A DNA stretch of 64,000 bases, from contig JAPLJZ010000245.1 in the NCBI GenBank assembly GCA_026388335.1, forward strand, positions 1 to 64,000. Reading direction: 5' to 3'. This stretch comes from Deltaproteobacteria bacterium (GTDB lineage Bacteria; Desulfobacterota; Syntrophia; Syntrophales; UBA8958). The position numbers and the translations under genes were made by a program. Every line of letters begins with the position of its first letter. The stretch's first letter is position 1. Positions 1 through 64,000 of the stretch are shown piece after piece. The notes under the pieces are model-generated. The model worked only from the letters and a program-made list of their open reading frames with translations, did not search any database and had not been told where the DNA came from.

Positions 1-34
1 CGCCCTCTTTGATGATAAATTCTACAGGTCGCAT
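1..34 (-). CDS. 5' end of a CDS continuing beyond the left edge (MRPVEFIIKEG...)
   Basis: Reverse complement reads GGGAGGTGAAT ATG CGACCTGTAGAATTTATCATCAAAGAGGGCG: a strong Shine-Dalgarno followed by an open frame to the window edge. Confidence 0.55.
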   Translation of the reverse strand, partial: MRPVEFIIKEG

Positions 35-66
35 ATTCACCTCCCAGGTGTTACTTTCTGGGACTG

Positions 67-95
67 TGAATATCGTAAATATCCTTTAATGTCAA
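67..95 (-). promoter_or_regulatory. possible sigma70-like promoter upstream of the truncated left-edge gene
   Basis: TTGACA, 17-nt spacer, TATTCA in the gap downstream of the GT2 gene. The -35 is perfect, the -10 is weak (3/6). Confidence 0.25.
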
Positions 96-120
96 CTAAT
101 TACATTAACTAAAGTGGCTT

Positions 121-852
121 TCATGCCACTAATTCAGGTAAAAGAAAAATGCCGTAAATGTGGTGATTATAATACCCGTAGAGGTTAACTGTACTTTCAG
201 AATATCGGATCGTTTTTAAAAAGATGTCTCTCAGGGATTTGGCGTAATTAGTCCCCATGTATTTGATAACAACATCTTCATTGATCTCTCTACGGATATT
301 ATCCCGCTTTAATTTTCGAATCCAATCCACGTCATGACCGGCTCTTTTATTTTCCAGGAACAGCCCTGTTTTTTCAAATACAACCTTTCTTACCAGTGAC
401 GAAGGTACTGTCGGACGTGTTTTATAATAACCGTATGTCTGTGCTATGGCCGATTTGTCCTGAAGAGACGTGCCGCTGAAGTGGCAGAGGCCGGAAACGA
501 CATCGCTATTGTTTGTCGTCATATAAGTCATCTGACGCGCAAGCCAGTAACAGTCAAAATACAAGTTGCAATCCATAAAAGCCAGCAGCTTGCAGGATGC
601 GTTTCTAATCCCGACATTCATGGATGATCCGGGGACATTTGTACCTTCATCGATATTGCGAACTGTCGGCTTATGGATTGCCAGATTTCTGTCAATCCAT
701 TTCTGTATAACCAAAAAGCTGTCATCGGTTGAACTGGAGTTTACAAACAGAATTTCTTTCGGAGGGAAGGTCTGAGCCGCCAGAAGATCGAGTGTCTTCT
801 CCAAGGTCGCCGACTCGTTATGATAGGAAATAATGACCGAAACTCCTTCCAT
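121..852 (-). CDS. family 2 glycosyltransferase
   Basis: N-terminal VSVIISYHNESATLEKTLDLLAAQ..EILFVNSSSTDDS and FMDCNLYFD, typical of GT-A/GT2. Confidence 0.85.
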   Translation of the reverse strand: MEGVSVIISYHNESATLEKTLDLLAAQTFPPKEILFVNSSSTDDSFLVIQKWIDRNLAIHKPTVRNIDEGTNVPGSSMNVGIRNASCKLLAFMDCNLYFDCYWLARQMTYMTTNNSDVVSGLCHFSGTSLQDKSAIAQTYGYYKTRPTVPSSLVRKVVFEKTGLFLENKRAGHDVDWIRKLKRDNIRREINEDVVIKYMGTNYAKSLRDIFLKTIRYSESTVNLYGYYNHHIYGIFLLPELVA

Positions 853-856
853 GGAA

Positions 857-1873
857 TTACAATCTGTCCTTGAAGTAGTTGCCGTACCATGCGATGGTTT
901 GTCTCAAACCCGTATCAAAATCTACAGAAGGCTTCCAATCGAAGAATCTATTCAGTTTCTCGTATCCCATATACTGAAAGTCAATTTCCCCCGTGGTCTG
1001 CCGATTTTCCCACATGCCTTCCATCTGTTTGTATTCGTTTTCAAGATTCATTATTTCAAATATCTTCCGGACAATGTCTTTTACCTGTTTCGGCTGATGT
1101 GTCCCTGCATTGAATATTTCTCCCCGTAGTTTGTTGTTTTGCGATATCTGTTCCGCAAACAGCATGTAAAGGTTAACAACATCATCTACGAAAATATAAT
1201 CCCGGACATTGAGGCCGTTTCCTCTTGGAATAAATTCGCCGAAACCCAGGGCAGCTCTTACAACATCGGGGATCAGAGCAGAAAAGTTGAGCTGTCCGGG
1301 ACCGTATATATTGCAGAAACGTGTTATGATAATCGGAAGAGAATAAAGGTCCGACGCATAAGTGCGGGCAATCATATCGGCGCATGCTTTTGACACGTCG
1401 TAAGGATAAACAGGTATGAGCGGATATTCTTCCAGATATGGAAGCTTGTCTTGTTCGTAACTGCCGTATGCCTTATCCGTTGAGGCAATGACAACGGCCT
1501 GAATCGCTTCACCGCTTTCACGAATGGCTTCCAATATGGCATATGTTCCCTTGATGTTGGTCTCCCACGTCAGATAAGGATAAGCTCGTGCAACGCCGAC
1601 CTCAACCTGCGCAGCCAGGTGGAAAACGCAGTCGATCCGCTCTTCAGCGATGATGCTTCTAATCAATTCCCTATCGGTCACATCCCCGTGGATGAGATTA
1701 ATTTTATCCGCCACTCCTTCATGAAACAAAAAAGTTTGTTTCTTCAGGTTCCGAATAATCCCGACAACATTTGCACCATTATCGTAACACGCCTTAGCGA
1801 GATTGCCGCCTATGAATCCATTAATTCCGGTAATTAAAACGTTCCTGTTGTTCCAACAGTTATTTTTAGTCAT
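857..1873 (-). CDS. extended SDR nucleotide-sugar epimerase/dehydratase (CDP-glucose or GDP-mannose 4,6-dehydratase-like)
   Basis: VLITGINGFIGGNLA Rossmann motif, STDKAYG, YPYDVSKA (YxxxK), RFCNIYGPGQ; next to a sugar-1-P nucleotidyltransferase. Confidence 0.85.
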   Translation of the reverse strand: MTKNNCWNNRNVLITGINGFIGGNLAKACYDNGANVVGIIRNLKKQTFLFHEGVADKINLIHGDVTDRELIRSIIAEERIDCVFHLAAQVEVGVARAYPYLTWETNIKGTYAILEAIRESGEAIQAVVIASTDKAYGSYEQDKLPYLEEYPLIPVYPYDVSKACADMIARTYASDLYSLPIIITRFCNIYGPGQLNFSALIPDVVRAALGFGEFIPRGNGLNVRDYIFVDDVVNLYMLFAEQISQNNKLRGEIFNAGTHQPKQVKDIVRKIFEIMNLENEYKQMEGMWENRQTTGEIDFQYMGYEKLNRFFDWKPSVDFDTGLRQTIAWYGNYFKDRL

Positions 1874-1879
1874 GTTATA

Positions 1880-2593
1880 CTACCTGTTCAATACACTGTT
1901 GAAGCTGGCAATATTATTTTCAGCATCTCGAAGTTCCGTTATGGTGTTCACGGTAATGTGAAGCCCCCGGTGTTTAAAACTGTACATTTCTCCCCTCGCA
2001 ATTCGCTCATTAAGAAAATCCACAAAGGACAAGCTGTCGTTGATATGGCGCACACATTCCTTGCTGAAATAGAAGTAGCCTATATTGATCCATTTATCAA
2101 GAACGGGTTTTTCCATAAAGGACATCACTTTTCCTGTTTCACCGATGTCGAGAATGCCGAAGGAACTCTGAAGCGGATAGGACGTCACAGTGAGGATACC
2201 GTCGTGGCTGTGGTGATAATCAATCATTTTGTTGAGATCTACATCGGCAAGGGTATCGCCATAGCACATAATAAAATCACCCGGTATGAATTCGGAGACA
2301 GCTTGTATCCTGGTTAAAATATCCACATCTCCCGAATCGATGATCTGAATTTCCAGATTCTTATGATTATTTTTAAAATATTCATAGATTTTATCGGATT
2401 TATATCCCGCAGCGATTATGAATTTTCTTAAACCATGCTTTTCAAAATACGTAACAAGATAGTTCAAAATGGGCGTTCCGTTTATCGGGACCAGAGGCTT
2501 GGGTATTCTACTTGTGAGAGGGCTTAGCCGTTCCCCTTTACCGCCACACAGGAGCAGCACTTTTATATGATTACTATCGTTATTCAAAGACAT
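1880..2593 (-). CDS. sugar-1-phosphate nucleotidyltransferase (glucose-1-phosphate cytidylyltransferase-like)
   Basis: VLLLCGGKGERLSPLTSRIPKPLVPINGTPIL signature; MCYGDTLADVDL. Confidence 0.85.
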   Translation of the reverse strand: MSLNNDSNHIKVLLLCGGKGERLSPLTSRIPKPLVPINGTPILNYLVTYFEKHGLRKFIIAAGYKSDKIYEYFKNNHKNLEIQIIDSGDVDILTRIQAVSEFIPGDFIMCYGDTLADVDLNKMIDYHHSHDGILTVTSYPLQSSFGILDIGETGKVMSFMEKPVLDKWINIGYFYFSKECVRHINDSLSFVDFLNERIARGEMYSFKHRGLHITVNTITELRDAENNIASFNSVLNR

Positions 2594-2608
2594 TAGACAC
2601 CCCTCTAA

Positions 2609-4177
2609 TTATTCCTTCTTTTTTATTATGAGTTCGCTTTTAAGAAGATCCGGATTCGCATCGGGGTGGAGGACTTCCCTGATTGTCGTTGGTGTCAGAC
2701 CGCTATTGAAAAGATAAATAACTTCCGGCTTCTGGAGCAAAACATGGAATGCGCTGTCAAAAGGGCTATGTCTGTCAATATTAATCCGTAACGTCAGTAC
2801 CGTGTCCGAGGAATGCTCACCATTGAATCGGTCTATGAAATTTTTTATTTTTGCTTCAGCGCTCCTTCTGTAATCAGGCCTGATTTTATCAATGTAACCA
2901 TTAGGCAAATGGTAAATCCCATTTTTTGCGGAATTCACAATAGTTTGATACGCATTGGAATGATTTGAATTTGAAAGACCATTTATTCCGCTTTTCAGTT
3001 CTTCATATCTCCCGGAGAGAAAAGGTAAATAAAGAAGATATGAAAATAACATGAATCCAACGGAGCCCGCAAAGATCATTATCGGAATTTTTGCTGTCGC
3101 GTGGAAGTTGCCGAAATATTCGAGGTAGGCTATGACGGCGCATACAATGATCAACGTCGACACCAGTCGATATCGACTGGTATAGAGGAAAATGTCTATC
3201 CCGTAACCGTTTCGAGATATGGTGATTGCTATGGATGAAATAATTAAAAAAATAGTGAAAAAATAAATTACGGGATTGACCCTGTAATACTTTTTATAAT
3301 GTAAGTAGCAGAACCATGACGCGATAATGATGCCTGCAATGATGGAAGGATACTCCAGACCGAAGCCTGCCGATGATCCGATCAGCCCAAAAAAATATTT
3401 TATCAAACTCAGGGACAAAATCCTGTCTGATGCTACGTGATTTATAGGCACCTGAGCGGTTTCAAAATTAAGAAAATAGGAAAAAATCATTAAGGCCGAA
3501 GAGAGAAGCCAGACGAACGCGAATTTATAGTTATGCTGGATTACCAGAAAAATAAATCCGATTGCATATACAAAGAGTCCGTTTGTAGATGTAAATGGTG
3601 TAATGACCGATACCAACAAGGCCAGTAGAAATGTAATTTTTGTCTGCATATTTAACAAGTAAATACATAAAAGTGAGAAACAGAAAACGTAAAAGTGATT
3701 TAACGCGACAATCGACCATGTGCTGGATTCCCAATACTGTATCTGGAAATATAAATACGGAATGGGCAGTAAGGCCATTAACTTGTATTTCTTTTCTATG
3801 ACAGACGATTTATATAGCAAGTAGAAGGTCAATAATAAAGCGGCATTGCCTACAATAGTAAGCCTAACGAAATTCAAGTTATTATTTATCAGATAATCGC
3901 CTAAGGCAATCATTTTCGCGAACGCTATTTTATACTCGGCCGTCTGCGAAAATAGCAAACTAAGGAATTCATTAATTGAATGAACATCATGATAATTGTT
4001 CATAAATCCGAGAAGCAAAGGATAATCATCATAATGAGGGATATTTATGGAAAAGCGAAGGATGGTAACAGAATAAATTATGATCGGAAGGAAAAAAATA
4101 ACGCCCATAGCCCCGCGGGCAAGGTATCCGCTTGCTCCCCATATATTATTTTTGAATGTTTCGTAATTTAATTGCAT
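2609..4177 (-). CDS. polytopic membrane protein, possible glycosyltransferase or polymerase
   Basis: 522 aa with many hydrophobic segments over the first ~400 residues, hydrophilic C-terminus; family not identified. Confidence 0.6.
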   Translation of the reverse strand: MQLNYETFKNNIWGASGYLARGAMGVIFFLPIIIYSVTILRFSINIPHYDDYPLLLGFMNNYHDVHSINEFLSLLFSQTAEYKIAFAKMIALGDYLINNNLNFVRLTIVGNAALLLTFYLLYKSSVIEKKYKLMALLPIPYLYFQIQYWESSTWSIVALNHFYVFCFSLLCIYLLNMQTKITFLLALLVSVITPFTSTNGLFVYAIGFIFLVIQHNYKFAFVWLLSSALMIFSYFLNFETAQVPINHVASDRILSLSLIKYFFGLIGSSAGFGLEYPSIIAGIIIASWFCYLHYKKYYRVNPVIYFFTIFLIISSIAITISRNGYGIDIFLYTSRYRLVSTLIIVCAVIAYLEYFGNFHATAKIPIMIFAGSVGFMLFSYLLYLPFLSGRYEELKSGINGLSNSNHSNAYQTIVNSAKNGIYHLPNGYIDKIRPDYRRSAEAKIKNFIDRFNGEHSSDTVLTLRINIDRHSPFDSAFHVLLQKPEVIYLFNSGLTPTTIREVLHPDANPDLLKSELIIKKKE

Positions 4178-4217
4178 CTTAGATCGCTTATTAATATCTT
4201 ATGATTGTTACTTATCT

Positions 4218-4847
4218 TCATATTGAATCATTCTTTTTGATTAGACACATGGTAAGCATTTGCCATCCGATAACGCCGGATATTCTCAGTGGGTAAATAT
4301 ACTCCTTTTCCAAAAGAAAAAACGGCGCCAGCAATTTCGAATATTCTTCATATGTCCTGAAATAATCCCCTCTGTCAAGCCGCTCCAGCATGTGACGGAT
4401 AATTTTACTGCGAGGCGCTGTCAGTGGCTCTGATATGACAATACGTCCCTCAGTTTTCATATTATGCGAAGATAGGCTGGCAAACAGAGATTCAATATCC
4501 TTGTCCTGCATATGATGCAGCAAGGAATTGATTAGTACCAAATCGAATGAATTCGGTGGCAAATCGGATTTGGTGATATCCTGGACGAAAAAATCCCGCT
4601 GAGGATAGGTCGCTTTGGCATGTGCAATATATCGTTCATTAATGTCAACACCCGTATACCTGCAGTCTTTGAACAATCGTGTGTTTGTCCCGGGACCGCA
4701 GCCGATATCAAGAACGGATAAATTTAAATGAACCGGCATCACCTTTCTTATTGCGCGAATCTTTTGGCCATTGAGCAAGCTGGACCATAATGAATAGCAG
4801 ATTGGGGCTTCAAGTATTCTGTCTTTCCATGAAAATAACGAATCCAT
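4218..4847 (-). CDS. class I SAM-dependent methyltransferase
   Basis: LSVLDIGCGPGTNTRLF motif I; FDLVLINSLLHHM. Confidence 0.85.
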   Translation of the reverse strand: MDSLFSWKDRILEAPICYSLWSSLLNGQKIRAIRKVMPVHLNLSVLDIGCGPGTNTRLFKDCRYTGVDINERYIAHAKATYPQRDFFVQDITKSDLPPNSFDLVLINSLLHHMQDKDIESLFASLSSHNMKTEGRIVISEPLTAPRSKIIRHMLERLDRGDYFRTYEEYSKLLAPFFLLEKEYIYPLRISGVIGWQMLTMCLIKKNDSI

Positions 4848-4850
4848 TAA

Positions 4851-5651
4851 TTATATTAATCTTTTTTCAACAACACTGCCAAGGTGGCAACCTTGCAGTT
4901 CCTGTTTTTTTGTTACTAATGCAATCAAGGTACTTCCGAACGGAATGCGAAAATATGGTTCCATGATCATTTCTATTCTATTCAATTCGAGCAATACCCT
5001 ATTCAGTAACGGGTGTACGGGTGGAAACTCGCAATTATCTTTGTCGAAACGCTTCTTCAGGAAGATTCTCGTAAAGAAAATTGGTAACGAAAGATAGCTT
5101 AAAAAGTAATTCATATATACTATTTTCCCGCCTGTGCTGTCGATAAGATCAAAGAGCCCCTTCCTTGAATATCTTCTGTGATGATTGAGCGCAGTATCCC
5201 AACTGGAAAAAAGGAATGGATGGGCCGGAACAGAAATCACTAAGTAGGCATTTGTTTCCAATGACAATAAAAGATTCCCTAAAAATGAGACATCATCTTC
5301 AATATGCTCCAAGACATCCATAAGGAAAACCAGATCCCTGGTTCGGACAACCGAAAAATCGCCCGGATCCATATGCATATAAAATCCGCCATGTAATCCT
5401 GCATAATGAATCGCCTGCTTCGAGGCATCGACTCCGAGACAGCTCTTGAATTTAAGCCGTTTGTTCAGTTCGAATAAAAAGCCGCCCGTGCCGCATCCGT
5501 AATCTAGAACACTTAAATTGGACGTAACCGGAAAATGCCTGCGTATAACCTTCTCGGCAAAGTTGATCCTTGTCACGTGCCACCAGTAAGATCCTTCAAG
5601 ATCAGAGAGGCTTTTATAGTGAACATCAGGAAGGTAGTCTTTCATGGCCAT
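4851..5651 (-). CDS. class I SAM-dependent methyltransferase
   Basis: LSVLDYGCGTGGFLFEL; DLVFLMDVLEHIEDD. Confidence 0.85.
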   Translation of the reverse strand: MAMKDYLPDVHYKSLSDLEGSYWWHVTRINFAEKVIRRHFPVTSNLSVLDYGCGTGGFLFELNKRLKFKSCLGVDASKQAIHYAGLHGGFYMHMDPGDFSVVRTRDLVFLMDVLEHIEDDVSFLGNLLLSLETNAYLVISVPAHPFLFSSWDTALNHHRRYSRKGLFDLIDSTGGKIVYMNYFLSYLSLPIFFTRIFLKKRFDKDNCEFPPVHPLLNRVLLELNRIEMIMEPYFRIPFGSTLIALVTKKQELQGCHLGSVVEKRLI

Positions 5652-5719
5652 TCAAAAGGAGAGACGCTTACTTTTATGATAGTCCAGTGCATGTTGAAGG
5701 CGCGCATGTCTTCCGAAAT

Positions 5720-7276
5720 CTAACTACTTTCGCCGAGTTTTATGTTCTTGCTCAAAAATATCCTGCTTCTCCTGTAAACAACGTCTGTGATAAATTTCGC
5801 GTAACGTGTTTCTTCCTTTTTGAAAAAGAGGGCATTCAGAATGTTCTTGATGGTTTTTATCGGGAAAAAGAGGAAAGAGGTGAAATAGAAATTTACTAAT
5901 AATCTTAGTTGCCATCGGTAAATCTCTTCTGGAGACAAATCTCGCGCGAAAGAATAGTTTCCCTTCAGGTAAAAGTTCATTGTACTCAGTAGATAGTCGT
6001 TGTTTAATTCAATTATTCCAGAGTTCATCAGTTCATCAAAGAGTTCACTGCCCGGATACGGCACAAACTGGGAGACTCCAATGTCCGTAACTCCGAGACG
6101 GGCCAAATTTCTTACATACTTCAAAGTCAATTTAAGCGTTTCTGCTGATTCAGAAGGAAAACCGACGACAATAAAGCATGAGAGGTTGATTTTGTTTGCC
6201 ACTGCAATTTTAATGGCTCTTTCCATATGATCGAGATTGACCTGTTTTTTGACCGATTTCAGTATTTCCGGCGAGGCGGATTCCGGGGCAAACGCGATGT
6301 TTCTACAGCCGGACTTGTGCGTTGCCTTAGCTACTTCATCATCGAAGCTTTCGATACGTGTTCCGCTTGGGAGTTGCCAAGTGATCTTCAATCCCTGCCT
6401 GACGATTTCCTGCGCCAGGATCATCACCTTTTTCTTGTCGACAAAGGCCGTCAGATCCTGGAAATTGAAGTTTTCTATCCTGTATTTATCGATATAATTT
6501 TTCATTTCAGAGACGACATCATATGGATTTCTTGCACTGAACTTAGCATCCCACATCCTGCGGTTACTGCAAAAGGTACACTTGAAAGGACATCCACGAC
6601 TCGAAATGATTGGCATAGAGCGACCGCGGTTAACCCCATTTTGGAGATCCGCATCGATATAGTTTTCTATGGGGATGCTCGACCAGTCTGGCCACGGTAT
6701 CGAATCGAGGTCTTTGATACGATCTTCCCTCGGATTAACCGTAATGCTGTTTGTGATCCCGTCCTGAAAAGCGACACCTCTGATTCCCGATAATGATTCA
6801 CCCTGCCGGACGGCATTGATCAAAGCAGGAAAGATTCTCTCGCCTTCTCCCATAACAACGGCATTCAGAGCGCTGTCCAGCAGGGAAAACTCCGGCAGGG
6901 CTGTCACCTGTTCGCCGCCGGCAACCATGAAGACTAAGGGAAAGTTCATTCGGATGCGTTTTGTCAGTTCCGAGATAATTGGCCACTGGACTCCGAACAT
7001 GCAACTAATGCCGATAACATCCGTGTCCATTGGGATTCTGCTTAAAGCCTCTTCAATAGTCAAACCTTGTACAAAAAGGTCGGTTCTTTTTTCGTAGGGA
7101 TAAACTTGATTAAGGGCCTCCCCCGCCATGTCAATGACCTTGTACCTATATCCACTTTTATTTAGGACGGCAGCGATATAAGCAAGACCTATGGGAGGAT
7201 TGGGGGAATTCAGTCCAAGGCTCTTGATTGCCTTTATGCCCGGCGGATTGATTAGAGTGATTGTTTTAATGGACAT
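5720..7276 (-). CDS. B12-binding-domain radical SAM protein
   Basis: N-terminal cobalamin-type domain (LINPPGIKAI..PNPPIGLAYIAAVLNKSGY) and SSRGCPFKCTFCSNR (CxxxCxxC). Confidence 0.85.
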   Translation of the reverse strand: MSIKTITLINPPGIKAIKSLGLNSPNPPIGLAYIAAVLNKSGYRYKVIDMAGEALNQVYPYEKRTDLFVQGLTIEEALSRIPMDTDVIGISCMFGVQWPIISELTKRIRMNFPLVFMVAGGEQVTALPEFSLLDSALNAVVMGEGERIFPALINAVRQGESLSGIRGVAFQDGITNSITVNPREDRIKDLDSIPWPDWSSIPIENYIDADLQNGVNRGRSMPIISSRGCPFKCTFCSNRRMWDAKFSARNPYDVVSEMKNYIDKYRIENFNFQDLTAFVDKKKVMILAQEIVRQGLKITWQLPSGTRIESFDDEVAKATHKSGCRNIAFAPESASPEILKSVKKQVNLDHMERAIKIAVANKINLSCFIVVGFPSESAETLKLTLKYVRNLARLGVTDIGVSQFVPYPGSELFDELMNSGIIELNNDYLLSTMNFYLKGNYSFARDLSPEEIYRWQLRLLVNFYFTSFLFFPIKTIKNILNALFFKKEETRYAKFITDVVYRRSRIFLSKNIKLGESS

Positions 7277-7310
7277 TGCTGTTAAGAATACTATTTCCTT
7301 GATGTTTAAT

Positions 7311-8282
7311 TCAGGATTCGTTGATCGTCTTATCGATTTGTCCAGGGTTTCTCAAAACCTTTTCTACGATATAATAGGGACGATTGCGAACTTCATCGAA
7401 GATGCGGGCAATATACTCACCGAGGATGCCCATGAAGGTGATTTGAATTCCAAGCAGGAATAAAAATGCCAAGATCACGGATGTCCATCCTGGCAAATCA
7501 TGGTAGAAAGGAATATATGATTTGAATAGCTTCATGGTAACCAGGATGATCGACATGATTACTATCGTTGCAAGAATGAACATTCCTGAATAAGTTAACA
7601 GCCTAATTGGAAGAAAAGAGAAAGAAAAAAAAGCGTTAAATGCGTAATTCATTAATTTGCGAAAGGATTGCCTCGGTTTGCCGGCAAATCTTTTTTCACG
7701 GTTATAGGATACGGATACCTGCTTGAAACCCAACATATATCTTAATCCGACATAATACTTGTTTCTTTCTTTGAGCTGTATCAATTCGCGGATTACCTTT
7801 TCATCCATGAGAGAGAACATCCCCGCCTGCTTTTCAACCGAAATATCCGAGATAGTCTGTAAAATACTGTAGAAAATGGAAAAGAGAAATTTCTTAAATA
7901 TACTCTCCTGTCTCGTTTCTTTTAATGCATAAACAACATCAAACCCCTCTTCCCATTTCTGCAAAAACACGCTTATCATTTCAGGTGGATCTTCGAGGTC
8001 CCCGTCCATGAGGATAACAGCGTTTCCTGTTACATGATCCAACCCGGCATTATAGGCATTTTGATGACCCCAATTTCGTGAAAGCTTGAGAATGATCAGC
8101 CGTGAATCTGATCTCTGAATCTGGAGAAGATTGCAAAGTGTGCTGTCTGTGCTCCCATCGTCGACCAGAATAAATTCAAATTGATACGGAAGAGCGGACG
8201 TCGCTTTTTGAAGTCGACCTATCAACTCAGATACAATCGCTTCCTCATTATACACTGGTATGACGATGCTGACCTTTTTCAT
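7311..8282 (-). CDS. family 2 glycosyltransferase with C-terminal TM helices (DPM1/ArnC-like)
   Basis: MKKVSIVIPVYNEEAIVSELI..LVDDGSTDST..MDGDLEDPPE plus C-terminal hydrophobic segments. Start placed at M29 of the ORF-track protein, which has a spurious N-terminal extension. Confidence 0.88.
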   Translation of the reverse strand: MKKVSIVIPVYNEEAIVSELIGRLQKATSALPYQFEFILVDDGSTDSTLCNLLQIQRSDSRLIILKLSRNWGHQNAYNAGLDHVTGNAVILMDGDLEDPPEMISVFLQKWEEGFDVVYALKETRQESIFKKFLFSIFYSILQTISDISVEKQAGMFSLMDEKVIRELIQLKERNKYYVGLRYMLGFKQVSVSYNREKRFAGKPRQSFRKLMNYAFNAFFSFSFLPIRLLTYSGMFILATIVIMSIILVTMKLFKSYIPFYHDLPGWTSVILAFLFLLGIQITFMGILGEYIARIFDEVRNRPYYIVEKVLRNPGQIDKTINES

Positions 8283-8307
8283 TTGCAACCTCTTCAGGAG
8301 AACTTGC

Positions 8308-9093
8308 TTAGCTGCATCGCTGCATCGACAGGTATTGCCGCCAACGATACCAGTCCCAGTCTCCATGTAATTTTTGTCTGAAGATCCGGATGGAGTCTTC
8401 AGACAAAATGCACGTTCGAAACAGCATTAGTAAATCAGACGACGAATTATTGATATCACAATAACTCGATGCCCCAAGCCTGAAGCCGGCATTTTCCGCA
8501 GCATCTCTGACACGTTTGTTGCTGCATCCATGAGGGTAAGAGATCATCGTTATTTCTTTACCCGTTAAATCCTCGAGATAGTGTTTGCTCGATTCAAGCT
8601 CGTTCTGCAATTCTCTGTCATCGCATTCAGTAAGAGGTCGATGAGTAACACCGTGAGAACCGATTGACACCAAGGAATTCGCTGATAATGCACGGAGTTC
8701 AGTTTCGTTTAGAAAAGGGAAAGAACCCCCGCGTATATAAGATGTTGTGGCAAATACAGTGAAAGGTATTTTATATTTATCCAAGATCGGCGCCGCGACT
8801 GACAGATTATCTCTATAACCATCATCGAAAGTGATAACAACGCCTTCCATCTTCCTCATGGAAATAACATCATTTAAAGGGATGGTTACAGAGGTATCGC
8901 GACATGACAGTTCTGTCATATGTTTTTCAAACAGCCGGGAAGAGAGACAGAAGAGATTTTCATGAGCATCATTTGTCTGAGTTCCGATTGCATGATAAAG
9001 AAGAATTCGTAGTCCTTTGCGTGGCTTTGAATATCGACGCGCAATTGCAGAGATTTCGGATATCCCGCACGTGATCATTTGCCGCCAATTCAT
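8308..9093 (-). CDS. polysaccharide deacetylase (NodB/CE4-like)
   Basis: EGVVITFDDGYRDNL, IGSHGVTHRPLT, MISYPHG. Likely start MNWRQM at 9093, overlapping the stop of the FemAB-like gene. Confidence 0.88.
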   Translation of the reverse strand: MNWRQMITCGISEISAIARRYSKPRKGLRILLYHAIGTQTNDAHENLFCLSSRLFEKHMTELSCRDTSVTIPLNDVISMRKMEGVVITFDDGYRDNLSVAAPILDKYKIPFTVFATTSYIRGGSFPFLNETELRALSANSLVSIGSHGVTHRPLTECDDRELQNELESSKHYLEDLTGKEITMISYPHGCSNKRVRDAAENAGFRLGASSYCDINNSSSDLLMLFRTCILSEDSIRIFRQKLHGDWDWYRWRQYLSMQRCS

Positions 9094-10109
9094 ACCCTTC
9101 CTGCTTTGTAACGGATTGCACAATTTGCAGCAAAACGCATTGTTGCGGAAGTTGCCCACTCCCACTCACCGAGATATTCGACTTCTCTGGCTCCCGTGCC
9201 TTTCTTAAAATGATAGACACCTTCGTTCGTGTGCGGGTCAATACCACCCATATCATATAAGGCGACGCCAGCGTTGCTGCAATGCTCAATCAACTTCCAG
9301 AACAAGAGATACGAAGCGTAGAGATTGCGCCCCTTGACCGTGGTAGCGGCAAACAAGTCCCAAGCCTTTTTTCCGATGAGGGCACATCCCCTGAAAGCGA
9401 TAAGATCTCCCACTTCATCAGTACAGCAATAAAGAACTATTTTATCACCGAAGATTTCAAAGATTTTATCAAGTTCACTTCGTGAATATTGCTCCGATAT
9501 GACCTTATATTCCTGTAGTTCGTCGTAAATAGCTATCATTGCATCGATATTGGGAGGTAACCAGCGCGTGATGGATAAATTTAATTTCTGAGAACGCCGC
9601 AGATTATGCCGCCAATTACCGCTGCAAGATTTGAGGCGACTCTGTTCGTCTTCTTCGCACTGGTACAACATGCTCATGCCGCTGAGCATAGGTTGGCACG
9701 TTCTACTCCATCCCTGTGATTTAAGTGCCAGGGCATCTGCCGCACGATAGGAACGGGTTGGAGTGATTCGACAATATAGCCTTTTTATGCCTGTTGTTTT
9801 TGCAATCGTTTGTTGTAACTCCCGGTTCCACACAGAAATGTCACCGACCGGTCCACCGGGAACCCACAAGATGCCAAAACCTCCGGGATATTTGCGCAAC
9901 AGACCCTGCATCATGGCCATTATCTCGCCAGTATCAGTAAAGGCAGCCCATCGACAAGGCCGCCAGCCGAAGCAACCCCGGTAATCGCCCCAAGAGAGAG
10001 TCTGTAAGTATGAAGAATCTTCAAAGCGGATCAGATTGGCATCCCAGTCTGCAAGATCCTTTTCGGAAGAAAGTAGCGTCCACTTTACCATAAAAAAGGG
10101 ATCATCCAC
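9090..10109 (-). CDS. FemAB/GNAT-like aminoacyl- or acyltransferase
   Basis: Double-GNAT-type pattern with YLQTLSWGDYRG..GWRP, DLFAATTVKGRNLYASYLLFWKLIEH, YDMGGIDPHTNEGVYHFKKGTGA. Confidence 0.7.
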   Translation of the reverse strand: MDDPFFMVKWTLLSSEKDLADWDANLIRFEDSSYLQTLSWGDYRGCFGWRPCRWAAFTDTGEIMAMMQGLLRKYPGGFGILWVPGGPVGDISVWNRELQQTIAKTTGIKRLYCRITPTRSYRAADALALKSQGWSRTCQPMLSGMSMLYQCEEDEQSRLKSCSGNWRHNLRRSQKLNLSITRWLPPNIDAMIAIYDELQEYKVISEQYSRSELDKIFEIFGDKIVLYCCTDEVGDLIAFRGCALIGKKAWDLFAATTVKGRNLYASYLLFWKLIEHCSNAGVALYDMGGIDPHTNEGVYHFKKGTGAREVEYLGEWEWATSATMRFAANCAIRYKAGRV

Positions 10110-11155
10110 ACCGATTTATATTCAGTAGGGGCTTCCGGCGCGACGGCATCCGGCAGTTCGGGCCAAGGAAAGCATTCCAGATGGAGCTTTTTCAGAACCT
10201 CTTTTGCTTTGTCTATCCGGTGTCCTGAGGCATAAAAGGGGTAAGTATAGGGAACGACTTGTGCCGATAGGGTGGCGAAGACTGGTTCAAAATCGTTCTG
10301 TCTCATAACAGAATCAAGCAAACGATACAATCCTCGACGACGCGATATTTCCTGTTCCACATCCAGATAATCGAGAGAATACCGGAGTTCTATACAGGGT
10401 GCGGCGTTTACCGGCAATCTAAATTCCGCATCGGGTGCTGACGGTGCGATCCAATGTCCGGTTGTGATCTTTCTTACTGTTCGGATGAATAAAGAAAGAT
10501 ACCTGATCATCCGGAGGTTGATGAACCATGATGATTTTTTCAAAAAAAGCTTCGTCGCAAACGAAATGGACATCCCTGCCTGCTTTATTTCGATTTGTGG
10601 TTTGATCGTATAGCTCTTATCACAGGCGTTGACAACCATGGCTGCACCATTCTGGAGCATTAACGTTTTCCTTAAACTGAAAATTCCGATATCCCCCCGG
10701 GTGCCGAGCGCTTGCCCTTCTTCATCATGGCTCAGGAAGCCGTGGGCGTTATCTTCGATCAGGACGGCGCCTGTTCTCTTGCAATATCGGTGGAAAGGTT
10801 CAAGTTTCTGTGGAAAACCGAAGTAATTGACCGCAAGTATGACCTTTGCCCACGGCAAGGAATCAGGATCGTCCGCAAGTTGCGTATGCTTATCTACATT
10901 GTAATAACTGGGAATTGCGCCGATTGTGTTGATGGCGGACAAGAGATCCCGGCAGATAAAGCCGGGAATAAGGACTTTATCGTCTTTCACAATACCCGCA
11001 GCCTGAAGGGCTTCAAAAAGAGCCCATCGACAGTAGCCAAAGTAGCGAACAGGATGTCGGCCGATGAAGTCATCAAAGCTCCAAGATACCTTTCGGGATG
11101 GGGGAAAATACAGTTTATGAATATATCCGGCGATATCCTTCGGGGATACTGTCAT
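10085..11155 (-). CDS. DegT/DnrJ/EryC1/StrS-like aminotransferase family protein
   Basis: LIPGFICRDLLSAI.., LIEDNAHGFLS, IGIFSLRKTLMLQNGAAMVV (candidate PLP Lys). Confidence 0.75.
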   Translation of the reverse strand: MTVSPKDIAGYIHKLYFPPSRKVSWSFDDFIGRHPVRYFGYCRWALFEALQAAGIVKDDKVLIPGFICRDLLSAINTIGAIPSYYNVDKHTQLADDPDSLPWAKVILAVNYFGFPQKLEPFHRYCKRTGAVLIEDNAHGFLSHDEEGQALGTRGDIGIFSLRKTLMLQNGAAMVVNACDKSYTIKPQIEIKQAGMSISFATKLFLKKSSWFINLRMIRYLSLFIRTVRKITTGHWIAPSAPDAEFRLPVNAAPCIELRYSLDYLDVEQEISRRRGLYRLLDSVMRQNDFEPVFATLSAQVVPYTYPFYASGHRIDKAKEVLKKLHLECFPWPELPDAVAPEAPTEYKSVWMIPFLW

Positions 11156-12117
11156 GCCGGTACATTCTTTGAACAGGACGTTAGCGGAGGCGATATTCGT
11201 GATTCAATACATATTTGCCCCTGCCTGGCGAACAAAGAAGCCACTCGAGACAAACTTATAGAAATAAACTGTTCCAGCTTTACAGGATACCGCTCAGGTA
11301 TTACATGGAGATCCGGATGAAAAAAAAGTTCTGAATACCGAAAATCCATACTCGCCTGCCCCGACCGAAAGGTGTGCCACTTTCTGATCCACTCCGCCCT
11401 GGACAGGCGGTTCAATTCCCATTGTCCAGTATGACCCCGGCGGTGCAGGCGTTTACCTAAAAGCCGATAGATTAGGCGGTGCAATATGGCTGGCTGCAGG
11501 TTGTAGATTTCCATGATGAATGACTTAGATAGAATGCGGTTCATTTCCTTTTGAAAGCGTTCAAAGACACTATCGGGGAAATGCTGAATCGTCTGGACAG
11601 ACCATACCCCCGATATGGATCCATCTCTAATCGGCAATTCAGAAGCATTGGCACAGACGAGCAGGACATTGCTGTCTTCACCCAAAATGCTTTTTGCAAT
11701 GAGAAGATTCCCAAGAGACATGTCGATCCCGATGATTCTGACATTTTCGTCAATCATCTCTGACCAGTGCCAGCCATATCCGATACCCACATCGAGCATC
11801 CAGGAATCCGGCGATAAACGGGATCGAAAATTATCCGCATGTATCCTCATAACAGGGATACAATGATGTTCACCGGCGAACCTGAGGAGATCATACTTCT
11901 CACGGCTGACATATTTAGCGGCAATACTATCCCTAAATAATTTCTCATCATTTTGACTACGGCTATCATCATTTAAAAAGATAGGGATGCCATTATGAAT
12001 GGGAAATAGCTTTTGACAACACAGGCATGTTAAATGATTCCCCATGTCCTGCAAATTTAGAGACCCTTTGCAGATGGGACATGCAAGGATACATTCAACT
12101 GCTTCGGACAATAACAC
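11152..12117 (-). CDS. SAM-dependent methyltransferase with N-terminal Trm112-like domain
   Basis: CPICKGSLNLQDMGNHLTCLCCQKLFPIHNGIPIFL then SWMLDVGIGYGWHW. Confidence 0.8.
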   Translation of the reverse strand: MLLSEAVECILACPICKGSLNLQDMGNHLTCLCCQKLFPIHNGIPIFLNDDSRSQNDEKLFRDSIAAKYVSREKYDLLRFAGEHHCIPVMRIHADNFRSRLSPDSWMLDVGIGYGWHWSEMIDENVRIIGIDMSLGNLLIAKSILGEDSNVLLVCANASELPIRDGSISGVWSVQTIQHFPDSVFERFQKEMNRILSKSFIMEIYNLQPAILHRLIYRLLGKRLHRRGHTGQWELNRLSRAEWIRKWHTFRSGQASMDFRYSELFFHPDLHVIPERYPVKLEQFISISLSRVASLFARQGQICIESRISPPLTSCSKNVPA

Positions 12118-12175
12118 AAATATTCCTTATTAATACGTCCTGCTCTATAAGTGGCCTTTATCCGTCAACTTAAAA

Positions 12176-13192
12176 TCATAATTTTATTTTAACCGCATTC
12201 AAGAACATAAAGAGCCAAGATTTCAAGTTAAACAGATCACACGTCAAGGAAGTGAAAAAATATTGGCGAGCCGCCCTATGGTTACCTGATCGCATAAAGG
12301 CCCGACCTCCGCCACGAACAATGTCAGCACGACGTTTACGTATGAGATATTTATATAGAGGCGTCTTCGGCTGCCACTCTTGAAAATGGGCATTCACTAC
12401 GTTAAGGTTATGTTGGCAATGTTCAGCTATTTTGGCGGTAATTCCCTGACCGAATACACGATAAACACCAAGAACAACATTTATATATGCAAAGCTGCAA
12501 TTGATTTTTGCCAGACGTAGCCAAAAATCATAGTCTTCAACGCCGTTAAAGGACAAATCTTCAGAAAACCCCCCTACTATCAAAGCTTTGTCTTTTTTTA
12601 CTACGGTAGCTGAAGTCGAAATTGAGTTCCCTTTATATAAAAGATCTCGATATGATTTATAAGGGCCACAATAATTACGTCTTATTTTCCGACCATTTTC
12701 TTCTATCCATTCATCATGGCATATAAGATCCAGGTTAGGTGATTTTTTTAAATGCTGCAAAACATTTTCAAGTTTCGGCTCCAACCACACATCATCGGCA
12801 TCCAGGAAGGCAATGTAACTGCCTGAAGACGAATTGATACCCGTATTTCTCGCTCCTCCTATGCCTTTATTTTCCTGACGAACGATTTTCACATGAATGG
12901 CCGGATGTGCATTTGCCCAACCCTTGACCCTGTCATATGTACCATCCGTTGATCCATCATCTACAACAACGATCTCATAATCCGATACGGATTGCTGATC
13001 AATTGAATTCAATGCATCTTCAATAAATAACTCGGCATTATATGCGGGAACCACAACGCTGATAAAGGGTACAGGTGGCAACAATCTATATCCTAATCTG
13101 TTGTTATCACTTTGACATAATAAGATTTTGAATTTGTGCCGCAATCCTTGTACTTGATTGTCCATCGGTTCTGTAAAAACACATTCTTTCAA
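12176..13192 (-). CDS. family 2 glycosyltransferase
   Basis: PFISVVVPAYNAELFIEDALNSI..VVDDGSTDGT..FLDADDVW. ORF-track start overlaps the upstream gene by 86 nt, so the true start is probably internal. Confidence 0.88.
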   Translation of the reverse strand: MKECVFTEPMDNQVQGLRHKFKILLCQSDNNRLGYRLLPPVPFISVVVPAYNAELFIEDALNSIDQQSVSDYEIVVVDDGSTDGTYDRVKGWANAHPAIHVKIVRQENKGIGGARNTGINSSSGSYIAFLDADDVWLEPKLENVLQHLKKSPNLDLICHDEWIEENGRKIRRNYCGPYKSYRDLLYKGNSISTSATVVKKDKALIVGGFSEDLSFNGVEDYDFWLRLAKINCSFAYINVVLGVYRVFGQGITAKIAEHCQHNLNVVNAHFQEWQPKTPLYKYLIRKRRADIVRGGGRAFMRSGNHRAARQYFFTSLTCDLFNLKSWLFMFLNAVKIKL

Positions 13193-14990
13193 CCATGGTT
13201 TTGGCTTCGAGACTAGGGCTGAATACCTGCGGATTCCTGGTAAAGGTCTTCAGAGATATCGCCAAATCGCTTACTGAAGTAAATGAAGGTATTGCAATCT
13301 CGATATCACGGAAGCTTGATCCGTTAAAGGCTGCCGATCGCCACTGCCACACGGGGATTCCTTTCAAGAAGGCCTCTTCGGCTACAGTGGAGAACGTAAA
13401 CAAAATCAAGGCCGCATCTTCCAGGTCCTCTTCGAGCGTTCCTGTCGTACTTTGAATCTGCTTCCTGAATTTATGGAAATCCGGATGTTCTTCCATTTTT
13501 GCCAAGGGATGGCTTCTGAGATGGAGTTCTACATCGGGAATTCTCTTTGCTGCGATGGTAACGGCTTCAACCATATCCATTTCCAAATCCCGGTCTGTGG
13601 TTGCAACCATTAATAGTTTTGATTTCCGGGTTCTTGCTTTTTTACCATGAGATTTTTCATCTTGGAGGTGCTCATATCTCGAAGAGCCTGTTAGTAAAAC
13701 CTTCTCAGCGGGAAAACCACATTCCTCGAATATAGTTCTGCCTAATTCCCCCATGGCAAAGACATAATCAGGTTTTGGCAAAGGGCAATCATCGGGACGT
13801 CCCCGGAACTCCAATTCCGGATCCAGTCGAAGATAGGTCTTCTCACGGCTGTAACTTGCATGTTGCATGGAAACCAATACCGTGTCCGGGGAACCTTGCC
13901 GGGCGCCAATGTAAAAAGCCCTTGAATACGGAAACAGCTCTAAAAATGTAAGGGCTATTTTGGGCTTGTAACGGGCAAAAGCACGTCCGCAGGCCATAGC
14001 CACAAGACAGCAATTAGGCAGTGAAGAGTTCAAGAAGTTGCAAGCAAGGTTTCTTTTGAATAACGGGAACAGATCAAAACGATTCTCGAAAAATATTTTC
14101 CTAAATTCAGATTTCCGAGAAAAAGTTAGATATGTGACTGCTGGATGAAAATTCCAGAATGTGCCGAAATCACGGATCGTCAGATACTTCTGGAGGAAAA
14201 GGAGTTCATTATACGGACGTGCCGTCAGCAGGACATCCTTTACTCGGCGGTTTTTCATTCCCGGCTCATAGTCTGGTGAGAACCAGAGAAACCACGCCTT
14301 CTTCAACCCCCTTTCTTCAAGGATCCCGGGGAGTGATTTAAAATACCTGTCGTCTAAGGTTCCATTTCCATCTCTTATGCTCCAATCCCAGAAACCTTCG
14401 AGAACGAGTTCCACGTCACATTCCGTATCGGCTATCAAGGATTTGACCATGTACCAGTAGTAGAGCTGGGTGATGAAGGTTCTCGTCCTGGAAAGGATTG
14501 CTCTGAGAGAGGCATAGAAAAGAGAAACCCTTGCCGTATGGTGATGTTCTGTAGGGTATTTGCTGCTTATAACTTCAACAATCATAGAGTCTGCATGCCA
14601 CAAGATCAATTTGTCAGCAGACATTTCTGACGCGACTTTGTCAATGGAAAGAATTTTTATCAGGTGATTAAAGGTCGGGTCAGCTTCACAATCCTTTACA
14701 GAATCAAGGTGATACCACCACTTGCTAAAGCCGTTTTTGTATTTAAGTGATTCGCGTAGACTTTTTCCTTTGCGAACTCTTTCAGCCCCGATACGGGCCA
14801 CCACCCGCGTGTATATTTTCAGGGCATCGTTCTTTACATCTTGGGCAATCCTTCTCCCGGAAATAACATGATCGGTTCCGTATTCTTGGATACATTCTTC
14901 TTCCCGTGATGGAGAGAGAAAGCTGAGAATCTTAATCTTTTCCGGCAACTTAGATGGCATCGCCCAACATACACAGAGTGCATTTTTCAT
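13107..14990 (-). CDS. surface-carbohydrate biosynthesis GT-B-like transferase (resembles the O_ant_LIC13510 type)
   Basis: 627 aa; KLLMVATTDRDLEMDM..ELHLRSHPLAKMEEHPDF, ALILFTFSTVAEEAFLKGIPVW. Family name from memory. Confidence 0.6.
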   Translation of the reverse strand: MKNALCVCWAMPSKLPEKIKILSFLSPSREEECIQEYGTDHVISGRRIAQDVKNDALKIYTRVVARIGAERVRKGKSLRESLKYKNGFSKWWYHLDSVKDCEADPTFNHLIKILSIDKVASEMSADKLILWHADSMIVEVISSKYPTEHHHTARVSLFYASLRAILSRTRTFITQLYYWYMVKSLIADTECDVELVLEGFWDWSIRDGNGTLDDRYFKSLPGILEERGLKKAWFLWFSPDYEPGMKNRRVKDVLLTARPYNELLFLQKYLTIRDFGTFWNFHPAVTYLTFSRKSEFRKIFFENRFDLFPLFKRNLACNFLNSSLPNCCLVAMACGRAFARYKPKIALTFLELFPYSRAFYIGARQGSPDTVLVSMQHASYSREKTYLRLDPELEFRGRPDDCPLPKPDYVFAMGELGRTIFEECGFPAEKVLLTGSSRYEHLQDEKSHGKKARTRKSKLLMVATTDRDLEMDMVEAVTIAAKRIPDVELHLRSHPLAKMEEHPDFHKFRKQIQSTTGTLEEDLEDAALILFTFSTVAEEAFLKGIPVWQWRSAAFNGSSFRDIEIAIPSFTSVSDLAISLKTFTRNPQVFSPSLEAKTMVERMCFYRTDGQSSTRIAAQIQNLIMSK

Positions 14991-15016
14991 CTGAATAAAG
15001 ATGTATTTACCTGGGA

Positions 15017-15784
15017 TTAAAAGACCGGTGGAAGAAATTCATTGGCAGCACAAAGAGATAATACATACTCATGAACCGAAGGTGACCACACTGTCTGCCC
15101 CCCGGCTGCTTTTACAATCGCTATACCAGCCGCCACATCCCAGAGCCTGATATCTTTTTCGTAATAGCAATCGGCCCTGCCTGCCGCCACATAAGCCAGC
15201 GACAGCGCTGCAGAACCGATAAGACGGATCTTCCTGTATCGTTGTATCTGTTCCACAAGCCGTTGCAAGGCATAGGAAGAAAAGTCGGTACTGACGGGAA
15301 ATCCGGTACAGAGAACAGCCGCAGAAATATCAAGAGCGGCACTGGTCCGGATGGGATGGCTATTTAATGAAGCCCCTATTCCGACAATACCGCTGAAAAG
15401 CTCTTCCCGATTAAAATCATAGATTGCCCCGAGCAGCGGGGTCTCGCCACACCACAAGCCGATGGAAGTACAGCATATCGGGATATCCCTCAGATAATTT
15501 AGGCTACCATCGAGCGGATCCACAATCCAACAAAGATCCGTATCCTTTTGCCTCCCTTCAACCCAGCCCCGCTCCTCGGACAAAATCGGGAATGAAGATC
15601 TCTCCATCAGAAACCGAATGAAGATCTCCTCCGATTTTTTATCGGCAATCAACTTCACATCTTTTCCTTCATCAAACTCAACTACGACACCCGATGCGCG
15701 AAAATCTTTCAGGAAGACGCCAGCCTTTATGGCTGCTTCACAGGCGATAGATAACAGATCATTCAGGTCATTTTCATTCAGCAT
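15017..15784 (-). CDS. inositol monophosphatase family protein
   Basis: ILSEERG, WIVDPLDGSLNYLRDIP, RLWDVAAGIAIVKAAGG. Confidence 0.88.
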   Translation of the reverse strand: MLNENDLNDLLSIACEAAIKAGVFLKDFRASGVVVEFDEGKDVKLIADKKSEEIFIRFLMERSSFPILSEERGWVEGRQKDTDLCWIVDPLDGSLNYLRDIPICCTSIGLWCGETPLLGAIYDFNREELFSGIVGIGASLNSHPIRTSAALDISAAVLCTGFPVSTDFSSYALQRLVEQIQRYRKIRLIGSAALSLAYVAAGRADCYYEKDIRLWDVAAGIAIVKAAGGQTVWSPSVHEYVLSLCAANEFLPPVF

Positions 15785-15790
15785 TATATG

Positions 15791-16720
15791 TTATTCCCGT
15801 GTTTTAAGATCAGCCAGGGCAAAAAGGAGATTTTCCGCAGCCTGCATCTCCATTAGGCTGCGGCACTGGGCGGCATACGAACCGATGTGCGGCGTCAGGA
15901 TGACTTGGGGAAAGCTTTTGAGAGGTCCGTCATAGGGCTCCCGTGAAAAGGTATCGAGCCAGGCCCCGGAAACTGTCCCATTTATAAGGGCATTGAGCAA
16001 CTCATTCTCATCAATTAATGCACCGCGCGAAGCATTCAACAAGATGACGCCCGGCTTCATCAGAGAAAAGGCCTCCCTGCCGAGGAGTTCCCGGTCACCG
16101 CTTGCATGAAGAGTGATCACATCGGCCTGGTGCAAGGCATCCTGTAGTGAAAGTGATTCGCAACCGTCTTGAATGGAAGTATCTGCAAAAGGATCGACTA
16201 TGATGAGTCTCGGTCTGAAGGGGCGCAATAATTGCGCCACCGCCTGCCCAATTCTGCCATACCCGACAATCACCACCGCTTTGTCTCTGAGCTGAAACCC
16301 CGTCATCTTTTTCCAGGCGCCTTCGCTGAGAGCCCGGCTCATCTCCGGAACCTGGCGACACAGCAGAATCATCATGGCGACGGCTAATTCCGCCACTGCC
16401 TCCGTTGGGGCATCCGGAGTATTGAATACCATTATTCCCAAATTTTTTGCAGTTACAAGATCGACATTATCGAGGCCTGCTCCGCATCGGGAAATGGCAC
16501 GAAGCTGTGATTTTTCAAGAACATCCTTATCCAGGGATTCAAGGCCTGCCAGAACTCCCACCACGCCGGGTAGCAAAGCAGTCAACTCTCTTCTGTTCAG
16601 TTTTCTACCATAAGGATTGACAATGATATCAAGACCAGCCCGTTGAAGCAGCTCCAGGGGGGCACTGTCTATGACAGCGAATGTTGAAGGGGCTATCAGG
16701 ATTTTTGTCTTCTCTTTCAT
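15791..16720 (-). CDS. D-isomer-specific 2-hydroxyacid dehydrogenase (phosphoglycerate dehydrogenase-like)
   Basis: AVVIVGYGRIGQAVAQLLRPF, LMKPGVILLNASRGALIDENELL, VILTPHIGSY. Confidence 0.88.
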   Translation of the reverse strand: MKEKTKILIAPSTFAVIDSAPLELLQRAGLDIIVNPYGRKLNRRELTALLPGVVGVLAGLESLDKDVLEKSQLRAISRCGAGLDNVDLVTAKNLGIMVFNTPDAPTEAVAELAVAMMILLCRQVPEMSRALSEGAWKKMTGFQLRDKAVVIVGYGRIGQAVAQLLRPFRPRLIIVDPFADTSIQDGCESLSLQDALHQADVITLHASGDRELLGREAFSLMKPGVILLNASRGALIDENELLNALINGTVSGAWLDTFSREPYDGPLKSFPQVILTPHIGSYAAQCRSLMEMQAAENLLFALADLKTRE

Positions 16721-16748
16721 CTCATCTCACTTTTCTTGGAAGCGATCA

Positions 16749-17387
16749 TTACTCGCCCTTTTCGTTATCAGACCGTTTTTGCAGGTAGTACTGGAGCCAA
16801 TGGGAAATCATATGATCGATGACCAGGTGGATATCCTCGACAGGACCGTATTCCCCTTTCGGTGTTTCAACAAGAATGGATATATCGCATATTTTTTTCA
16901 GACTACCCCCATCGAAACCGAGGAGACCGATAACCCGCCCGCCATGCTCTTTAACCCATTCCGCGGCCATAACAACATTAGGGGAATTTCCGCTTGCCGA
17001 TATGGCGATCAGCATATCTCCGGGGCGATAATGCATTTGAAGCTGGTTGACAAACAGGTTTTGATAACCAGAATCATTGGCTATCGCCGTCGAAACGGAG
17101 ATGTTCTCACACAGCGACATAACGCGATAGGGAAGATCCGTTCCGGATTTTTTAAATACATCAATGCCAATATCGTTTACCATATGCATGGCAGTAGCCG
17201 CAGAACCGCCATTGCCGATAATGTAAATCGTATGATGATTCTTACGGGTCCGCTCCAGTTCATCAACAAAGGCTCCAATCGCTTTTGTGTCAAGCCTGTT
17301 CATTAGACTGGAAAGATAATGGATGTACTTCCTTACAAATTCTTCCACATCACTACATTCAGTGTAGATCCGTTTGATATTATTCAT
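16749..17387 (-). CDS. SIS-domain phosphosugar isomerase (GmhA-like)
   Basis: IYIIGNGGSAATAMHMVNDIG, LIAISASGNSPNVVMAAEW. Confidence 0.85.
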   Translation of the reverse strand: MNNIKRIYTECSDVEEFVRKYIHYLSSLMNRLDTKAIGAFVDELERTRKNHHTIYIIGNGGSAATAMHMVNDIGIDVFKKSGTDLPYRVMSLCENISVSTAIANDSGYQNLFVNQLQMHYRPGDMLIAISASGNSPNVVMAAEWVKEHGGRVIGLLGFDGGSLKKICDISILVETPKGEYGPVEDIHLVIDHMISHWLQYYLQKRSDNEKGE

Positions 17388-17456
17388 AGCTGTTCATCCA
17401 CCCTTGTTTGAATTCCTGCAAACTCATGAACCATGCCGGTGATTATTATCTCAAAG

Positions 17457-18680
17457 CTAAACATTTTTTTGGGGACAGAGAGACATAATGAATTGGACAA
17501 TCCGTTCACATGCCCTGCCGTCTGTACGGGGATAGATAAGATCTCTCATCATCTCACGCCGGGATTTATAATCATCTCTGCCGAAGACAAATATTTCTCT
17601 TATATAATCGAGCAGTTCCGGCCAGCTTTCGGCTTTCGGCCCCGGCAGATGATCATAGTCAGCATAAAGAGGGTTGGCTCTGATGTAGCTATCGTGGTCA
17701 AATTTGGCAAAAATAATCGGCTTATTATAGATCAAATAATCGGCAAACAAGGCAGAGTAATCAGTGATCAGCATATCTGCCTTCCCGAGGAGGTAATTCA
17801 TCTCATCGCCGCTATCATGAAAGCACATCAACCTTTCAAATCCACTCAGATCTGGGATTTTTTGATACATTGCCGTAAACGGGTGAAAACTGAAAGCAAT
17901 CGCAGCATCGATCTCTTTCAGCAGGGTGTCAAGACCCACGGGATCGAATCCGAAATTGAAAATACTGAAGCCATGATCCTTTCTCCACGTCGGGAGAAAG
18001 AGGATCTTCTTCGTCCTGGACCCGTAAAATTTTGCGTATTCTGCTGCATGAAAAAGGATGGGGTCGGAATCGGGTGCAAGCAGGAAATCCGTCTTAGGCG
18101 TGCCCAATGGCAATACCCGGTTGCTGGAGATGTTATAATGGTGCACGGTTGCTGGAGCCGTAAACTCGGATGCCGTAATAGCATAATCTGGTTTTATGAA
18201 ATAGCGCAAGGGCTCGCGCATATGAAAATAGATTTTCCTCAAGAAAGTGACTGTACCAGCGAAGCTCATATCCTTTATCGGATAAATGGAGTGGGACAGA
18301 TTGATCATGATACCCCCTCTGGACACGAACTCGTTGATATCTCCTATCCCATGTGTCACTATAAAATATTTACCCCTCAATGTCTTCCATATCCCACCTA
18401 AGCTATAGACGTAATATGCCGGAAATCCTCCTTTAATAAGCTGATCGGCCAATTTCCGGTTCTTGGTTATCCAAACCGCACTGATATCAGGACAGTGATT
18501 CCTGACAAACAGAAACAGTTGTTTACTGTTACCACGGAAATGCTTTCCGTTCCAACCGCCGAAAAGCCAAAGTACTGGATCTCGCAAAAAAAATCCGGAA
18601 ATATAATAAATGATCAGCAAAGGAACTTGCATGATCATGACTATTAGAGAGAAAAAATGGAATTTAATTCTGGCTGACAC
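17457..18680 (-). CDS. CDP-glycerol glycerophosphotransferase family protein (TagB/TagF-like)
   Basis: YFIVTHGIGD, RVLPLGTPKTDFLL, ILFLPTWRKDHG, MLITDYSALFADYLIYNKPIIF. Confidence 0.85.
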   Translation of the reverse strand: MSARIKFHFFSLIVMIMQVPLLIIYYISGFFLRDPVLWLFGGWNGKHFRGNSKQLFLFVRNHCPDISAVWITKNRKLADQLIKGGFPAYYVYSLGGIWKTLRGKYFIVTHGIGDINEFVSRGGIMINLSHSIYPIKDMSFAGTVTFLRKIYFHMREPLRYFIKPDYAITASEFTAPATVHHYNISSNRVLPLGTPKTDFLLAPDSDPILFHAAEYAKFYGSRTKKILFLPTWRKDHGFSIFNFGFDPVGLDTLLKEIDAAIAFSFHPFTAMYQKIPDLSGFERLMCFHDSGDEMNYLLGKADMLITDYSALFADYLIYNKPIIFAKFDHDSYIRANPLYADYDHLPGPKAESWPELLDYIREIFVFGRDDYKSRREMMRDLIYPRTDGRACERIVQFIMSLCPQKNV

Positions 18681-18692
18681 TTGTCATATTAT

Positions 18693-18717
18693 CCGTGAAA
18701 CTTTCGGTTTCATGCGG
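18693..18717. promoter_or_regulatory. imperfect hairpin in the gap upstream of the TagF-like gene
   Basis: CCG TGAAAC TTTCG GTTTCA TG CGG: 6-bp perfect stem plus 3 bp beyond a 2-nt bulge, 5-nt loop, no T-tract. Confidence 0.35.
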
Positions 18718-18780
18718 GAGACTACCATTGTGATCATTTGATATTAGTGTTGGGAAAAGGGGATTTCCCGAGATTACCTC

Positions 18781-19821
18781 TTATTTTATAAATGAATGAA
18801 CTGCCTTGGCATATTTCTCCCGATATGTTTCATATCCAAGACAATGTTTACAGCACTCAAATGGGGCTCCTCGTGTTCTCATGGTATTAACAAGGGAAAC
18901 AAACCGTTGAAATATATCCTTCATCGATGTACCAATTATATTCGCAAATACCGTCATATTTTTATAGTCAGTACAACAAGCTTTTATATCACCGTTCATC
19001 ATAAATACCGTGGTTTCTGAAAAACATACAGGAGAATCATTGGTTAGCTTCCGGTTATAAAAGTTTACCAAATCAACGAATCGCTTACCTCCAAAAATTA
19101 TTCTATCGTCTGAAGAATGGGCTAATATGAGTTGATTGATGTTTCTCCGACAAGCACTTTCCCCCTCGTAGAGTTCAATGCCTGTCTTTTGTGATATCAA
19201 TCTAATTAAGCTTCTAATGTTAGATCGCTGTTCTTTTAAGGATGCAATTTCTTTGTTGTATGAACGACCAATCACTTTATTGAGAATTATTGAAGCATTG
19301 TAAGAGACTTCAATAGAAATTAAAGTGTCTTTACAATGATTATAAAAATATCTAACGAGTTTGGAAACTCTTTCAATATAATTATCAAAAGATAAGCATT
19401 TTATGCGCAAAGTATCATGATACTGCTTTTCAGTAATAGTTTGTAGTCCTACGATTAAACACTTAGGATTATGAGTTGCGTAATATGATATATTATCTGG
19501 ATAGATTGAACCATTTGTTGCTATCATATAATCTACGTTTCTTTCTTTAAGCGCAGGCAAATAAAATGTGGCGAGCTCAGGAGTTAAAAAAAATTCGTTG
19601 AATTCTGTTAAATCTACATATTCAAGGCCTGAAAGATTAGGAAGATAATCAAGAATCTTTAAATAAAGATCATGGGGGAAATGGGCTTCGCGGATTCTTT
19701 TTGGAAAGGCATCAGGCAGAGAGTGGGGACAATAGCTACATCTCATATTGCATGTGTCTGTTAATGCAATAGCAACACAGCGAATATCATTAATTGTAAA
19801 TAGTTTTTTCGCTCTTTCCAT
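18781..19821 (-). CDS. radical SAM/SPASM-type protein
   Basis: LTDTCNMRCSYCPHSLPD (CxxxCxxC); C-terminal Cys cluster CFSETTVFMMNGDIKACC..FECCKHCLGY. Confidence 0.85.
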   Translation of the reverse strand: MERAKKLFTINDIRCVAIALTDTCNMRCSYCPHSLPDAFPKRIREAHFPHDLYLKILDYLPNLSGLEYVDLTEFNEFFLTPELATFYLPALKERNVDYMIATNGSIYPDNISYYATHNPKCLIVGLQTITEKQYHDTLRIKCLSFDNYIERVSKLVRYFYNHCKDTLISIEVSYNASIILNKVIGRSYNKEIASLKEQRSNIRSLIRLISQKTGIELYEGESACRRNINQLILAHSSDDRIIFGGKRFVDLVNFYNRKLTNDSPVCFSETTVFMMNGDIKACCTDYKNMTVFANIIGTSMKDIFQRFVSLVNTMRTRGAPFECCKHCLGYETYREKYAKAVHSFIK

Positions 19822-19982
19822 GACTATGCTTTTCCCACTCCAACAGCATAAAGTACTCTGAAATATTGCATTTTACTTTCCAGAGATGTCACATAACTTC
19901 CAAAGATTGTTGATAGATATGCGGCAAATCTTAACTACACAATCCAAACGGTAAGAAGATGGTATCGCTACCGAAAAACCAT

Positions 19983-20840
19983 TTATGTGCGATAGAAAAA
20001 ATGATTATACGCATCTTGGAAATCCGAATTGTCAGCGTCCGGTCCATGACTTATTTTTTCCAATTTCAACCCTGTCGATTCGATACGGCCTATTACTTCC
20101 TTATAGGTCTCCTTTGATGTTTCGAGTTCCACAACAATAGATTTGACTTCTTTGTTTTGAAAGGTTTGCATAGCGCCATCAATAATCTGTTCTTCGATGC
20201 CATCAACATCAATTTTGATATAATTGGGAATCACCAGTTTAAATTCTGAACATATCGAATCCACTGTTAATCCAAATGAACCCTGTGTAAAGTTTACATG
20301 TTTGGAATGATTTCCGAATTTAATAACATCCACCGCCTTTCCACCAAAAGTCTTAACGGCACTTCCAAAGGATGTATCCTCCATATTCAATAATCCAAAG
20401 CCATTCTCATTATTCAACCCAATGCAATACGCTGAAATCGACTTATGGAGTTTATTGATTTCAATATTCTTGTTTAAGATACAATAGTTCGATGCATCCG
20501 GTTCAAAGGCATATACTTTATTCTGATGTCGGACGGCCGAGTAGATGGAGAAAACACCGATATTGGCGCCAATATCCATAAAAACGGCATCATTCTGAAA
20601 AGAATCGATCCATTTTATGGTATCTGGATCCTTTGTCAACATTGTTTCTGCTCGCCACAACGGAACATTTCCGGGACAGTAATAAAGAACCTCCTTACTG
20701 GCAACGTTCATTTTTTTAATTGGGGTCAGAGTTTCATAAATGTGAGCTAAAGCATAATGCCTGTTGCGTTCCCCAATTATTGACAGTGATCTGTCAAAAC
20801 ATTTTAAGAGGAACGTCATAAAATTCTTTTTTATAGACAT
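19983..20840 (-). CDS. FkbM-family methyltransferase
   Basis: VFMDIGANIGVFSIYSAVRHQNKVYAFEPDASNYCILNKNI; YIKIDVDGIEEQIIDGA. Likely start MSIKKNF. Confidence 0.88.
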   Translation of the reverse strand: MSIKKNFMTFLLKCFDRSLSIIGERNRHYALAHIYETLTPIKKMNVASKEVLYYCPGNVPLWRAETMLTKDPDTIKWIDSFQNDAVFMDIGANIGVFSIYSAVRHQNKVYAFEPDASNYCILNKNIEINKLHKSISAYCIGLNNENGFGLLNMEDTSFGSAVKTFGGKAVDVIKFGNHSKHVNFTQGSFGLTVDSICSEFKLVIPNYIKIDVDGIEEQIIDGAMQTFQNKEVKSIVVELETSKETYKEVIGRIESTGLKLEKISHGPDADNSDFQDAYNHFFYRT

Positions 20841-21973
20841 TATTTGTCTCCCCATAAAGAGTTTTTTTTCATTGATCCTGGCGTCAGCTCTTTTGCTGAG
20901 CAGATGACCCCGTGTCCATCAGCACATAACGCACATTCGCGTGGAAGACTGCGCTGTCTCAACTTATTTCTAAATTCCACATAGTCCCGGCTATTCCAGA
21001 CTTTCAAGGGATCATCCTTCAGGACATTCCCGAATATAAGCTTCCGGGTTCGTCCCACTTTACCGAAGAGTTCCAAAGGGGTCTCATGGGCGAGAAATAT
21101 GCAGGGAGCGACATTTCCTTTTTCATCGATGCACAGGAGGGAAGATAGATCACAACCTCTGGGTTTAGCAGCCAATGAAGGAAACCGGACAATGACCCCA
21201 TGCTTTTCAGCTTGTGCATAAGTATTTTTAAAGATATCGGAAACATCGTTATTTCCTTGCGGGGTGTATAGATACAAGTGTGAATGGTCGGGAAGAAAGC
21301 TTAGAAAACCATTCACAAGCACTTCATTAATCCCCAGATCGGCACAGAGGGTAATATAATCCGGGAGTTCATGAATGTTATTCCTGGTGGCAACAAAGAC
21401 GGTAGCAATGTTGATTCTTTCAGGGGCCATTTTCTTCAGCAATCTGATATTTGAAATAACCCTGTCAAAGCTTACACCCGTTTTAAAGGCTTCGACCGTT
21501 TCCTTTTGACAACCGTCAAGGGAAATGGAGATCGATGGAACATTTCTCTGGAAGAGTTCCCGCAGATTATCCTTATTGAAGAGCATGGCATTGGTCAAAA
21601 TGGGAAACAGCATGTTTCGGTTTTTTGTGGACACATAAGCCATCATTCTAAAGATATCTTTATGAAAGAGAGGTTCAATGGAAGAAAACTGAAAGACATT
21701 TGCATGTTTGATAAATGGAGTTATCCTGTCCACCATTTCACAGAACAACTCGAATTTCATAAAAGCAGGTTTTACGTCCTTTATGAGAGAACCATGATAG
21801 GTTACACGGCAATGCCTGCATTTCAGGTTGCAGATTGTCATTATTTCAATATTTATCGCTTGTGGGTATTTCCCCGGGAAAAACTTCCGGTAGAGTATCT
21901 GCCCCGCCTTAAGCAGTCCATACTGGCGGACTTTCAGAATAGCATGCCTATACTTCATAAATAATACTGCCAT
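20840..21973 (-). CDS. radical SAM/SPASM-domain protein
   Basis: IEIMTICNLKCRHCRVTYHGS; SPASM-like CDLSSLLCIDEKGNVAPC..CALCADGHGVIC. Confidence 0.87.
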   Translation of the reverse strand: MAVLFMKYRHAILKVRQYGLLKAGQILYRKFFPGKYPQAINIEIMTICNLKCRHCRVTYHGSLIKDVKPAFMKFELFCEMVDRITPFIKHANVFQFSSIEPLFHKDIFRMMAYVSTKNRNMLFPILTNAMLFNKDNLRELFQRNVPSISISLDGCQKETVEAFKTGVSFDRVISNIRLLKKMAPERINIATVFVATRNNIHELPDYITLCADLGINEVLVNGFLSFLPDHSHLYLYTPQGNNDVSDIFKNTYAQAEKHGVIVRFPSLAAKPRGCDLSSLLCIDEKGNVAPCIFLAHETPLELFGKVGRTRKLIFGNVLKDDPLKVWNSRDYVEFRNKLRQRSLPRECALCADGHGVICSAKELTPGSMKKNSLWGDK

Positions 21974-22003
21974 ACTTCTGCCCCAAATTCGTTTACAGGC
22001 ATA

Positions 22004-22774
22004 CTATTTTCTGTACAACTTCCATAAAGGATCATCCTGCATATGCGCTTCAACCTTCTCTGCATCCGATGGACAGTCAATCGAAAAGGATGCGACAGAG
22101 GGATAGGGGGCAATTCTCTGACGATAACCGTTATCGAGTATTCGGTTGCTGTCGCAGGATTCTACAACCTCGAGCGGAGATTCCGGAAGACCGGTAAAAA
22201 TTTTCAGGAAATACGACCGGAACGCAAAGATCCCACCGATCCGGCGAGCCCCCGTTGCAGGTGGAAACTGTTTGCAGTAAGGAATCGGTGCGCGCGATGT
22301 ATAAAGCACATCGCCTTTCCGGTCATGAATGATCTTTAGGATATTGGGATCATGATACTGTTCCTCATCCCCGATGGTGATGGCCAAAACGGTGCAGGGT
22401 ACGGCGGGATATTCCTGCAGGGGTTTTAAAACAGCGGCAATCATATCGGGATGCAGCATCGGTTCATCTCCCTGTACGCAAACGATAATATCGTTTGCAT
22501 CAAGATCGATTCCGCATTTTTCGGCGGCTTCAGCTACCCGGTCTAAAGCGCGTGTATGTTGATCTGATGTCATCATAGTCGGCCATGCACGTGCCTCTCC
22601 CAATTCGGCAATCTCACGATCACATGTTGCCAGAAACAGTCCATCCCATCCCGGGAAAAGTGCCGCTCGACGATACACATGCTCAACCATGGGCATGCCC
22701 CAGATCTTATGCAAGGGTTTACCCGGAAAGCGGCTTGCCGCCATGCGGGCGGGAATGATTCCTATGATCTTCAT
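22004..22774 (-). CDS. kdsB: 3-deoxy-manno-octulosonate cytidylyltransferase-like protein
   Basis: IIGIIPARMAASRFPGKPLHKIWGMPMVEHVYRRA, IIVCVQGDEPMLHPDMI, VLYTSRAPIPYCK, SPLEVVESCDSNRIL; good SD (AGGAGG). Substrate may not be Kdo. Confidence 0.75.
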   Translation of the reverse strand: MKIIGIIPARMAASRFPGKPLHKIWGMPMVEHVYRRAALFPGWDGLFLATCDREIAELGEARAWPTMMTSDQHTRALDRVAEAAEKCGIDLDANDIIVCVQGDEPMLHPDMIAAVLKPLQEYPAVPCTVLAITIGDEEQYHDPNILKIIHDRKGDVLYTSRAPIPYCKQFPPATGARRIGGIFAFRSYFLKIFTGLPESPLEVVESCDSNRILDNGYRQRIAPYPSVASFSIDCPSDAEKVEAHMQDDPLWKLYRK

Positions 22775-22871
22775 TAGAATACTTACCTCCTTATTGTTCT
22801 CTAAACCACTGACGCCGACAAAATAATATGCCGGGTAAATTCACATCCCGTTCCTGCTTCTACAGATAATC

Positions 22872-23858
22872 TTAATAGGGATTCCCCAATTCGCCATCCT
22901 GCTGAAAATACTTGGTAAGCGACAGCCCGGAGCGTACGGCTATCGGCAGTTGAAACCATCTCTCGACAAGGAAAAGGAGGCGGTGAATACGCAGGAACCA
23001 GCGTCTGCGGGATGATTCCTTTTTGATAATGCCATCCAACCTTCGGGCTTCTTCGGCGCCAATCAGCCCAGCTTCTGACAGCACGTCAATAAACATGAGC
23101 GCCTCGGCAGGATAACCATAAAGACAAAGAAGGGCCAGATAGGAGATCCGGGAGTCGTGCTCTGCAAAAATAATATGATTCTCTTCAAGGAAAGGATCGA
23201 GGGCAAAAAGGGCGTCCCCGAAGATCAGCATCCCTTTGGTACCGTAATTTCGGAGATCATGCATCCGAAGCGGGCTCCAAAAGTTACGCCGTAGATCAAG
23301 CAGAAAAAAGCCCCGCGTGCGCATGTGCCCCATAATCTCATCGAAGAGGGGAATGTTCCTGCGAAAAGGGTAAAAATTTACCTCTATCTCCGCAAATAAC
23401 AGCGATCCCGTATAACCCTGCAGAACAGCCAATTCAAGGCCTTCCACATCGATTTTGAGATAATCAATGCGGTCGATTTTTTCCGATGAGCAGATACTGT
23501 CAAGACTGCGGGTCATAAAAGGGGCTTCACCTTCCTTTGAATACCTTTCAGCGTCGAAAAAATGGCTTACCTTTGTCAGATCGGTTTCAAAACAGGATGA
23601 GGTCCGCCGCTTCTTATGCAATTCCAGAACGACATTTTCATTTTCCCGGCCCACTGCCGCATTGATATGACGTTCACCATCTCTTGCCGAGGCATTCATG
23701 CGCACACATTCTTCAGGATCCGCTTCAATACTGATTACCCGTATCTGCGATCGGATGGCGTTCAGACGATGGGTTACGCCTCCCGCACTGCCCACATCAA
23801 CACAGACGGGTCGGGTATTATCCTCCTTGAGTAGTGTCAAGGCCGTTTCGGCATACAT
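22872..23858 (-). CDS. FkbM-family methyltransferase
   Basis: PVCVDVGSAGGVTHRL..VISIEADPEECVRMNA; DYLKIDVEGLELAVLQGY. Confidence 0.82.
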   Translation of the reverse strand: MYAETALTLLKEDNTRPVCVDVGSAGGVTHRLNAIRSQIRVISIEADPEECVRMNASARDGERHINAAVGRENENVVLELHKKRRTSSCFETDLTKVSHFFDAERYSKEGEAPFMTRSLDSICSSEKIDRIDYLKIDVEGLELAVLQGYTGSLLFAEIEVNFYPFRRNIPLFDEIMGHMRTRGFFLLDLRRNFWSPLRMHDLRNYGTKGMLIFGDALFALDPFLEENHIIFAEHDSRISYLALLCLYGYPAEALMFIDVLSEAGLIGAEEARRLDGIIKKESSRRRWFLRIHRLLFLVERWFQLPIAVRSGLSLTKYFQQDGELGNPY

Positions 23859-23861
23859 AGT

Positions 23862-24938
23862 CTATCCTCTCACTTGGGGATTGACCAGTGGATGCAAATC
23901 CTCTGGTATGGAATCATCAAGACCGTAACGTGTCCGCCATTCCTCATCGGCGCAATAAATCCGATAAACGAGCGACATGGTCCTCAGTGCTTCTGCCGAT
24001 GATCCGTTAATTATCGGCTTGTCGTTAAGAACGGCATCGGCAAATTCGAATATCTCATCGCGCCATGAATTATCTCTGTTATAGCGGATAGTAATTTCAC
24101 GAGGATCCCCACCGTCGTCTTCATGCGCATAAGCAACTAGAATCGTTTCCGCCCCATAGCTCTTCGAATTCGTGAGAATACCTGAAAGAATGATCATGCC
24201 TCGCTCCAGAGTGATTTCCAGTTGGAACCGATGCCGCCACTGTGTAGCGGAAGAGTGGAGAATAGCCACTACACCGTCGGCAGTCCGCATGAGAGCATAG
24301 GCATTATCTTCGACATCATGGTTCCAGTGAGCATTCGAGACAAAACTATGGATGTCGGCATATTCACCGCCAAAGAGTCGCATGAGATCGACCATATGAA
24401 TCCCCTGATCGATCAGTATGCCGCCACCTGCGAGGTCCCTTTTGGTGCGCCAGTCGGAATCGAAACTGATGATCTTGGATTTACCGTATACACCGCGGAG
24501 GTTAATAACTTGCCCGAGTTCCCTGCTTTTCACCAAATTCAGGGCATATTGGACCGAATCGTGGTAGCGGTGGTTGAATCCGTATTTCAATTTTAATCCG
24601 GGATGCTGTTGTTCGCAACGGATGACCCGGACAATGTCGCCGAGGTCACGGCCGGGAGGTTTCTCACAAAAGACGTGAAGTCCTTTTTCCAAACCGGCAA
24701 TGGTGACTTCGGGCGCAATATCGTTTGTCATACAGACAAAAATAAGATCGAGGTCTTCGTTGAGGAGTCCGTCGTAGTTTCGGTAATAGCGCACCCCGTC
24801 GGGAAAAGTGCCTGTTTCCGGCAGAACCCGGTCACAGACAGCGACAACTTCAAGGTTCGGGTGTTCGTCTATAGCTTCCCGTCTCCGCTTTCCGACAACG
24901 CCGTAACCGGAGATGCCAACCTTCAACGGATTATTCAT
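23862..24938 (-). CDS. Gfo/Idh/MocA-family oxidoreductase
   Basis: VGISGYGVVGKRR, GLHVFCEKPPGRDL, GGILIDQGIHMVDLMRLF. Confidence 0.88.
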   Translation of the reverse strand: MNNPLKVGISGYGVVGKRRREAIDEHPNLEVVAVCDRVLPETGTFPDGVRYYRNYDGLLNEDLDLIFVCMTNDIAPEVTIAGLEKGLHVFCEKPPGRDLGDIVRVIRCEQQHPGLKLKYGFNHRYHDSVQYALNLVKSRELGQVINLRGVYGKSKIISFDSDWRTKRDLAGGGILIDQGIHMVDLMRLFGGEYADIHSFVSNAHWNHDVEDNAYALMRTADGVVAILHSSATQWRHRFQLEITLERGMIILSGILTNSKSYGAETILVAYAHEDDGGDPREITIRYNRDNSWRDEIFEFADAVLNDKPIINGSSAEALRTMSLVYRIYCADEEWRTRYGLDDSIPEDLHPLVNPQVRG

Positions 24939-24949
24939 GTCGATCTCCT

Positions 24950-26041
24950 TTATTCCGGAGTCCGGTAGAGGTTTGCCAAGGTTTCATCGGGGCGCCCAAG
25001 GCGGGCCGACTCAATTGCGTTGTCAACCTCGATCCTGCTGCCGGTCTCGTCTGAGCAATAGAAAGCATGAAGAAATCTTATGGTGTTTAGGCAATCATTC
25101 CGCTCCACTGGATAAGGCATAGAATCTCTAAAAAATGCAGCGATATCCTTATACATTTCCTGATGACCATTTCCATAAACGCTCCCGGAAAAATCCTCGC
25201 TCCAGTCCCCGCATGCGGACTGATCAGGTGTGAAGATCTGCAATTCGTTAGCGGCAATTCCGCCGATCTGGGCCAAGCCCTTTTCGCATACCAAGGAAAC
25301 CGAAGCCTCGAAGTCGAGCGGTCGGGCCGCCGTCGTAACCTCGAGAACACCGATAGTCTGCCTGTCAAATTCCATCGTTGCTACAACACTGTCTTCCACC
25401 TCTATGTTGGCCCCCAGCGTTTTCATGGTTGCGTTTACACGCTTCACGTCTCCCACCAGATAGCGAAGGAGGTCGATATGGTGGATACCTTGGTTAGTCA
25501 ATGCCCCTCCATCCTGGGCGTAAGTTCCGCGCCACGGGGACAGTTCGTAGTACCGCTGTTGGCGGCACCATCTTACCCTGACGGAGGCAATCCTTATTTC
25601 TCCCAGTTCACCCTCCTGCAGAGCTTTCCGCACGCGCTGAACGGCCCGGTTGTATCGATTCTGAAAAACGGGGAATATGTTAAGCCTCAATTTCTCAGCC
25701 AGCCGATATGCTGAATCGGCCTGGGACGGCCTCATGAATGTTGGTTTCTCGACAATGATATTTTTCCCGTAACGTTCTAGAATTTCCGTTGCATGTTCGT
25801 AATGCATTCCAGAGGGTGTCACAATGGCAACAGCATTGATCTCTGGCAAGGCACGAAACATCTCACGGTAATTATCAAAGAAGGGGACATTGAATTCTTT
25901 ACTGTAAGCAGAGGCTTTGTCTTGAACCAGATCACAAACGGCCAAAAGCTCGACACCTTCTGTTGCCACGATGGACCGGCAATGGTGCCCGGCGATGCGA
26001 CCACAGCCGATCACGGCAACTTTAACAACATAAGTTTTCAT
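24950..26041 (-). CDS. Gfo/Idh/MocA-family oxidoreductase
   Basis: VAVIGCGRIAGHHCRSI, NIIVEKPTFMRPS, GGALTNQGIHHIDLLRYL. Confidence 0.88.
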   Translation of the reverse strand: MKTYVVKVAVIGCGRIAGHHCRSIVATEGVELLAVCDLVQDKASAYSKEFNVPFFDNYREMFRALPEINAVAIVTPSGMHYEHATEILERYGKNIIVEKPTFMRPSQADSAYRLAEKLRLNIFPVFQNRYNRAVQRVRKALQEGELGEIRIASVRVRWCRQQRYYELSPWRGTYAQDGGALTNQGIHHIDLLRYLVGDVKRVNATMKTLGANIEVEDSVVATMEFDRQTIGVLEVTTAARPLDFEASVSLVCEKGLAQIGGIAANELQIFTPDQSACGDWSEDFSGSVYGNGHQEMYKDIAAFFRDSMPYPVERNDCLNTIRFLHAFYCSDETGSRIEVDNAIESARLGRPDETLANLYRTPE

Positions 26042-26077
26042 ATATTCTCCTTTTTACAAGTGCCATAATTCTCTAAT

Positions 26078-27193
26078 TTAAGCATCCCCTCTGACAACAC
26101 GGGTAATGCAGTCAATGATCGGTTGAAAACGCCCGGCTGTTGTCGCGGAAAAACGGGTAAAACCCTTAAGACATGGCTCATTGAAATCAAGGCGATAGAG
26201 GACCATATCCCTGAGGACTTGGTGGATGGCAGGGGCATGGGAACCAAAAGCCACATGCAGAAAATTTCCGCGTCCTCTAAGTGTGCGTAAATTCAACTTT
26301 TCCATTGCGGTAAGAAAGGTGTCGCGCCCCTCATTGAGGCGTTTCACCGAGGCTGTCACCTCGTGGCTCAGATCAAGCATTCGCTCCATGACGGCGACGG
26401 CAATAGTATTAACTTCATACATGGGGCGCACCTTGTGAAGGTACTTGATAACCTCCGGGCATGCCGCGCCGTAGCCGATCCGGAGCCCTGAGAGTCCCCA
26501 GGCCTTGGCAAAAGTGCGGGCAATGACCAGATTCGGGTACTCGTCTATCCACGGCAGGGCCGTCTCCTCGTAAAATGGGAAATAGGCCTCGTCAACAAGC
26601 ATGAGCGCACCCGCTTCACATGCCGCTTCAATGATTCTACGTAGAGCCTCCGGCGCAAAAACCGTTCCTGTAGGACTATCCGGATTCGGAAGGCAGACTA
26701 GTTTAGGGTGGGCTGCCGCGATGGTTTCCATAATCTCCTCCATCAACAGGCTCGGCCCCCTCTCCGAAGGTTGATAGATGAGGGGAACGACACGGGCGCC
26801 GTACATCTGGGAATAAACGGCGTACATGGCAAAAGTCGGGACCGTATGGATAACTGTATCGCCAGGGTTGATAAAGGCTTCGAAAACGGAGCGAATGATG
26901 CCATCGGAACCGTGAGAAAGGAGGAGGTGATCGGGGGATACACCGATGTGCTTGCCGAGTTTGTGATAGAGGGGTGCACATTCCGGATAGGTACACAATG
27001 CGGTCAAATCGATTTCACCCAGAACCCGGGCCGCCAGTGCAGCCATTTCCGGGTCGGTGTTTTCATTTTTATCCAGCCACATGAGTGACGGATCGCGGGG
27101 GACACCCATAGTCCAATCGGGTCGCCACAACTTCGGATCAGCCACAGGACTCCGTGCCGTCGGAGTGGTAAAACCTTTGAGATTCATAGTCAT
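26078..27193 (-). CDS. histidinol-phosphate aminotransferase-like class I/II PLP aminotransferase
   Basis: LDKNENTDPE, LPNPDSPTGTVF, LVDEAYFPF, RTFAKAWGLSGLRIGYG (PLP Lys). Confidence 0.88.
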   Translation of the reverse strand: MTMNLKGFTTPTARSPVADPKLWRPDWTMGVPRDPSLMWLDKNENTDPEMAALAARVLGEIDLTALCTYPECAPLYHKLGKHIGVSPDHLLLSHGSDGIIRSVFEAFINPGDTVIHTVPTFAMYAVYSQMYGARVVPLIYQPSERGPSLLMEEIMETIAAAHPKLVCLPNPDSPTGTVFAPEALRRIIEAACEAGALMLVDEAYFPFYEETALPWIDEYPNLVIARTFAKAWGLSGLRIGYGAACPEVIKYLHKVRPMYEVNTIAVAVMERMLDLSHEVTASVKRLNEGRDTFLTAMEKLNLRTLRGRGNFLHVAFGSHAPAIHQVLRDMVLYRLDFNEPCLKGFTRFSATTAGRFQPIIDCITRVVRGDA

Positions 27194-27222
27194 TCAACTC
27201 CTTTCGATTTAGACATTATTTT

Positions 27223-27296
27223 CATTCCGGACTTGATCCGGACTCCATGCCTATCACAGTTCCAAATTCCCGCAACAGCAGACCGGGGGAATGACG
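27223..27296. repeat. intergenic palindromic element
   Basis: CATTCC...GGAATG inverted ends around an internal CCGGA-CTTGA-TCCGG hairpin, in the gap between the HisC-like and methyltransferase genes; resembles dispersed 'CATTCCGGACTTGATCCGG' intergenic repeats of other genomes (from memory). Confidence 0.55.
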
Positions 27297-27308
27297 GACA
27301 GCTTATTT

Positions 27309-28124
27309 TCATGCTTCATTGAGTTCCACGTGTGATGGGGGGGCCGGATAAAAAAGATCTACCGGCAGATGCAGTTCTCCACCCGTGTCAATCCTGTAGT
27401 CCTTCTCTGTGCCTTTTCTGACGGCAAGCGCTGCAAAAACAAGACGGTCATCTCTCGTTCTCGCCGTGGGAGAAGGAGGCCCCCAATATCCGTAAGCTTT
27501 GATATGTGCCGGTCTGGGTTTGAGGTCCATCAGCAATGAGAAAGCTTCCTGATAATTGATGACTACGTATGGAGCCTTTTCGATCCCTTCTTTATTTTCC
27601 GGCAAATCATTTCCATAATAAATGTATTGATAACTCTCAGGCAAATTGAACAGCGAGTCATTTTTCGTCAGCCGCAGGGTAAGGATAAAATGTCCCCCCT
27701 TACGAACATACCGCCAACACTTCTTTATAATATCGTGTGTTTCAACGTTCCAGTCCGCACAACTAAGAGAGACAACATGATCAAATCCCTCCTGCGGTAG
27801 ATTATCAATATCCAGGATATCTCCACAGGTGAATTCGCAATAGGCAGCCGCTGCTTTCAATTTTCTCGCCCTGGCAATTTCGATCACCTCGGCATTGATA
27901 TCGACACCTGTATATTGATCCACGGAAAAGCGCTCCATCAAAGCCAATCCGAGACCGCCGGCTGCACATCCGACATCTAGCACCTTTCCCATGCTAAGTT
28001 CCGGTCCGGCCACCTGCTCGAAGATCCATTTCTCCGAAGGATAAAAATCATCCCATTTTTGACGGTTATTGCCGAAATATTCTGAAAGCTGAACCGTCTG
28101 GTAATGGATGTTCTTAGCGCTCAT
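27309..28124 (-). CDS. class I SAM-dependent methyltransferase
   Basis: GKVLDVGCAAGGLGLAL, YTGVDINAEVIEIA; overlaps the APS-kinase-like gene by 11 nt. Confidence 0.85.
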   Translation of the reverse strand: MSAKNIHYQTVQLSEYFGNNRQKWDDFYPSEKWIFEQVAGPELSMGKVLDVGCAAGGLGLALMERFSVDQYTGVDINAEVIEIARARKLKAAAAYCEFTCGDILDIDNLPQEGFDHVVSLSCADWNVETHDIIKKCWRYVRKGGHFILTLRLTKNDSLFNLPESYQYIYYGNDLPENKEGIEKAPYVVINYQEAFSLLMDLKPRPAHIKAYGYWGPPSPTARTRDDRLVFAALAVRKGTEKDYRIDTGGELHLPVDLFYPAPPSHVELNEA

Positions 28125-28671
28125 TATGCTTTCCGACTCTCTCCTCTTCCTTCCGGTGGATGAATTCTATCAATCTTCCCACACATGATTCTATGCCTGC
28201 GCCTTCCGTGTCGAGCACCAGATCGGCGTCTTTAGGAGGCTGAAAGGGAACCTCTTTATGAATGCCTATAAAATTATCGATTTCTCCCGACAGAGCTTTC
28301 CTATATAGCCCCTTGGGGTCTCTCCGTATAACCTCCTCAAGGGATATCTTGCAGTAAACAAGATAAAAATGATCTCCAAGCAGTCTTCTGGCCTCGTCCC
28401 TCGATTCCCGGAAGGGGGCAATCACAGGGACAAAGATATAATCATAAAGATGACTCTCTTTCAGGCAAAGATCTGCTATAATCCGGTTATTCTCGCTAAT
28501 GTCCTTCGGCCTGAAGGTCAGGTGAGAGTTGATTTCTTTTCTGACGACATCGCCATCGAATATCTTGATTTTGATATCCCGATTTGAGAGACGCTGAATG
28601 GTTCCATCTACAATGGTGGTTTTACCCGAACCGGAGAGACCAGTGAACCAGAAGATTAAGGCGTTTTTCAT
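28114..28671 (-). CDS. adenylylsulfate kinase-like protein (CysC family)
   Basis: FWFTGLSGSGKTTIVD (P-loop), IFDGDVVRKEINSHLTF, DPKGLYRKALSGEIDNFIGI. Confidence 0.82.
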   Translation of the reverse strand: MKNALIFWFTGLSGSGKTTIVDGTIQRLSNRDIKIKIFDGDVVRKEINSHLTFRPKDISENNRIIADLCLKESHLYDYIFVPVIAPFRESRDEARRLLGDHFYLVYCKISLEEVIRRDPKGLYRKALSGEIDNFIGIHKEVPFQPPKDADLVLDTEGAGIESCVGRLIEFIHRKEEERVGKHNER

Positions 28672-28678
28672 AACCGGT

Positions 28679-30850
28679 TTAAATAAAAATTTCCTCTCCC
28701 CGTCCGATTGCGTTCAGGATGAGTTGGGAGATATCCTTTCTCATAAACCACTCCGGCGGAAGAATTCCGGATTCTATCATGGCCCGTCCTTCCGTACCGC
28801 TGATGCTGAGAAGATCCAAATCGCCGTGCTTGCATGTCTCCACGTATTGTCCGCACTTCCGGCAGTAATTCACATTGTTAAAAAATACGGGCGTGATACC
28901 GATATCCCCAAGTTCCCTGAAAAGCCTGTGAGCATCATCGGGACCATAATATTGGCCGACGCCCGTATGGTCACGCCCGACAATAAAATGACTGCATCCG
29001 AAATTTTTTCGGCACAAAGCCGTAAATACGGCCTCTCTCGGACCTGCATACCGTGAATAATTCTGGAAGGACGATAAAAGGACCTTGTCCGAAGGGTAAT
29101 GCTTTTTTAACATCAATTCATAACTCTTCAGGATGATGCCCGGGTTATAATCCCCTTTCTTTTTGGGGCCAATAACGGGATGGATAAATATACCGTCGCA
29201 ATAATGTTTTTCCATTGCCGCCATCTGGATATGCTCATGCACCCTGTGGATCACGTTTCTTGTGTGGAAGGCGACCACCCGGCTCCAACCTTTGTTTTCA
29301 AAGATCAGTCGCACCTGCTTGGGAGTCATCTCATAATTCTTGTATTCGGAAGGGAGTCGTCTGATCACTTCGATCTTTCCGCCAACAAAATATTCGCCGC
29401 CACTCATTAACATCCGGGCGCCGGGATGGCCATCGTCCGCCGTCCCGTAAGTCTCACGTGACATTTGATACAGATCATAGGGATAGATCTCTTCCACGTG
29501 TAAAACAGCGTAAGGCTCAGAGGTTTCTTCAAGAACCAGGCATACCAGGTCCCCAGTCTTGATTCCGGAAACCGCATCCCGGCCAACCTGTAGCAGGATG
29601 GGGATAGGCCACACGATGCCATTCGGAAGCCGGTAATCCTTCAAGACCGATTCCAGTTCTTCCTTGTTCATAAAACCTTCCAGAGGTGAAAATGTTCCGA
29701 TGCCAATCTGCTCGGCATTTAATAGTACCGTCGCATCAACTCTGAGGATTTTTAAGCCTTTTATCTCCCTTAAATCATAATGATCCTGCATCCTGCTTAC
29801 AAGGGTGCCACCATGGGGCTGTGAAAGCAAAAACGATTCCTTCTCACCTGTTTCGTGCTGACCGTGAAGAAAGCTAGTATACTGATTGATCATCTTGGAA
29901 ACCATGACAACGCAGTTGACCGGATAAGCGCCTATTGCCGTTTCCGCCGCAAGCACCAGCCCATCGGCGCCGTCGATAAGAGTATTTATCACATCGCTCG
30001 CCTCCGCCCTAGTCGGAATTTTAACTTTGACCATCGACTCCAACAGATTTGTCGCTACATATACAGGCACCTTCTTACTGTTCGCGCTTCGAATGATATA
30101 TTTCTGCAAAAAAGGGATTTTCTCCGCCGGAACCTCTCTGGAGAGATCGCCCCGGTCAATGAGAATGGCATCGGAGACATCGAGAATCGCACCAAGATGA
30201 TCGATCCCTCTTCTGCTCTCGATTTTTGAGATGATATGCGCACCTTCGCCCGCAAGTTTCCGAAACGCCTTTACATCTTCGCGGCTGCCGGCGAAGGACA
30301 GAGCAAAATTTGTGAGCCCTTGTTTACGGCCGACAGAAAGTGCCGAAATGTCTTTGTCGGTCATGACCGGCAAATCGAGCAATCTGTCAATGGTCACGGC
30401 CTTGTTGCTGCCAACGAACCCTCCGGAAACAACCTTCGCCGTCACCGAACTCCGATCGGAGACCATAACCTGAAGGAGTACTGACTCGAAATCGAGGCTG
30501 ATCAAGTCCCCGGGTCTTATCTGCGGGAAAACGGATTCTGGTTTCAGGGGGATTATATGGGCATTACCCGTTAACTGTTCAGTTACCAATTTTACTGTGC
30601 TGTTGTTCTCCATGAAGGTCTTGCCGTTTTCCATCAGGCCCGTCCGAACCTGAGCGCCTTCTGTATCCAGACAGATCGGTTTGGAGGTATATTGCCTGAT
30701 ATACATTATGATCCCCTCAAGTTCGTCCAAATCCGTATGGGAAAGATTGATGCGGAAAAGGTCAACCCCCAACTCGTCCATCATAACAATCGCCTTTTCA
30801 TTCAAGGACGAAGGCCCGAGTGTGCATAGTATCTTTATTTTTTTATCCAT
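28679..30850 (-). CDS. fusion of an N-terminal pyruvate kinase-like domain (about aa 1-330) and a C-terminal ATP sulfurylase-like domain (about aa 345-723)
   Basis: PK: ILCTLGPSS, LFRINLSH, CLDTEGAQVRTG, HIISKIESRRG, DRGDLSREV, VATNLLESMV, PTRAEASDV. ATPS: VAFHTRNVIHRVHE, VGRDHTGVGQYYGPDDA, YCRKCGQYVETCKHG, SISGTEGRAMIESG. One uninterrupted 723-aa ORF. Confidence 0.9.
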   Translation of the reverse strand: MDKKIKILCTLGPSSLNEKAIVMMDELGVDLFRINLSHTDLDELEGIIMYIRQYTSKPICLDTEGAQVRTGLMENGKTFMENNSTVKLVTEQLTGNAHIIPLKPESVFPQIRPGDLISLDFESVLLQVMVSDRSSVTAKVVSGGFVGSNKAVTIDRLLDLPVMTDKDISALSVGRKQGLTNFALSFAGSREDVKAFRKLAGEGAHIISKIESRRGIDHLGAILDVSDAILIDRGDLSREVPAEKIPFLQKYIIRSANSKKVPVYVATNLLESMVKVKIPTRAEASDVINTLIDGADGLVLAAETAIGAYPVNCVVMVSKMINQYTSFLHGQHETGEKESFLLSQPHGGTLVSRMQDHYDLREIKGLKILRVDATVLLNAEQIGIGTFSPLEGFMNKEELESVLKDYRLPNGIVWPIPILLQVGRDAVSGIKTGDLVCLVLEETSEPYAVLHVEEIYPYDLYQMSRETYGTADDGHPGARMLMSGGEYFVGGKIEVIRRLPSEYKNYEMTPKQVRLIFENKGWSRVVAFHTRNVIHRVHEHIQMAAMEKHYCDGIFIHPVIGPKKKGDYNPGIILKSYELMLKKHYPSDKVLLSSFQNYSRYAGPREAVFTALCRKNFGCSHFIVGRDHTGVGQYYGPDDAHRLFRELGDIGITPVFFNNVNYCRKCGQYVETCKHGDLDLLSISGTEGRAMIESGILPPEWFMRKDISQLILNAIGRGEEIFI

Positions 30851-32558
30851 TTACTTCACACCTATCTTCTTGACTGACCTCAAGGGCGTTATTTCCTTCC
30901 AGCATGAGGATGTGATCAAAGTACTTTATATTTTGCTGCCGGTGGGTTACCATGACGATACTGATCTTTCCCTTGAATTCCAGCAGGGCTGATATAAAAT
31001 GGTGCTCAGTCTCTTGGTCCAAGGAGGATGTTGGCTCGTCCATCAAGATGAAGTCGAGATCATTCAGCAGAACTCTGGCTATTGCTATCCGTTGCTGTTG
31101 GCCGCCGGACAAGTTCTGGCCGCTTTCTGCAATTTTGAAATCTGCTCCTTTTTCACGCAATAATTCTTCCAATTGTGACAGTTTTATGACGCCATTAAGT
31201 CTTGACATATCCGGATTTTCATTTCCCCAACAGATGTTTTCCAGGATTGTGCCTGTAAATATGAAATGGTCCTGAGTAATATACCCGATGCGCCGATGCA
31301 GGGTCTCGACATCGATTTCGTCATCGGATATATCGTTATAGAAGATACTACCCTTTGATGGCCTGATGATCCCTGACAACAAATCAAGAAATGAGGTTTT
31401 CCCTCCGCCAGTCGGTCCGCAAACGACCCAGAAATCCCCCTTTTTCAGAGTAATAGTCAGGTCCCGAAACAAATCCCCATTAACACCATATGCAAAACTG
31501 ACAGACTGCAAACGAATGGAACGCAGTTCACTATCAAGAGGGATTCCCTTGATAGATTGATTGATAGAACTATTTTTGATGGCCTCAATCTTGTCTACAG
31601 ATGGTAGCCCGCTGTAAGCCTTGTGAAAGCTATCGATAACCCCTTTTGTTTTTGGTACAATCCTTGTGAAAATCACGAGAATCAGAATGATGTTCGCAAA
31701 TTTCATTTCCATAATCTTTACACCGGCATAGATAATAATGGCCAAGATAAAATACCCGGTCAACTCAGACATCTTGCTTTGGACAGCCGAGAGAATCTGC
31801 TGTTTGTAGTACTCATGACATACCCTGAAAACGCGGTCGTTCAGATAATTCATCAAATACCGCTCCATGGAGGAGGTCTTCATGCTTTTAAACGATCGGA
31901 CAGCGTTTACAAGGCCGTCAGTCAATCGGCTGTACGCATTGATCCATGCATGGCCAAGACTTCTGCCCTTCTTCATAAAGGGGTAAAAAATGACGACACT
32001 GGAAGAAAACAGGATCAGGCTCAGTATTACGATTTTGGAGTCGATGATAAATGCAAAGTAAATGAAAAAGGCAATCTGTACTAATTCACTGATAACGATG
32101 AAACAATACTTTACAAGTCCCTTATATGATTCTGCTTCATGCGTTACTGCGTTGATAAAATCACCATGATTCAAATTTCTTAAGGATTCCCATCGCGACC
32201 AGATAACCTGATGTAATAATGATTGACGTTCTTTATATTCAAGATTCCTTAGAAAAAAAGCTTGATAGGTTTCCAAAACAACATAGAAACAAGCAGAAAT
32301 AAAGCTAATTGCAAGAAACAAGACCAGATAATTCAGCAGATCAGGCGTTTGGCCGCATATGATCAATATACGATCGAACTGTTTTATGATGGCATTCGGC
32401 TGACTATGAGGATCCATCAGATACTGGGCGATGGGATAGAGACTCCCAATAGATACAACCTGGGTGAGGCCTACAAAGGTGACGCCGAGAATGAAAAATA
32501 GAGAATGAAGGGGATGCCCAGTAATTACCCTGGCAACTATTTTGAGAAGCTTTATCAA
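30843..32558 (-). CDS. ABC transporter with fused TM and ATPase domains (MsbA/PglK-like flippase candidate)
   Basis: N-terminal TM segments; GPTGGGKTSF (Walker A), NLSGGQQQRIAIARVLL (signature), FILMDEPTSSLD (Walker B). Confidence 0.88.
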   Translation of the reverse strand: MIKLLKIVARVITGHPLHSLFFILGVTFVGLTQVVSIGSLYPIAQYLMDPHSQPNAIIKQFDRILIICGQTPDLLNYLVLFLAISFISACFYVVLETYQAFFLRNLEYKERQSLLHQVIWSRWESLRNLNHGDFINAVTHEAESYKGLVKYCFIVISELVQIAFFIYFAFIIDSKIVILSLILFSSSVVIFYPFMKKGRSLGHAWINAYSRLTDGLVNAVRSFKSMKTSSMERYLMNYLNDRVFRVCHEYYKQQILSAVQSKMSELTGYFILAIIIYAGVKIMEMKFANIILILVIFTRIVPKTKGVIDSFHKAYSGLPSVDKIEAIKNSSINQSIKGIPLDSELRSIRLQSVSFAYGVNGDLFRDLTITLKKGDFWVVCGPTGGGKTSFLDLLSGIIRPSKGSIFYNDISDDEIDVETLHRRIGYITQDHFIFTGTILENICWGNENPDMSRLNGVIKLSQLEELLREKGADFKIAESGQNLSGGQQQRIAIARVLLNDLDFILMDEPTSSLDQETEHHFISALLEFKGKISIVMVTHRQQNIKYFDHILMLEGNNALEVSQEDRCEVNG

Positions 32559-32598
32559 TTTTCAGTGTTTGTTTTGAAGTAATGGAAAAACGAGAACA

Positions 32599-32633
32599 TT
32601 AGCTATTTTTGAACAAAAATAATCTATAGCTAA
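32599..32633. repeat. short AT-rich inverted repeat between the DegT and ABC transporter genes
   Basis: TTAGCTA (32599-32605) and TAGCTAA (32627-32633), with TTTTTG/CAAAAA nested inside. Confidence 0.35.
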
Positions 32634-32647
32634 AGTATTGTTTCAAG

Positions 32648-33850
32648 CTACTTTTTGTAATGAGAAAGGACTTTCCTGATGGCAGTGACCACATCCATCA
32701 AATCCTGCTCAGTCATTCTCGTTTGCAAGGGAATGGAAAAAACCCGCTTTGAGATAAAATCGGCGTTCGGGTAATCTTCCGGATTAAACGCATATTTATC
32801 GATGTAGTACGGTTGGTCGAAGATTGCCCGGTAATGAGTGGCAACCCCAACATTTTCTTCGATAATGGCTCGCATGATTTCCTCCCTGGAAGCCTTCAGA
32901 GTTTCCGGTTTTATCATGACGGGAAAGAGATGCCAGGAATTCCTATTGCCGTCGCCTTCGGGAAATCGAGCTGGAAGAATCAATGACTCCTCATTGCCGA
33001 GTAAATCATAATACATTCCCGCAAGTTGTCGCTTTTTCACGATAAAACTTTCCAGTCTTTTCAATTGATGAATGCCAATGGCGGCATTTAAATCCTGCAT
33101 GTTATATTTATATCCGGGGTAGACAATTCCATAATGGATGGTGTCTGTTTTTGTATACCGCTGCCAGGCACCGTGGTCCATCCCATGCAACCCGTAAACT
33201 CTAATCTTTGATGCCAAGTCGTTCTGATTGGTAGTGATCATTCCTCCTTCACCCGTCGCAACGTTCTTGGTGACATAAAAACTGAAGCAGGTCAGATTTT
33301 CCCCGTCGCCGATTATGCGGTTTTTGTATTTCGTACCCAAGGCATGCGCCGCATCCTCAATCACGGTAAGGCCGTGCTTTTCGGCAATCCTGTTGATTGC
33401 ATCCATGTCGCAAGAATTACCGGCGAAATGGACAGGAATGATGGCTTTTGTACGCGGCGTTATTCTGGCTTCGATGTCATCGGGATCGATGGTAAACGCG
33501 CCAGCCGTGATATCAGCCAGGACCGGAACCGCCCCGACGTGTTCGATTACGTTGACGGTTGCACCGAAGGTCATGGGCGTTGTGATTACTTCATCACCTT
33601 TTCCGATGCCGGACAGGATGAGAGAGAGATGAAGCGCCGCCGTACAGGAACTCGTCGCCACGGCATGAGCTGCCCCGGTATAGGTCTTGATGTCGTTTTC
33701 GAAGCGGACAACTTTTGGCCCAGTGCTTAACCATCCCGTCCTGAGGCAATCAACCACTTCCTTGATTTCATCCTCGCCGATATCCGGTGAACCATAAATA
33801 ATAAACTCATTACGAACAGGAGTTCCACCATTTATTGCAAGCTTATCCAT
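32648..33850 (-). CDS. DegT/DnrJ/EryC1/StrS aminotransferase (ArnB/PseC-like)
   Basis: MDKLAINGGTPVR start; VATSSCTAALHLSL, VIEDAAHALGTKY, CFSFYVTKNVATGEGGMI (PLP Lys). Confidence 0.88.
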   Translation of the reverse strand: MDKLAINGGTPVRNEFIIYGSPDIGEDEIKEVVDCLRTGWLSTGPKVVRFENDIKTYTGAAHAVATSSCTAALHLSLILSGIGKGDEVITTPMTFGATVNVIEHVGAVPVLADITAGAFTIDPDDIEARITPRTKAIIPVHFAGNSCDMDAINRIAEKHGLTVIEDAAHALGTKYKNRIIGDGENLTCFSFYVTKNVATGEGGMITTNQNDLASKIRVYGLHGMDHGAWQRYTKTDTIHYGIVYPGYKYNMQDLNAAIGIHQLKRLESFIVKKRQLAGMYYDLLGNEESLILPARFPEGDGNRNSWHLFPVMIKPETLKASREEIMRAIIEENVGVATHYRAIFDQPYYIDKYAFNPEDYPNADFISKRVFSIPLQTRMTEQDLMDVVTAIRKVLSHYKK

Positions 33851-34000
33851 TTTGTTTATCCTTTTCAGTGCAATATCGAGATCTTTGCACAACTTGTCAA
33901 GTTTTTCATCTCTGATTCACCAATGTCGTGCTGAAAAGCTGGCTATTCAAAGCTAACACATTGCACTTACTTATTTTTTGATTTATTAAGACCTTTGCAA

Positions 34001-34238
34001 TCAGAGGTGGTCGGGGTTGTTTGGACAGGTGACAAATTTTTATAAGTGGGAAATAGCCCTTGTTTCATGATCATGCCGTAACCTGTCTCTGCGATATTGT
34101 CCCGAAGTGAATCATAACCGGGGTCAGTTCGTAAATGCCTCTGATGTGAACTGACTGCCTTGATACGTGTTGAATATATCCGGACAACCATATTTTGTGA
34201 TGGCATCTTCAACCGGATTAATCCTATTTTTATTCACT
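34001..34238 (-). mobile_element. decayed IS3-family insertion sequence remnant
   Basis: Contains an integrase-core (OrfB) fragment and, towards the low-coordinate side, CTGTCCAAACAACCCCGACCACCTCT, which looks like an IS3-type terminal sequence (from memory). Outer limits approximate. Confidence 0.55.
34124..34222 (-). pseudogene. IS3-type transposase OrfB fragment (rve integrase core)
   Basis: Reverse-strand translation INPVEDAITKYGCPDIFNTYQGSQFTSEAFTN*, matching the typical ...EEALxKYGxPEIFNTDQGSQFTSEAFT... core; catalytic D replaced by Y and frame truncated. Not in the ORF track. Confidence 0.82.
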
Positions 34239-36266
34239 TTTCACCCAGATTGGCCAGAAATCTTTTATATGCCCATCACGATAATAATTCTGGAGCGCTA
34301 ATTCATGATTTTGATGACTACTTTGAAAATCCACAAGGCGGTCTAACACATAGTCGTTTAATCTAACAGAATATTTGAATGATCCGCGATAGCTTTCCAA
34401 TGGCTCATTACTTTTATCCAATCTTAACCACGTGGGGATATTCCAACTGAGTATTACTTTTTGTTCTGTCTTTTTGGTATTATATTTTTTAAATATATCG
34501 GTGACTGTTCTGCTTTTCAAATAAGTCTCTAAGTCCTTTATCAAAGAGTCTGGTAATTCAATTAAGTATTCACTTTGTCTACGAAGTTCATCAAATGCTA
34601 TGTGTAAACATTCATTATAATATCGTGAGAGAACAATCGTCCTGTATTTACGAAGCAGATTATCTCCATACTGTCCTTTACAAAGTAATTCATAGTTTTC
34701 TTTCCTACAAAAGAAATCCACTAATTCTTTATAGGTTGAAAACAATTCTTGTTTTGTTTCATTTATAAAATTATTGTAAACATCTGATAGCTCTGAAAAA
34801 CAAATATTATCATGGATATTGAATATCCATTTCGCAATATCTAATCCTCGCTCCTTGATTAATTTGCGAAGGGGATATAGCTCGGTTGTACTCGCAAATA
34901 TTGCAATTACAAGTGATAGCCCTCGAAGGTATAGATAGTCATCGAATGGCATCGATTTAGTACTAACGATTACTTCTTCCGTATCGAATATTTTTATCCC
35001 ATTGATTTCAGAAAATGATCTCGGAACAATTCTATGCATAATTAAATGACCATACTTTGATGTCATTTGTGGTGAATTTATTGGAGTACCTTTTAAATTC
35101 ATAAGAGTATATATTGTAATATTTTGAACGCCGGAATTTAATATTTTTGCTACTGTTTCAGTAAAACTATCTTTTGTTTCATCAGGCAATGATAGAATCA
35201 ATTCCGTAATTGATCTTTCATCATACTCTTTTACTACTTTTTCTTGAAAAGCTATAAATTCACCATAAGATGGGTTTTTTCTTTTAATATTTTTTAACAC
35301 CTTAGGCGTAAGTGTTTGAATAGATATTCCAGGTATTGTTATGTATTTCAAAATTGAAATTAATTGCAAATGCTTCTTGGGATTCTTTGTTAGATTTACT
35401 TCAATAACTTTTGGCCAATCATAATTGTCCTGAGTATCTCTGATTGCGCATGCAATTTCAAAGTCATTTTTGAATAATCCAAAGTTAGGATCAGCTATAT
35501 ATAGTTGCACATTATGCTGTCCTGAAAAACGCTTACCTAAATATTCAATATCTTTCCTAAAATTATCAATGGATTGGAATACAACCTTAGAGTAATAATC
35601 ATTACTATTATGACAGTAAGCACACTCGAATGGGCAGCCTCTTTGCGTCTGCACAAAAGGCGAAAAACCTTCAGCAAGAAATTCATCAAAAAAACCTTCA
35701 GCATACATTGAACCAAAAAGCTCTAAAGAATCAAATCTTGGCGGTGCTACATTTGGTTCCATAAGTTTTTCCCCTGTGCAATCAAGACAATATGTTCCCG
35801 GCACAGGATAATTTCTAATATCCTTTATATTTTCACCATTAATCAGACGCTCAACGACTATCGAAAATGGTATCTCACCATCATAACTTACACAAATATC
35901 AACAATATCAAATTGTTTCAAATACGTAAATTTTTCAGGAGGTGTAAGATAGAGATCGGGACCTCCCGCAACAACAACGCAATTCGCATTCTTATTTTTA
36001 GCAATACCGGCCATATGAAGATTCAATCTGCTATTCCACGAATATTGTGATATTCCAATCACATCCGGAACCCAGTATTTCATTGCATCAAGAAACATAT
36101 TTGGATTTTTGAAAAGCTTTACATCAATGTTATTGTTTTTTAGTTTATTCCTCAGATAATAACCAATAAATCCTATTCCTAATGGAACAGAATTATTATG
36201 AACCCCTACGGTCATGTGTGTGAGGTCTATCAATGCAATTTTTAATGACATATTCACATTATTCAT
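34230..36266 (-). CDS. B12-binding-domain radical SAM protein with long C-terminal extension
   Basis: LKIALIDLTHMTVGVHNNSVPLGIGFIGYYL, VVAGGPDLYLTP, TQRGCPFECAYCHNSND (CxxxCxxC). Start refined to MNNVNMSLK. Confidence 0.83.
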   Translation of the reverse strand: MNNVNMSLKIALIDLTHMTVGVHNNSVPLGIGFIGYYLRNKLKNNNIDVKLFKNPNMFLDAMKYWVPDVIGISQYSWNSRLNLHMAGIAKNKNANCVVVAGGPDLYLTPPEKFTYLKQFDIVDICVSYDGEIPFSIVVERLINGENIKDIRNYPVPGTYCLDCTGEKLMEPNVAPPRFDSLELFGSMYAEGFFDEFLAEGFSPFVQTQRGCPFECAYCHNSNDYYSKVVFQSIDNFRKDIEYLGKRFSGQHNVQLYIADPNFGLFKNDFEIACAIRDTQDNYDWPKVIEVNLTKNPKKHLQLISILKYITIPGISIQTLTPKVLKNIKRKNPSYGEFIAFQEKVVKEYDERSITELILSLPDETKDSFTETVAKILNSGVQNITIYTLMNLKGTPINSPQMTSKYGHLIMHRIVPRSFSEINGIKIFDTEEVIVSTKSMPFDDYLYLRGLSLVIAIFASTTELYPLRKLIKERGLDIAKWIFNIHDNICFSELSDVYNNFINETKQELFSTYKELVDFFCRKENYELLCKGQYGDNLLRKYRTIVLSRYYNECLHIAFDELRRQSEYLIELPDSLIKDLETYLKSRTVTDIFKKYNTKKTEQKVILSWNIPTWLRLDKSNEPLESYRGSFKYSVRLNDYVLDRLVDFQSSHQNHELALQNYYRDGHIKDFWPIWVKSE

Positions 36267-36957
36267 TACAATTATTCCTCCAGATATAATCGGGACTGTC
36301 GTCACCATAATTGAAGAGAAGATCGATGACGGACACCATCGGATCGAAAGGCTCATATAGTTGTTTATAGGGAAGGTAATTATACTCTTGATATACTAAA
36401 CGGATACCACTCTGGTCGAATAGCTCATCTTCGATATAATTTGCTGCTCTAGGTCCGCTTATATAAGTTGTTATTCCCAGTTTATTGCATATACTCACCA
36501 GCCGTTCTGTTTTTCTGCCCTCGACATCCAGGGTGGAAGAACGGACGAAACGCGTATGACCGATTGATAGTAGCCCACAAAGAGTAGTGATTATCTCAAT
36601 GTCCAGATCACATAAATTCTCCCAGGATCGACTATAAATATCCTCAAACACAGATCTATAATAATCAAAATATTTCGCCCTTGAGTAGCAATGCTTAAGC
36701 ATGGCCCAATGTTTATCCCGCCATGGGACGCTGTTATCAATTTGTGTATCTTTGATAAGCTGCCCACGTAATCCCTTTGTGATGACCGGCACCGTGATCC
36801 ACTGCGATCCCGTCTCATGCCTTACGATATTTCTGTTCCTCCAATCTCTTACCGTATATTGAACATCATCGAAAAATACAAATATATCAGCAATATTAAT
36901 CAGATCGAAATACCCACGCCACGGAAGATAATTGGGTTGAAGAATGACCCCTTTCAT
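36259..36957 (-). CDS. WbqC-family protein
   Basis: MKGVILQPNYLPWRGYFDLINIADIFVFFDDVQYTVRDWRNRN, ITTYISGPRAANYI, YLPYKQLYEPFDPMVSVIDLLFNYG. Confidence 0.85.
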   Translation of the reverse strand: MKGVILQPNYLPWRGYFDLINIADIFVFFDDVQYTVRDWRNRNIVRHETGSQWITVPVITKGLRGQLIKDTQIDNSVPWRDKHWAMLKHCYSRAKYFDYYRSVFEDIYSRSWENLCDLDIEIITTLCGLLSIGHTRFVRSSTLDVEGRKTERLVSICNKLGITTYISGPRAANYIEDELFDQSGIRLVYQEYNYLPYKQLYEPFDPMVSVIDLLFNYGDDSPDYIWRNNCNE

Positions 36958-37940
36958 TTTTCCAAGTGCCCCCTTATTATATTGACGACTCGTTTTAAAC
37001 CATCACCATCCACAAGCCTCCGACCACGTTCATAAAAATCGTAGCGGAGTTTCAAATCGGTCATTAAAGTACTTAGAACTGTCGTAACAGCTTTCGGATC
37101 TAAGACGTTACCCATCCCGAGAAGGAAAAACGCATTATGACGGCCAAGGCTTCCGACCTGCTCCATTTGATGTTCATACTGGCAGATCACGATAGACGCC
37201 ATCCCGAGAGACAGGGTCTGAAAGAAGACGAGTCCGCCTGCGACAAAAGCAATATCTGCACCGGCCATTACCTCCAGAAAATGTGCCGACTGCCTGTGAA
37301 TACGAATTCTTCCGTACGATGAGTCTGCATATTGTGAAAGAACGGCAGTATTGGAATAGCCACTTCCAATCGCAACATCGACAGGCGTAGCGATCTCCGC
37401 TTGCGAAAGGATAGCGACCAATTTCATGGTTATATCCAGGTAGTCAAACCCGCCGAAGCAGATAAAGATTCTTTCTGGGGTTGTCCGAAAGTTTCTTATT
37501 GGGGTTGGTGGAATCACCGCGAAGCCCGGTCCGGAATATGGATTCCCTGTCTCTTCGACAAAAGCATTGATCGGATAATCGGAAAATTTTCTGTGGTCAT
37601 CGAAATGATCGTATGTCATGAGAGGAGCACCGTATTGCTTGAGTATCCGGAGATCATTCTCATCATACTGATAGATATCACAGATTATGAAGTCCGGCTT
37701 GCAATCCTGAACAAGCCTTGCCAGATCGTTATTGTAACGGTCAGGAGCAATGAGGTGCAAAGGATATCCCGCTTCCTTTATCATAGCATGGCCGTGCTCG
37801 TAATCCGGCTTATCTACACTTGAGAAAATGACCCGGCTTGCATCCCTAAGTTGATCGGCGACAAGAAGGCTTCGGTAGATGTGCCCTGTACCAACTTCCG
37901 CAACCACACCTCCGTCGGTTCTGAAGAGAATAACTTTCAA
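36954..37940 (-). CDS. PseG/SpsG-like nucleotide-sugar hydrolase or glycosyltransferase-fold protein
   Basis: ILFRTDGG..VGTGHIYRSLLVADQL; IFICFGGFDYLDITMKL; ADIAFVAGGLVFFQTLSLGMASIVI. Start is TTG. Confidence 0.75.
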   Translation of the reverse strand: MKVILFRTDGGVVAEVGTGHIYRSLLVADQLRDASRVIFSSVDKPDYEHGHAMIKEAGYPLHLIAPDRYNNDLARLVQDCKPDFIICDIYQYDENDLRILKQYGAPLMTYDHFDDHRKFSDYPINAFVEETGNPYSGPGFAVIPPTPIRNFRTTPERIFICFGGFDYLDITMKLVAILSQAEIATPVDVAIGSGYSNTAVLSQYADSSYGRIRIHRQSAHFLEVMAGADIAFVAGGLVFFQTLSLGMASIVICQYEHQMEQVGSLGRHNAFFLLGMGNVLDPKAVTTVLSTLMTDLKLRYDFYERGRRLVDGDGLKRVVNIIRGHLEK

Positions 37941-37983
37941 GCAGTGCTTCCGTAATCAAAAGGACATCTTGCAGCGTCGATCT

Positions 37984-38844
37984 TCATGACCTTTCCTGCA
38001 TGCGCATACTTTTCCTGTACGAGATTTCCTCTTCCTCACAGGGCATGGCTTCAAGCCTGCCATGCCCCAGAATTTTTTCAGCTTCCCGAATCCTCCGGAT
38101 CAGATCTTTTAATTCAGCCGGCTCAGCCGATATTTCCCAGTCAATGCCACGCAATCCCCTGTCGATGGTAAAATGCTTTTCAATCACCATGGCCCCTGCA
38201 TAGACGGCGAACAAAGGCACCTTAATACCCTGCGTATGATCGGAATAGCCGACGGGAATATCATATATTGATAGGAGAGAATGGATAGCCCCTAGATTTG
38301 CCGATCCTTCTTCCAGAGGATAACTGGAAACGCAGTGCAGAAGGATATGGGGCGTACGGTGCTTCCGGAAAAATTTCAAGGCGAATTCGATTTCCTCAGC
38401 ATCGGCTGTACCGCGGGAAATGATCACCGGCAGGTCGGAAGACGCCACCTTCCTTAACAGTCTTTCATTGCAAATATCGCAGGACGCGATCTTAACTGCC
38501 GGCACATCCAGCATCTTCAGCATATCCACGCTTTCCTCATCGAATGCCGTAGCGAAAAATTCGATTCCTGAACTTTTCGCCGCACGAGCCAAGACAGCAA
38601 ACTGCTCATGGTTCAGTTCGGTAGGTTTGACAAGATCGTGAATATCCGGGTTTTCGCCGAATCTCTCTTTAGTCCGGAATGCCTGAAATTTGATGGCATC
38701 CGCACCGGATTCGGCGGCAGTCTCAATCATCCTTATGGCCAGCGCCATATTTCCTCCGTGATTCAGGCCCGCCTCCGCAATAACAAAAATCGGCTGATTC
38801 TGCCCGATGCGTTTCCCTCCGAATTGTACGGTCTTATCTTTCAT
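37984..38844 (-). CDS. NeuB-family sialic-acid-synthase-like protein lacking the C-terminal SAF domain
   Basis: PIFVIAEAGLNHGGNMALAIRMIETAAESGADAIKFQ, VGYSDHTQGI, VIEKHFTIDRGLRGIDWEIS; stops at ...EISYRKSMRMQERS*, about where SAF normally begins. Confidence 0.88.
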   Translation of the reverse strand: MKDKTVQFGGKRIGQNQPIFVIAEAGLNHGGNMALAIRMIETAAESGADAIKFQAFRTKERFGENPDIHDLVKPTELNHEQFAVLARAAKSSGIEFFATAFDEESVDMLKMLDVPAVKIASCDICNERLLRKVASSDLPVIISRGTADAEEIEFALKFFRKHRTPHILLHCVSSYPLEEGSANLGAIHSLLSIYDIPVGYSDHTQGIKVPLFAVYAGAMVIEKHFTIDRGLRGIDWEISAEPAELKDLIRRIREAEKILGHGRLEAMPCEEEEISYRKSMRMQERS

Positions 38845-38856
38845 ATCTGCTCTCCA

Positions 38857-39789
38857 TCATAAACGAAACACCACGGAGAGAAACCTAAAAGACTCCTCAG
38901 AAAGTTTCCAGCCTGCCGCTCCGACATTTTCAATCAATTGCTCCGGTCGCCTTGCCCCGCAAATAACCACATCGATGCCGTTCGAATCCAGAAGCCAACG
39001 GATGGCCACCTGGGACGGTGATTTCCCGAGATTCCGGGAGAGTACTTTCAGCTTTTCGATTCTTTCGAGATTCCGGAGAAATCTTTCACCCTGGAATTCT
39101 TCGTCATGAAAACGATTGTCATCTTCCGAAAAAACAGAGGTTGTTACAAATTTTCCAGTGAGCAACCCATGCTCCAGAGGGCTGTATGCGAGGACAGGTA
39201 ACCCGTTTTCCAGACAATGGAGAAGCATATCGGCTTCGCTCTCTCTCTTCAGAAGATTGTATTCGGACTGTACGGTCAAGACAGGGACAATAGCTCTGAG
39301 TCTCTCCAATGAAGGGCAATCAAAATCTGATACACCTATATAGCGAACTAGTCCTTCCTCAATCAATTTGAGCAACACCACACCAGTTTCCTCGATTGGA
39401 GTGTTTGGATCCATCTCATGCAACTGGTACAGATCAATATAATCGGTTTTCAGCCTTTGCAGACTTTTGTGGACGGCTTCATGGATGTGAGAAGCAGAAA
39501 GATCGATATAACGCGTCCCATCGTTTCTCCAGACCACACCAGCCTTGGTTGCGAGGACGACGTTTTTACGTTCGGCCGCAAGAACCCTGCCGAGAAGGTT
39601 TTCGGCGATGCCCTCTCCGTAAGCATCAGCCGTGTCATAAAAATTGATTCCCGAATCGAGGGCATATCGGATAGTTGCCAGGCTCTCATCGGTGTCTACT
39701 TTGCCCCAGCGTCTTCCTCCGAAAAGCCATGTCCCCAGGCAGATTCTTGATACGCGAAGATCGGAATTTTTCAGCGTAGTGTATTCCAT
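38857..39789 (-). CDS. aldo/keto reductase
   Basis: MEYTTLKNSDLRVSRICLGTWLFGG, DTADAYGEGIAENLLGRVL, YIDLYQLHEMDP. Start refined. Confidence 0.88.
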   Translation of the reverse strand: MEYTTLKNSDLRVSRICLGTWLFGGRRWGKVDTDESLATIRYALDSGINFYDTADAYGEGIAENLLGRVLAAERKNVVLATKAGVVWRNDGTRYIDLSASHIHEAVHKSLQRLKTDYIDLYQLHEMDPNTPIEETGVVLLKLIEEGLVRYIGVSDFDCPSLERLRAIVPVLTVQSEYNLLKRESEADMLLHCLENGLPVLAYSPLEHGLLTGKFVTTSVFSEDDNRFHDEEFQGERFLRNLERIEKLKVLSRNLGKSPSQVAIRWLLDSNGIDVVICGARRPEQLIENVGAAGWKLSEESFRFLSVVFRL

Positions 39790-39805
39790 ATCCGTTTTCC
39801 CGGGA

Positions 39806-40597
39806 TCAGTCCCCGATGGTAAATCCTCCATCCACGAGCAGGTTCTGCCCTGTTACATATTCGGACATGGACGATGTTAAGAAAAAAATGCCGCCAATGA
39901 GATCTTCCGGTGTTCCCATCCGGTTAAGCGGAGTCTTGTATACATAATTCCTGACAAATGCAGGTGCCTGATTGGCGAAGATTCCACCGGGGCTCAAACA
40001 GTTGACCCGAATTCCGTGGGGAGAAAGATATCTTGCCATATACCGAGTGAAATGAATTACACTGGCCTTTGACATGGCATACACCTCCGGGGAGTTTCTG
40101 CCTGAGTCTCCGTAGATCCTCTGATCGGCAGCGGAAACGCCATATATAGAGCCGAAGTTCAAAATGACGCCTTTTATCCCATCCCGAACCATATGTCCGC
40201 TTACTGCCTGAGTAACGAGAAAGGTGCCCTTTACATTGACATCCATAACAGACTGAAATTCGTCATCCGTCCGTTTTTCAAAAGGGGTGAAGACGGAGAT
40301 TCCGGCACAGTTGATAAGGATATCGATTCTGCCCATAATCCGCAGGATCTTTTCGATGGCGGCCTCGACATCGGTCCTTTTTGTCACGTCCGCCATCAGG
40401 AAGTAGGATTCTGGCTTCCCGGCACAATAACTCTCTGGAAGTTCTAAGAAACTAATTGGTTGCGTAATATCCATATTCAGAACGACCGCCCCCGCCTCAA
40501 CGTAATGGTTCATGATGACACAACCGATCTGACCGCTTCCCCCAGTCAACAGGACAATCTTATCTTTAAATTCCTCTGAAAATAATTTAGGTTTCAT
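39806..40597 (-). CDS. short-chain dehydrogenase/reductase
   Basis: IVLLTGGSGQIGCVIMNHY, ILINCAGIS, YAMSKASVIHFTRYMA (YxxxK), GIRVNCLSPGGI. Confidence 0.88.
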   Translation of the reverse strand: MKPKLFSEEFKDKIVLLTGGSGQIGCVIMNHYVEAGAVVLNMDITQPISFLELPESYCAGKPESYFLMADVTKRTDVEAAIEKILRIMGRIDILINCAGISVFTPFEKRTDDEFQSVMDVNVKGTFLVTQAVSGHMVRDGIKGVILNFGSIYGVSAADQRIYGDSGRNSPEVYAMSKASVIHFTRYMARYLSPHGIRVNCLSPGGIFANQAPAFVRNYVYKTPLNRMGTPEDLIGGIFFLTSSMSEYVTGQNLLVDGGFTIGD

Positions 40598-41981
40598 GTC
40601 CCTCCCCCGATTTCTTCAGGCGCTCATACTCTTTTCGGGCATAGGCCTTTTCCCGAAGGTGCCAGGGCAGGAAATGATAATCGTCAAAGTTATGCCAGTC
40701 TCCGCCCGACCGGGCAGCCAGCACCCTGGCGCATGTCTTGGCAACTTCAGTCAATCCCTTCAGCCGGGGCATTGTGTTATCTTTGCGCGTTTCCTGCATT
40801 AACCCGTCTATCTCCTTGGCAACAATCCAGCACGAGGGACATTTCTGCGGCCACCCGTAATAATCCCACAAAAGTTTTTGAAGCGGTTCAGACTCCTTAT
40901 ATGAGGTCTTCAACGGAAGGTTGCCTTTTGTCGCCTTTTGTGCCAATTCCACAACCTCGTGGATACTGCCCGGCTGATAGGTATAGCGATAGATCTCTCC
41001 CCGAACATCGGGCAGTTCAACGCTGGGCATGTGGTATTCTAACCTATCACCAAGGACCTCCTGCAGGGTGATGTAGGGAACGCCGCTGATGATGGACTCG
41101 ATAATAGAACTGGAATAACAGAAAACAGAGGCACTCCTTTGTAGCAGCCATCCCGGGAAGGGGCTTTTTGTATCAATCGTAAAAAGCTCGCCGTACTTCT
41201 TGGAAAAGTGGATATAATCATCGAGGCATTCCAATGTATAAGGGCGAAAGGCAACGGGATTTTTCAGTTCCAGACACCAGATATCCAGGAATTCGAGAAA
41301 CAGTCTGACATAGGCTGCGGCAGCCCAGAGGAAATCTTCGTATCCGCCGTCCCTTCCATAGTAGATGCCATGAGCCCCTCGTCCGAGGTCCAAGTGTTCG
41401 AACATGTTTGGATTATGAAACATGCTGATCCCGGTAAAAGATGGCATGCCGCCGAGAGTTCTTTTTTGTGTGGTAAATCTCTTCGCGTCCCGGTAGAAAT
41501 CGTAACGCGTACAGCCAACCATTTTTACATTCTCTTCCGGATAAAGTCCAGCTTCCACAATCCAATTTTTAAGTACGGGTCCCCATGTTAATACTTGGGA
41601 ATAATGTTGCGCATAAGCAAGACCAATTTCCTCCTTGCCACCGCGCATGTGCTCGAGCATTCCCTCACGGATCATCCCGCTTGATTCCGGATGCATGAGA
41701 ATAAAACTGCAGTTCTTGGAACCTTCCTTCAATTCGTCCGGTGTGAGGAAGGCATCGGGGTGAGTCATGAGGACTGCTTCGGGCTTGAAGAGATGATACA
41801 ACGCACGTGAAGAAATCCGGCTGCCGATGACTGTATTGTAACCCATGGATTGAAGGTAATAACCAAGCAGGAGGGACGCAGCCGCATCACGGCGCTTGTG
41901 ATCCGCATGGATCAGAACAGTTTTGGAACTTGTGCCATGGAAAATGATATTTCCACAAGTATTTAACAGGCTGGCTACCAT
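40587..41981 (-). CDS. surface carbohydrate biosynthesis GT-B-like protein
   Basis: 464 aa; KNWIVEAGLYPEENVKMVGCTRYDFYRD, SASVFCYSSSIIESIISGVPYITL. Confidence 0.6.
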   Translation of the reverse strand: MVASLLNTCGNIIFHGTSSKTVLIHADHKRRDAAASLLLGYYLQSMGYNTVIGSRISSRALYHLFKPEAVLMTHPDAFLTPDELKEGSKNCSFILMHPESSGMIREGMLEHMRGGKEEIGLAYAQHYSQVLTWGPVLKNWIVEAGLYPEENVKMVGCTRYDFYRDAKRFTTQKRTLGGMPSFTGISMFHNPNMFEHLDLGRGAHGIYYGRDGGYEDFLWAAAAYVRLFLEFLDIWCLELKNPVAFRPYTLECLDDYIHFSKKYGELFTIDTKSPFPGWLLQRSASVFCYSSSIIESIISGVPYITLQEVLGDRLEYHMPSVELPDVRGEIYRYTYQPGSIHEVVELAQKATKGNLPLKTSYKESEPLQKLLWDYYGWPQKCPSCWIVAKEIDGLMQETRKDNTMPRLKGLTEVAKTCARVLAARSGGDWHNFDDYHFLPWHLREKAYARKEYERLKKSGEGHET

Positions 41982-41999
41982 ACTATAGTGTAAGCTGAA

Positions 42000-42749
42000 T
42001 TATCCTTTGTAAGGTTTGTGGATTACGCCTGCATTCCGAAGGAGGTGTTCATTTTGCCGGATGATATCCATGAGTTCCGAATAGGTAAATGTATCATCTT
42101 TCATATGTGCATATATAGCGGTAATCGTCTCATAATCCTCTTCCTTATCAATTGTTAGCCGATAAGTGGAGTCGTCACTTCGGTTCGGATATTCGAAAAA
42201 AGCAAATTTTTCCGGATACTCTTCCACAAAAGGGACAACATGTTCCCGGTAGTATGGTTCACAGCATTCTTCATAAAGTCTTTTCAGTAAGGATTTTGAA
42301 AAAATCTCGATATCAAGCCCGCGTGCGAACGTCCTCCGGTTACAGTTGGTTAGAAACTCGATATTCGGCCAGTTGAACTGGAACAGATTCACCATGTCGT
42401 CAATTAGCTCCGGATCCATGAAGGGACAGTCTGCGGTCAACCGGACGATGACATCTGTCCCATAGTGGAGGGCAGCCCGGTAATAACGATCCAGAAGGTC
42501 TGTCTCGCTGCCGCGAAAGGCCTCTACGTCGTGACGCTCCGCCAATCCTACTATGGCATCGTCTGCTGGAAGTTCGGTTGTAAGCACGACAACATGCCTT
42601 ACCCTGTCTGCTCGTTTAACCCGATCAATCATGGTTCCTAGTATTGTATTGCCGCCGAGGGGAAACATGATCTTGCCAGGTAATCGCGTAGACCCCATAC
42701 GGGCCTGGATCATAATATCTGTATGAAGAGACTTATGCTCAGAGGTCAT
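42000..42749 (-). CDS. SpsF-like cytidylyltransferase
   Basis: IMIQARMGSTRLPGKIMFPLGGNTILGTMIDRV, VIVRLTADCPFMDPELID. Confidence 0.87.
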   Translation of the reverse strand: MTSEHKSLHTDIMIQARMGSTRLPGKIMFPLGGNTILGTMIDRVKRADRVRHVVVLTTELPADDAIVGLAERHDVEAFRGSETDLLDRYYRAALHYGTDVIVRLTADCPFMDPELIDDMVNLFQFNWPNIEFLTNCNRRTFARGLDIEIFSKSLLKRLYEECCEPYYREHVVPFVEEYPEKFAFFEYPNRSDDSTYRLTIDKEEDYETITAIYAHMKDDTFTYSELMDIIRQNEHLLRNAGVIHKPYKG

Positions 42750-44286
42750 CAGTGCCTTCCTCCATCAGCCCATACCTGCAGAGAATCCTGAAATATTTAT
42801 CAATCTTTCCTTCATAATCCTCTCCCCCGTAATGCATCCGGAGCAGTCTGGAAATTTCCGCTGTCCCTCTCGATCCACAATAATTAAGAGCTGCATCAAT
42901 TTTATGAAAGAACAGAGGGTCCTGTTGCAATTCTCCGGTAATTTCTTCCTTTTCCGTTGCAGTTATTATTTCAAAGAGGCGGTTGCGGCAAAGCGGTGCC
43001 TTGAAACGCCTGTTAAAACGGCGTCCTGTTTCCCATCCCGATTGACGTGGTTCACATCCGGACATGAAATGGAATCTCTCACTGGCCGACTGATAAACAT
43101 CACGCAATGAAGTCTGCCAGAATCCGCTATCCATTGATGAAGCAAGGCTCCAGATGTTTTTCAATCTCAAAGTCGAGACAGTGAAGACATGGTGGAGACG
43201 GAAAGAATAATCATCAGGAGCTATCGTACTGTTTTTCGTTAACCCCATCAAAATTTGATTGGCCTGCTCGTCAAAATGGTTCAGGGTCAATTGCGAAAAT
43301 CGGTTCAATGCAGTGGGATCATCATCGCAGACATCATTCAATGCATGCACCACCGTTGTGAAAAATATTTTTAAGGTCTCCGGGGAAATCTTGTCCGCTG
43401 TGTCATTTCGCGTATGATAGAAGGGATCTGGATAGGTGTTGAGACAGCTTGCGGGTATCCCGATGGTTGCATCATTTAGTATATAATGATCGCTACCGCC
43501 CGTATAGTATTGGAAATCGCAACGGTAAACCGGGAGAGAATTCCCGATTTCGCGGTAGTTTCCCCCACGTGCGACTTCCTTCAATCGGTGCCTCAGAAGC
43601 AGATCGAGGGAAGAGACATGATGGTGCGGGATTTCATCCACAATCAGGGTGCTGCCACTTATATTCTGATCTGCCCCAACCATGTCAAGAGAGATGCCGG
43701 CCATTATGCCGCCCAATTCTTTCTCATACCGGTGGCAGTATGCGACGGTTCCGAAATATTCAACTGTGAAGAGAAAGCGAAGAGAAATTTTCGGACGACA
43801 CTTCACATAGTAATTGATGAGTTCCATCATCATGGCCGCACCGGAGGCATTGTCATTGGCCGATGGCTTCGGGTGATCCAGATGTGCCACGATTATAATT
43901 TCACGATCCCCTTTTCCTGGCACATGGACATCAAGGCTCTTCATCGACCGGTGGTTGGGAATTTCAATGATAGAAGGCCGGTCTGTATCCCTCCAGAAAT
44001 TCATCGACGAAGGAACTTTCCAGCCCCAGTGTTCTGCCCCCGGCTCGTATTCCTCGATACGGATCCATTCTGCAGGACAGGTTATGTTTTGGGTGATGTA
44101 ATTCAAAGCATCATCATAGCCTGTACTGCACATAACCCGGTCAAAATCGCTTAGTTTATCAATATGCCGGATAATACTATTGATATGAAATGGAATAGTC
44201 GAGAACTCCTTTTTTAGCCCCTGATAATCATCACAAACCTTGGACGTTGAACCACACACCTTATGTTTAAAAAGGTTTTTGCTCAT
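42739..44286 (-). CDS. M28-like aminopeptidase-domain protein (DUF4910-type) with C-terminal extension
   Basis: IIIVAHLDHPKPSANDNASGAAMMMEL, FLFTVEYFGTVAYC, SLDMVGAD, PDPFYHTRNDTADKI. Confidence 0.72.
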   Translation of the reverse strand: MSKNLFKHKVCGSTSKVCDDYQGLKKEFSTIPFHINSIIRHIDKLSDFDRVMCSTGYDDALNYITQNITCPAEWIRIEEYEPGAEHWGWKVPSSMNFWRDTDRPSIIEIPNHRSMKSLDVHVPGKGDREIIIVAHLDHPKPSANDNASGAAMMMELINYYVKCRPKISLRFLFTVEYFGTVAYCHRYEKELGGIMAGISLDMVGADQNISGSTLIVDEIPHHHVSSLDLLLRHRLKEVARGGNYREIGNSLPVYRCDFQYYTGGSDHYILNDATIGIPASCLNTYPDPFYHTRNDTADKISPETLKIFFTTVVHALNDVCDDDPTALNRFSQLTLNHFDEQANQILMGLTKNSTIAPDDYSFRLHHVFTVSTLRLKNIWSLASSMDSGFWQTSLRDVYQSASERFHFMSGCEPRQSGWETGRRFNRRFKAPLCRNRLFEIITATEKEEITGELQQDPLFFHKIDAALNYCGSRGTAEISRLLRMHYGGEDYEGKIDKYFRILCRYGLMEEGTDDL

Positions 44287-45395
44287 ATACTTTTGAAAAC
44301 GTAGGACAGATATCCCTGACTCCTCAGAAAATAGTCTGTTTCATAGGTGCATAACAAATTATACTGACTGCCAAGCGACTCTGTATAATAATTATCAGAG
44401 ATCGGAATCTTCGTTCCATCTTTTCCCTTTGGTAGGGCGTTAATGTAAATCCACCGAGGGTTTATCGTCTTGACCAATCGGAGATAATTGACAACGACAT
44501 TGGGCTCCATCTCCTGAAAAGATGCGCTGTTCCAAAAGATATCCATTTTCACATCGGACCAGACCGGCATAAACCAGGACGGCAGAAGAACGATCTTCCC
44601 CTTTACACAATCAGGCATACTTCTGCCGGACGTCGGCTTCAGGAGAACGGCCTCATTGTATTTGATTAGACGATTGCCGAAAACCTCAGACAGATACTGA
44701 TGAGCCACATAGAGCTGCGGCGGAATATCAAACACAAAAAAAGTTGCTTCGGGGAAAAGCTGAGCCAAAACCTCTACATTTCTTCCCAGACCAGATCCCA
44801 GTTCACAAAAGACCATGTCCGACCCAAATGTAATGTGTCGTGCGGCATCTATAAACATCGAACAGTATTGAAGATGGGCTAAAGACCAGAAGGTTCCCCC
44901 TAATTCTATCAAGTCCTCCGGGTTACCCCATAGACTCACCGGGCACTTTTGAATATCCAATCCTAAATTTTCATATTTATATTTTACCATTCTGTAGAAG
45001 TATTTTGTTATCTCTTCAGGATCATGAACAATATTCGGATTAAAGGTGAAATAACATTCCTCGAAAATCTGTGTGACCCGGAGCAATCCTCTATTTATTC
45101 TCCACAAACCGCGAAATTGGACAGGAGGTTCAAAGCGAATATTTCCTTTGATTGCCAAGTCAACAGCCCCAAAGGATGATAGAATGCTTCCTTTTCTCCT
45201 GCGAAAATCTTTCAACCCAACATGCTGGAGTTCCCTCACAAAAGTTCTTTCCCCAACAGTCCAATAAAGCGTGGGCTGGTATAATGGATCGCACTTGAAC
45301 CTTGCATCCATCATTTCAGCCAACAACGGGAGATTATCCCGAACTTGATAATTTGCTGCAGTCATAATCAATTCATATCGGATTTGGTTGCCCAC
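44283..45395 (-). CDS. putative sugar O-methyltransferase (NanM-like family)
   Basis: HITFGSDMVFCELGSGLGRNVEVLAQLFPEATFFVFDIPPQLYVAHQYLSEVFG; RWIYINALPKGKDGTKIPISDNYY. Confidence 0.72.
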   Translation of the reverse strand: MGNQIRYELIMTAANYQVRDNLPLLAEMMDARFKCDPLYQPTLYWTVGERTFVRELQHVGLKDFRRRKGSILSSFGAVDLAIKGNIRFEPPVQFRGLWRINRGLLRVTQIFEECYFTFNPNIVHDPEEITKYFYRMVKYKYENLGLDIQKCPVSLWGNPEDLIELGGTFWSLAHLQYCSMFIDAARHITFGSDMVFCELGSGLGRNVEVLAQLFPEATFFVFDIPPQLYVAHQYLSEVFGNRLIKYNEAVLLKPTSGRSMPDCVKGKIVLLPSWFMPVWSDVKMDIFWNSASFQEMEPNVVVNYLRLVKTINPRWIYINALPKGKDGTKIPISDNYYTESLGSQYNLLCTYETDYFLRSQGYLSYVFKSI

Positions 45396-45414
45396 AAGTT
45401 TTGCTCTGTTTTAT

Positions 45415-46059
45415 TCATTTGGAAAAAAGGCACAACATTCGATCCCGGCCGGCCAACGGTTCCACAAAAACATTGTATTGGAAGAAGGGCGATTTGCCGC
45501 TTATCCTTTTCATATCGTCAAAGGTAATCGGGCAGTAGAGGTAACTCACGTTTTCAACATAAATACACTTGCTATCATCGGGCTCTTGCTGAAAAGGACA
45601 TTCGATCAAAGCGCTTCCGCCTTTTTTCAAGATGCGGTGCATCTCCTGCAAAAATGTTACTTGCTCAGACTCTGTAATAAGAAAATTGAAGCTTGCCCAG
45701 ACACAGAAGCAGAAATCGAACACCGCTTCTTGGAAGGGAAGTTCTTTCATGTTGGCAACGAACAGTGAGCGTTGAGGAATGCCATATTCTTGAAAAAGGC
45801 TGATCCCTTTAAATATCAGTACATCGGAGATATCTATTCCTGTTACGTCATATCCGTCCTTCACCAGAGGGATGGTCAGGCGGCCGTAGCCGCAACAGAT
45901 ATCCAAGACCTTATCGCAGGGTTTGAGGTAGTCGCGGAGGACATTTAGCAGGGCATCCGTGTAAGCCGGGTCGGCCCTGTCCATGAGCCAGTCAGGACCA
46001 ACCGTCTCGTAGAGCTTGCGGGTCTTTAGGTCATTGTTATCAATAACATTTGTCATCAA
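45415..46059 (-). CDS. class I SAM-dependent methyltransferase
   Basis: KVLDICCGYGRLTIPLVKDGYDVTGIDISD. Confidence 0.87.
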   Translation of the reverse strand: MMTNVIDNNDLKTRKLYETVGPDWLMDRADPAYTDALLNVLRDYLKPCDKVLDICCGYGRLTIPLVKDGYDVTGIDISDVLIFKGISLFQEYGIPQRSLFVANMKELPFQEAVFDFCFCVWASFNFLITESEQVTFLQEMHRILKKGGSALIECPFQQEPDDSKCIYVENVSYLYCPITFDDMKRISGKSPFFQYNVFVEPLAGRDRMLCLFSK

Positions 46060-47828
46060 TTACTTTTTCGAAGAATCAAAAAATCGTCGAATATGAGACC
46101 GTCAAGATCCGAGTTTTCGAAGGTGTGGAGGGCATCTTCAGGGGAGCAGACCACAGGCTCGCCATGAAGATTGAAAGACGTGTTCAGAAGGGCTCCTATT
46201 CCCGTCAGGCGCTCGAATTCCTCGATCAGGTCAAAGTATGGCGGATTGGCCTCCCGCTCCAGAACCTGGGGCCGGACCGTAAAGTCTGCAGGATGTATTG
46301 CCGCGGCAAGGTCCTTGCGCGCCAGTTCCGTGGAGTCAAAGGCCATGGTCATGAAAGGTGATTTCAGGGGAGACACAAGGTAATCTCCCGCACGATGCTC
46401 CAGGATCGTTGGCGTGAAGGGCATCCAAAAATCCCGACGCTTAATCTGCCGGTTGATCTTCTGCACATTACCGAAATACGAGGGATTGGCAAGAATCGAC
46501 CGGTTGCCGAGCGCCCGCTGTCCGAACTCCATACGTCCTGTGCATCTGGCCAATATCAAATTATCCTTGAGGGCAACGGCGATATCATGAACAGCAGGCG
46601 TTTCGATAACTTTGTATTTTCTTGCGACATCGAAACCGGCCATGGCCATTTCCACATCCCCCTTTCCGAATGATAGGCCAAGATAGATGTTGTTTATCGG
46701 ATGGGGAGTAACGTCAGGATGAAATTTTCTTAAGAGGCGATAGCCCGCCCCGATCGCTAGCGAACCGTCACCGCTAATGGGATTGACATGGACGGATTCC
46801 ACTTCGGCCATGTCTTTGATGGCCTTCATGGCCTTGATATTTTGAGCAACGCCACCACTGAAAACAATATTACGAATGTTTGTCTTCTTAATATGGAACA
46901 GAACCCACTCTTTGAGACAACTTTCAAGATACTCCTGGAGGGCTGCGGCTATTCCGTCAAAGCGGTGGCCTTGGAAGGCCTGAATAAAGTGGAAATAGGA
47001 GTCCGGTATCTTGCGATTGACAACCAAGTTCCCTTCTTTGACCTGCAGCAGATCTTGAAAAACAGAAAGACTCCTGTTTTTTTCATAGGCGCTTGAATAG
47101 GGGGCGAGCCCCATGACCTTATACTCGTGCTGATTGGGCTTCATGCCAAGAAGCAGAGTGATATATCTATAAAAATGGGCGAGATGATTCTCCTTCGTGT
47201 TGCAAATTTCTCTTATGCCGTCAGCATCAGCAATACTGACCGTTGCATTCGAATAATCACCCTCTCCCTCGCAAGTAAAAACCAGTGCCTTGTCCCGGAT
47301 GGGAGCGCCATAATAACCGTAATGGGAATGGCATTCCTCATGGGGAATAAAATGAATCCTATCAAGTGAAATGTTCAGGTGCTGAGCTATTGCTTCGGCC
47401 CGGACCTTCCGGAATTCATCGTGGTCGACGTTTCCTTTTTCATCAAATACACGTGAAAAATCATAGTGTTGATCGTGGATGTACCGGGGATTATTGGAAA
47501 AGATTTCATGGTAAGAAACGGATTCACCCGCCAGCCTCCTCTTCCAGTACAGGTTCTGTTCATCGACCCAGTCCTGTATGGAAAAGCTCGCCTCCCTTTT
47601 GATCCGGATATGCGCTGCCGGTGAATACAGGGTGGCAAAAGCCACGGCATCGACTTCCGTTCCTTTCAGGCCGGCAAAAGCCAGACAAAATTCAACAGCC
47701 CGACGGGGATATCCCATATCACATTTAAACCGCGTCAGGCGTTCTTCAGCGCAGGCTGCTACCAATGTGCCGTCGACAAAAAGACAGGCTGCCGCCTCAT
47801 GAGGGTCACTGATTCCAAGAATGATCAT
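46056..47828 (-). CDS. NodU/CmcH-type carbamoyltransferase
   Basis: MIILGISDPHEAAACLFVDGTLVAACAEERLTRFK; CTGRMEFGQRALGNRSILANP; LLNTSFNLHGEPVVCSPEDAL. Confidence 0.92.
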   Translation of the reverse strand: MIILGISDPHEAAACLFVDGTLVAACAEERLTRFKCDMGYPRRAVEFCLAFAGLKGTEVDAVAFATLYSPAAHIRIKREASFSIQDWVDEQNLYWKRRLAGESVSYHEIFSNNPRYIHDQHYDFSRVFDEKGNVDHDEFRKVRAEAIAQHLNISLDRIHFIPHEECHSHYGYYGAPIRDKALVFTCEGEGDYSNATVSIADADGIREICNTKENHLAHFYRYITLLLGMKPNQHEYKVMGLAPYSSAYEKNRSLSVFQDLLQVKEGNLVVNRKIPDSYFHFIQAFQGHRFDGIAAALQEYLESCLKEWVLFHIKKTNIRNIVFSGGVAQNIKAMKAIKDMAEVESVHVNPISGDGSLAIGAGYRLLRKFHPDVTPHPINNIYLGLSFGKGDVEMAMAGFDVARKYKVIETPAVHDIAVALKDNLILARCTGRMEFGQRALGNRSILANPSYFGNVQKINRQIKRRDFWMPFTPTILEHRAGDYLVSPLKSPFMTMAFDSTELARKDLAAAIHPADFTVRPQVLEREANPPYFDLIEEFERLTGIGALLNTSFNLHGEPVVCSPEDALHTFENSDLDGLIFDDFLILRKSN

Positions 47829-47867
47829 AATCTTCTTCTGCCATTCATCTTCAAAACGTTCACCTTG

Positions 47868-48587
47868 CTATTCTTCCGTATATTGCTTGTATTCCATTTT
47901 CAACAGCTTTTCCTTAACCTTGGCGAGGGTATCATTATCCATAACGTTGTGGTAACTTCCCTTATCAGATGCAGCGGAAGTTCCCTTAAGCCCACTTTCC
48001 AAAAGCTTGATACCCTTAACCAGCACACCAGCACCGTGGCTGAACATTCTGGCACGCACGGATTCGTAAGAATCACCCCGTTTGATCGGTAATACTTCAC
48101 TGTATAGAATAGGCCCGCCATCGATCTCAGGCGTTACGAAATGACATGTAGTTCCCACAAAGTCGTCATGATAAAGCGCCCACTCCACTGCCGAACAACC
48201 CCTGTATTGAGGCAGCAGACCGGGATGGATGTTAAGGGTGCCAATAACCGGTATTGATAGGATTTGCGGCATTATGATGTCTGCCCCCCCTAAAACCAAC
48301 AGATCAGGTTTCAGACGCAGTATAATCGCTTCTGAAGTTAAAGAGTTATGGCTGGACACGAAATAAAAAGGCAGCAAATGAGGTACCGTTACTTCAGTGA
48401 TAGGAGGTATACGGTAGTGTCCGATGGTCCGCTCCCGAAATATTTCCTGCTCCTTTCGGTAAATCTCCGGATCATGGGAACAGATGACCGCTTTTAGATC
48501 CATTCCCTGAGAAAGAAGGGCGCGAATCATCTCAAGGCCCCAAGGGTTTTCAAATGTTGTCATGATAACAATTTTCATGGATTTCAC
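47868..48587 (-). CDS. formyltransferase-family protein (sugar N-formyltransferase-like)
   Basis: GTLNIHPGLLPQYRGCSAVEWALYHDDFVGTTCHFVTPEIDGGPIL (N, H, D catalytic pattern). Confidence 0.85.
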   Translation of the reverse strand: MKSMKIVIMTTFENPWGLEMIRALLSQGMDLKAVICSHDPEIYRKEQEIFRERTIGHYRIPPITEVTVPHLLPFYFVSSHNSLTSEAIILRLKPDLLVLGGADIIMPQILSIPVIGTLNIHPGLLPQYRGCSAVEWALYHDDFVGTTCHFVTPEIDGGPILYSEVLPIKRGDSYESVRARMFSHGAGVLVKGIKLLESGLKGTSAASDKGSYHNVMDNDTLAKVKEKLLKMEYKQYTEE

Positions 48588-48588
48588 T

Positions 48589-49698
48589 TTATTTCAGGTT
48601 GATAGTACTCAATATGAAATCGGATATATTATAAGCGGATAGCATCCGACGTTTTGTTGGCAGGTGAGGCGAATCGTTTTTTTTCATTTTTAAAGAGTCT
48701 TCAATATCGGCTTGATTCCGCAGATGTTTCACCCAGCCTAGCCTCACCCCGATAAACGACTGCTCGTCATCTCCAGGGATGACTGAATATACAGGGAGAC
48801 CGAGGACGGCAGCCTCGAGAAGCAACAGAGAACTTATACCCAAGACGAGTTTCGCGCTGAGCATCAGGTCAAACCGGTCAATTTCATCTTTAACGGAGAC
48901 AATCTTTAATGCCCTGTATGCCCTCAACATCGGGGCATACTTGGACGAATCTTCCCGGGGATGCAACTTGATGACCAGCGGCGGGCGTATTTCCTTTCCC
49001 AGTTGCAGCAGAGTACTGCAGATCCGCTCAAGGATCGAAAACTCGGAGTAACCCAGGTCCTTGCTACCATGATCGGACTCCACAGGCTCGGATACGAAGA
49101 GCACATAATCTCGGTCATCCTTCAGTGCCAACTGCTGTAGGATTTGGCTGCGTTTCTTTTCCGAAAAATATTGCGCCGCCTTGCCTGCAACATCTAAGGC
49201 TGGATGCCCGGAAACAACAATTTGCCGCCCGGGGATACCCATATCCAACAGGTCCCGCTGGGCAATTTCATCAGGGACAAAGATAGTATCGGGCACCGCG
49301 TTCAGATACCCAGAGGAGTCCTGGAACCGGACGCGGTATTCGCACCAGTGATCCAGCACAGAGAAGGAGGGAACGCCCTGTTCTCTGGCCTTTCTTACGA
49401 AGGACCTTTCCAGGTTCCCGCTGATGCTGGTCCCTGCAAGCACAAAGGCATATTGGCGCAGATCGAGCTTATCGTAATCCTCCGGCGAGACCTCTTCGTC
49501 GACAATTGTTTTCCGGGCTGACCGCGCCGCTAGGTTAAAAAACGGAAAGGAATTGTGGGTAAGAACAAGATCGAAGAATATTTCCGGGGTTTTTTCAATA
49601 AATGTTTTAGTAACGGGCAGCACTACGCGAGCTCCGCCAGGATGGTTGCAAACGGCCAAAGCCTTGAGTTTCTTTCCTTCTCTGCGTAAACTATGCAT
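48589..49698 (-). CDS. GT-B-fold glycosyltransferase/surface polysaccharide transferase-like protein
   Basis: VPSFSVLDHW, VVSGHPALD, PPLVIKLHPRED, AKLVLGISSLLLLEAAVLGLPVYSV. Confidence 0.6.
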   Translation of the reverse strand: MHSLRREGKKLKALAVCNHPGGARVVLPVTKTFIEKTPEIFFDLVLTHNSFPFFNLAARSARKTIVDEEVSPEDYDKLDLRQYAFVLAGTSISGNLERSFVRKAREQGVPSFSVLDHWCEYRVRFQDSSGYLNAVPDTIFVPDEIAQRDLLDMGIPGRQIVVSGHPALDVAGKAAQYFSEKKRSQILQQLALKDDRDYVLFVSEPVESDHGSKDLGYSEFSILERICSTLLQLGKEIRPPLVIKLHPREDSSKYAPMLRAYRALKIVSVKDEIDRFDLMLSAKLVLGISSLLLLEAAVLGLPVYSVIPGDDEQSFIGVRLGWVKHLRNQADIEDSLKMKKNDSPHLPTKRRMLSAYNISDFILSTINLK

Positions 49699-50971
49699 TC
49701 ACGCCCTTTTTCCGGAGGGCATATTCCTCGATTTTACGAAACATGACCCCGATCCGGTCCATGTGCTGTTCCTCCAGTTCATAGGAACAGATTTCAAAGG
49801 TCAGGCACCTGGATTCATAAAAAGCTTCCGCTTGCGGGCAGCTCCCTCTCCGGTAATTTTCGCTGTTCTGATTCGAAAGGGACTGGGTAAAGGGAAATCC
49901 CTGCTCTCCGTAAACGATCTTTTTCCGGTAGATGTCCTGCCAGTACAGCGGACGATAGCTCTCGGTGATCGGCAGGTTTTCCGCCTGCGTCATGCGAAGC
50001 ATATCTCCTTTTGTTATGCCTATCCATCCTAAATCCATCTGCATGGGGAAATCGTAATAAGAATGTTCACAACCCTCTTCAACGAGAGGAGCCCTGACCC
50101 AGTCAAAGGCTTCCAGTATATGGGAAAGGCGGTTTGCAAGTCTTCTCCTCTTTTCTACAAGCCCCGGAAGTTTCTTTGTCTGTTCAAGAGCAATAGCCGC
50201 TTGGAGTTCCGTGAGCCGAAAGTTCCATCCCACGATATTGGATAGATTCCCTCTTGTCCCCTTCACCTCACCATGATTGCGGATCAGAGCCAGTCTCTCA
50301 CGTAACTCCGCATCACGTGTGACGGCCACACCTCCCTCACCACAATTGGCATGTTTGTGGAAGTTGAAGCTGAAGACACCGATATCACCGAATGATCCTG
50401 TAAAAGATCCGCGATACATGGCGAAAGGACTCTGGGCGCAATCCTCGATGACACGGAGGCGGCGTTCCCTGGCGATAGCCATCAGTTCATCCATGCGGGC
50501 CGGGTGGCCGTAAAGATGGACAATCATGAGAGCCTTCGTTTTTGCCGATATCCGGGAGCGGACGGACTCGGGATCCAGCCCGTAGGTCCGTTCTTCAACG
50601 TCGGCAAAAACGGGAACAGCGTTATAAGCCAGTACCGCAGCAGCGCTGGCGGACATGGTTTGCGCAGGTACAATCACTTCGTCCCCCAGACCGAGATTCA
50701 GGGCGCCCACCGCTGCAACGAGACCCGACGTTGCCGAATTAAAAGAAACGGCACACGGCATCCCGAGCGATCCGGCGAAGAGAGATTCGAATCCCCGGAC
50801 AACTGGTCCTCCGTAAAAGCGGTCATCTCCGCAGGCGACGAAACCGGATAGGCTCCCCGATTCCATCACCCGGAGCGCAGCATCCTTTTCCTCCTGCCCA
50901 ATGGAAACGTAGGGCCTGAGCGGCTGTGGCTGAACCGGTCTTCCTCCGAACAGTGCTAACGGTTCCGGCAT
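49691..50971 (-). CDS. DegT/DnrJ/EryC1/StrS aminotransferase
   Basis: FNSATSGLVAAVGAL, VIEDCAQSPFAMYRG, GVFSFNFHKHANCGEGGVAV (PLP Lys). Confidence 0.88.
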   Translation of the reverse strand: MPEPLALFGGRPVQPQPLRPYVSIGQEEKDAALRVMESGSLSGFVACGDDRFYGGPVVRGFESLFAGSLGMPCAVSFNSATSGLVAAVGALNLGLGDEVIVPAQTMSASAAAVLAYNAVPVFADVEERTYGLDPESVRSRISAKTKALMIVHLYGHPARMDELMAIARERRLRVIEDCAQSPFAMYRGSFTGSFGDIGVFSFNFHKHANCGEGGVAVTRDAELRERLALIRNHGEVKGTRGNLSNIVGWNFRLTELQAAIALEQTKKLPGLVEKRRRLANRLSHILEAFDWVRAPLVEEGCEHSYYDFPMQMDLGWIGITKGDMLRMTQAENLPITESYRPLYWQDIYRKKIVYGEQGFPFTQSLSNQNSENYRRGSCPQAEAFYESRCLTFEICSYELEEQHMDRIGVMFRKIEEYALRKKGVNA

Positions 50972-51939
50972 TCCAGTTCCCTTATTAATTTAAGATAATT
51001 AAGAGTCCGGCAGGCATCTTCGGCTGTGCAACGGAAAAGACCGGGATAGTTTCCCAAGATGCCCTTAATGATATCATTGATGACCAAAGCCATATTTTCA
51101 TACTGGTGGCTGGGGATGGCTTCCGGCTCGGGAGAAAGATACCGATACCCGTCCAGAAATGGATGACTCACGGCCTTTGAAAGCAAGATGCGATTGGTCA
51201 GGTCCGTAATGATGATTTTACCTCCCTCCAAGAACATTGTGTATTCGAAGATGCTGTAACAGCATTCACGCAATCCTTGAAATACAACCTGAAATCCGGG
51301 ATAGAGGAATACAAAATTGCACGTGGGATCATCGGGAACCTCGGTAAATTCAGATAGTTTAAGGATATCCATTGGCTCTCCGAACAACTGTAGAGTCAGG
51401 TCAACAATGTGAATGCCATTATGCAGGAGCCCTTTGGCATAAACGGCGCTCACGGTCTGAACCGGCCCGAGGGTTCCCTGTTCGAGTTTATTCCAGATTT
51501 TCTGAATTCCAGGTTCCCAGCGAAGCACATGATTTATGAGGAGCGTTTTCCCGGAACGCCTGTAAAGATCGGAGATCTCAACCGCTCTACCCAGGTCCTC
51601 GACGAACGGTTTTTCGCAGAGCACGTATGGAATGTTCGTGTCGAGAGCACGGAGCAGATCCTTTTCATGAACCGGCGTGGGCGTACAAATGGAGAAGATG
51701 TCCGGGCGGTGACGAGCCAGGAGATCATCGCTACTTTCGAAACATTCGATCCCTGATCCCCATTTGAGGGTAAATTGCTCAAGCTTGGATGGATCCTTGT
51801 CACATACGGCAATAAGGTCGATGTGCGGGTTTAGCAGATACGCCTTCGCATGTGAATAAATATATCGGTCTTCGAGGCTGTTATCGTAGCTGCTTCCGAT
51901 CTTCCCACAGCCGATGATAGCAGCTTTAAGTCGTTTCAC
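50956..51939 (-). CDS. Gfo/Idh/MocA-family oxidoreductase
   Basis: AAIIGCGKIGSSYDNS, PYVLCEKPFVEDL, GIHIVDLTLQLFG. Confidence 0.87.
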   Translation of the reverse strand: MKRLKAAIIGCGKIGSSYDNSLEDRYIYSHAKAYLLNPHIDLIAVCDKDPSKLEQFTLKWGSGIECFESSDDLLARHRPDIFSICTPTPVHEKDLLRALDTNIPYVLCEKPFVEDLGRAVEISDLYRRSGKTLLINHVLRWEPGIQKIWNKLEQGTLGPVQTVSAVYAKGLLHNGIHIVDLTLQLFGEPMDILKLSEFTEVPDDPTCNFVFLYPGFQVVFQGLRECCYSIFEYTMFLEGGKIIITDLTNRILLSKAVSHPFLDGYRYLSPEPEAIPSHQYENMALVINDIIKGILGNYPGLFRCTAEDACRTLNYLKLIRELECRNR

Positions 51940-52685
51940 GGCCTCTTGCTCTTGCGTTTAATTTGTTCGTTAATGCTGGCGATATCGGGGGATTCAAGAA
52001 GATAATGGATCACATCACCTGTAGAAAAATCAGGATTTCTCGGATAGAGATGTTCGAAGACATTCCTGATTACTGCGTAATCCTCCGGTGTGTCCAGGGT
52101 GACTTGCATCTCCGGATAGCTGAGGTCAGGTGGCGCGCTGACATTGTACAGCCGAAACCTTTCTGGGCGCTCCACAAGATAGGTCGTCACGTGCTCCCGG
52201 TCCACTTCATCGAGGTCCGGCTCATCAAGGGTCGATGCCAGCAGGTTAACGGACATGACGGCAACATCGAATCCGATTGGGTAGGTCCTGACCAGGTCGT
52301 TGGCGATGTAGTCCCACTTATCTTCGAGATATTTCTGTACACATGCGTCGATGAGCCGATGGTCCATGAGGGGACAATCCCCCGTCAACTGCACAAGGAT
52401 GTCTGCCCTGCGGGAACGCGCCGTATCAACGACGCGAGAGAGGACATCGTCTTCACTGCCCCGATAATGGGGCACTCCGATTTTCTCAGCCAAATCAATT
52501 ATGGGGTCATCCCCAGAACCATCAGGAAGAGCGATTACGACTTCATCGAGATATCTGGATCTCTGTACCCGCTCGATCATATGCTGAAGCAGCGGCTTAT
52601 CGAGAACCGGTAGGAGAACTTTTCCCGGAAGCCTACTGCTGGCCATGCGCGCCTCAATGGTGGCGATAATTTTCCTGCGGTTCAT
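51936..52685 (-). CDS. SpsF-like cytidylyltransferase
   Basis: IIATIEARMASSRLPGKVLLPVLDKPLLQHMIERV, ILVQLTGDCPLMDHRLID. Confidence 0.87.
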   Translation of the reverse strand: MNRRKIIATIEARMASSRLPGKVLLPVLDKPLLQHMIERVQRSRYLDEVVIALPDGSGDDPIIDLAEKIGVPHYRGSEDDVLSRVVDTARSRRADILVQLTGDCPLMDHRLIDACVQKYLEDKWDYIANDLVRTYPIGFDVAVMSVNLLASTLDEPDLDEVDREHVTTYLVERPERFRLYNVSAPPDLSYPEMQVTLDTPEDYAVIRNVFEHLYPRNPDFSTGDVIHYLLESPDIASINEQIKRKSKRP

Positions 52686-54384
52686 AATCCACCAGATTCA
52701 GATCATCTTTTTTAACAATATAATTTTCCAGAACAAGGACATCAAGATTGGTCCCCAGGAAACAGCGGATGGCATCTTCTGCTGAGCATACAATCGGCTC
52801 GCCCTTGATATTGAAGGACGTATTGAGGATGACCGGCACGGACGTCAATTTGTCGAACTCTTTGATGATCTCGTAAAGCATCGGGTTAACATCCCGAAGG
52901 ACGGTCTGGACACGTCCCGTCTGATCCTCATGGACAATCGACGGTATCACCTTCTTCTTGTCTGGCTTAACCTTATAGACGAGAAGCATGTAGGGAGAGG
53001 GATAGTCGTTTTCGAAATATTCCTTACAGCGCTCAGCATGTACAGACGGAGCAAAGGGCCGGAAAGGCTCCCTGAACTTTACCCGGTTATTGACAATGTC
53101 CTTCATATCCGGATAACGGGGATCCGCCAGGATGCTTCGATTTCCCAGTGCTCGCGGTCCGAATTCCATTCTCCCCTGGAAAAGGCCAATGACTTTCTTC
53201 TGGGTTAGCAATGAGGCAATATCGGCTGAGGCATTTGCGGATTTCTTTACCGGAAGTTTGTATTTTTCCAATGCGGCGGTGATTTCATCTTCAGAAGCGG
53301 CAGGACCGAGATAAGTATCAGAGGCCACATAACGGCGGGGTTTCCCCATTATGACGTTGTAGTAATAAAAGGCGCTTCCAATAGGCAGGCCGTTATCTCC
53401 ACTGGCGGGCTGAATGAATATGTCCTTGAAATACCCCTGATCGAGAATCATTCCGTTGGTCACGCAATTGAGGGCCACCCCACCGGCAACACAGATGGCG
53501 GTCTGTTTCGTTTTTTTATGAAGGTGCTCCGTAATGTGCAGGATAGTTTCTTCCAGAACGCGCTGGGCTGCCGCCGTCACTGCACGATGTCGATCGTTGA
53601 TTTCCTCCCCTGGTTGGCGTTTCGGACCGAAAATTCTATAGAATTTATCGCTTAGCCAAGCATCCCGTTTTAGGTGATACATAAAGTAACTAAGATCAAG
53701 ATCGTAAGTCCCGTCACGTTTCAGAGTGACGATTTTTTTAAATTCCTTGTAATAGGCGTCGGGATCACCGTATGCGGATAATCCCATTGTTTTCCCTTCG
53801 TCCATCTCGGGAATGTAACCCAAAAAATACGTGATGCAGGCATACATGGTGCCCAGTGAGTGGGGAAAGTTGACGTGCTGTAGCCTCTTAACCTTATTGC
53901 CATATCCATCGGAGAGGCTGCACGATTCATATTCACCGAGGCCGTCCACAGTCAGGATGGCAGCCCTATCAAAGGGGGAAACAAGATAAGTGCTACCAAT
54001 ATGGGCATCGTGATGTTTGATGAATGCGACAGGTATATCACAATTTATGGCTTTTCTAATATTACGTTTCAAGGGAATGAATTTTCTGAATTGCCTTCCG
54101 GCATATCTGAGTTCACCAAGTGCAAAGGGGAAATACCTCAGTTGGTGATAAAGAAAACGGTGCGTAAGCCAAAGGTGCGGCTTATAAGCGTAAGTAAGGC
54201 AATCGATATCTTCCAAAGAAATACCACCCTGGTCCAGACAAAACTTTATGGATTGGTACGGAAAAACCCGTGTATGCTTCTCACGGTTGAGCCTCTCTTC
54301 TTCGACGGCAGCGACGAGTTGACCATCAATAAGGAGTGCGGCTGAGGTATCATGTCCAAATGCGTTGATCCCTAATATTTTCAT
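52654..54384 (-). CDS. NodU-type carbamoyltransferase
   Basis: MKILGINAFGHDTSAALLIDGQLVAAVEEERLNREKH; GRMEFGPRALGNRSILADPR; ILNTSFNIKGEPIVCSAEDAI. Confidence 0.93.
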   Translation of the reverse strand: MKILGINAFGHDTSAALLIDGQLVAAVEEERLNREKHTRVFPYQSIKFCLDQGGISLEDIDCLTYAYKPHLWLTHRFLYHQLRYFPFALGELRYAGRQFRKFIPLKRNIRKAINCDIPVAFIKHHDAHIGSTYLVSPFDRAAILTVDGLGEYESCSLSDGYGNKVKRLQHVNFPHSLGTMYACITYFLGYIPEMDEGKTMGLSAYGDPDAYYKEFKKIVTLKRDGTYDLDLSYFMYHLKRDAWLSDKFYRIFGPKRQPGEEINDRHRAVTAAAQRVLEETILHITEHLHKKTKQTAICVAGGVALNCVTNGMILDQGYFKDIFIQPASGDNGLPIGSAFYYYNVIMGKPRRYVASDTYLGPAASEDEITAALEKYKLPVKKSANASADIASLLTQKKVIGLFQGRMEFGPRALGNRSILADPRYPDMKDIVNNRVKFREPFRPFAPSVHAERCKEYFENDYPSPYMLLVYKVKPDKKKVIPSIVHEDQTGRVQTVLRDVNPMLYEIIKEFDKLTSVPVILNTSFNIKGEPIVCSAEDAIRCFLGTNLDVLVLENYIVKKDDLNLVDYEPQENYRHH

Positions 54385-54445
54385 TTTGTTCTAAACCCCG
54401 GATGGATTCTTAATATTAAACTCGGTAATATGAGTGATGCCTTTA

Positions 54446-56197
54446 CTAAATCTTCCACAATGTTTTTATCCATGAATACCACCAGAACCTTTCGGATCTC
54501 GCGTATTCATGGCACCATGCCGCTCTTGCCTCCTGGATATCGCGGCCTTTCCACCAGTCCTCCACATGGTCCCATATCTGGTTGACTTTCAGCGCCGCCG
54601 TTTCTGCATCCGGCAGGATGACGCCGGCCTGCTCCAGGGCTTCAAAATAGGGACGTGCACCGTCGGCTATCGCCCAATCATTTTTGTTCCAGTAGCAAAT
54701 TGTTGGGATGTTGGATGCGAGACTGATATGGAGCGTGGTCTGAGGGTTGTCCAGCACCAGCAACTTGCATTTTATCATCTCAGGGTGAGGCGCAGGCATG
54801 CCCTCAAGAAATTTCAATGTAGAAAAAAAACTGCGTAAATATGTCTTTTCTTCAAGGTAGATCGGATAATTCGAGGGCATCGTACGATAATAAGTTTTCG
54901 CGAAGATATCAGGAGATAACAGTTGTAAAAATTTTCTCTTTTCTTTTCTGTAAAGTAACAATCTTTTACCCTTGGGCAATATATCGAATCGAAGCTCGAA
55001 AGGGCTCAGTGATACGCCTACAAAAATCAGTTTGCCCGTTTTTCTGTATGAATTCCTTTTCTTTTCAAGTCTGGATAAAAAAGGGGAAGGCAAGGCATAA
55101 GCATTGACAGGGAAAGAACCGTGTTGCTGCCAACCCCAAGAGAAAAAATATTCATGGGCATAATCTATGTCAGGAATAATATTTGGTATTTTCGCTATTC
55201 CATATATTCCACCATGTTGGGTGCAAACTATTTTTTCACCCATCTCCTTTGCGTTTGCAAACAAAAATTTCGCTCTTTCGTTATACCAATTTACAGGCCC
55301 GATCAGCCGTAAACGATTTTTCACATATTTGTGTTTTTTCGCATGCAAGTAATGCGAATCAAAACCATCGCAGAACATTTTTGGAAGAACATTTTCTATT
55401 TGATTATCAATGACCTTCAAATAGAGAGCCGGGAAATAACTGGCATAATTCTTCTTTTCCAATGATACCAATACCGCCGTTGGCGGTCTTTCATTTTTTT
55501 CTCTTATGGGTTTAAGTTCGAGATAAAGAGAAAAAAGGAGCTGCTGGATACGTGATAGTCCGTAAACATCCACACATCTTCTTGAATAAGAAAAGTTGGA
55601 TATCTTGTGCTTCAAGTATTCAAAACTGGCAAGTGTTTCCCCCCCTGACGGCATCGAATGGCCGTTTGAATCATTAGTATACATGGGTATCATTAGCCAG
55701 TTTTTTGGATTTATCTCCTGAAGAAAAAGGGATAGAAGCCAGTGGTGAAAACGAATATCACGATAACCACGAGCTAAGAAATCCATAGTGTCTTCAAAAT
55801 CCCAGGGATTTTTATTAATTAGGATATCCACTTCAAATGCTTCTGATGGATGCTGTTCAATAAATTTTGTCAACTGCAGATACAGAAACCAAGACATGTT
55901 GATGAACAGGAGCATCCATGGTTTTATGAGAATTCCCCAAAATTCGACACTGAGATTTGTTGCATGATAGTTGTTCAGTTTCCGGGCAAACTGGGTGAGA
56001 TAATGATCACAAGCAAGGTCTCTGATCATGGTATAGCCTTTCATCTGCTCGCCGATATCCTTGAATACGTCGACGAAATCCAGATCTTCCCAGCCCGGAT
56101 AAAGGGATTCACGACCAATGAAAGAGCTTATAGAAAGGACCGCATCACGGTCCGGGGAGAAATCAGGAGGAACCTGATTAAAAATAAGTCTCCTCAT
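54446..56197 (-). CDS. LIC12162-family putative transferase
   Basis: 583 aa; KIVCTQHGGIYGI, HEYFFSWGWQQH, CKLLVLDNPQTTLHISLASNIPTICYWNKNDWAI; overall pattern of the Leptospira-type LIC12162 family. Confidence 0.72.
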   Translation of the reverse strand: MRRLIFNQVPPDFSPDRDAVLSISSFIGRESLYPGWEDLDFVDVFKDIGEQMKGYTMIRDLACDHYLTQFARKLNNYHATNLSVEFWGILIKPWMLLFINMSWFLYLQLTKFIEQHPSEAFEVDILINKNPWDFEDTMDFLARGYRDIRFHHWLLSLFLQEINPKNWLMIPMYTNDSNGHSMPSGGETLASFEYLKHKISNFSYSRRCVDVYGLSRIQQLLFSLYLELKPIREKNERPPTAVLVSLEKKNYASYFPALYLKVIDNQIENVLPKMFCDGFDSHYLHAKKHKYVKNRLRLIGPVNWYNERAKFLFANAKEMGEKIVCTQHGGIYGIAKIPNIIPDIDYAHEYFFSWGWQQHGSFPVNAYALPSPFLSRLEKKRNSYRKTGKLIFVGVSLSPFELRFDILPKGKRLLLYRKEKRKFLQLLSPDIFAKTYYRTMPSNYPIYLEEKTYLRSFFSTLKFLEGMPAPHPEMIKCKLLVLDNPQTTLHISLASNIPTICYWNKNDWAIADGARPYFEALEQAGVILPDAETAALKVNQIWDHVEDWWKGRDIQEARAAWCHEYARSERFWWYSWIKTLWKI

Positions 56198-58023
56198 TGA
56201 AGTTTAAGATGACTTGAGCGAGGCTCTTTTTTTGTAATAAGCTTCCCGTCAAGAAGCAGCGCATCAATATCAGTAATGTTGAAAACTCGGTAGGCATCAG
56301 TCGCAGTGCTAACGATGGGTTCGCCATGAAGGTTAAAGGAAGTATTGAGCACACCTCCAGCACCTGTTTTCTCGTGAAAGGCTTGGATAAGGCTGTGGTA
56401 TTCTGGATTTGCATCCCTGGAAAGGATTTGCGGTCTTAGCGTTTTATCCGCAGGATGAAGTGCCGCAGCAAGCATTTCCTGTCCCGCTTCAGTCGATTCG
56501 AAACCAACAGTCATGAAAGGAGAAGGAATAGCCTTCGGGTTGATTAGATATTTTGAGGCATGTTCGCTCATGATCGTCGGTGCAAAGGGCATCCAAAAAT
56601 CACGCTTTTTGATTTTATGATTAATGATTTCGACAATTGAACGATTTCGTGGATCGGCAATAATGGAACGATTACCAAGGGACCTGGCTCCAAATTCCAT
56701 GCGGCCACTACAACGGCCGATTACCCATCCATCTGACAGAAGATCCGCCAGAAAGTCGTCATGCGCTTCATAAACAAAGTAGCCATTCCTGCGAGCCGCC
56801 AGCAATGCTCCATCGACATCTGCCTGTTTTAAGGCTGGTCCCAAATAAGCGTGATCCAAAGGTTTCATGTCCCGCCTGCCAAGCACTTCGTCCATATAGG
56901 CGTAACACACACCCATGGCCAGCGATTCATCACCACCGGAAGGCGGCACAAACATATCATTCATATCGGCAAGATCTTTCAACATCATATTGACCTTGAT
57001 ATTCATGGCAATACCACCGGACAGGGCAAGTCTGCGGGAGCCGAACCTGTTCATTGCATTCAATGTATACTCCGTCATAATATCTTCGGTATATTTCTGC
57101 AGTCCTCCGGCAATCCCATCAAAACGAAACCCTTCCAATCGATCCTTGAACCAGAAATAATGGTCTTTCGGCCTTTCATAGAATTTGAAATCAATCCCGT
57201 CTACATACATATGCCGCTTGAAAACATTTAATGGGCCTGAATAAATCGGCTCCTTTGCATAGGGCGCAAGACCCATGACCTTGTATTCGTGAGAATTGGG
57301 CTCCATACCCAGTAGCAAAGTCATATAACGGTATAATCTTCCCAAGGTAAAATCATTTGCAGAAACTGCATGGACACGCTTCAATCCCCCCTGATTTACG
57401 GGCAAGGATAGAGTGCCGCTCAAATCGTCACCAAAGGCATCCACAGACATGACAAGCACATCCTCCCCCCGTAGCGGGCCTGCCCAGTATGCATAAGCAG
57501 CATGACATATGTGATGATCCAAGTGCTTGATTCGTTTATCGGAAATACATAGATGATCGCAAATGATCTTGTGAACGAACTTAGTGTATTCACCCTGACT
57601 TTCTCCGCTATAATAGTCCTGGCTCGATGCTTTCAAAAAGGATCCCCAGGCTTCTGCTCCTGGATATTGTGAAACATCGATTTTATCCTTGAATAATTCA
57701 TGTAAGCGGCAATCTCGATTTTCGTATAACTTGGGATACCAGAATTCTCTCATTAGACGGATGTGATCAGGAACGTGCCAACTACTATGAGTTCGCAGGA
57801 GATGCGTTGATACATTCAATTTGCTTCCAGCAATTAGAATTACATCCAGTTCCTGCCCATCGACATGCCCTTCCTTCAGCACATATTCAATTGCGTTAAG
57901 AGGATAGGCTTCATCGTGCTTCACTCTGCTGAATCGTTCTTCACTGACACAGGCCACTATCCGGTCATCGATGAATAATGCTGCGGTTGCCAATTGGCCC
58001 AATGATAATCCCAATAGTTTCAT
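56194..58023 (-). CDS. NodU/CmcH-type carbamoyltransferase
   Basis: MKLLGLSLGQLATAALFIDDRIVACVSEERFSRVKH; CSGRMEFGARSLGNRSIIADP; VLNTSFNLHGEPIVSTATDA. Confidence 0.92.
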   Translation of the reverse strand: MKLLGLSLGQLATAALFIDDRIVACVSEERFSRVKHDEAYPLNAIEYVLKEGHVDGQELDVILIAGSKLNVSTHLLRTHSSWHVPDHIRLMREFWYPKLYENRDCRLHELFKDKIDVSQYPGAEAWGSFLKASSQDYYSGESQGEYTKFVHKIICDHLCISDKRIKHLDHHICHAAYAYWAGPLRGEDVLVMSVDAFGDDLSGTLSLPVNQGGLKRVHAVSANDFTLGRLYRYMTLLLGMEPNSHEYKVMGLAPYAKEPIYSGPLNVFKRHMYVDGIDFKFYERPKDHYFWFKDRLEGFRFDGIAGGLQKYTEDIMTEYTLNAMNRFGSRRLALSGGIAMNIKVNMMLKDLADMNDMFVPPSGGDESLAMGVCYAYMDEVLGRRDMKPLDHAYLGPALKQADVDGALLAARRNGYFVYEAHDDFLADLLSDGWVIGRCSGRMEFGARSLGNRSIIADPRNRSIVEIINHKIKKRDFWMPFAPTIMSEHASKYLINPKAIPSPFMTVGFESTEAGQEMLAAALHPADKTLRPQILSRDANPEYHSLIQAFHEKTGAGGVLNTSFNLHGEPIVSTATDAYRVFNITDIDALLLDGKLITKKEPRSSHLKLQ

Positions 58024-58080
58024 AAGTATCCTTGAGATATTGCTTTGATTTCATATTTAATTAAATGGCGCAAATTCGAT

Positions 58081-59157
58081 CTAATCATCAGGTCTCTCCC
58101 TGTACAGAAAACTCCATTCCAAAAGAGCATCCTTCTCTATTTTAATCAAAACCTTCTGTCCAATGACCTGCTCCATATATAACGGGCTGATACCCGTGCC
58201 TGGTCTCTTCCAAGTGAGATCATCCGGTTCTAAAACTTTGTTTTGCGGGATTGACCTTCTAGCGACCAGACTACGCCGAGCATTTCTTCTGGCCGGTTCT
58301 TCGCTTTCAAGGGAGGAAACCGTGAATGATCCAAGCATATTAAATACATCTTCCAGGTTCTTTCTAAATTTCTGAAGATCATCTTTGTCCATAGCATGAT
58401 AATGATCATTGCCGGGCAGATTTTTATCCAGAGTGAAATGCTTTTCCAGTATAATGGCCCCGAGAAGAACTGCTATTTCTAATATCTTCATGTCTCCAGG
58501 CAGGGTATGATCAGAGTAACCGATGATCTTATCGGGGAATTTGTTCCTCAGATCAAGGATCATGCCGAGATTGGCATCTTTGTACGCCGTCGGATAGTTA
58601 AGAACACAATGAAGAAGTGCCAGAGGGGTGCCTGACCGTTCGATCCATTCCACGGCTTCTTTAATCTCAGACAAATGGGATGCCCCCGTCGACAGGATAA
58701 CGGGCTTACCAAACCCGCAGATATATTCGATGAATGGCTTGTTGGTGATATCGGATGATGAGATCTTGAAAACACTCACAAGATCATTTAAAAAACCGGC
58801 AGATTCCAGATCAAAGGGAGTACACATGAATTCAATACTGGCGGCATCACAGTGGGACTTCAATTCTTCAAACTCCTTTTTCCAAAAACGGTCATGTCTT
58901 TTGAACAGTTCATACTGACTCTCCGTCTTCTCTTTAGTGAGATCCCAGTATGCGGGAGAATTGATTGAGGCCAGGGTATCGGCCTTGTATGCCTGAAATT
59001 TAACGGCATCGGCACCTCCAGCGCAGGCTTCGTCAATCAGGCGTTTAGCCATGTCCATGCTTCCTTCATGATTCACCCCTACTTCCGCAATTATATAGGG
59101 CTGCACCAGGCTGCTGCTAAGAGACCCGAATGTTTTAAAGAGATCAAGGATCTTCAT
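58081..59157 (-). CDS. NeuB-family N-acylneuraminate-type synthase with SAF domain
   Basis: PYIIAEVGVNHEGSMDMAKRLIDEACAGGADAVKFQAYKADTL; IIGYSDHTLPGD; C-terminal ARRSLVARRSIPQNKVLEPDDLTWKRPGTGISP. Confidence 0.92.
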   Translation of the reverse strand: MKILDLFKTFGSLSSSLVQPYIIAEVGVNHEGSMDMAKRLIDEACAGGADAVKFQAYKADTLASINSPAYWDLTKEKTESQYELFKRHDRFWKKEFEELKSHCDAASIEFMCTPFDLESAGFLNDLVSVFKISSSDITNKPFIEYICGFGKPVILSTGASHLSEIKEAVEWIERSGTPLALLHCVLNYPTAYKDANLGMILDLRNKFPDKIIGYSDHTLPGDMKILEIAVLLGAIILEKHFTLDKNLPGNDHYHAMDKDDLQKFRKNLEDVFNMLGSFTVSSLESEEPARRNARRSLVARRSIPQNKVLEPDDLTWKRPGTGISPLYMEQVIGQKVLIKIEKDALLEWSFLYRERPDD

Positions 59158-59834
59158 GGATTCTTTTTGAAGAGTTTAACAACTTCATGAGGAGCCGTTT
59201 CAATGGTGAAGTCCATAGTGGAGAGACGGCAGTAATCATCAAAAGTGTCTATATCCAAGCGCAAATCGGGTTCAGAAATCTCCTCCGGCGGGTTGAAGGT
59301 TCTTATATCAAATCGCCCGTGGTTATCCACAATAAATGAAAGGCAATGTTCCCGATGGCATTTTTCTATGGCAGTACGGTAAATATGATCGAGCAATTCA
59401 TATGACACTATCTCTGCACCGAAACCATCAGGGTAGGTATTTCCTCTTGGCATATGGTTATAGGCATAATCACAGGGATGCTTATCGTAAAACTCGATCA
59501 GGCGATCTATCTCCTCTCCAGAAACCAGAGGGTTGTCCGCACAAATCCGCACCACGTGCGTTGCTCCATGAAAAGTAGCTGTCTTGTAGATCCGATCCAG
59601 TACGTCATCCTCACTTCCCCGATAGACGGCAGTTCCGAGGGAAAGAATATACTTTTCCAGAAGATCATTTTCTTTTGACTCAGGAATGGCTGCGACCACG
59701 AAATCTAACCTTCGTGATGACCTGACCCTCCTCACAACCCACTCGATAATAGGGTGGCCGTGGAGGCAGAGCATCATTTTGTATGGAAGCCTCGACGAGC
59801 CGAGACGGGCCTGAATGATACCAACTATTTTCAA
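59154..59834 (-). CDS. SpsF-like cytidylyltransferase
   Basis: MKIVGIIQARLGSSRLPYKMMLCLHGHPIIEWVVRRV, HVVRICADNPLVSGEEID. Confidence 0.87.
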   Translation of the reverse strand: MKIVGIIQARLGSSRLPYKMMLCLHGHPIIEWVVRRVRSSRRLDFVVAAIPESKENDLLEKYILSLGTAVYRGSEDDVLDRIYKTATFHGATHVVRICADNPLVSGEEIDRLIEFYDKHPCDYAYNHMPRGNTYPDGFGAEIVSYELLDHIYRTAIEKCHREHCLSFIVDNHGRFDIRTFNPPEEISEPDLRLDIDTFDDYCRLSTMDFTIETAPHEVVKLFKKNP

Positions 59835-59893
59835 TAGATTCCTTTAAAAATGCTGCATATCTCAATGCGATCTTCAGAAGAATAAAACGAGTG

Positions 59894-61492
59894 TCATGAC
59901 GAGAGACTATTTGGTAAAGGGTATATTTTATTTAGATCTTCAAGATAGGATTCTTTCATTCCATCATCCACGTACCAGCCGTCATTAGCCCAAACGGTAT
60001 AATCAAATATCCGCAGAAGTGCCTTCCTAAGCTGAATTCCTATGTCATCAGACATTTCGGAACGCTTGATGAAAGGCTCATAACATTCCGGAAGTTTTAC
60101 ATATAGAACAAAAACATTGCGCATCGCGACTAATTCTTCATCACTGAATTCGCGAAACTTAAGAGCCGGCATATCACGCTGGTAAACAATCATGACGTTA
60201 TCGTCAAGAGAGAAGAACCCGTTATCCATTGCGATTTGCCTCAATTCGGTTCCTTCGAAAGGATAGAAAAAGCCAACATTAGGATATTGCACCTCTGCCT
60301 TTCTCGTCAATTCGACTGTTTTCCAATATGTTTTCCTGGTCTCAAAGGGGATGCCAAGCATGATGAATGCCGAGGTCCTTATGCCTGCACTCTTGAGAAG
60401 AGAAAATGCTTTAATGACGTCCTTTTCGGTATTCACACGATTAAGGACCTTCTTGTTGAGATAAGGATCCCCTGTTTCAATTGCGACAGATGCGCTGACA
60501 CAATTCATGTTTTTCAGCAATGCAACCTTTTCTTCCGTCACCGACTTCGGGTTTGTTTCGATAACAAAAGGAATATTCACTTTTTCCCTGTAAGCTTCAC
60601 TTAGTTCACGCAGATTCTCAAGGGGTCTCATTAAGAAGTCTTCATCGTGAAATTTAATGAATTCCAAATGATATTTATTTTTTAAATGCAACAGTTCTTC
60701 AATGATTCGTTCTGTGCTGTATCGTCTCAGATAATATCGGTTTTCGTATAAATCGTGATAAAAGTGATTGATACAGTATGTGCAGTGATAAGGACATCCC
60801 CAATTCAACATATGGTCGCCACTGATATATACCTTCCCGTCAAAGGGCTTGTAGAATTGCCTTTTGTCAAAAAGTTCCCAATCAACGTAGGGCAGATCAT
60901 CCAAGAAGTTCTCTAAAGGACGAAGTTTATTCCTGATGATTTTCCCATTCTGTTTAGCCCATATATTAGGAATAGTAAATAAGCTGGCATTTCCTGAAAG
61001 GGCATTCAGGAAATCTCTGAAAGCACCAAATCCCTCACCCAGGCATACAAAATCTGCATGACATTGATCGAGAGCCTTCAGTGGCTGCAATGTCGGGAAT
61101 TTGCCCCCCCAGATAATGGGAAGGCCAGGCCTGATTTCTTTAGCGATGCCCGAGATTTCTGTAGCTATCAAATATTCATCACTCAATACACTCATCGCTA
61201 AGCAGTCTGGTTGATAATCCTGTATCATGCTGACGAATCTGGAGCGCAAGTCGATTCTCTTCTTTTCATGTCCATAGGGCACCATATCGACCTGTTTGAA
61301 AAGTTTGGCGCTTTCTCCGGAGCGGGTATTATCCGCGAAACCAAAATCGATCTCGGTCGTATCAAACAGAGCCGTATCCCATCCCATGCTTCGAGCTATC
61401 GCTGATAGCAGGGATATACCAACGGGTTTAAATCCGAAGCTGTCCTTATTCGGCCAAACAAAGAGAATCTTCACGAATCTACATAACCACAA
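59894..61492 (-). CDS. B12-binding-domain radical SAM protein
   Basis: ILFVWPNKDSFGFKPVGISLLSAIARSMGWDTALFDTTE; MLNWGCPYHCTYCINHFYHD (CxxxCxxC). Confidence 0.85.
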   Translation of the reverse strand: MWLCRFVKILFVWPNKDSFGFKPVGISLLSAIARSMGWDTALFDTTEIDFGFADNTRSGESAKLFKQVDMVPYGHEKKRIDLRSRFVSMIQDYQPDCLAMSVLSDEYLIATEISGIAKEIRPGLPIIWGGKFPTLQPLKALDQCHADFVCLGEGFGAFRDFLNALSGNASLFTIPNIWAKQNGKIIRNKLRPLENFLDDLPYVDWELFDKRQFYKPFDGKVYISGDHMLNWGCPYHCTYCINHFYHDLYENRYYLRRYSTERIIEELLHLKNKYHLEFIKFHDEDFLMRPLENLRELSEAYREKVNIPFVIETNPKSVTEEKVALLKNMNCVSASVAIETGDPYLNKKVLNRVNTEKDVIKAFSLLKSAGIRTSAFIMLGIPFETRKTYWKTVELTRKAEVQYPNVGFFYPFEGTELRQIAMDNGFFSLDDNVMIVYQRDMPALKFREFSDEELVAMRNVFVLYVKLPECYEPFIKRSEMSDDIGIQLRKALLRIFDYTVWANDGWYVDDGMKESYLEDLNKIYPLPNSLSS

Positions 61493-63204
61493 CGATATAA
61501 AGACGTTGTTACCGATAGTGGTTCCTTCTCAGCCTGTTTCTCTTGCCTGTCATTTATTGACAGGATATCCAATATTTTTCCGACGACTTCTTTTTTGCCT
61601 TGAGTCAGGTCGTACTTGTTCAAGGAATCCTTGATCCTCTTTCTTTTCGAAGAATCTGTAATCAAAGATAAAACCTCATTTTTTATGGATGCATCAGAAA
61701 TGTCATCGTGCATACCTAGAAAACACATGCCTGCTTTTATGGCAAAGGTATGCATTTGTTCTCTAACGTTTGCGGCAATTACGATAGTAGGGACCTTCAG
61801 TGCCGCTAATTCATGAACGGTTCTTCCGGCAGAAGTAACGGCAAAATCAGACTCAATCATGTACTCGGAAATCTGTCGGGTTCCATCTTCGGACCAAGAG
61901 ACTCTTCTTCTATCCCTTTCGCTTAATGCAAAGAGAAATTTTTTCAGAGAGTCTCTGTGAGCAAAACCTGGCCCATTGACGATACAGATCTTAAAATCGT
62001 AATCCAGCGACAACGGAAGAAGAATCTTTAGAATCCTCCATGTAAGATTATTATTGTCCGTTCCCCCAAATGTTATGAGGACATTATCCACTTTTCCCTT
62101 TAAATGCTTTGGAGATACCGTTAAAAATTCTGAGCGCAAGCAGAAGTATTCGTAACCGGACAGCATATTTGGAGAAACCGCATCTTCATAAAGGGCATTG
62201 ATCACCAAGTCGGAATATGCGGACCCTTCCCCCTGGTCTTCGAAATTGATAGTTCTAATTCCTTCTTGTTTTAGAGAGAGAATGTAATCTTTTGAGGTAT
62301 CCAGGATATCGTTAATCACAATATCCGGGGACAATCGAAGAACCACTTCTTCGAGGTATTCGTTCTGTTTTTGCATGATGACAGGGTACAAATGTTCTGA
62401 AATATAATTATAAGCCAACTGACTCTGATATGTGCAGAGAAACAGTACTTCATGGTCATGAAATTCTTGCGCGAGCATAAGAGCTCTATAAACATGACCC
62501 ATTCCAATTTCTGAATAGCCAGCAACTACAAATAGTATTAAACGGCGCTGGAGAAGCTTTTCAGCAACCCAAAAATCATTAAATGAATGTATTTCTACCG
62601 CTCGCGTTTCATGCAATATGAATGGTGTGGCTTTTTGTCCTATGTATCCACTCTCATCAATCGCTGAACGTTTCATGATAAAGAAAGCACCTGTTTCTTT
62701 GTGCATTACCCCCGCCATCATTGTATTTGGTATTTCGACAAAGCCAGGTTGATATGTTTTATCATACATCCATCCTCTTTGAGTTTCTCCTGATGCGCTA
62801 AATACAGAATCGTTTGAGCTATTTTCAAGCAATTGAGTTGCCTCAATCACGTCTCTCGTTTTGATCATAGGCGATGATGCACCCATCCAAATAACATAGT
62901 CAAATCTCTTGAAGATAATGGTTTCGGTTTTCAATAAAGTCTCTATTAAATGTTTACCACTAAATCTATTTGGAAATTGTTTAGCGTCTTTAATCATGAC
63001 TGTTCTTAATGAAGCTCTCTTTGCAATAAGATCAATCTCCTCATCGTCAGTAATGATGGCTATTGACTCATTACCTGTTAACTTCTTAGCCAATTCTATG
63101 GAGTAAAGAATAAGAGGCTTTCCATTTATATATCTCAAGTATTTTCTCTGGATGTTATAGCAATTCCCTTTGGCGGGGATGAAAATAAAAAAAGTGTATT
63201 TCAT
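61471..63204 (-). CDS. fusion of CMP-nonulosonate synthetase-like (NeuA/PseF) and PseG/SpsG-like domains
   Basis: N-term FIFIPAKGNCYNIQRKYLRYINGKPLILYSIELAKK..SNDSVFSASGE; C-term LFVVAGYSEIGMGHVYRALMLAQEF..VLITFGGTDNNNLTWRIL..SDFAVTSAGRTVHELAALKVPTIVI. Confidence 0.85.
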   Translation of the reverse strand: MKYTFFIFIPAKGNCYNIQRKYLRYINGKPLILYSIELAKKLTGNESIAIITDDEEIDLIAKRASLRTVMIKDAKQFPNRFSGKHLIETLLKTETIIFKRFDYVIWMGASSPMIKTRDVIEATQLLENSSNDSVFSASGETQRGWMYDKTYQPGFVEIPNTMMAGVMHKETGAFFIMKRSAIDESGYIGQKATPFILHETRAVEIHSFNDFWVAEKLLQRRLILFVVAGYSEIGMGHVYRALMLAQEFHDHEVLFLCTYQSQLAYNYISEHLYPVIMQKQNEYLEEVVLRLSPDIVINDILDTSKDYILSLKQEGIRTINFEDQGEGSAYSDLVINALYEDAVSPNMLSGYEYFCLRSEFLTVSPKHLKGKVDNVLITFGGTDNNNLTWRILKILLPLSLDYDFKICIVNGPGFAHRDSLKKFLFALSERDRRRVSWSEDGTRQISEYMIESDFAVTSAGRTVHELAALKVPTIVIAANVREQMHTFAIKAGMCFLGMHDDISDASIKNEVLSLITDSSKRKRIKDSLNKYDLTQGKKEVVGKILDILSINDRQEKQAEKEPLSVTTSLYRCGYVDS

Positions 63205-63429
63205 TATTATGGTTAATTGTTATTTCTGGTGTAATATTTGGTCTTGAAAAAGCAAACCAATCATTACAATTTGTATCCATGCTATTACGTCAGTTTATAA
63301 TCTTTTGATCCTTTTGAACAACAAAAAACAATGAGGTTTATCCGCAAAGGTCTCCTTTTACAAGTTGGTCGAACTCACCGCATTCTTCTTCATGTCCGGA
63401 ATGATACTGCAGCGTTCTTTTTATTTGCT

Positions 63430-64000
63430 TCATGAAAGCTGCTCAAGTACTTCTTGCGTGGATTGCAGCATATATTCAAAATCATGGTTGCTCATCCAGT
63501 GGTGAAACGGAAACGAAATCATATTATCAAAAAATAAGTCTGTATATGGGCAATCCGCCTCACCAAAACCCAGTTTCTGGTAAAAGGGATATCTGTTCAA
63601 CGGATAGTACTGGACTACGCATTGAATCCCTTTTTCATAGGCCAGCGACTTAATGATCTCGTCGCGTCTTCCATTTATCACACGGGCAACCAGAAGATGA
63701 TAGTTATGGCGATCAGAATCAACGCGATGAAATTCCAGGGCACCATATTGGCGCAACGTGTCCATGAAATACAAGGCCCTATTGCGTTTTTCCCGGTTCA
63801 TCTGATCAAGCCGCTCCAAAAGCTTGGCTCCCAGCGCACACTCGACTTCACCCAGGCAATAATTGTTGGGCCATAATATCTGCTCGTTCAGTTCCGGGAA
63901 ATCCACGTTGCCCATAGCCGGAAGCCAATAATTCTCCCTCTCAAAGGGAAAAGGACAATGGCCATTGTGTCTAAGCAATGGGATAATGCTGGCCACCCCG
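63430..64000 (-). CDS. DegT/DnrJ/EryC1/StrS aminotransferase (PseC/LegC-like), 3' part only; 5' end beyond the right edge
   Basis: LRHNGHCPFPFERENYWLPAMGNVDFPELNEQILWPNNYCLGEVECALGAKLLERLDQMNREKRNRALYF; frame stays open to the window edge. Confidence 0.78.
   Translation of the reverse strand, partial: GVASIIPLLRHNGHCPFPFERENYWLPAMGNVDFPELNEQILWPNNYCLGEVECALGAKLLERLDQMNREKRNRALYFMDTLRQYGALEFHRVDSDRHNYHLLVARVINGRRDEIIKSLAYEKGIQCVVQYYPLNRYPFYQKLGFGEADCPYTDLFFDNMISFPFHHWMSNHDFEYMLQSTQEVLEQLS

Follow-up and report, generated by a model that had tools for sequence, protein, structure and literature searches.

The window, that is, the whole 64,000-nucleotide stretch of DNA analysed here (positions 1–64,000 of contig JAPLJZ010000245.1, assembly GCA_026388335.1, Deltaproteobacteria bacterium, UBA8958), encodes a single protein in which a pyruvate kinase (PK)-like domain is joined to an ATP sulfurylase (ATPS) (Table 1). 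The initial annotation had described one uninterrupted ORF with a PK A/B-domain-like N-terminus, no PK C-domain and an ATPS domain behind it, and this description was borne out: the ORF lies on the minus strand (the plus strand of the same interval holds many stops), and both parts were recovered with Pfam, NCBIfam and AlphaFold2/Foldseek. The PF00224 barrel scored 231.9 bits against a gathering score of 30 bits (E 1.4e-68), the PUA_2 domain (E 2.4e-41) and the ATP-sulfurylase domain (E 3.8e-77) both exceeded their gathering cut-offs, and by Pfam the ATPS part is complete (aa 344–712). Among the NCBIfam models, the sopT cut-off (TIGR00339) was exceeded (361 versus 322.95 bits) and that of pyruv_kin (TIGR01064) was missed (282 versus 306 bits, aligning to model positions 1–346 of 476), as expected from the missing C-domain; since the equivalog test for a full-length PK was not passed, the domain is classed here as PK-like and not as a bona fide pyruvate kinase. 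An AlphaFold2 model based on a 46-sequence alignment, from which a row from a plasmid record was left out, had a mean pLDDT of 90.9 and a pTM of 0.81, and Foldseek matched it to the ATPS structure 8a8d (TMt 0.95) and to many PKs.

Table 1. Positions of the fusion gene, its domains and the adjoining genes in the window
Feature	Position	Strand	Basis
PK-ATP sulfurylase fusion, 723 aa	28679..30850 (including stop codon)	-	single ORF; Pfam, NCBIfam, structure
Pyruvate-kinase A/B domain, aa 3-314	29909..30844	-	Pfam; residue comparison
PUA_2, N-terminal ATPS domain, aa 344-497	29360..29821	-	Pfam
ATP-sulfurylase catalytic domain, aa 505-712	28715..29338	-	Pfam
Codons of H529-T-R-N532 (altered QxRN motif)	29255..29266	-	alignment with relatives
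APS-kinase-like (CysC) gene, 185 aa, 7 bp downstream of the fusion	28114..28671	-	Pfam, NCBIfam
SAM-dependent methyltransferase, overlapping the cysC end	27309..28124	-	ORF layout, Pfam

The CysC-like protein encoded next to the fusion scored above the TIGR00455 cut-off (142.3 versus 138.7 bits) and is the only APS_kinase in its genome, while the methyltransferase gene, judging by the layout, probably belongs to the same transcription unit as cysC. The surroundings of the fusion, all on the same strand, form a surface-glycan cluster encoding two NeuB proteins, three cytidylyltransferases of the CMP-sugar type, three carbamoyltransferases (all within 12 kb, window positions 46056–58023), aminotransferases, glycosyltransferases and radical SAM enzymes. 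Two large proteins of the cluster had no Pfam match (13110–14990, 627 aa; 54449–56197, 583 aa) and are possibly unrecognised transferases.

The draft genome (98.9% complete) holds no other members of the fusion and CysC families, and its canonical PK, encoded on another contig, is the copy predicted to serve glycolysis. The search of this genome for CysD/CysH-like proteins gave a single hint, a weak hit to PF01507 on a different contig (E 6.5e-11), and a role of the fusion in sulfur assimilation appears unlikely in this organism.

Spread of the family and its conserved residues

Relatives were sought by scanning the PK domain against 85,462 species genomes and selecting with two strict peptide patterns, which yielded 195 relatives, of which the best 80 were analysed. 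These best 80 of 195 came from Omnitrophota, Elusimicrobiota, Planctomycetota, Pseudomonadota, Myxococcota, Bdellovibrionota, Nitrospinota, Chloroflexota, Actinomycetota, Acidobacteriota, Verrucomicrobiota, candidate phyla and Thermoplasmatota; most had the PK-ATPS architecture, about a dozen were PK alone, and in one Omnitrophota genome (L089:1301-2944) the PK-like domain was joined directly to an APS-kinase domain in a protein of 548 aa. Full-length fusions were recovered from dozens of genomes spread over more than 10 phyla, among them a congener (55% identity) and two complete rhizobial plasmids, of Sinorhizobium chiapasense and Ensifer adhaerens (47% identity over 98% of the length). At one contig end (L017:2182-2598) a PK-family fragment with 63% identity ended after the PK domain and adjoined a CDP-glycerol glycerophosphotransferase-like gene.

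Given that the window comes from a draft genome of 268 contigs, pyk and sat genes joined by misassembly could have produced such an ORF, and homologues occurring only as separate genes would have pointed the same way. The same architecture was, however, found in dozens of genomes, including plasmids with complete sequences, and the PK domains form a separate clade (support 100/100), so that we reject an assembly chimera on recurrence and phylogeny and regard its probability as negligible. The fusion is a member of a widespread and apparently undescribed protein family. The initial annotation had not recognised the architecture as a standard one, and searches of the open-access literature turned up no description of a PK-ATPS fusion.

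In the PK tree, the family domains fell on one side of the 100/100 branch and seven canonical PKs on the other, which sets the clade apart from glycolytic PK with strong support. All of the PK motifs listed earlier (RIN.S, LDT...RTG, SKIE, RGDL, ATN) are present in the fusion, whose catalytic residues are K209, E211, R233-G234-D235 and T267, and the residues that serve phosphoryl transfer or bind PEP and metal (R32, N34, S36, D66, R73, K220, E222, R244, G245, D246 and T278 in E. coli numbering) are kept in 84–85 of 85 relatives. The family also carries hallmark changes that are absent from canonical PKs, among them G38T, P70A, E71Q, D127F, A243D, G248S, Q279N and S312A, with D127F replacing a residue of the B-domain clamp; since E71, D127, A243, Q279 and S312 lie near the substrates, the acceptor may be one other than ADP. 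Residues are numbered after E. coli PykF and CysC, and the PykF sequence agrees with a PDB alignment.

The ATPS domain retains HRVH (an HxxH motif) and GRDH, both of which are also kept in intact relatives, and its ATP-binding motifs are unchanged. Where Sat has QxRN the window protein reads HTRN, and HxRN was found in 62 of 69 fusions, and in nearly all of the intact ones, as against glutamine at that position in all seven canonical Sat proteins compared; the family further shows S or P for M599, before R-Y/F-x-G-P, and mostly GRDH(T/S) for canonical GRDHA. In yeast ATPS, sulfate would be bound through Gln195, Arg197 and Ala293, an assignment for which a literature search gave no confirmation. 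Taken with those in the PK domain, these family-wide changes make an altered chemistry possible.

In nine fusions (L054, L070, L097, L029, L031, L055, L041, L068 and L079) the ATPS motifs were eroded whereas the PK residues were intact. On the PK tree, the eroded fusions require at least six changes and the PK-only members three. This repeated decay or loss of the ATPS, set against constant PK residues, indicates that the PK domain is the constant core of the family and the ATPS its dispensable part, and since the PK persists beside a dead fused ATPS it cannot serve the fused ATPS only.

Genomic links to PAPS synthesis and sulfation

A CysC gene was present within 1.5 kb at 42 of 82 family loci, and in 36 of the 39 genomes without an adjacent one an APS kinase was encoded elsewhere, which makes a PK domain standing in for APS kinase needless. 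The operon CysC proteins deviate at positions conserved in canonical CysC, with T160 replaced by I and R82 by I or V in many; in L013:14197-14775 and rhizobial relatives, the CysC beside the fusion has the P-loop LGPTSAGKTT instead of TGLSGSGKST.

Sulfotransferases, identified by Pfam scans and a home-made sulfotransferase HMM, were encoded within 2.5 kb at 31 of 82 family loci. In the genes directly flanking the family members, Sulfotransfer_3 and Sulfotransfer_1 were the most frequent Pfam families, both downstream (19 and 18 of 104, respectively) and upstream (9 and 6 of 84), and individual checks of neighbouring genes confirmed the assignment. In 19 of 27 genomes, most of which hold only a few such genes, a Sulfotransfer_3 gene lay no more than 20 kb from the fusion. 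No sulfotransferase was detected among the window genes scanned by Pfam or by the home-made HMM over the window, and the fusion's own genome encodes, on another contig (L100:997-3288, C164), one 763-aa protein that appears to combine TPR, sulfotransferase and glycosyltransferase parts and is a candidate PAPS user. PF13469 and PF00685 were not found in the genome of the congener (G004), nor were these two families and PF01747 in the genomes of two marine alphaproteobacteria with PK and CysC pairs (L093:9995-11567, L096:9995-11567); PF03567 had no match in any genome, controls included, and its result therefore says nothing on sulfotransferases. A functional coupling of the family to PAPS and sulfation is well supported.

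The fused ATPS and separate ATP sulfurylases are also complementary in their distribution. Among 25 genomes whose fusion is intact, one had a second PF01747 protein, as against 9 of the 14 in which the PK stands alone or the ATPS domain has decayed (Fisher p 8e-5, kinship among genomes being ignored); the two Thauera exceptions have APS-kinase frames of CysNC size. Together, these patterns suggest that the fused ATPS domain does the work of an ordinary ATP sulfurylase, and that the PK acts alongside PAPS synthesis whatever the source of APS. Sulfate is the likeliest substrate, since genomes in which the fused ATPS is missing or decayed tend to have a separate canonical ATP sulfurylase, and since sulfotransferase genes lie next to the family more often than those of any other kind.

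Proposed function and comparison with known systems

The reading we favour, with a probability of about 55%, is that the fusion is a dedicated, PEP-driven enzyme of PAPS synthesis that would serve sulfation and not sulfur assimilation; most likely, PAPS would be made with the help of PEP energy for decorating surface molecules. The ATPS domain would convert ATP and sulfate to APS and PPi, and the adjoining CysC-like kinase would phosphorylate APS to PAPS with release of ADP. The PK domain, which belongs to a specialised branch without the C-domain, is predicted to be active (PEP + ADP -> pyruvate + ATP) and would transfer the phosphoryl group of PEP to ADP and return ATP to the ATPS/CysC pair, putatively with channelling between the proteins. 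It would also keep APS kinase from being caught in a dead-end enzyme-ADP-APS complex by taking away the ADP. The net reaction would be ATP + sulfate + PEP -> PAPS + PPi + pyruvate. With human PAPSS1 in vitro, PAPS synthesis needs PEP and PK, as ADP and APS trap APS kinase (PMC9885120). Of the two possibilities raised by the initial annotation, a self-fuelling enzyme drawing on PEP fits the family evidence best (adjacent APS kinase, adjacent sulfotransferases, kept PK catalytic residues), and a PEP-dependent enzyme activating a new oxyanion, though conceivable, is not needed to account for it. The chief grounds for caution about the favoured reading are the changed residues at both active sites and the lack of a recognised sulfotransferase among the window genes scanned and in the congener.

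The main competing explanation, which we consider unlikely, is that the PK-like domain phosphorylates an acceptor other than ADP (e.g. APS, PAP or a small acid) from PEP or ATP, that the remodelled ATPS pocket activates this product or another oxyanion, and that the sulfotransferase-like enzymes transfer a different group. The strictly family-specific PK changes D127F, G38T, A243D, G248S, Q279N and S312A, the ATPS changes at QxRN, M599 and GRDHA, and the deviating operon CysC (e.g. at T160 and R82) would all be consistent with such an activity, although the neighbours are ordinary Sulfotransfer_1/3 genes, canonical ATP sulfurylases are present where the fused ATPS is missing or decayed, the ATP-binding motifs of the ATPS are unchanged, and the APS kinases encoded elsewhere leave no need for a PK that phosphorylates APS. 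Its fullest form, a new group-activation enzyme in which the PK site phosphorylates a non-ADP acceptor at the expense of PEP and the HxRN-type ATPS adenylylates some oxyanion that is not plain sulfate, so that sulfotransferase-fold enzymes receive a PAPS-like donor, seems to us distinctly unlikely.

A regulatory role of the PK domain, in which binding of PEP and nucleotide, with no turnover, gates sulfate activation by carbon or energy status, is also unlikely in our estimate. Fungal ATPS carries an APS-kinase-like domain with a regulatory and not a catalytic function (PMC2275785, PMC4220642), and residues on the nucleotide side of the PK are altered; against this, K220, E222, D246 and T278 are almost invariant and the PK also stands alone or fused to CysC. 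Sensor domains usually lose catalytic residues. That the domain merely scaffolds a complex or supplies pyruvate would suit operons sitting within glycan clusters, but the same conservation of catalytic residues, together with linkage to CysC and sulfotransferases and not to pyruvyl transferases, makes this very improbable; moreover, the cytosol is not short of pyruvate.

The energetics of sulfate activation are poor, and the known aids to it are GTP hydrolysis, pyrophosphatase and channelling. If the PEP-driven synthesis of PAPS holds, bacteria and some archaea would have a further natural solution, PEP input with a PK that removes the inhibitory ADP, and one that matches a solution which chemists built independently for PAPS. 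The family would then mark sulfated-glycan clusters across many uncultured lineages, explain why automatic annotation labels its members 'pyruvate kinase' or 'sulfate adenylyltransferase', and provide an enzyme ready for use in PAPS production, while the shared active-site changes allow a direct test of altered specificity.

Compared with PykF/PykA (PF00224), the fusion shares the A/B-domain fold, the PEP and metal residues (K, E, RGD, T) and the K+-site N, S and D, but differs in lacking the C-domain, in forming its own clade with substitutions on the nucleotide and proton-relay side, and in being a non-glycolytic copy linked to PAPS genes. With homodimeric Sat (TIGR00339; Methanothermococcus 8a8d, Thermus 1v47) it has in common the complete fold (the TMt of 0.95 above), HxxH, GRDH and a score above the TIGR00339 cut-off, whereas HxRN in place of QxRN, S/P in place of M before RYAGP, T/S after GRDH and the N-terminal PK domain set it apart. 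The known ATPS fusions, namely PAPS synthase (APSK-ATPS), the APSK-ATPS-pyrophosphatase of diatoms, haptophytes and oomycetes, and the dinoflagellate ATPS-APR (PMC4220642, PMC2275785; pyruvate kinase does not appear in the main text of either), likewise couple or pull the unfavourable ATPS step by fusion, but the partner here is a pyruvate kinase and PEP would be an extra energy source. In CysD-CysN(C), CysN adds GTP energy to sulfate activation (PMC4373884); a second energy source beside ATP would thus be common to both systems, although the ATPS types are unrelated and the fusion would use PEP and a PK domain instead. The proposed reactions are also those of the in vitro cascade of PAPSS1 with PK and PEP (PMC9885120), in which PK is needed to relieve the inhibition of APS kinase by ADP; that cascade was assembled from separate commercial enzymes, whereas the protein described here is a natural fusion.
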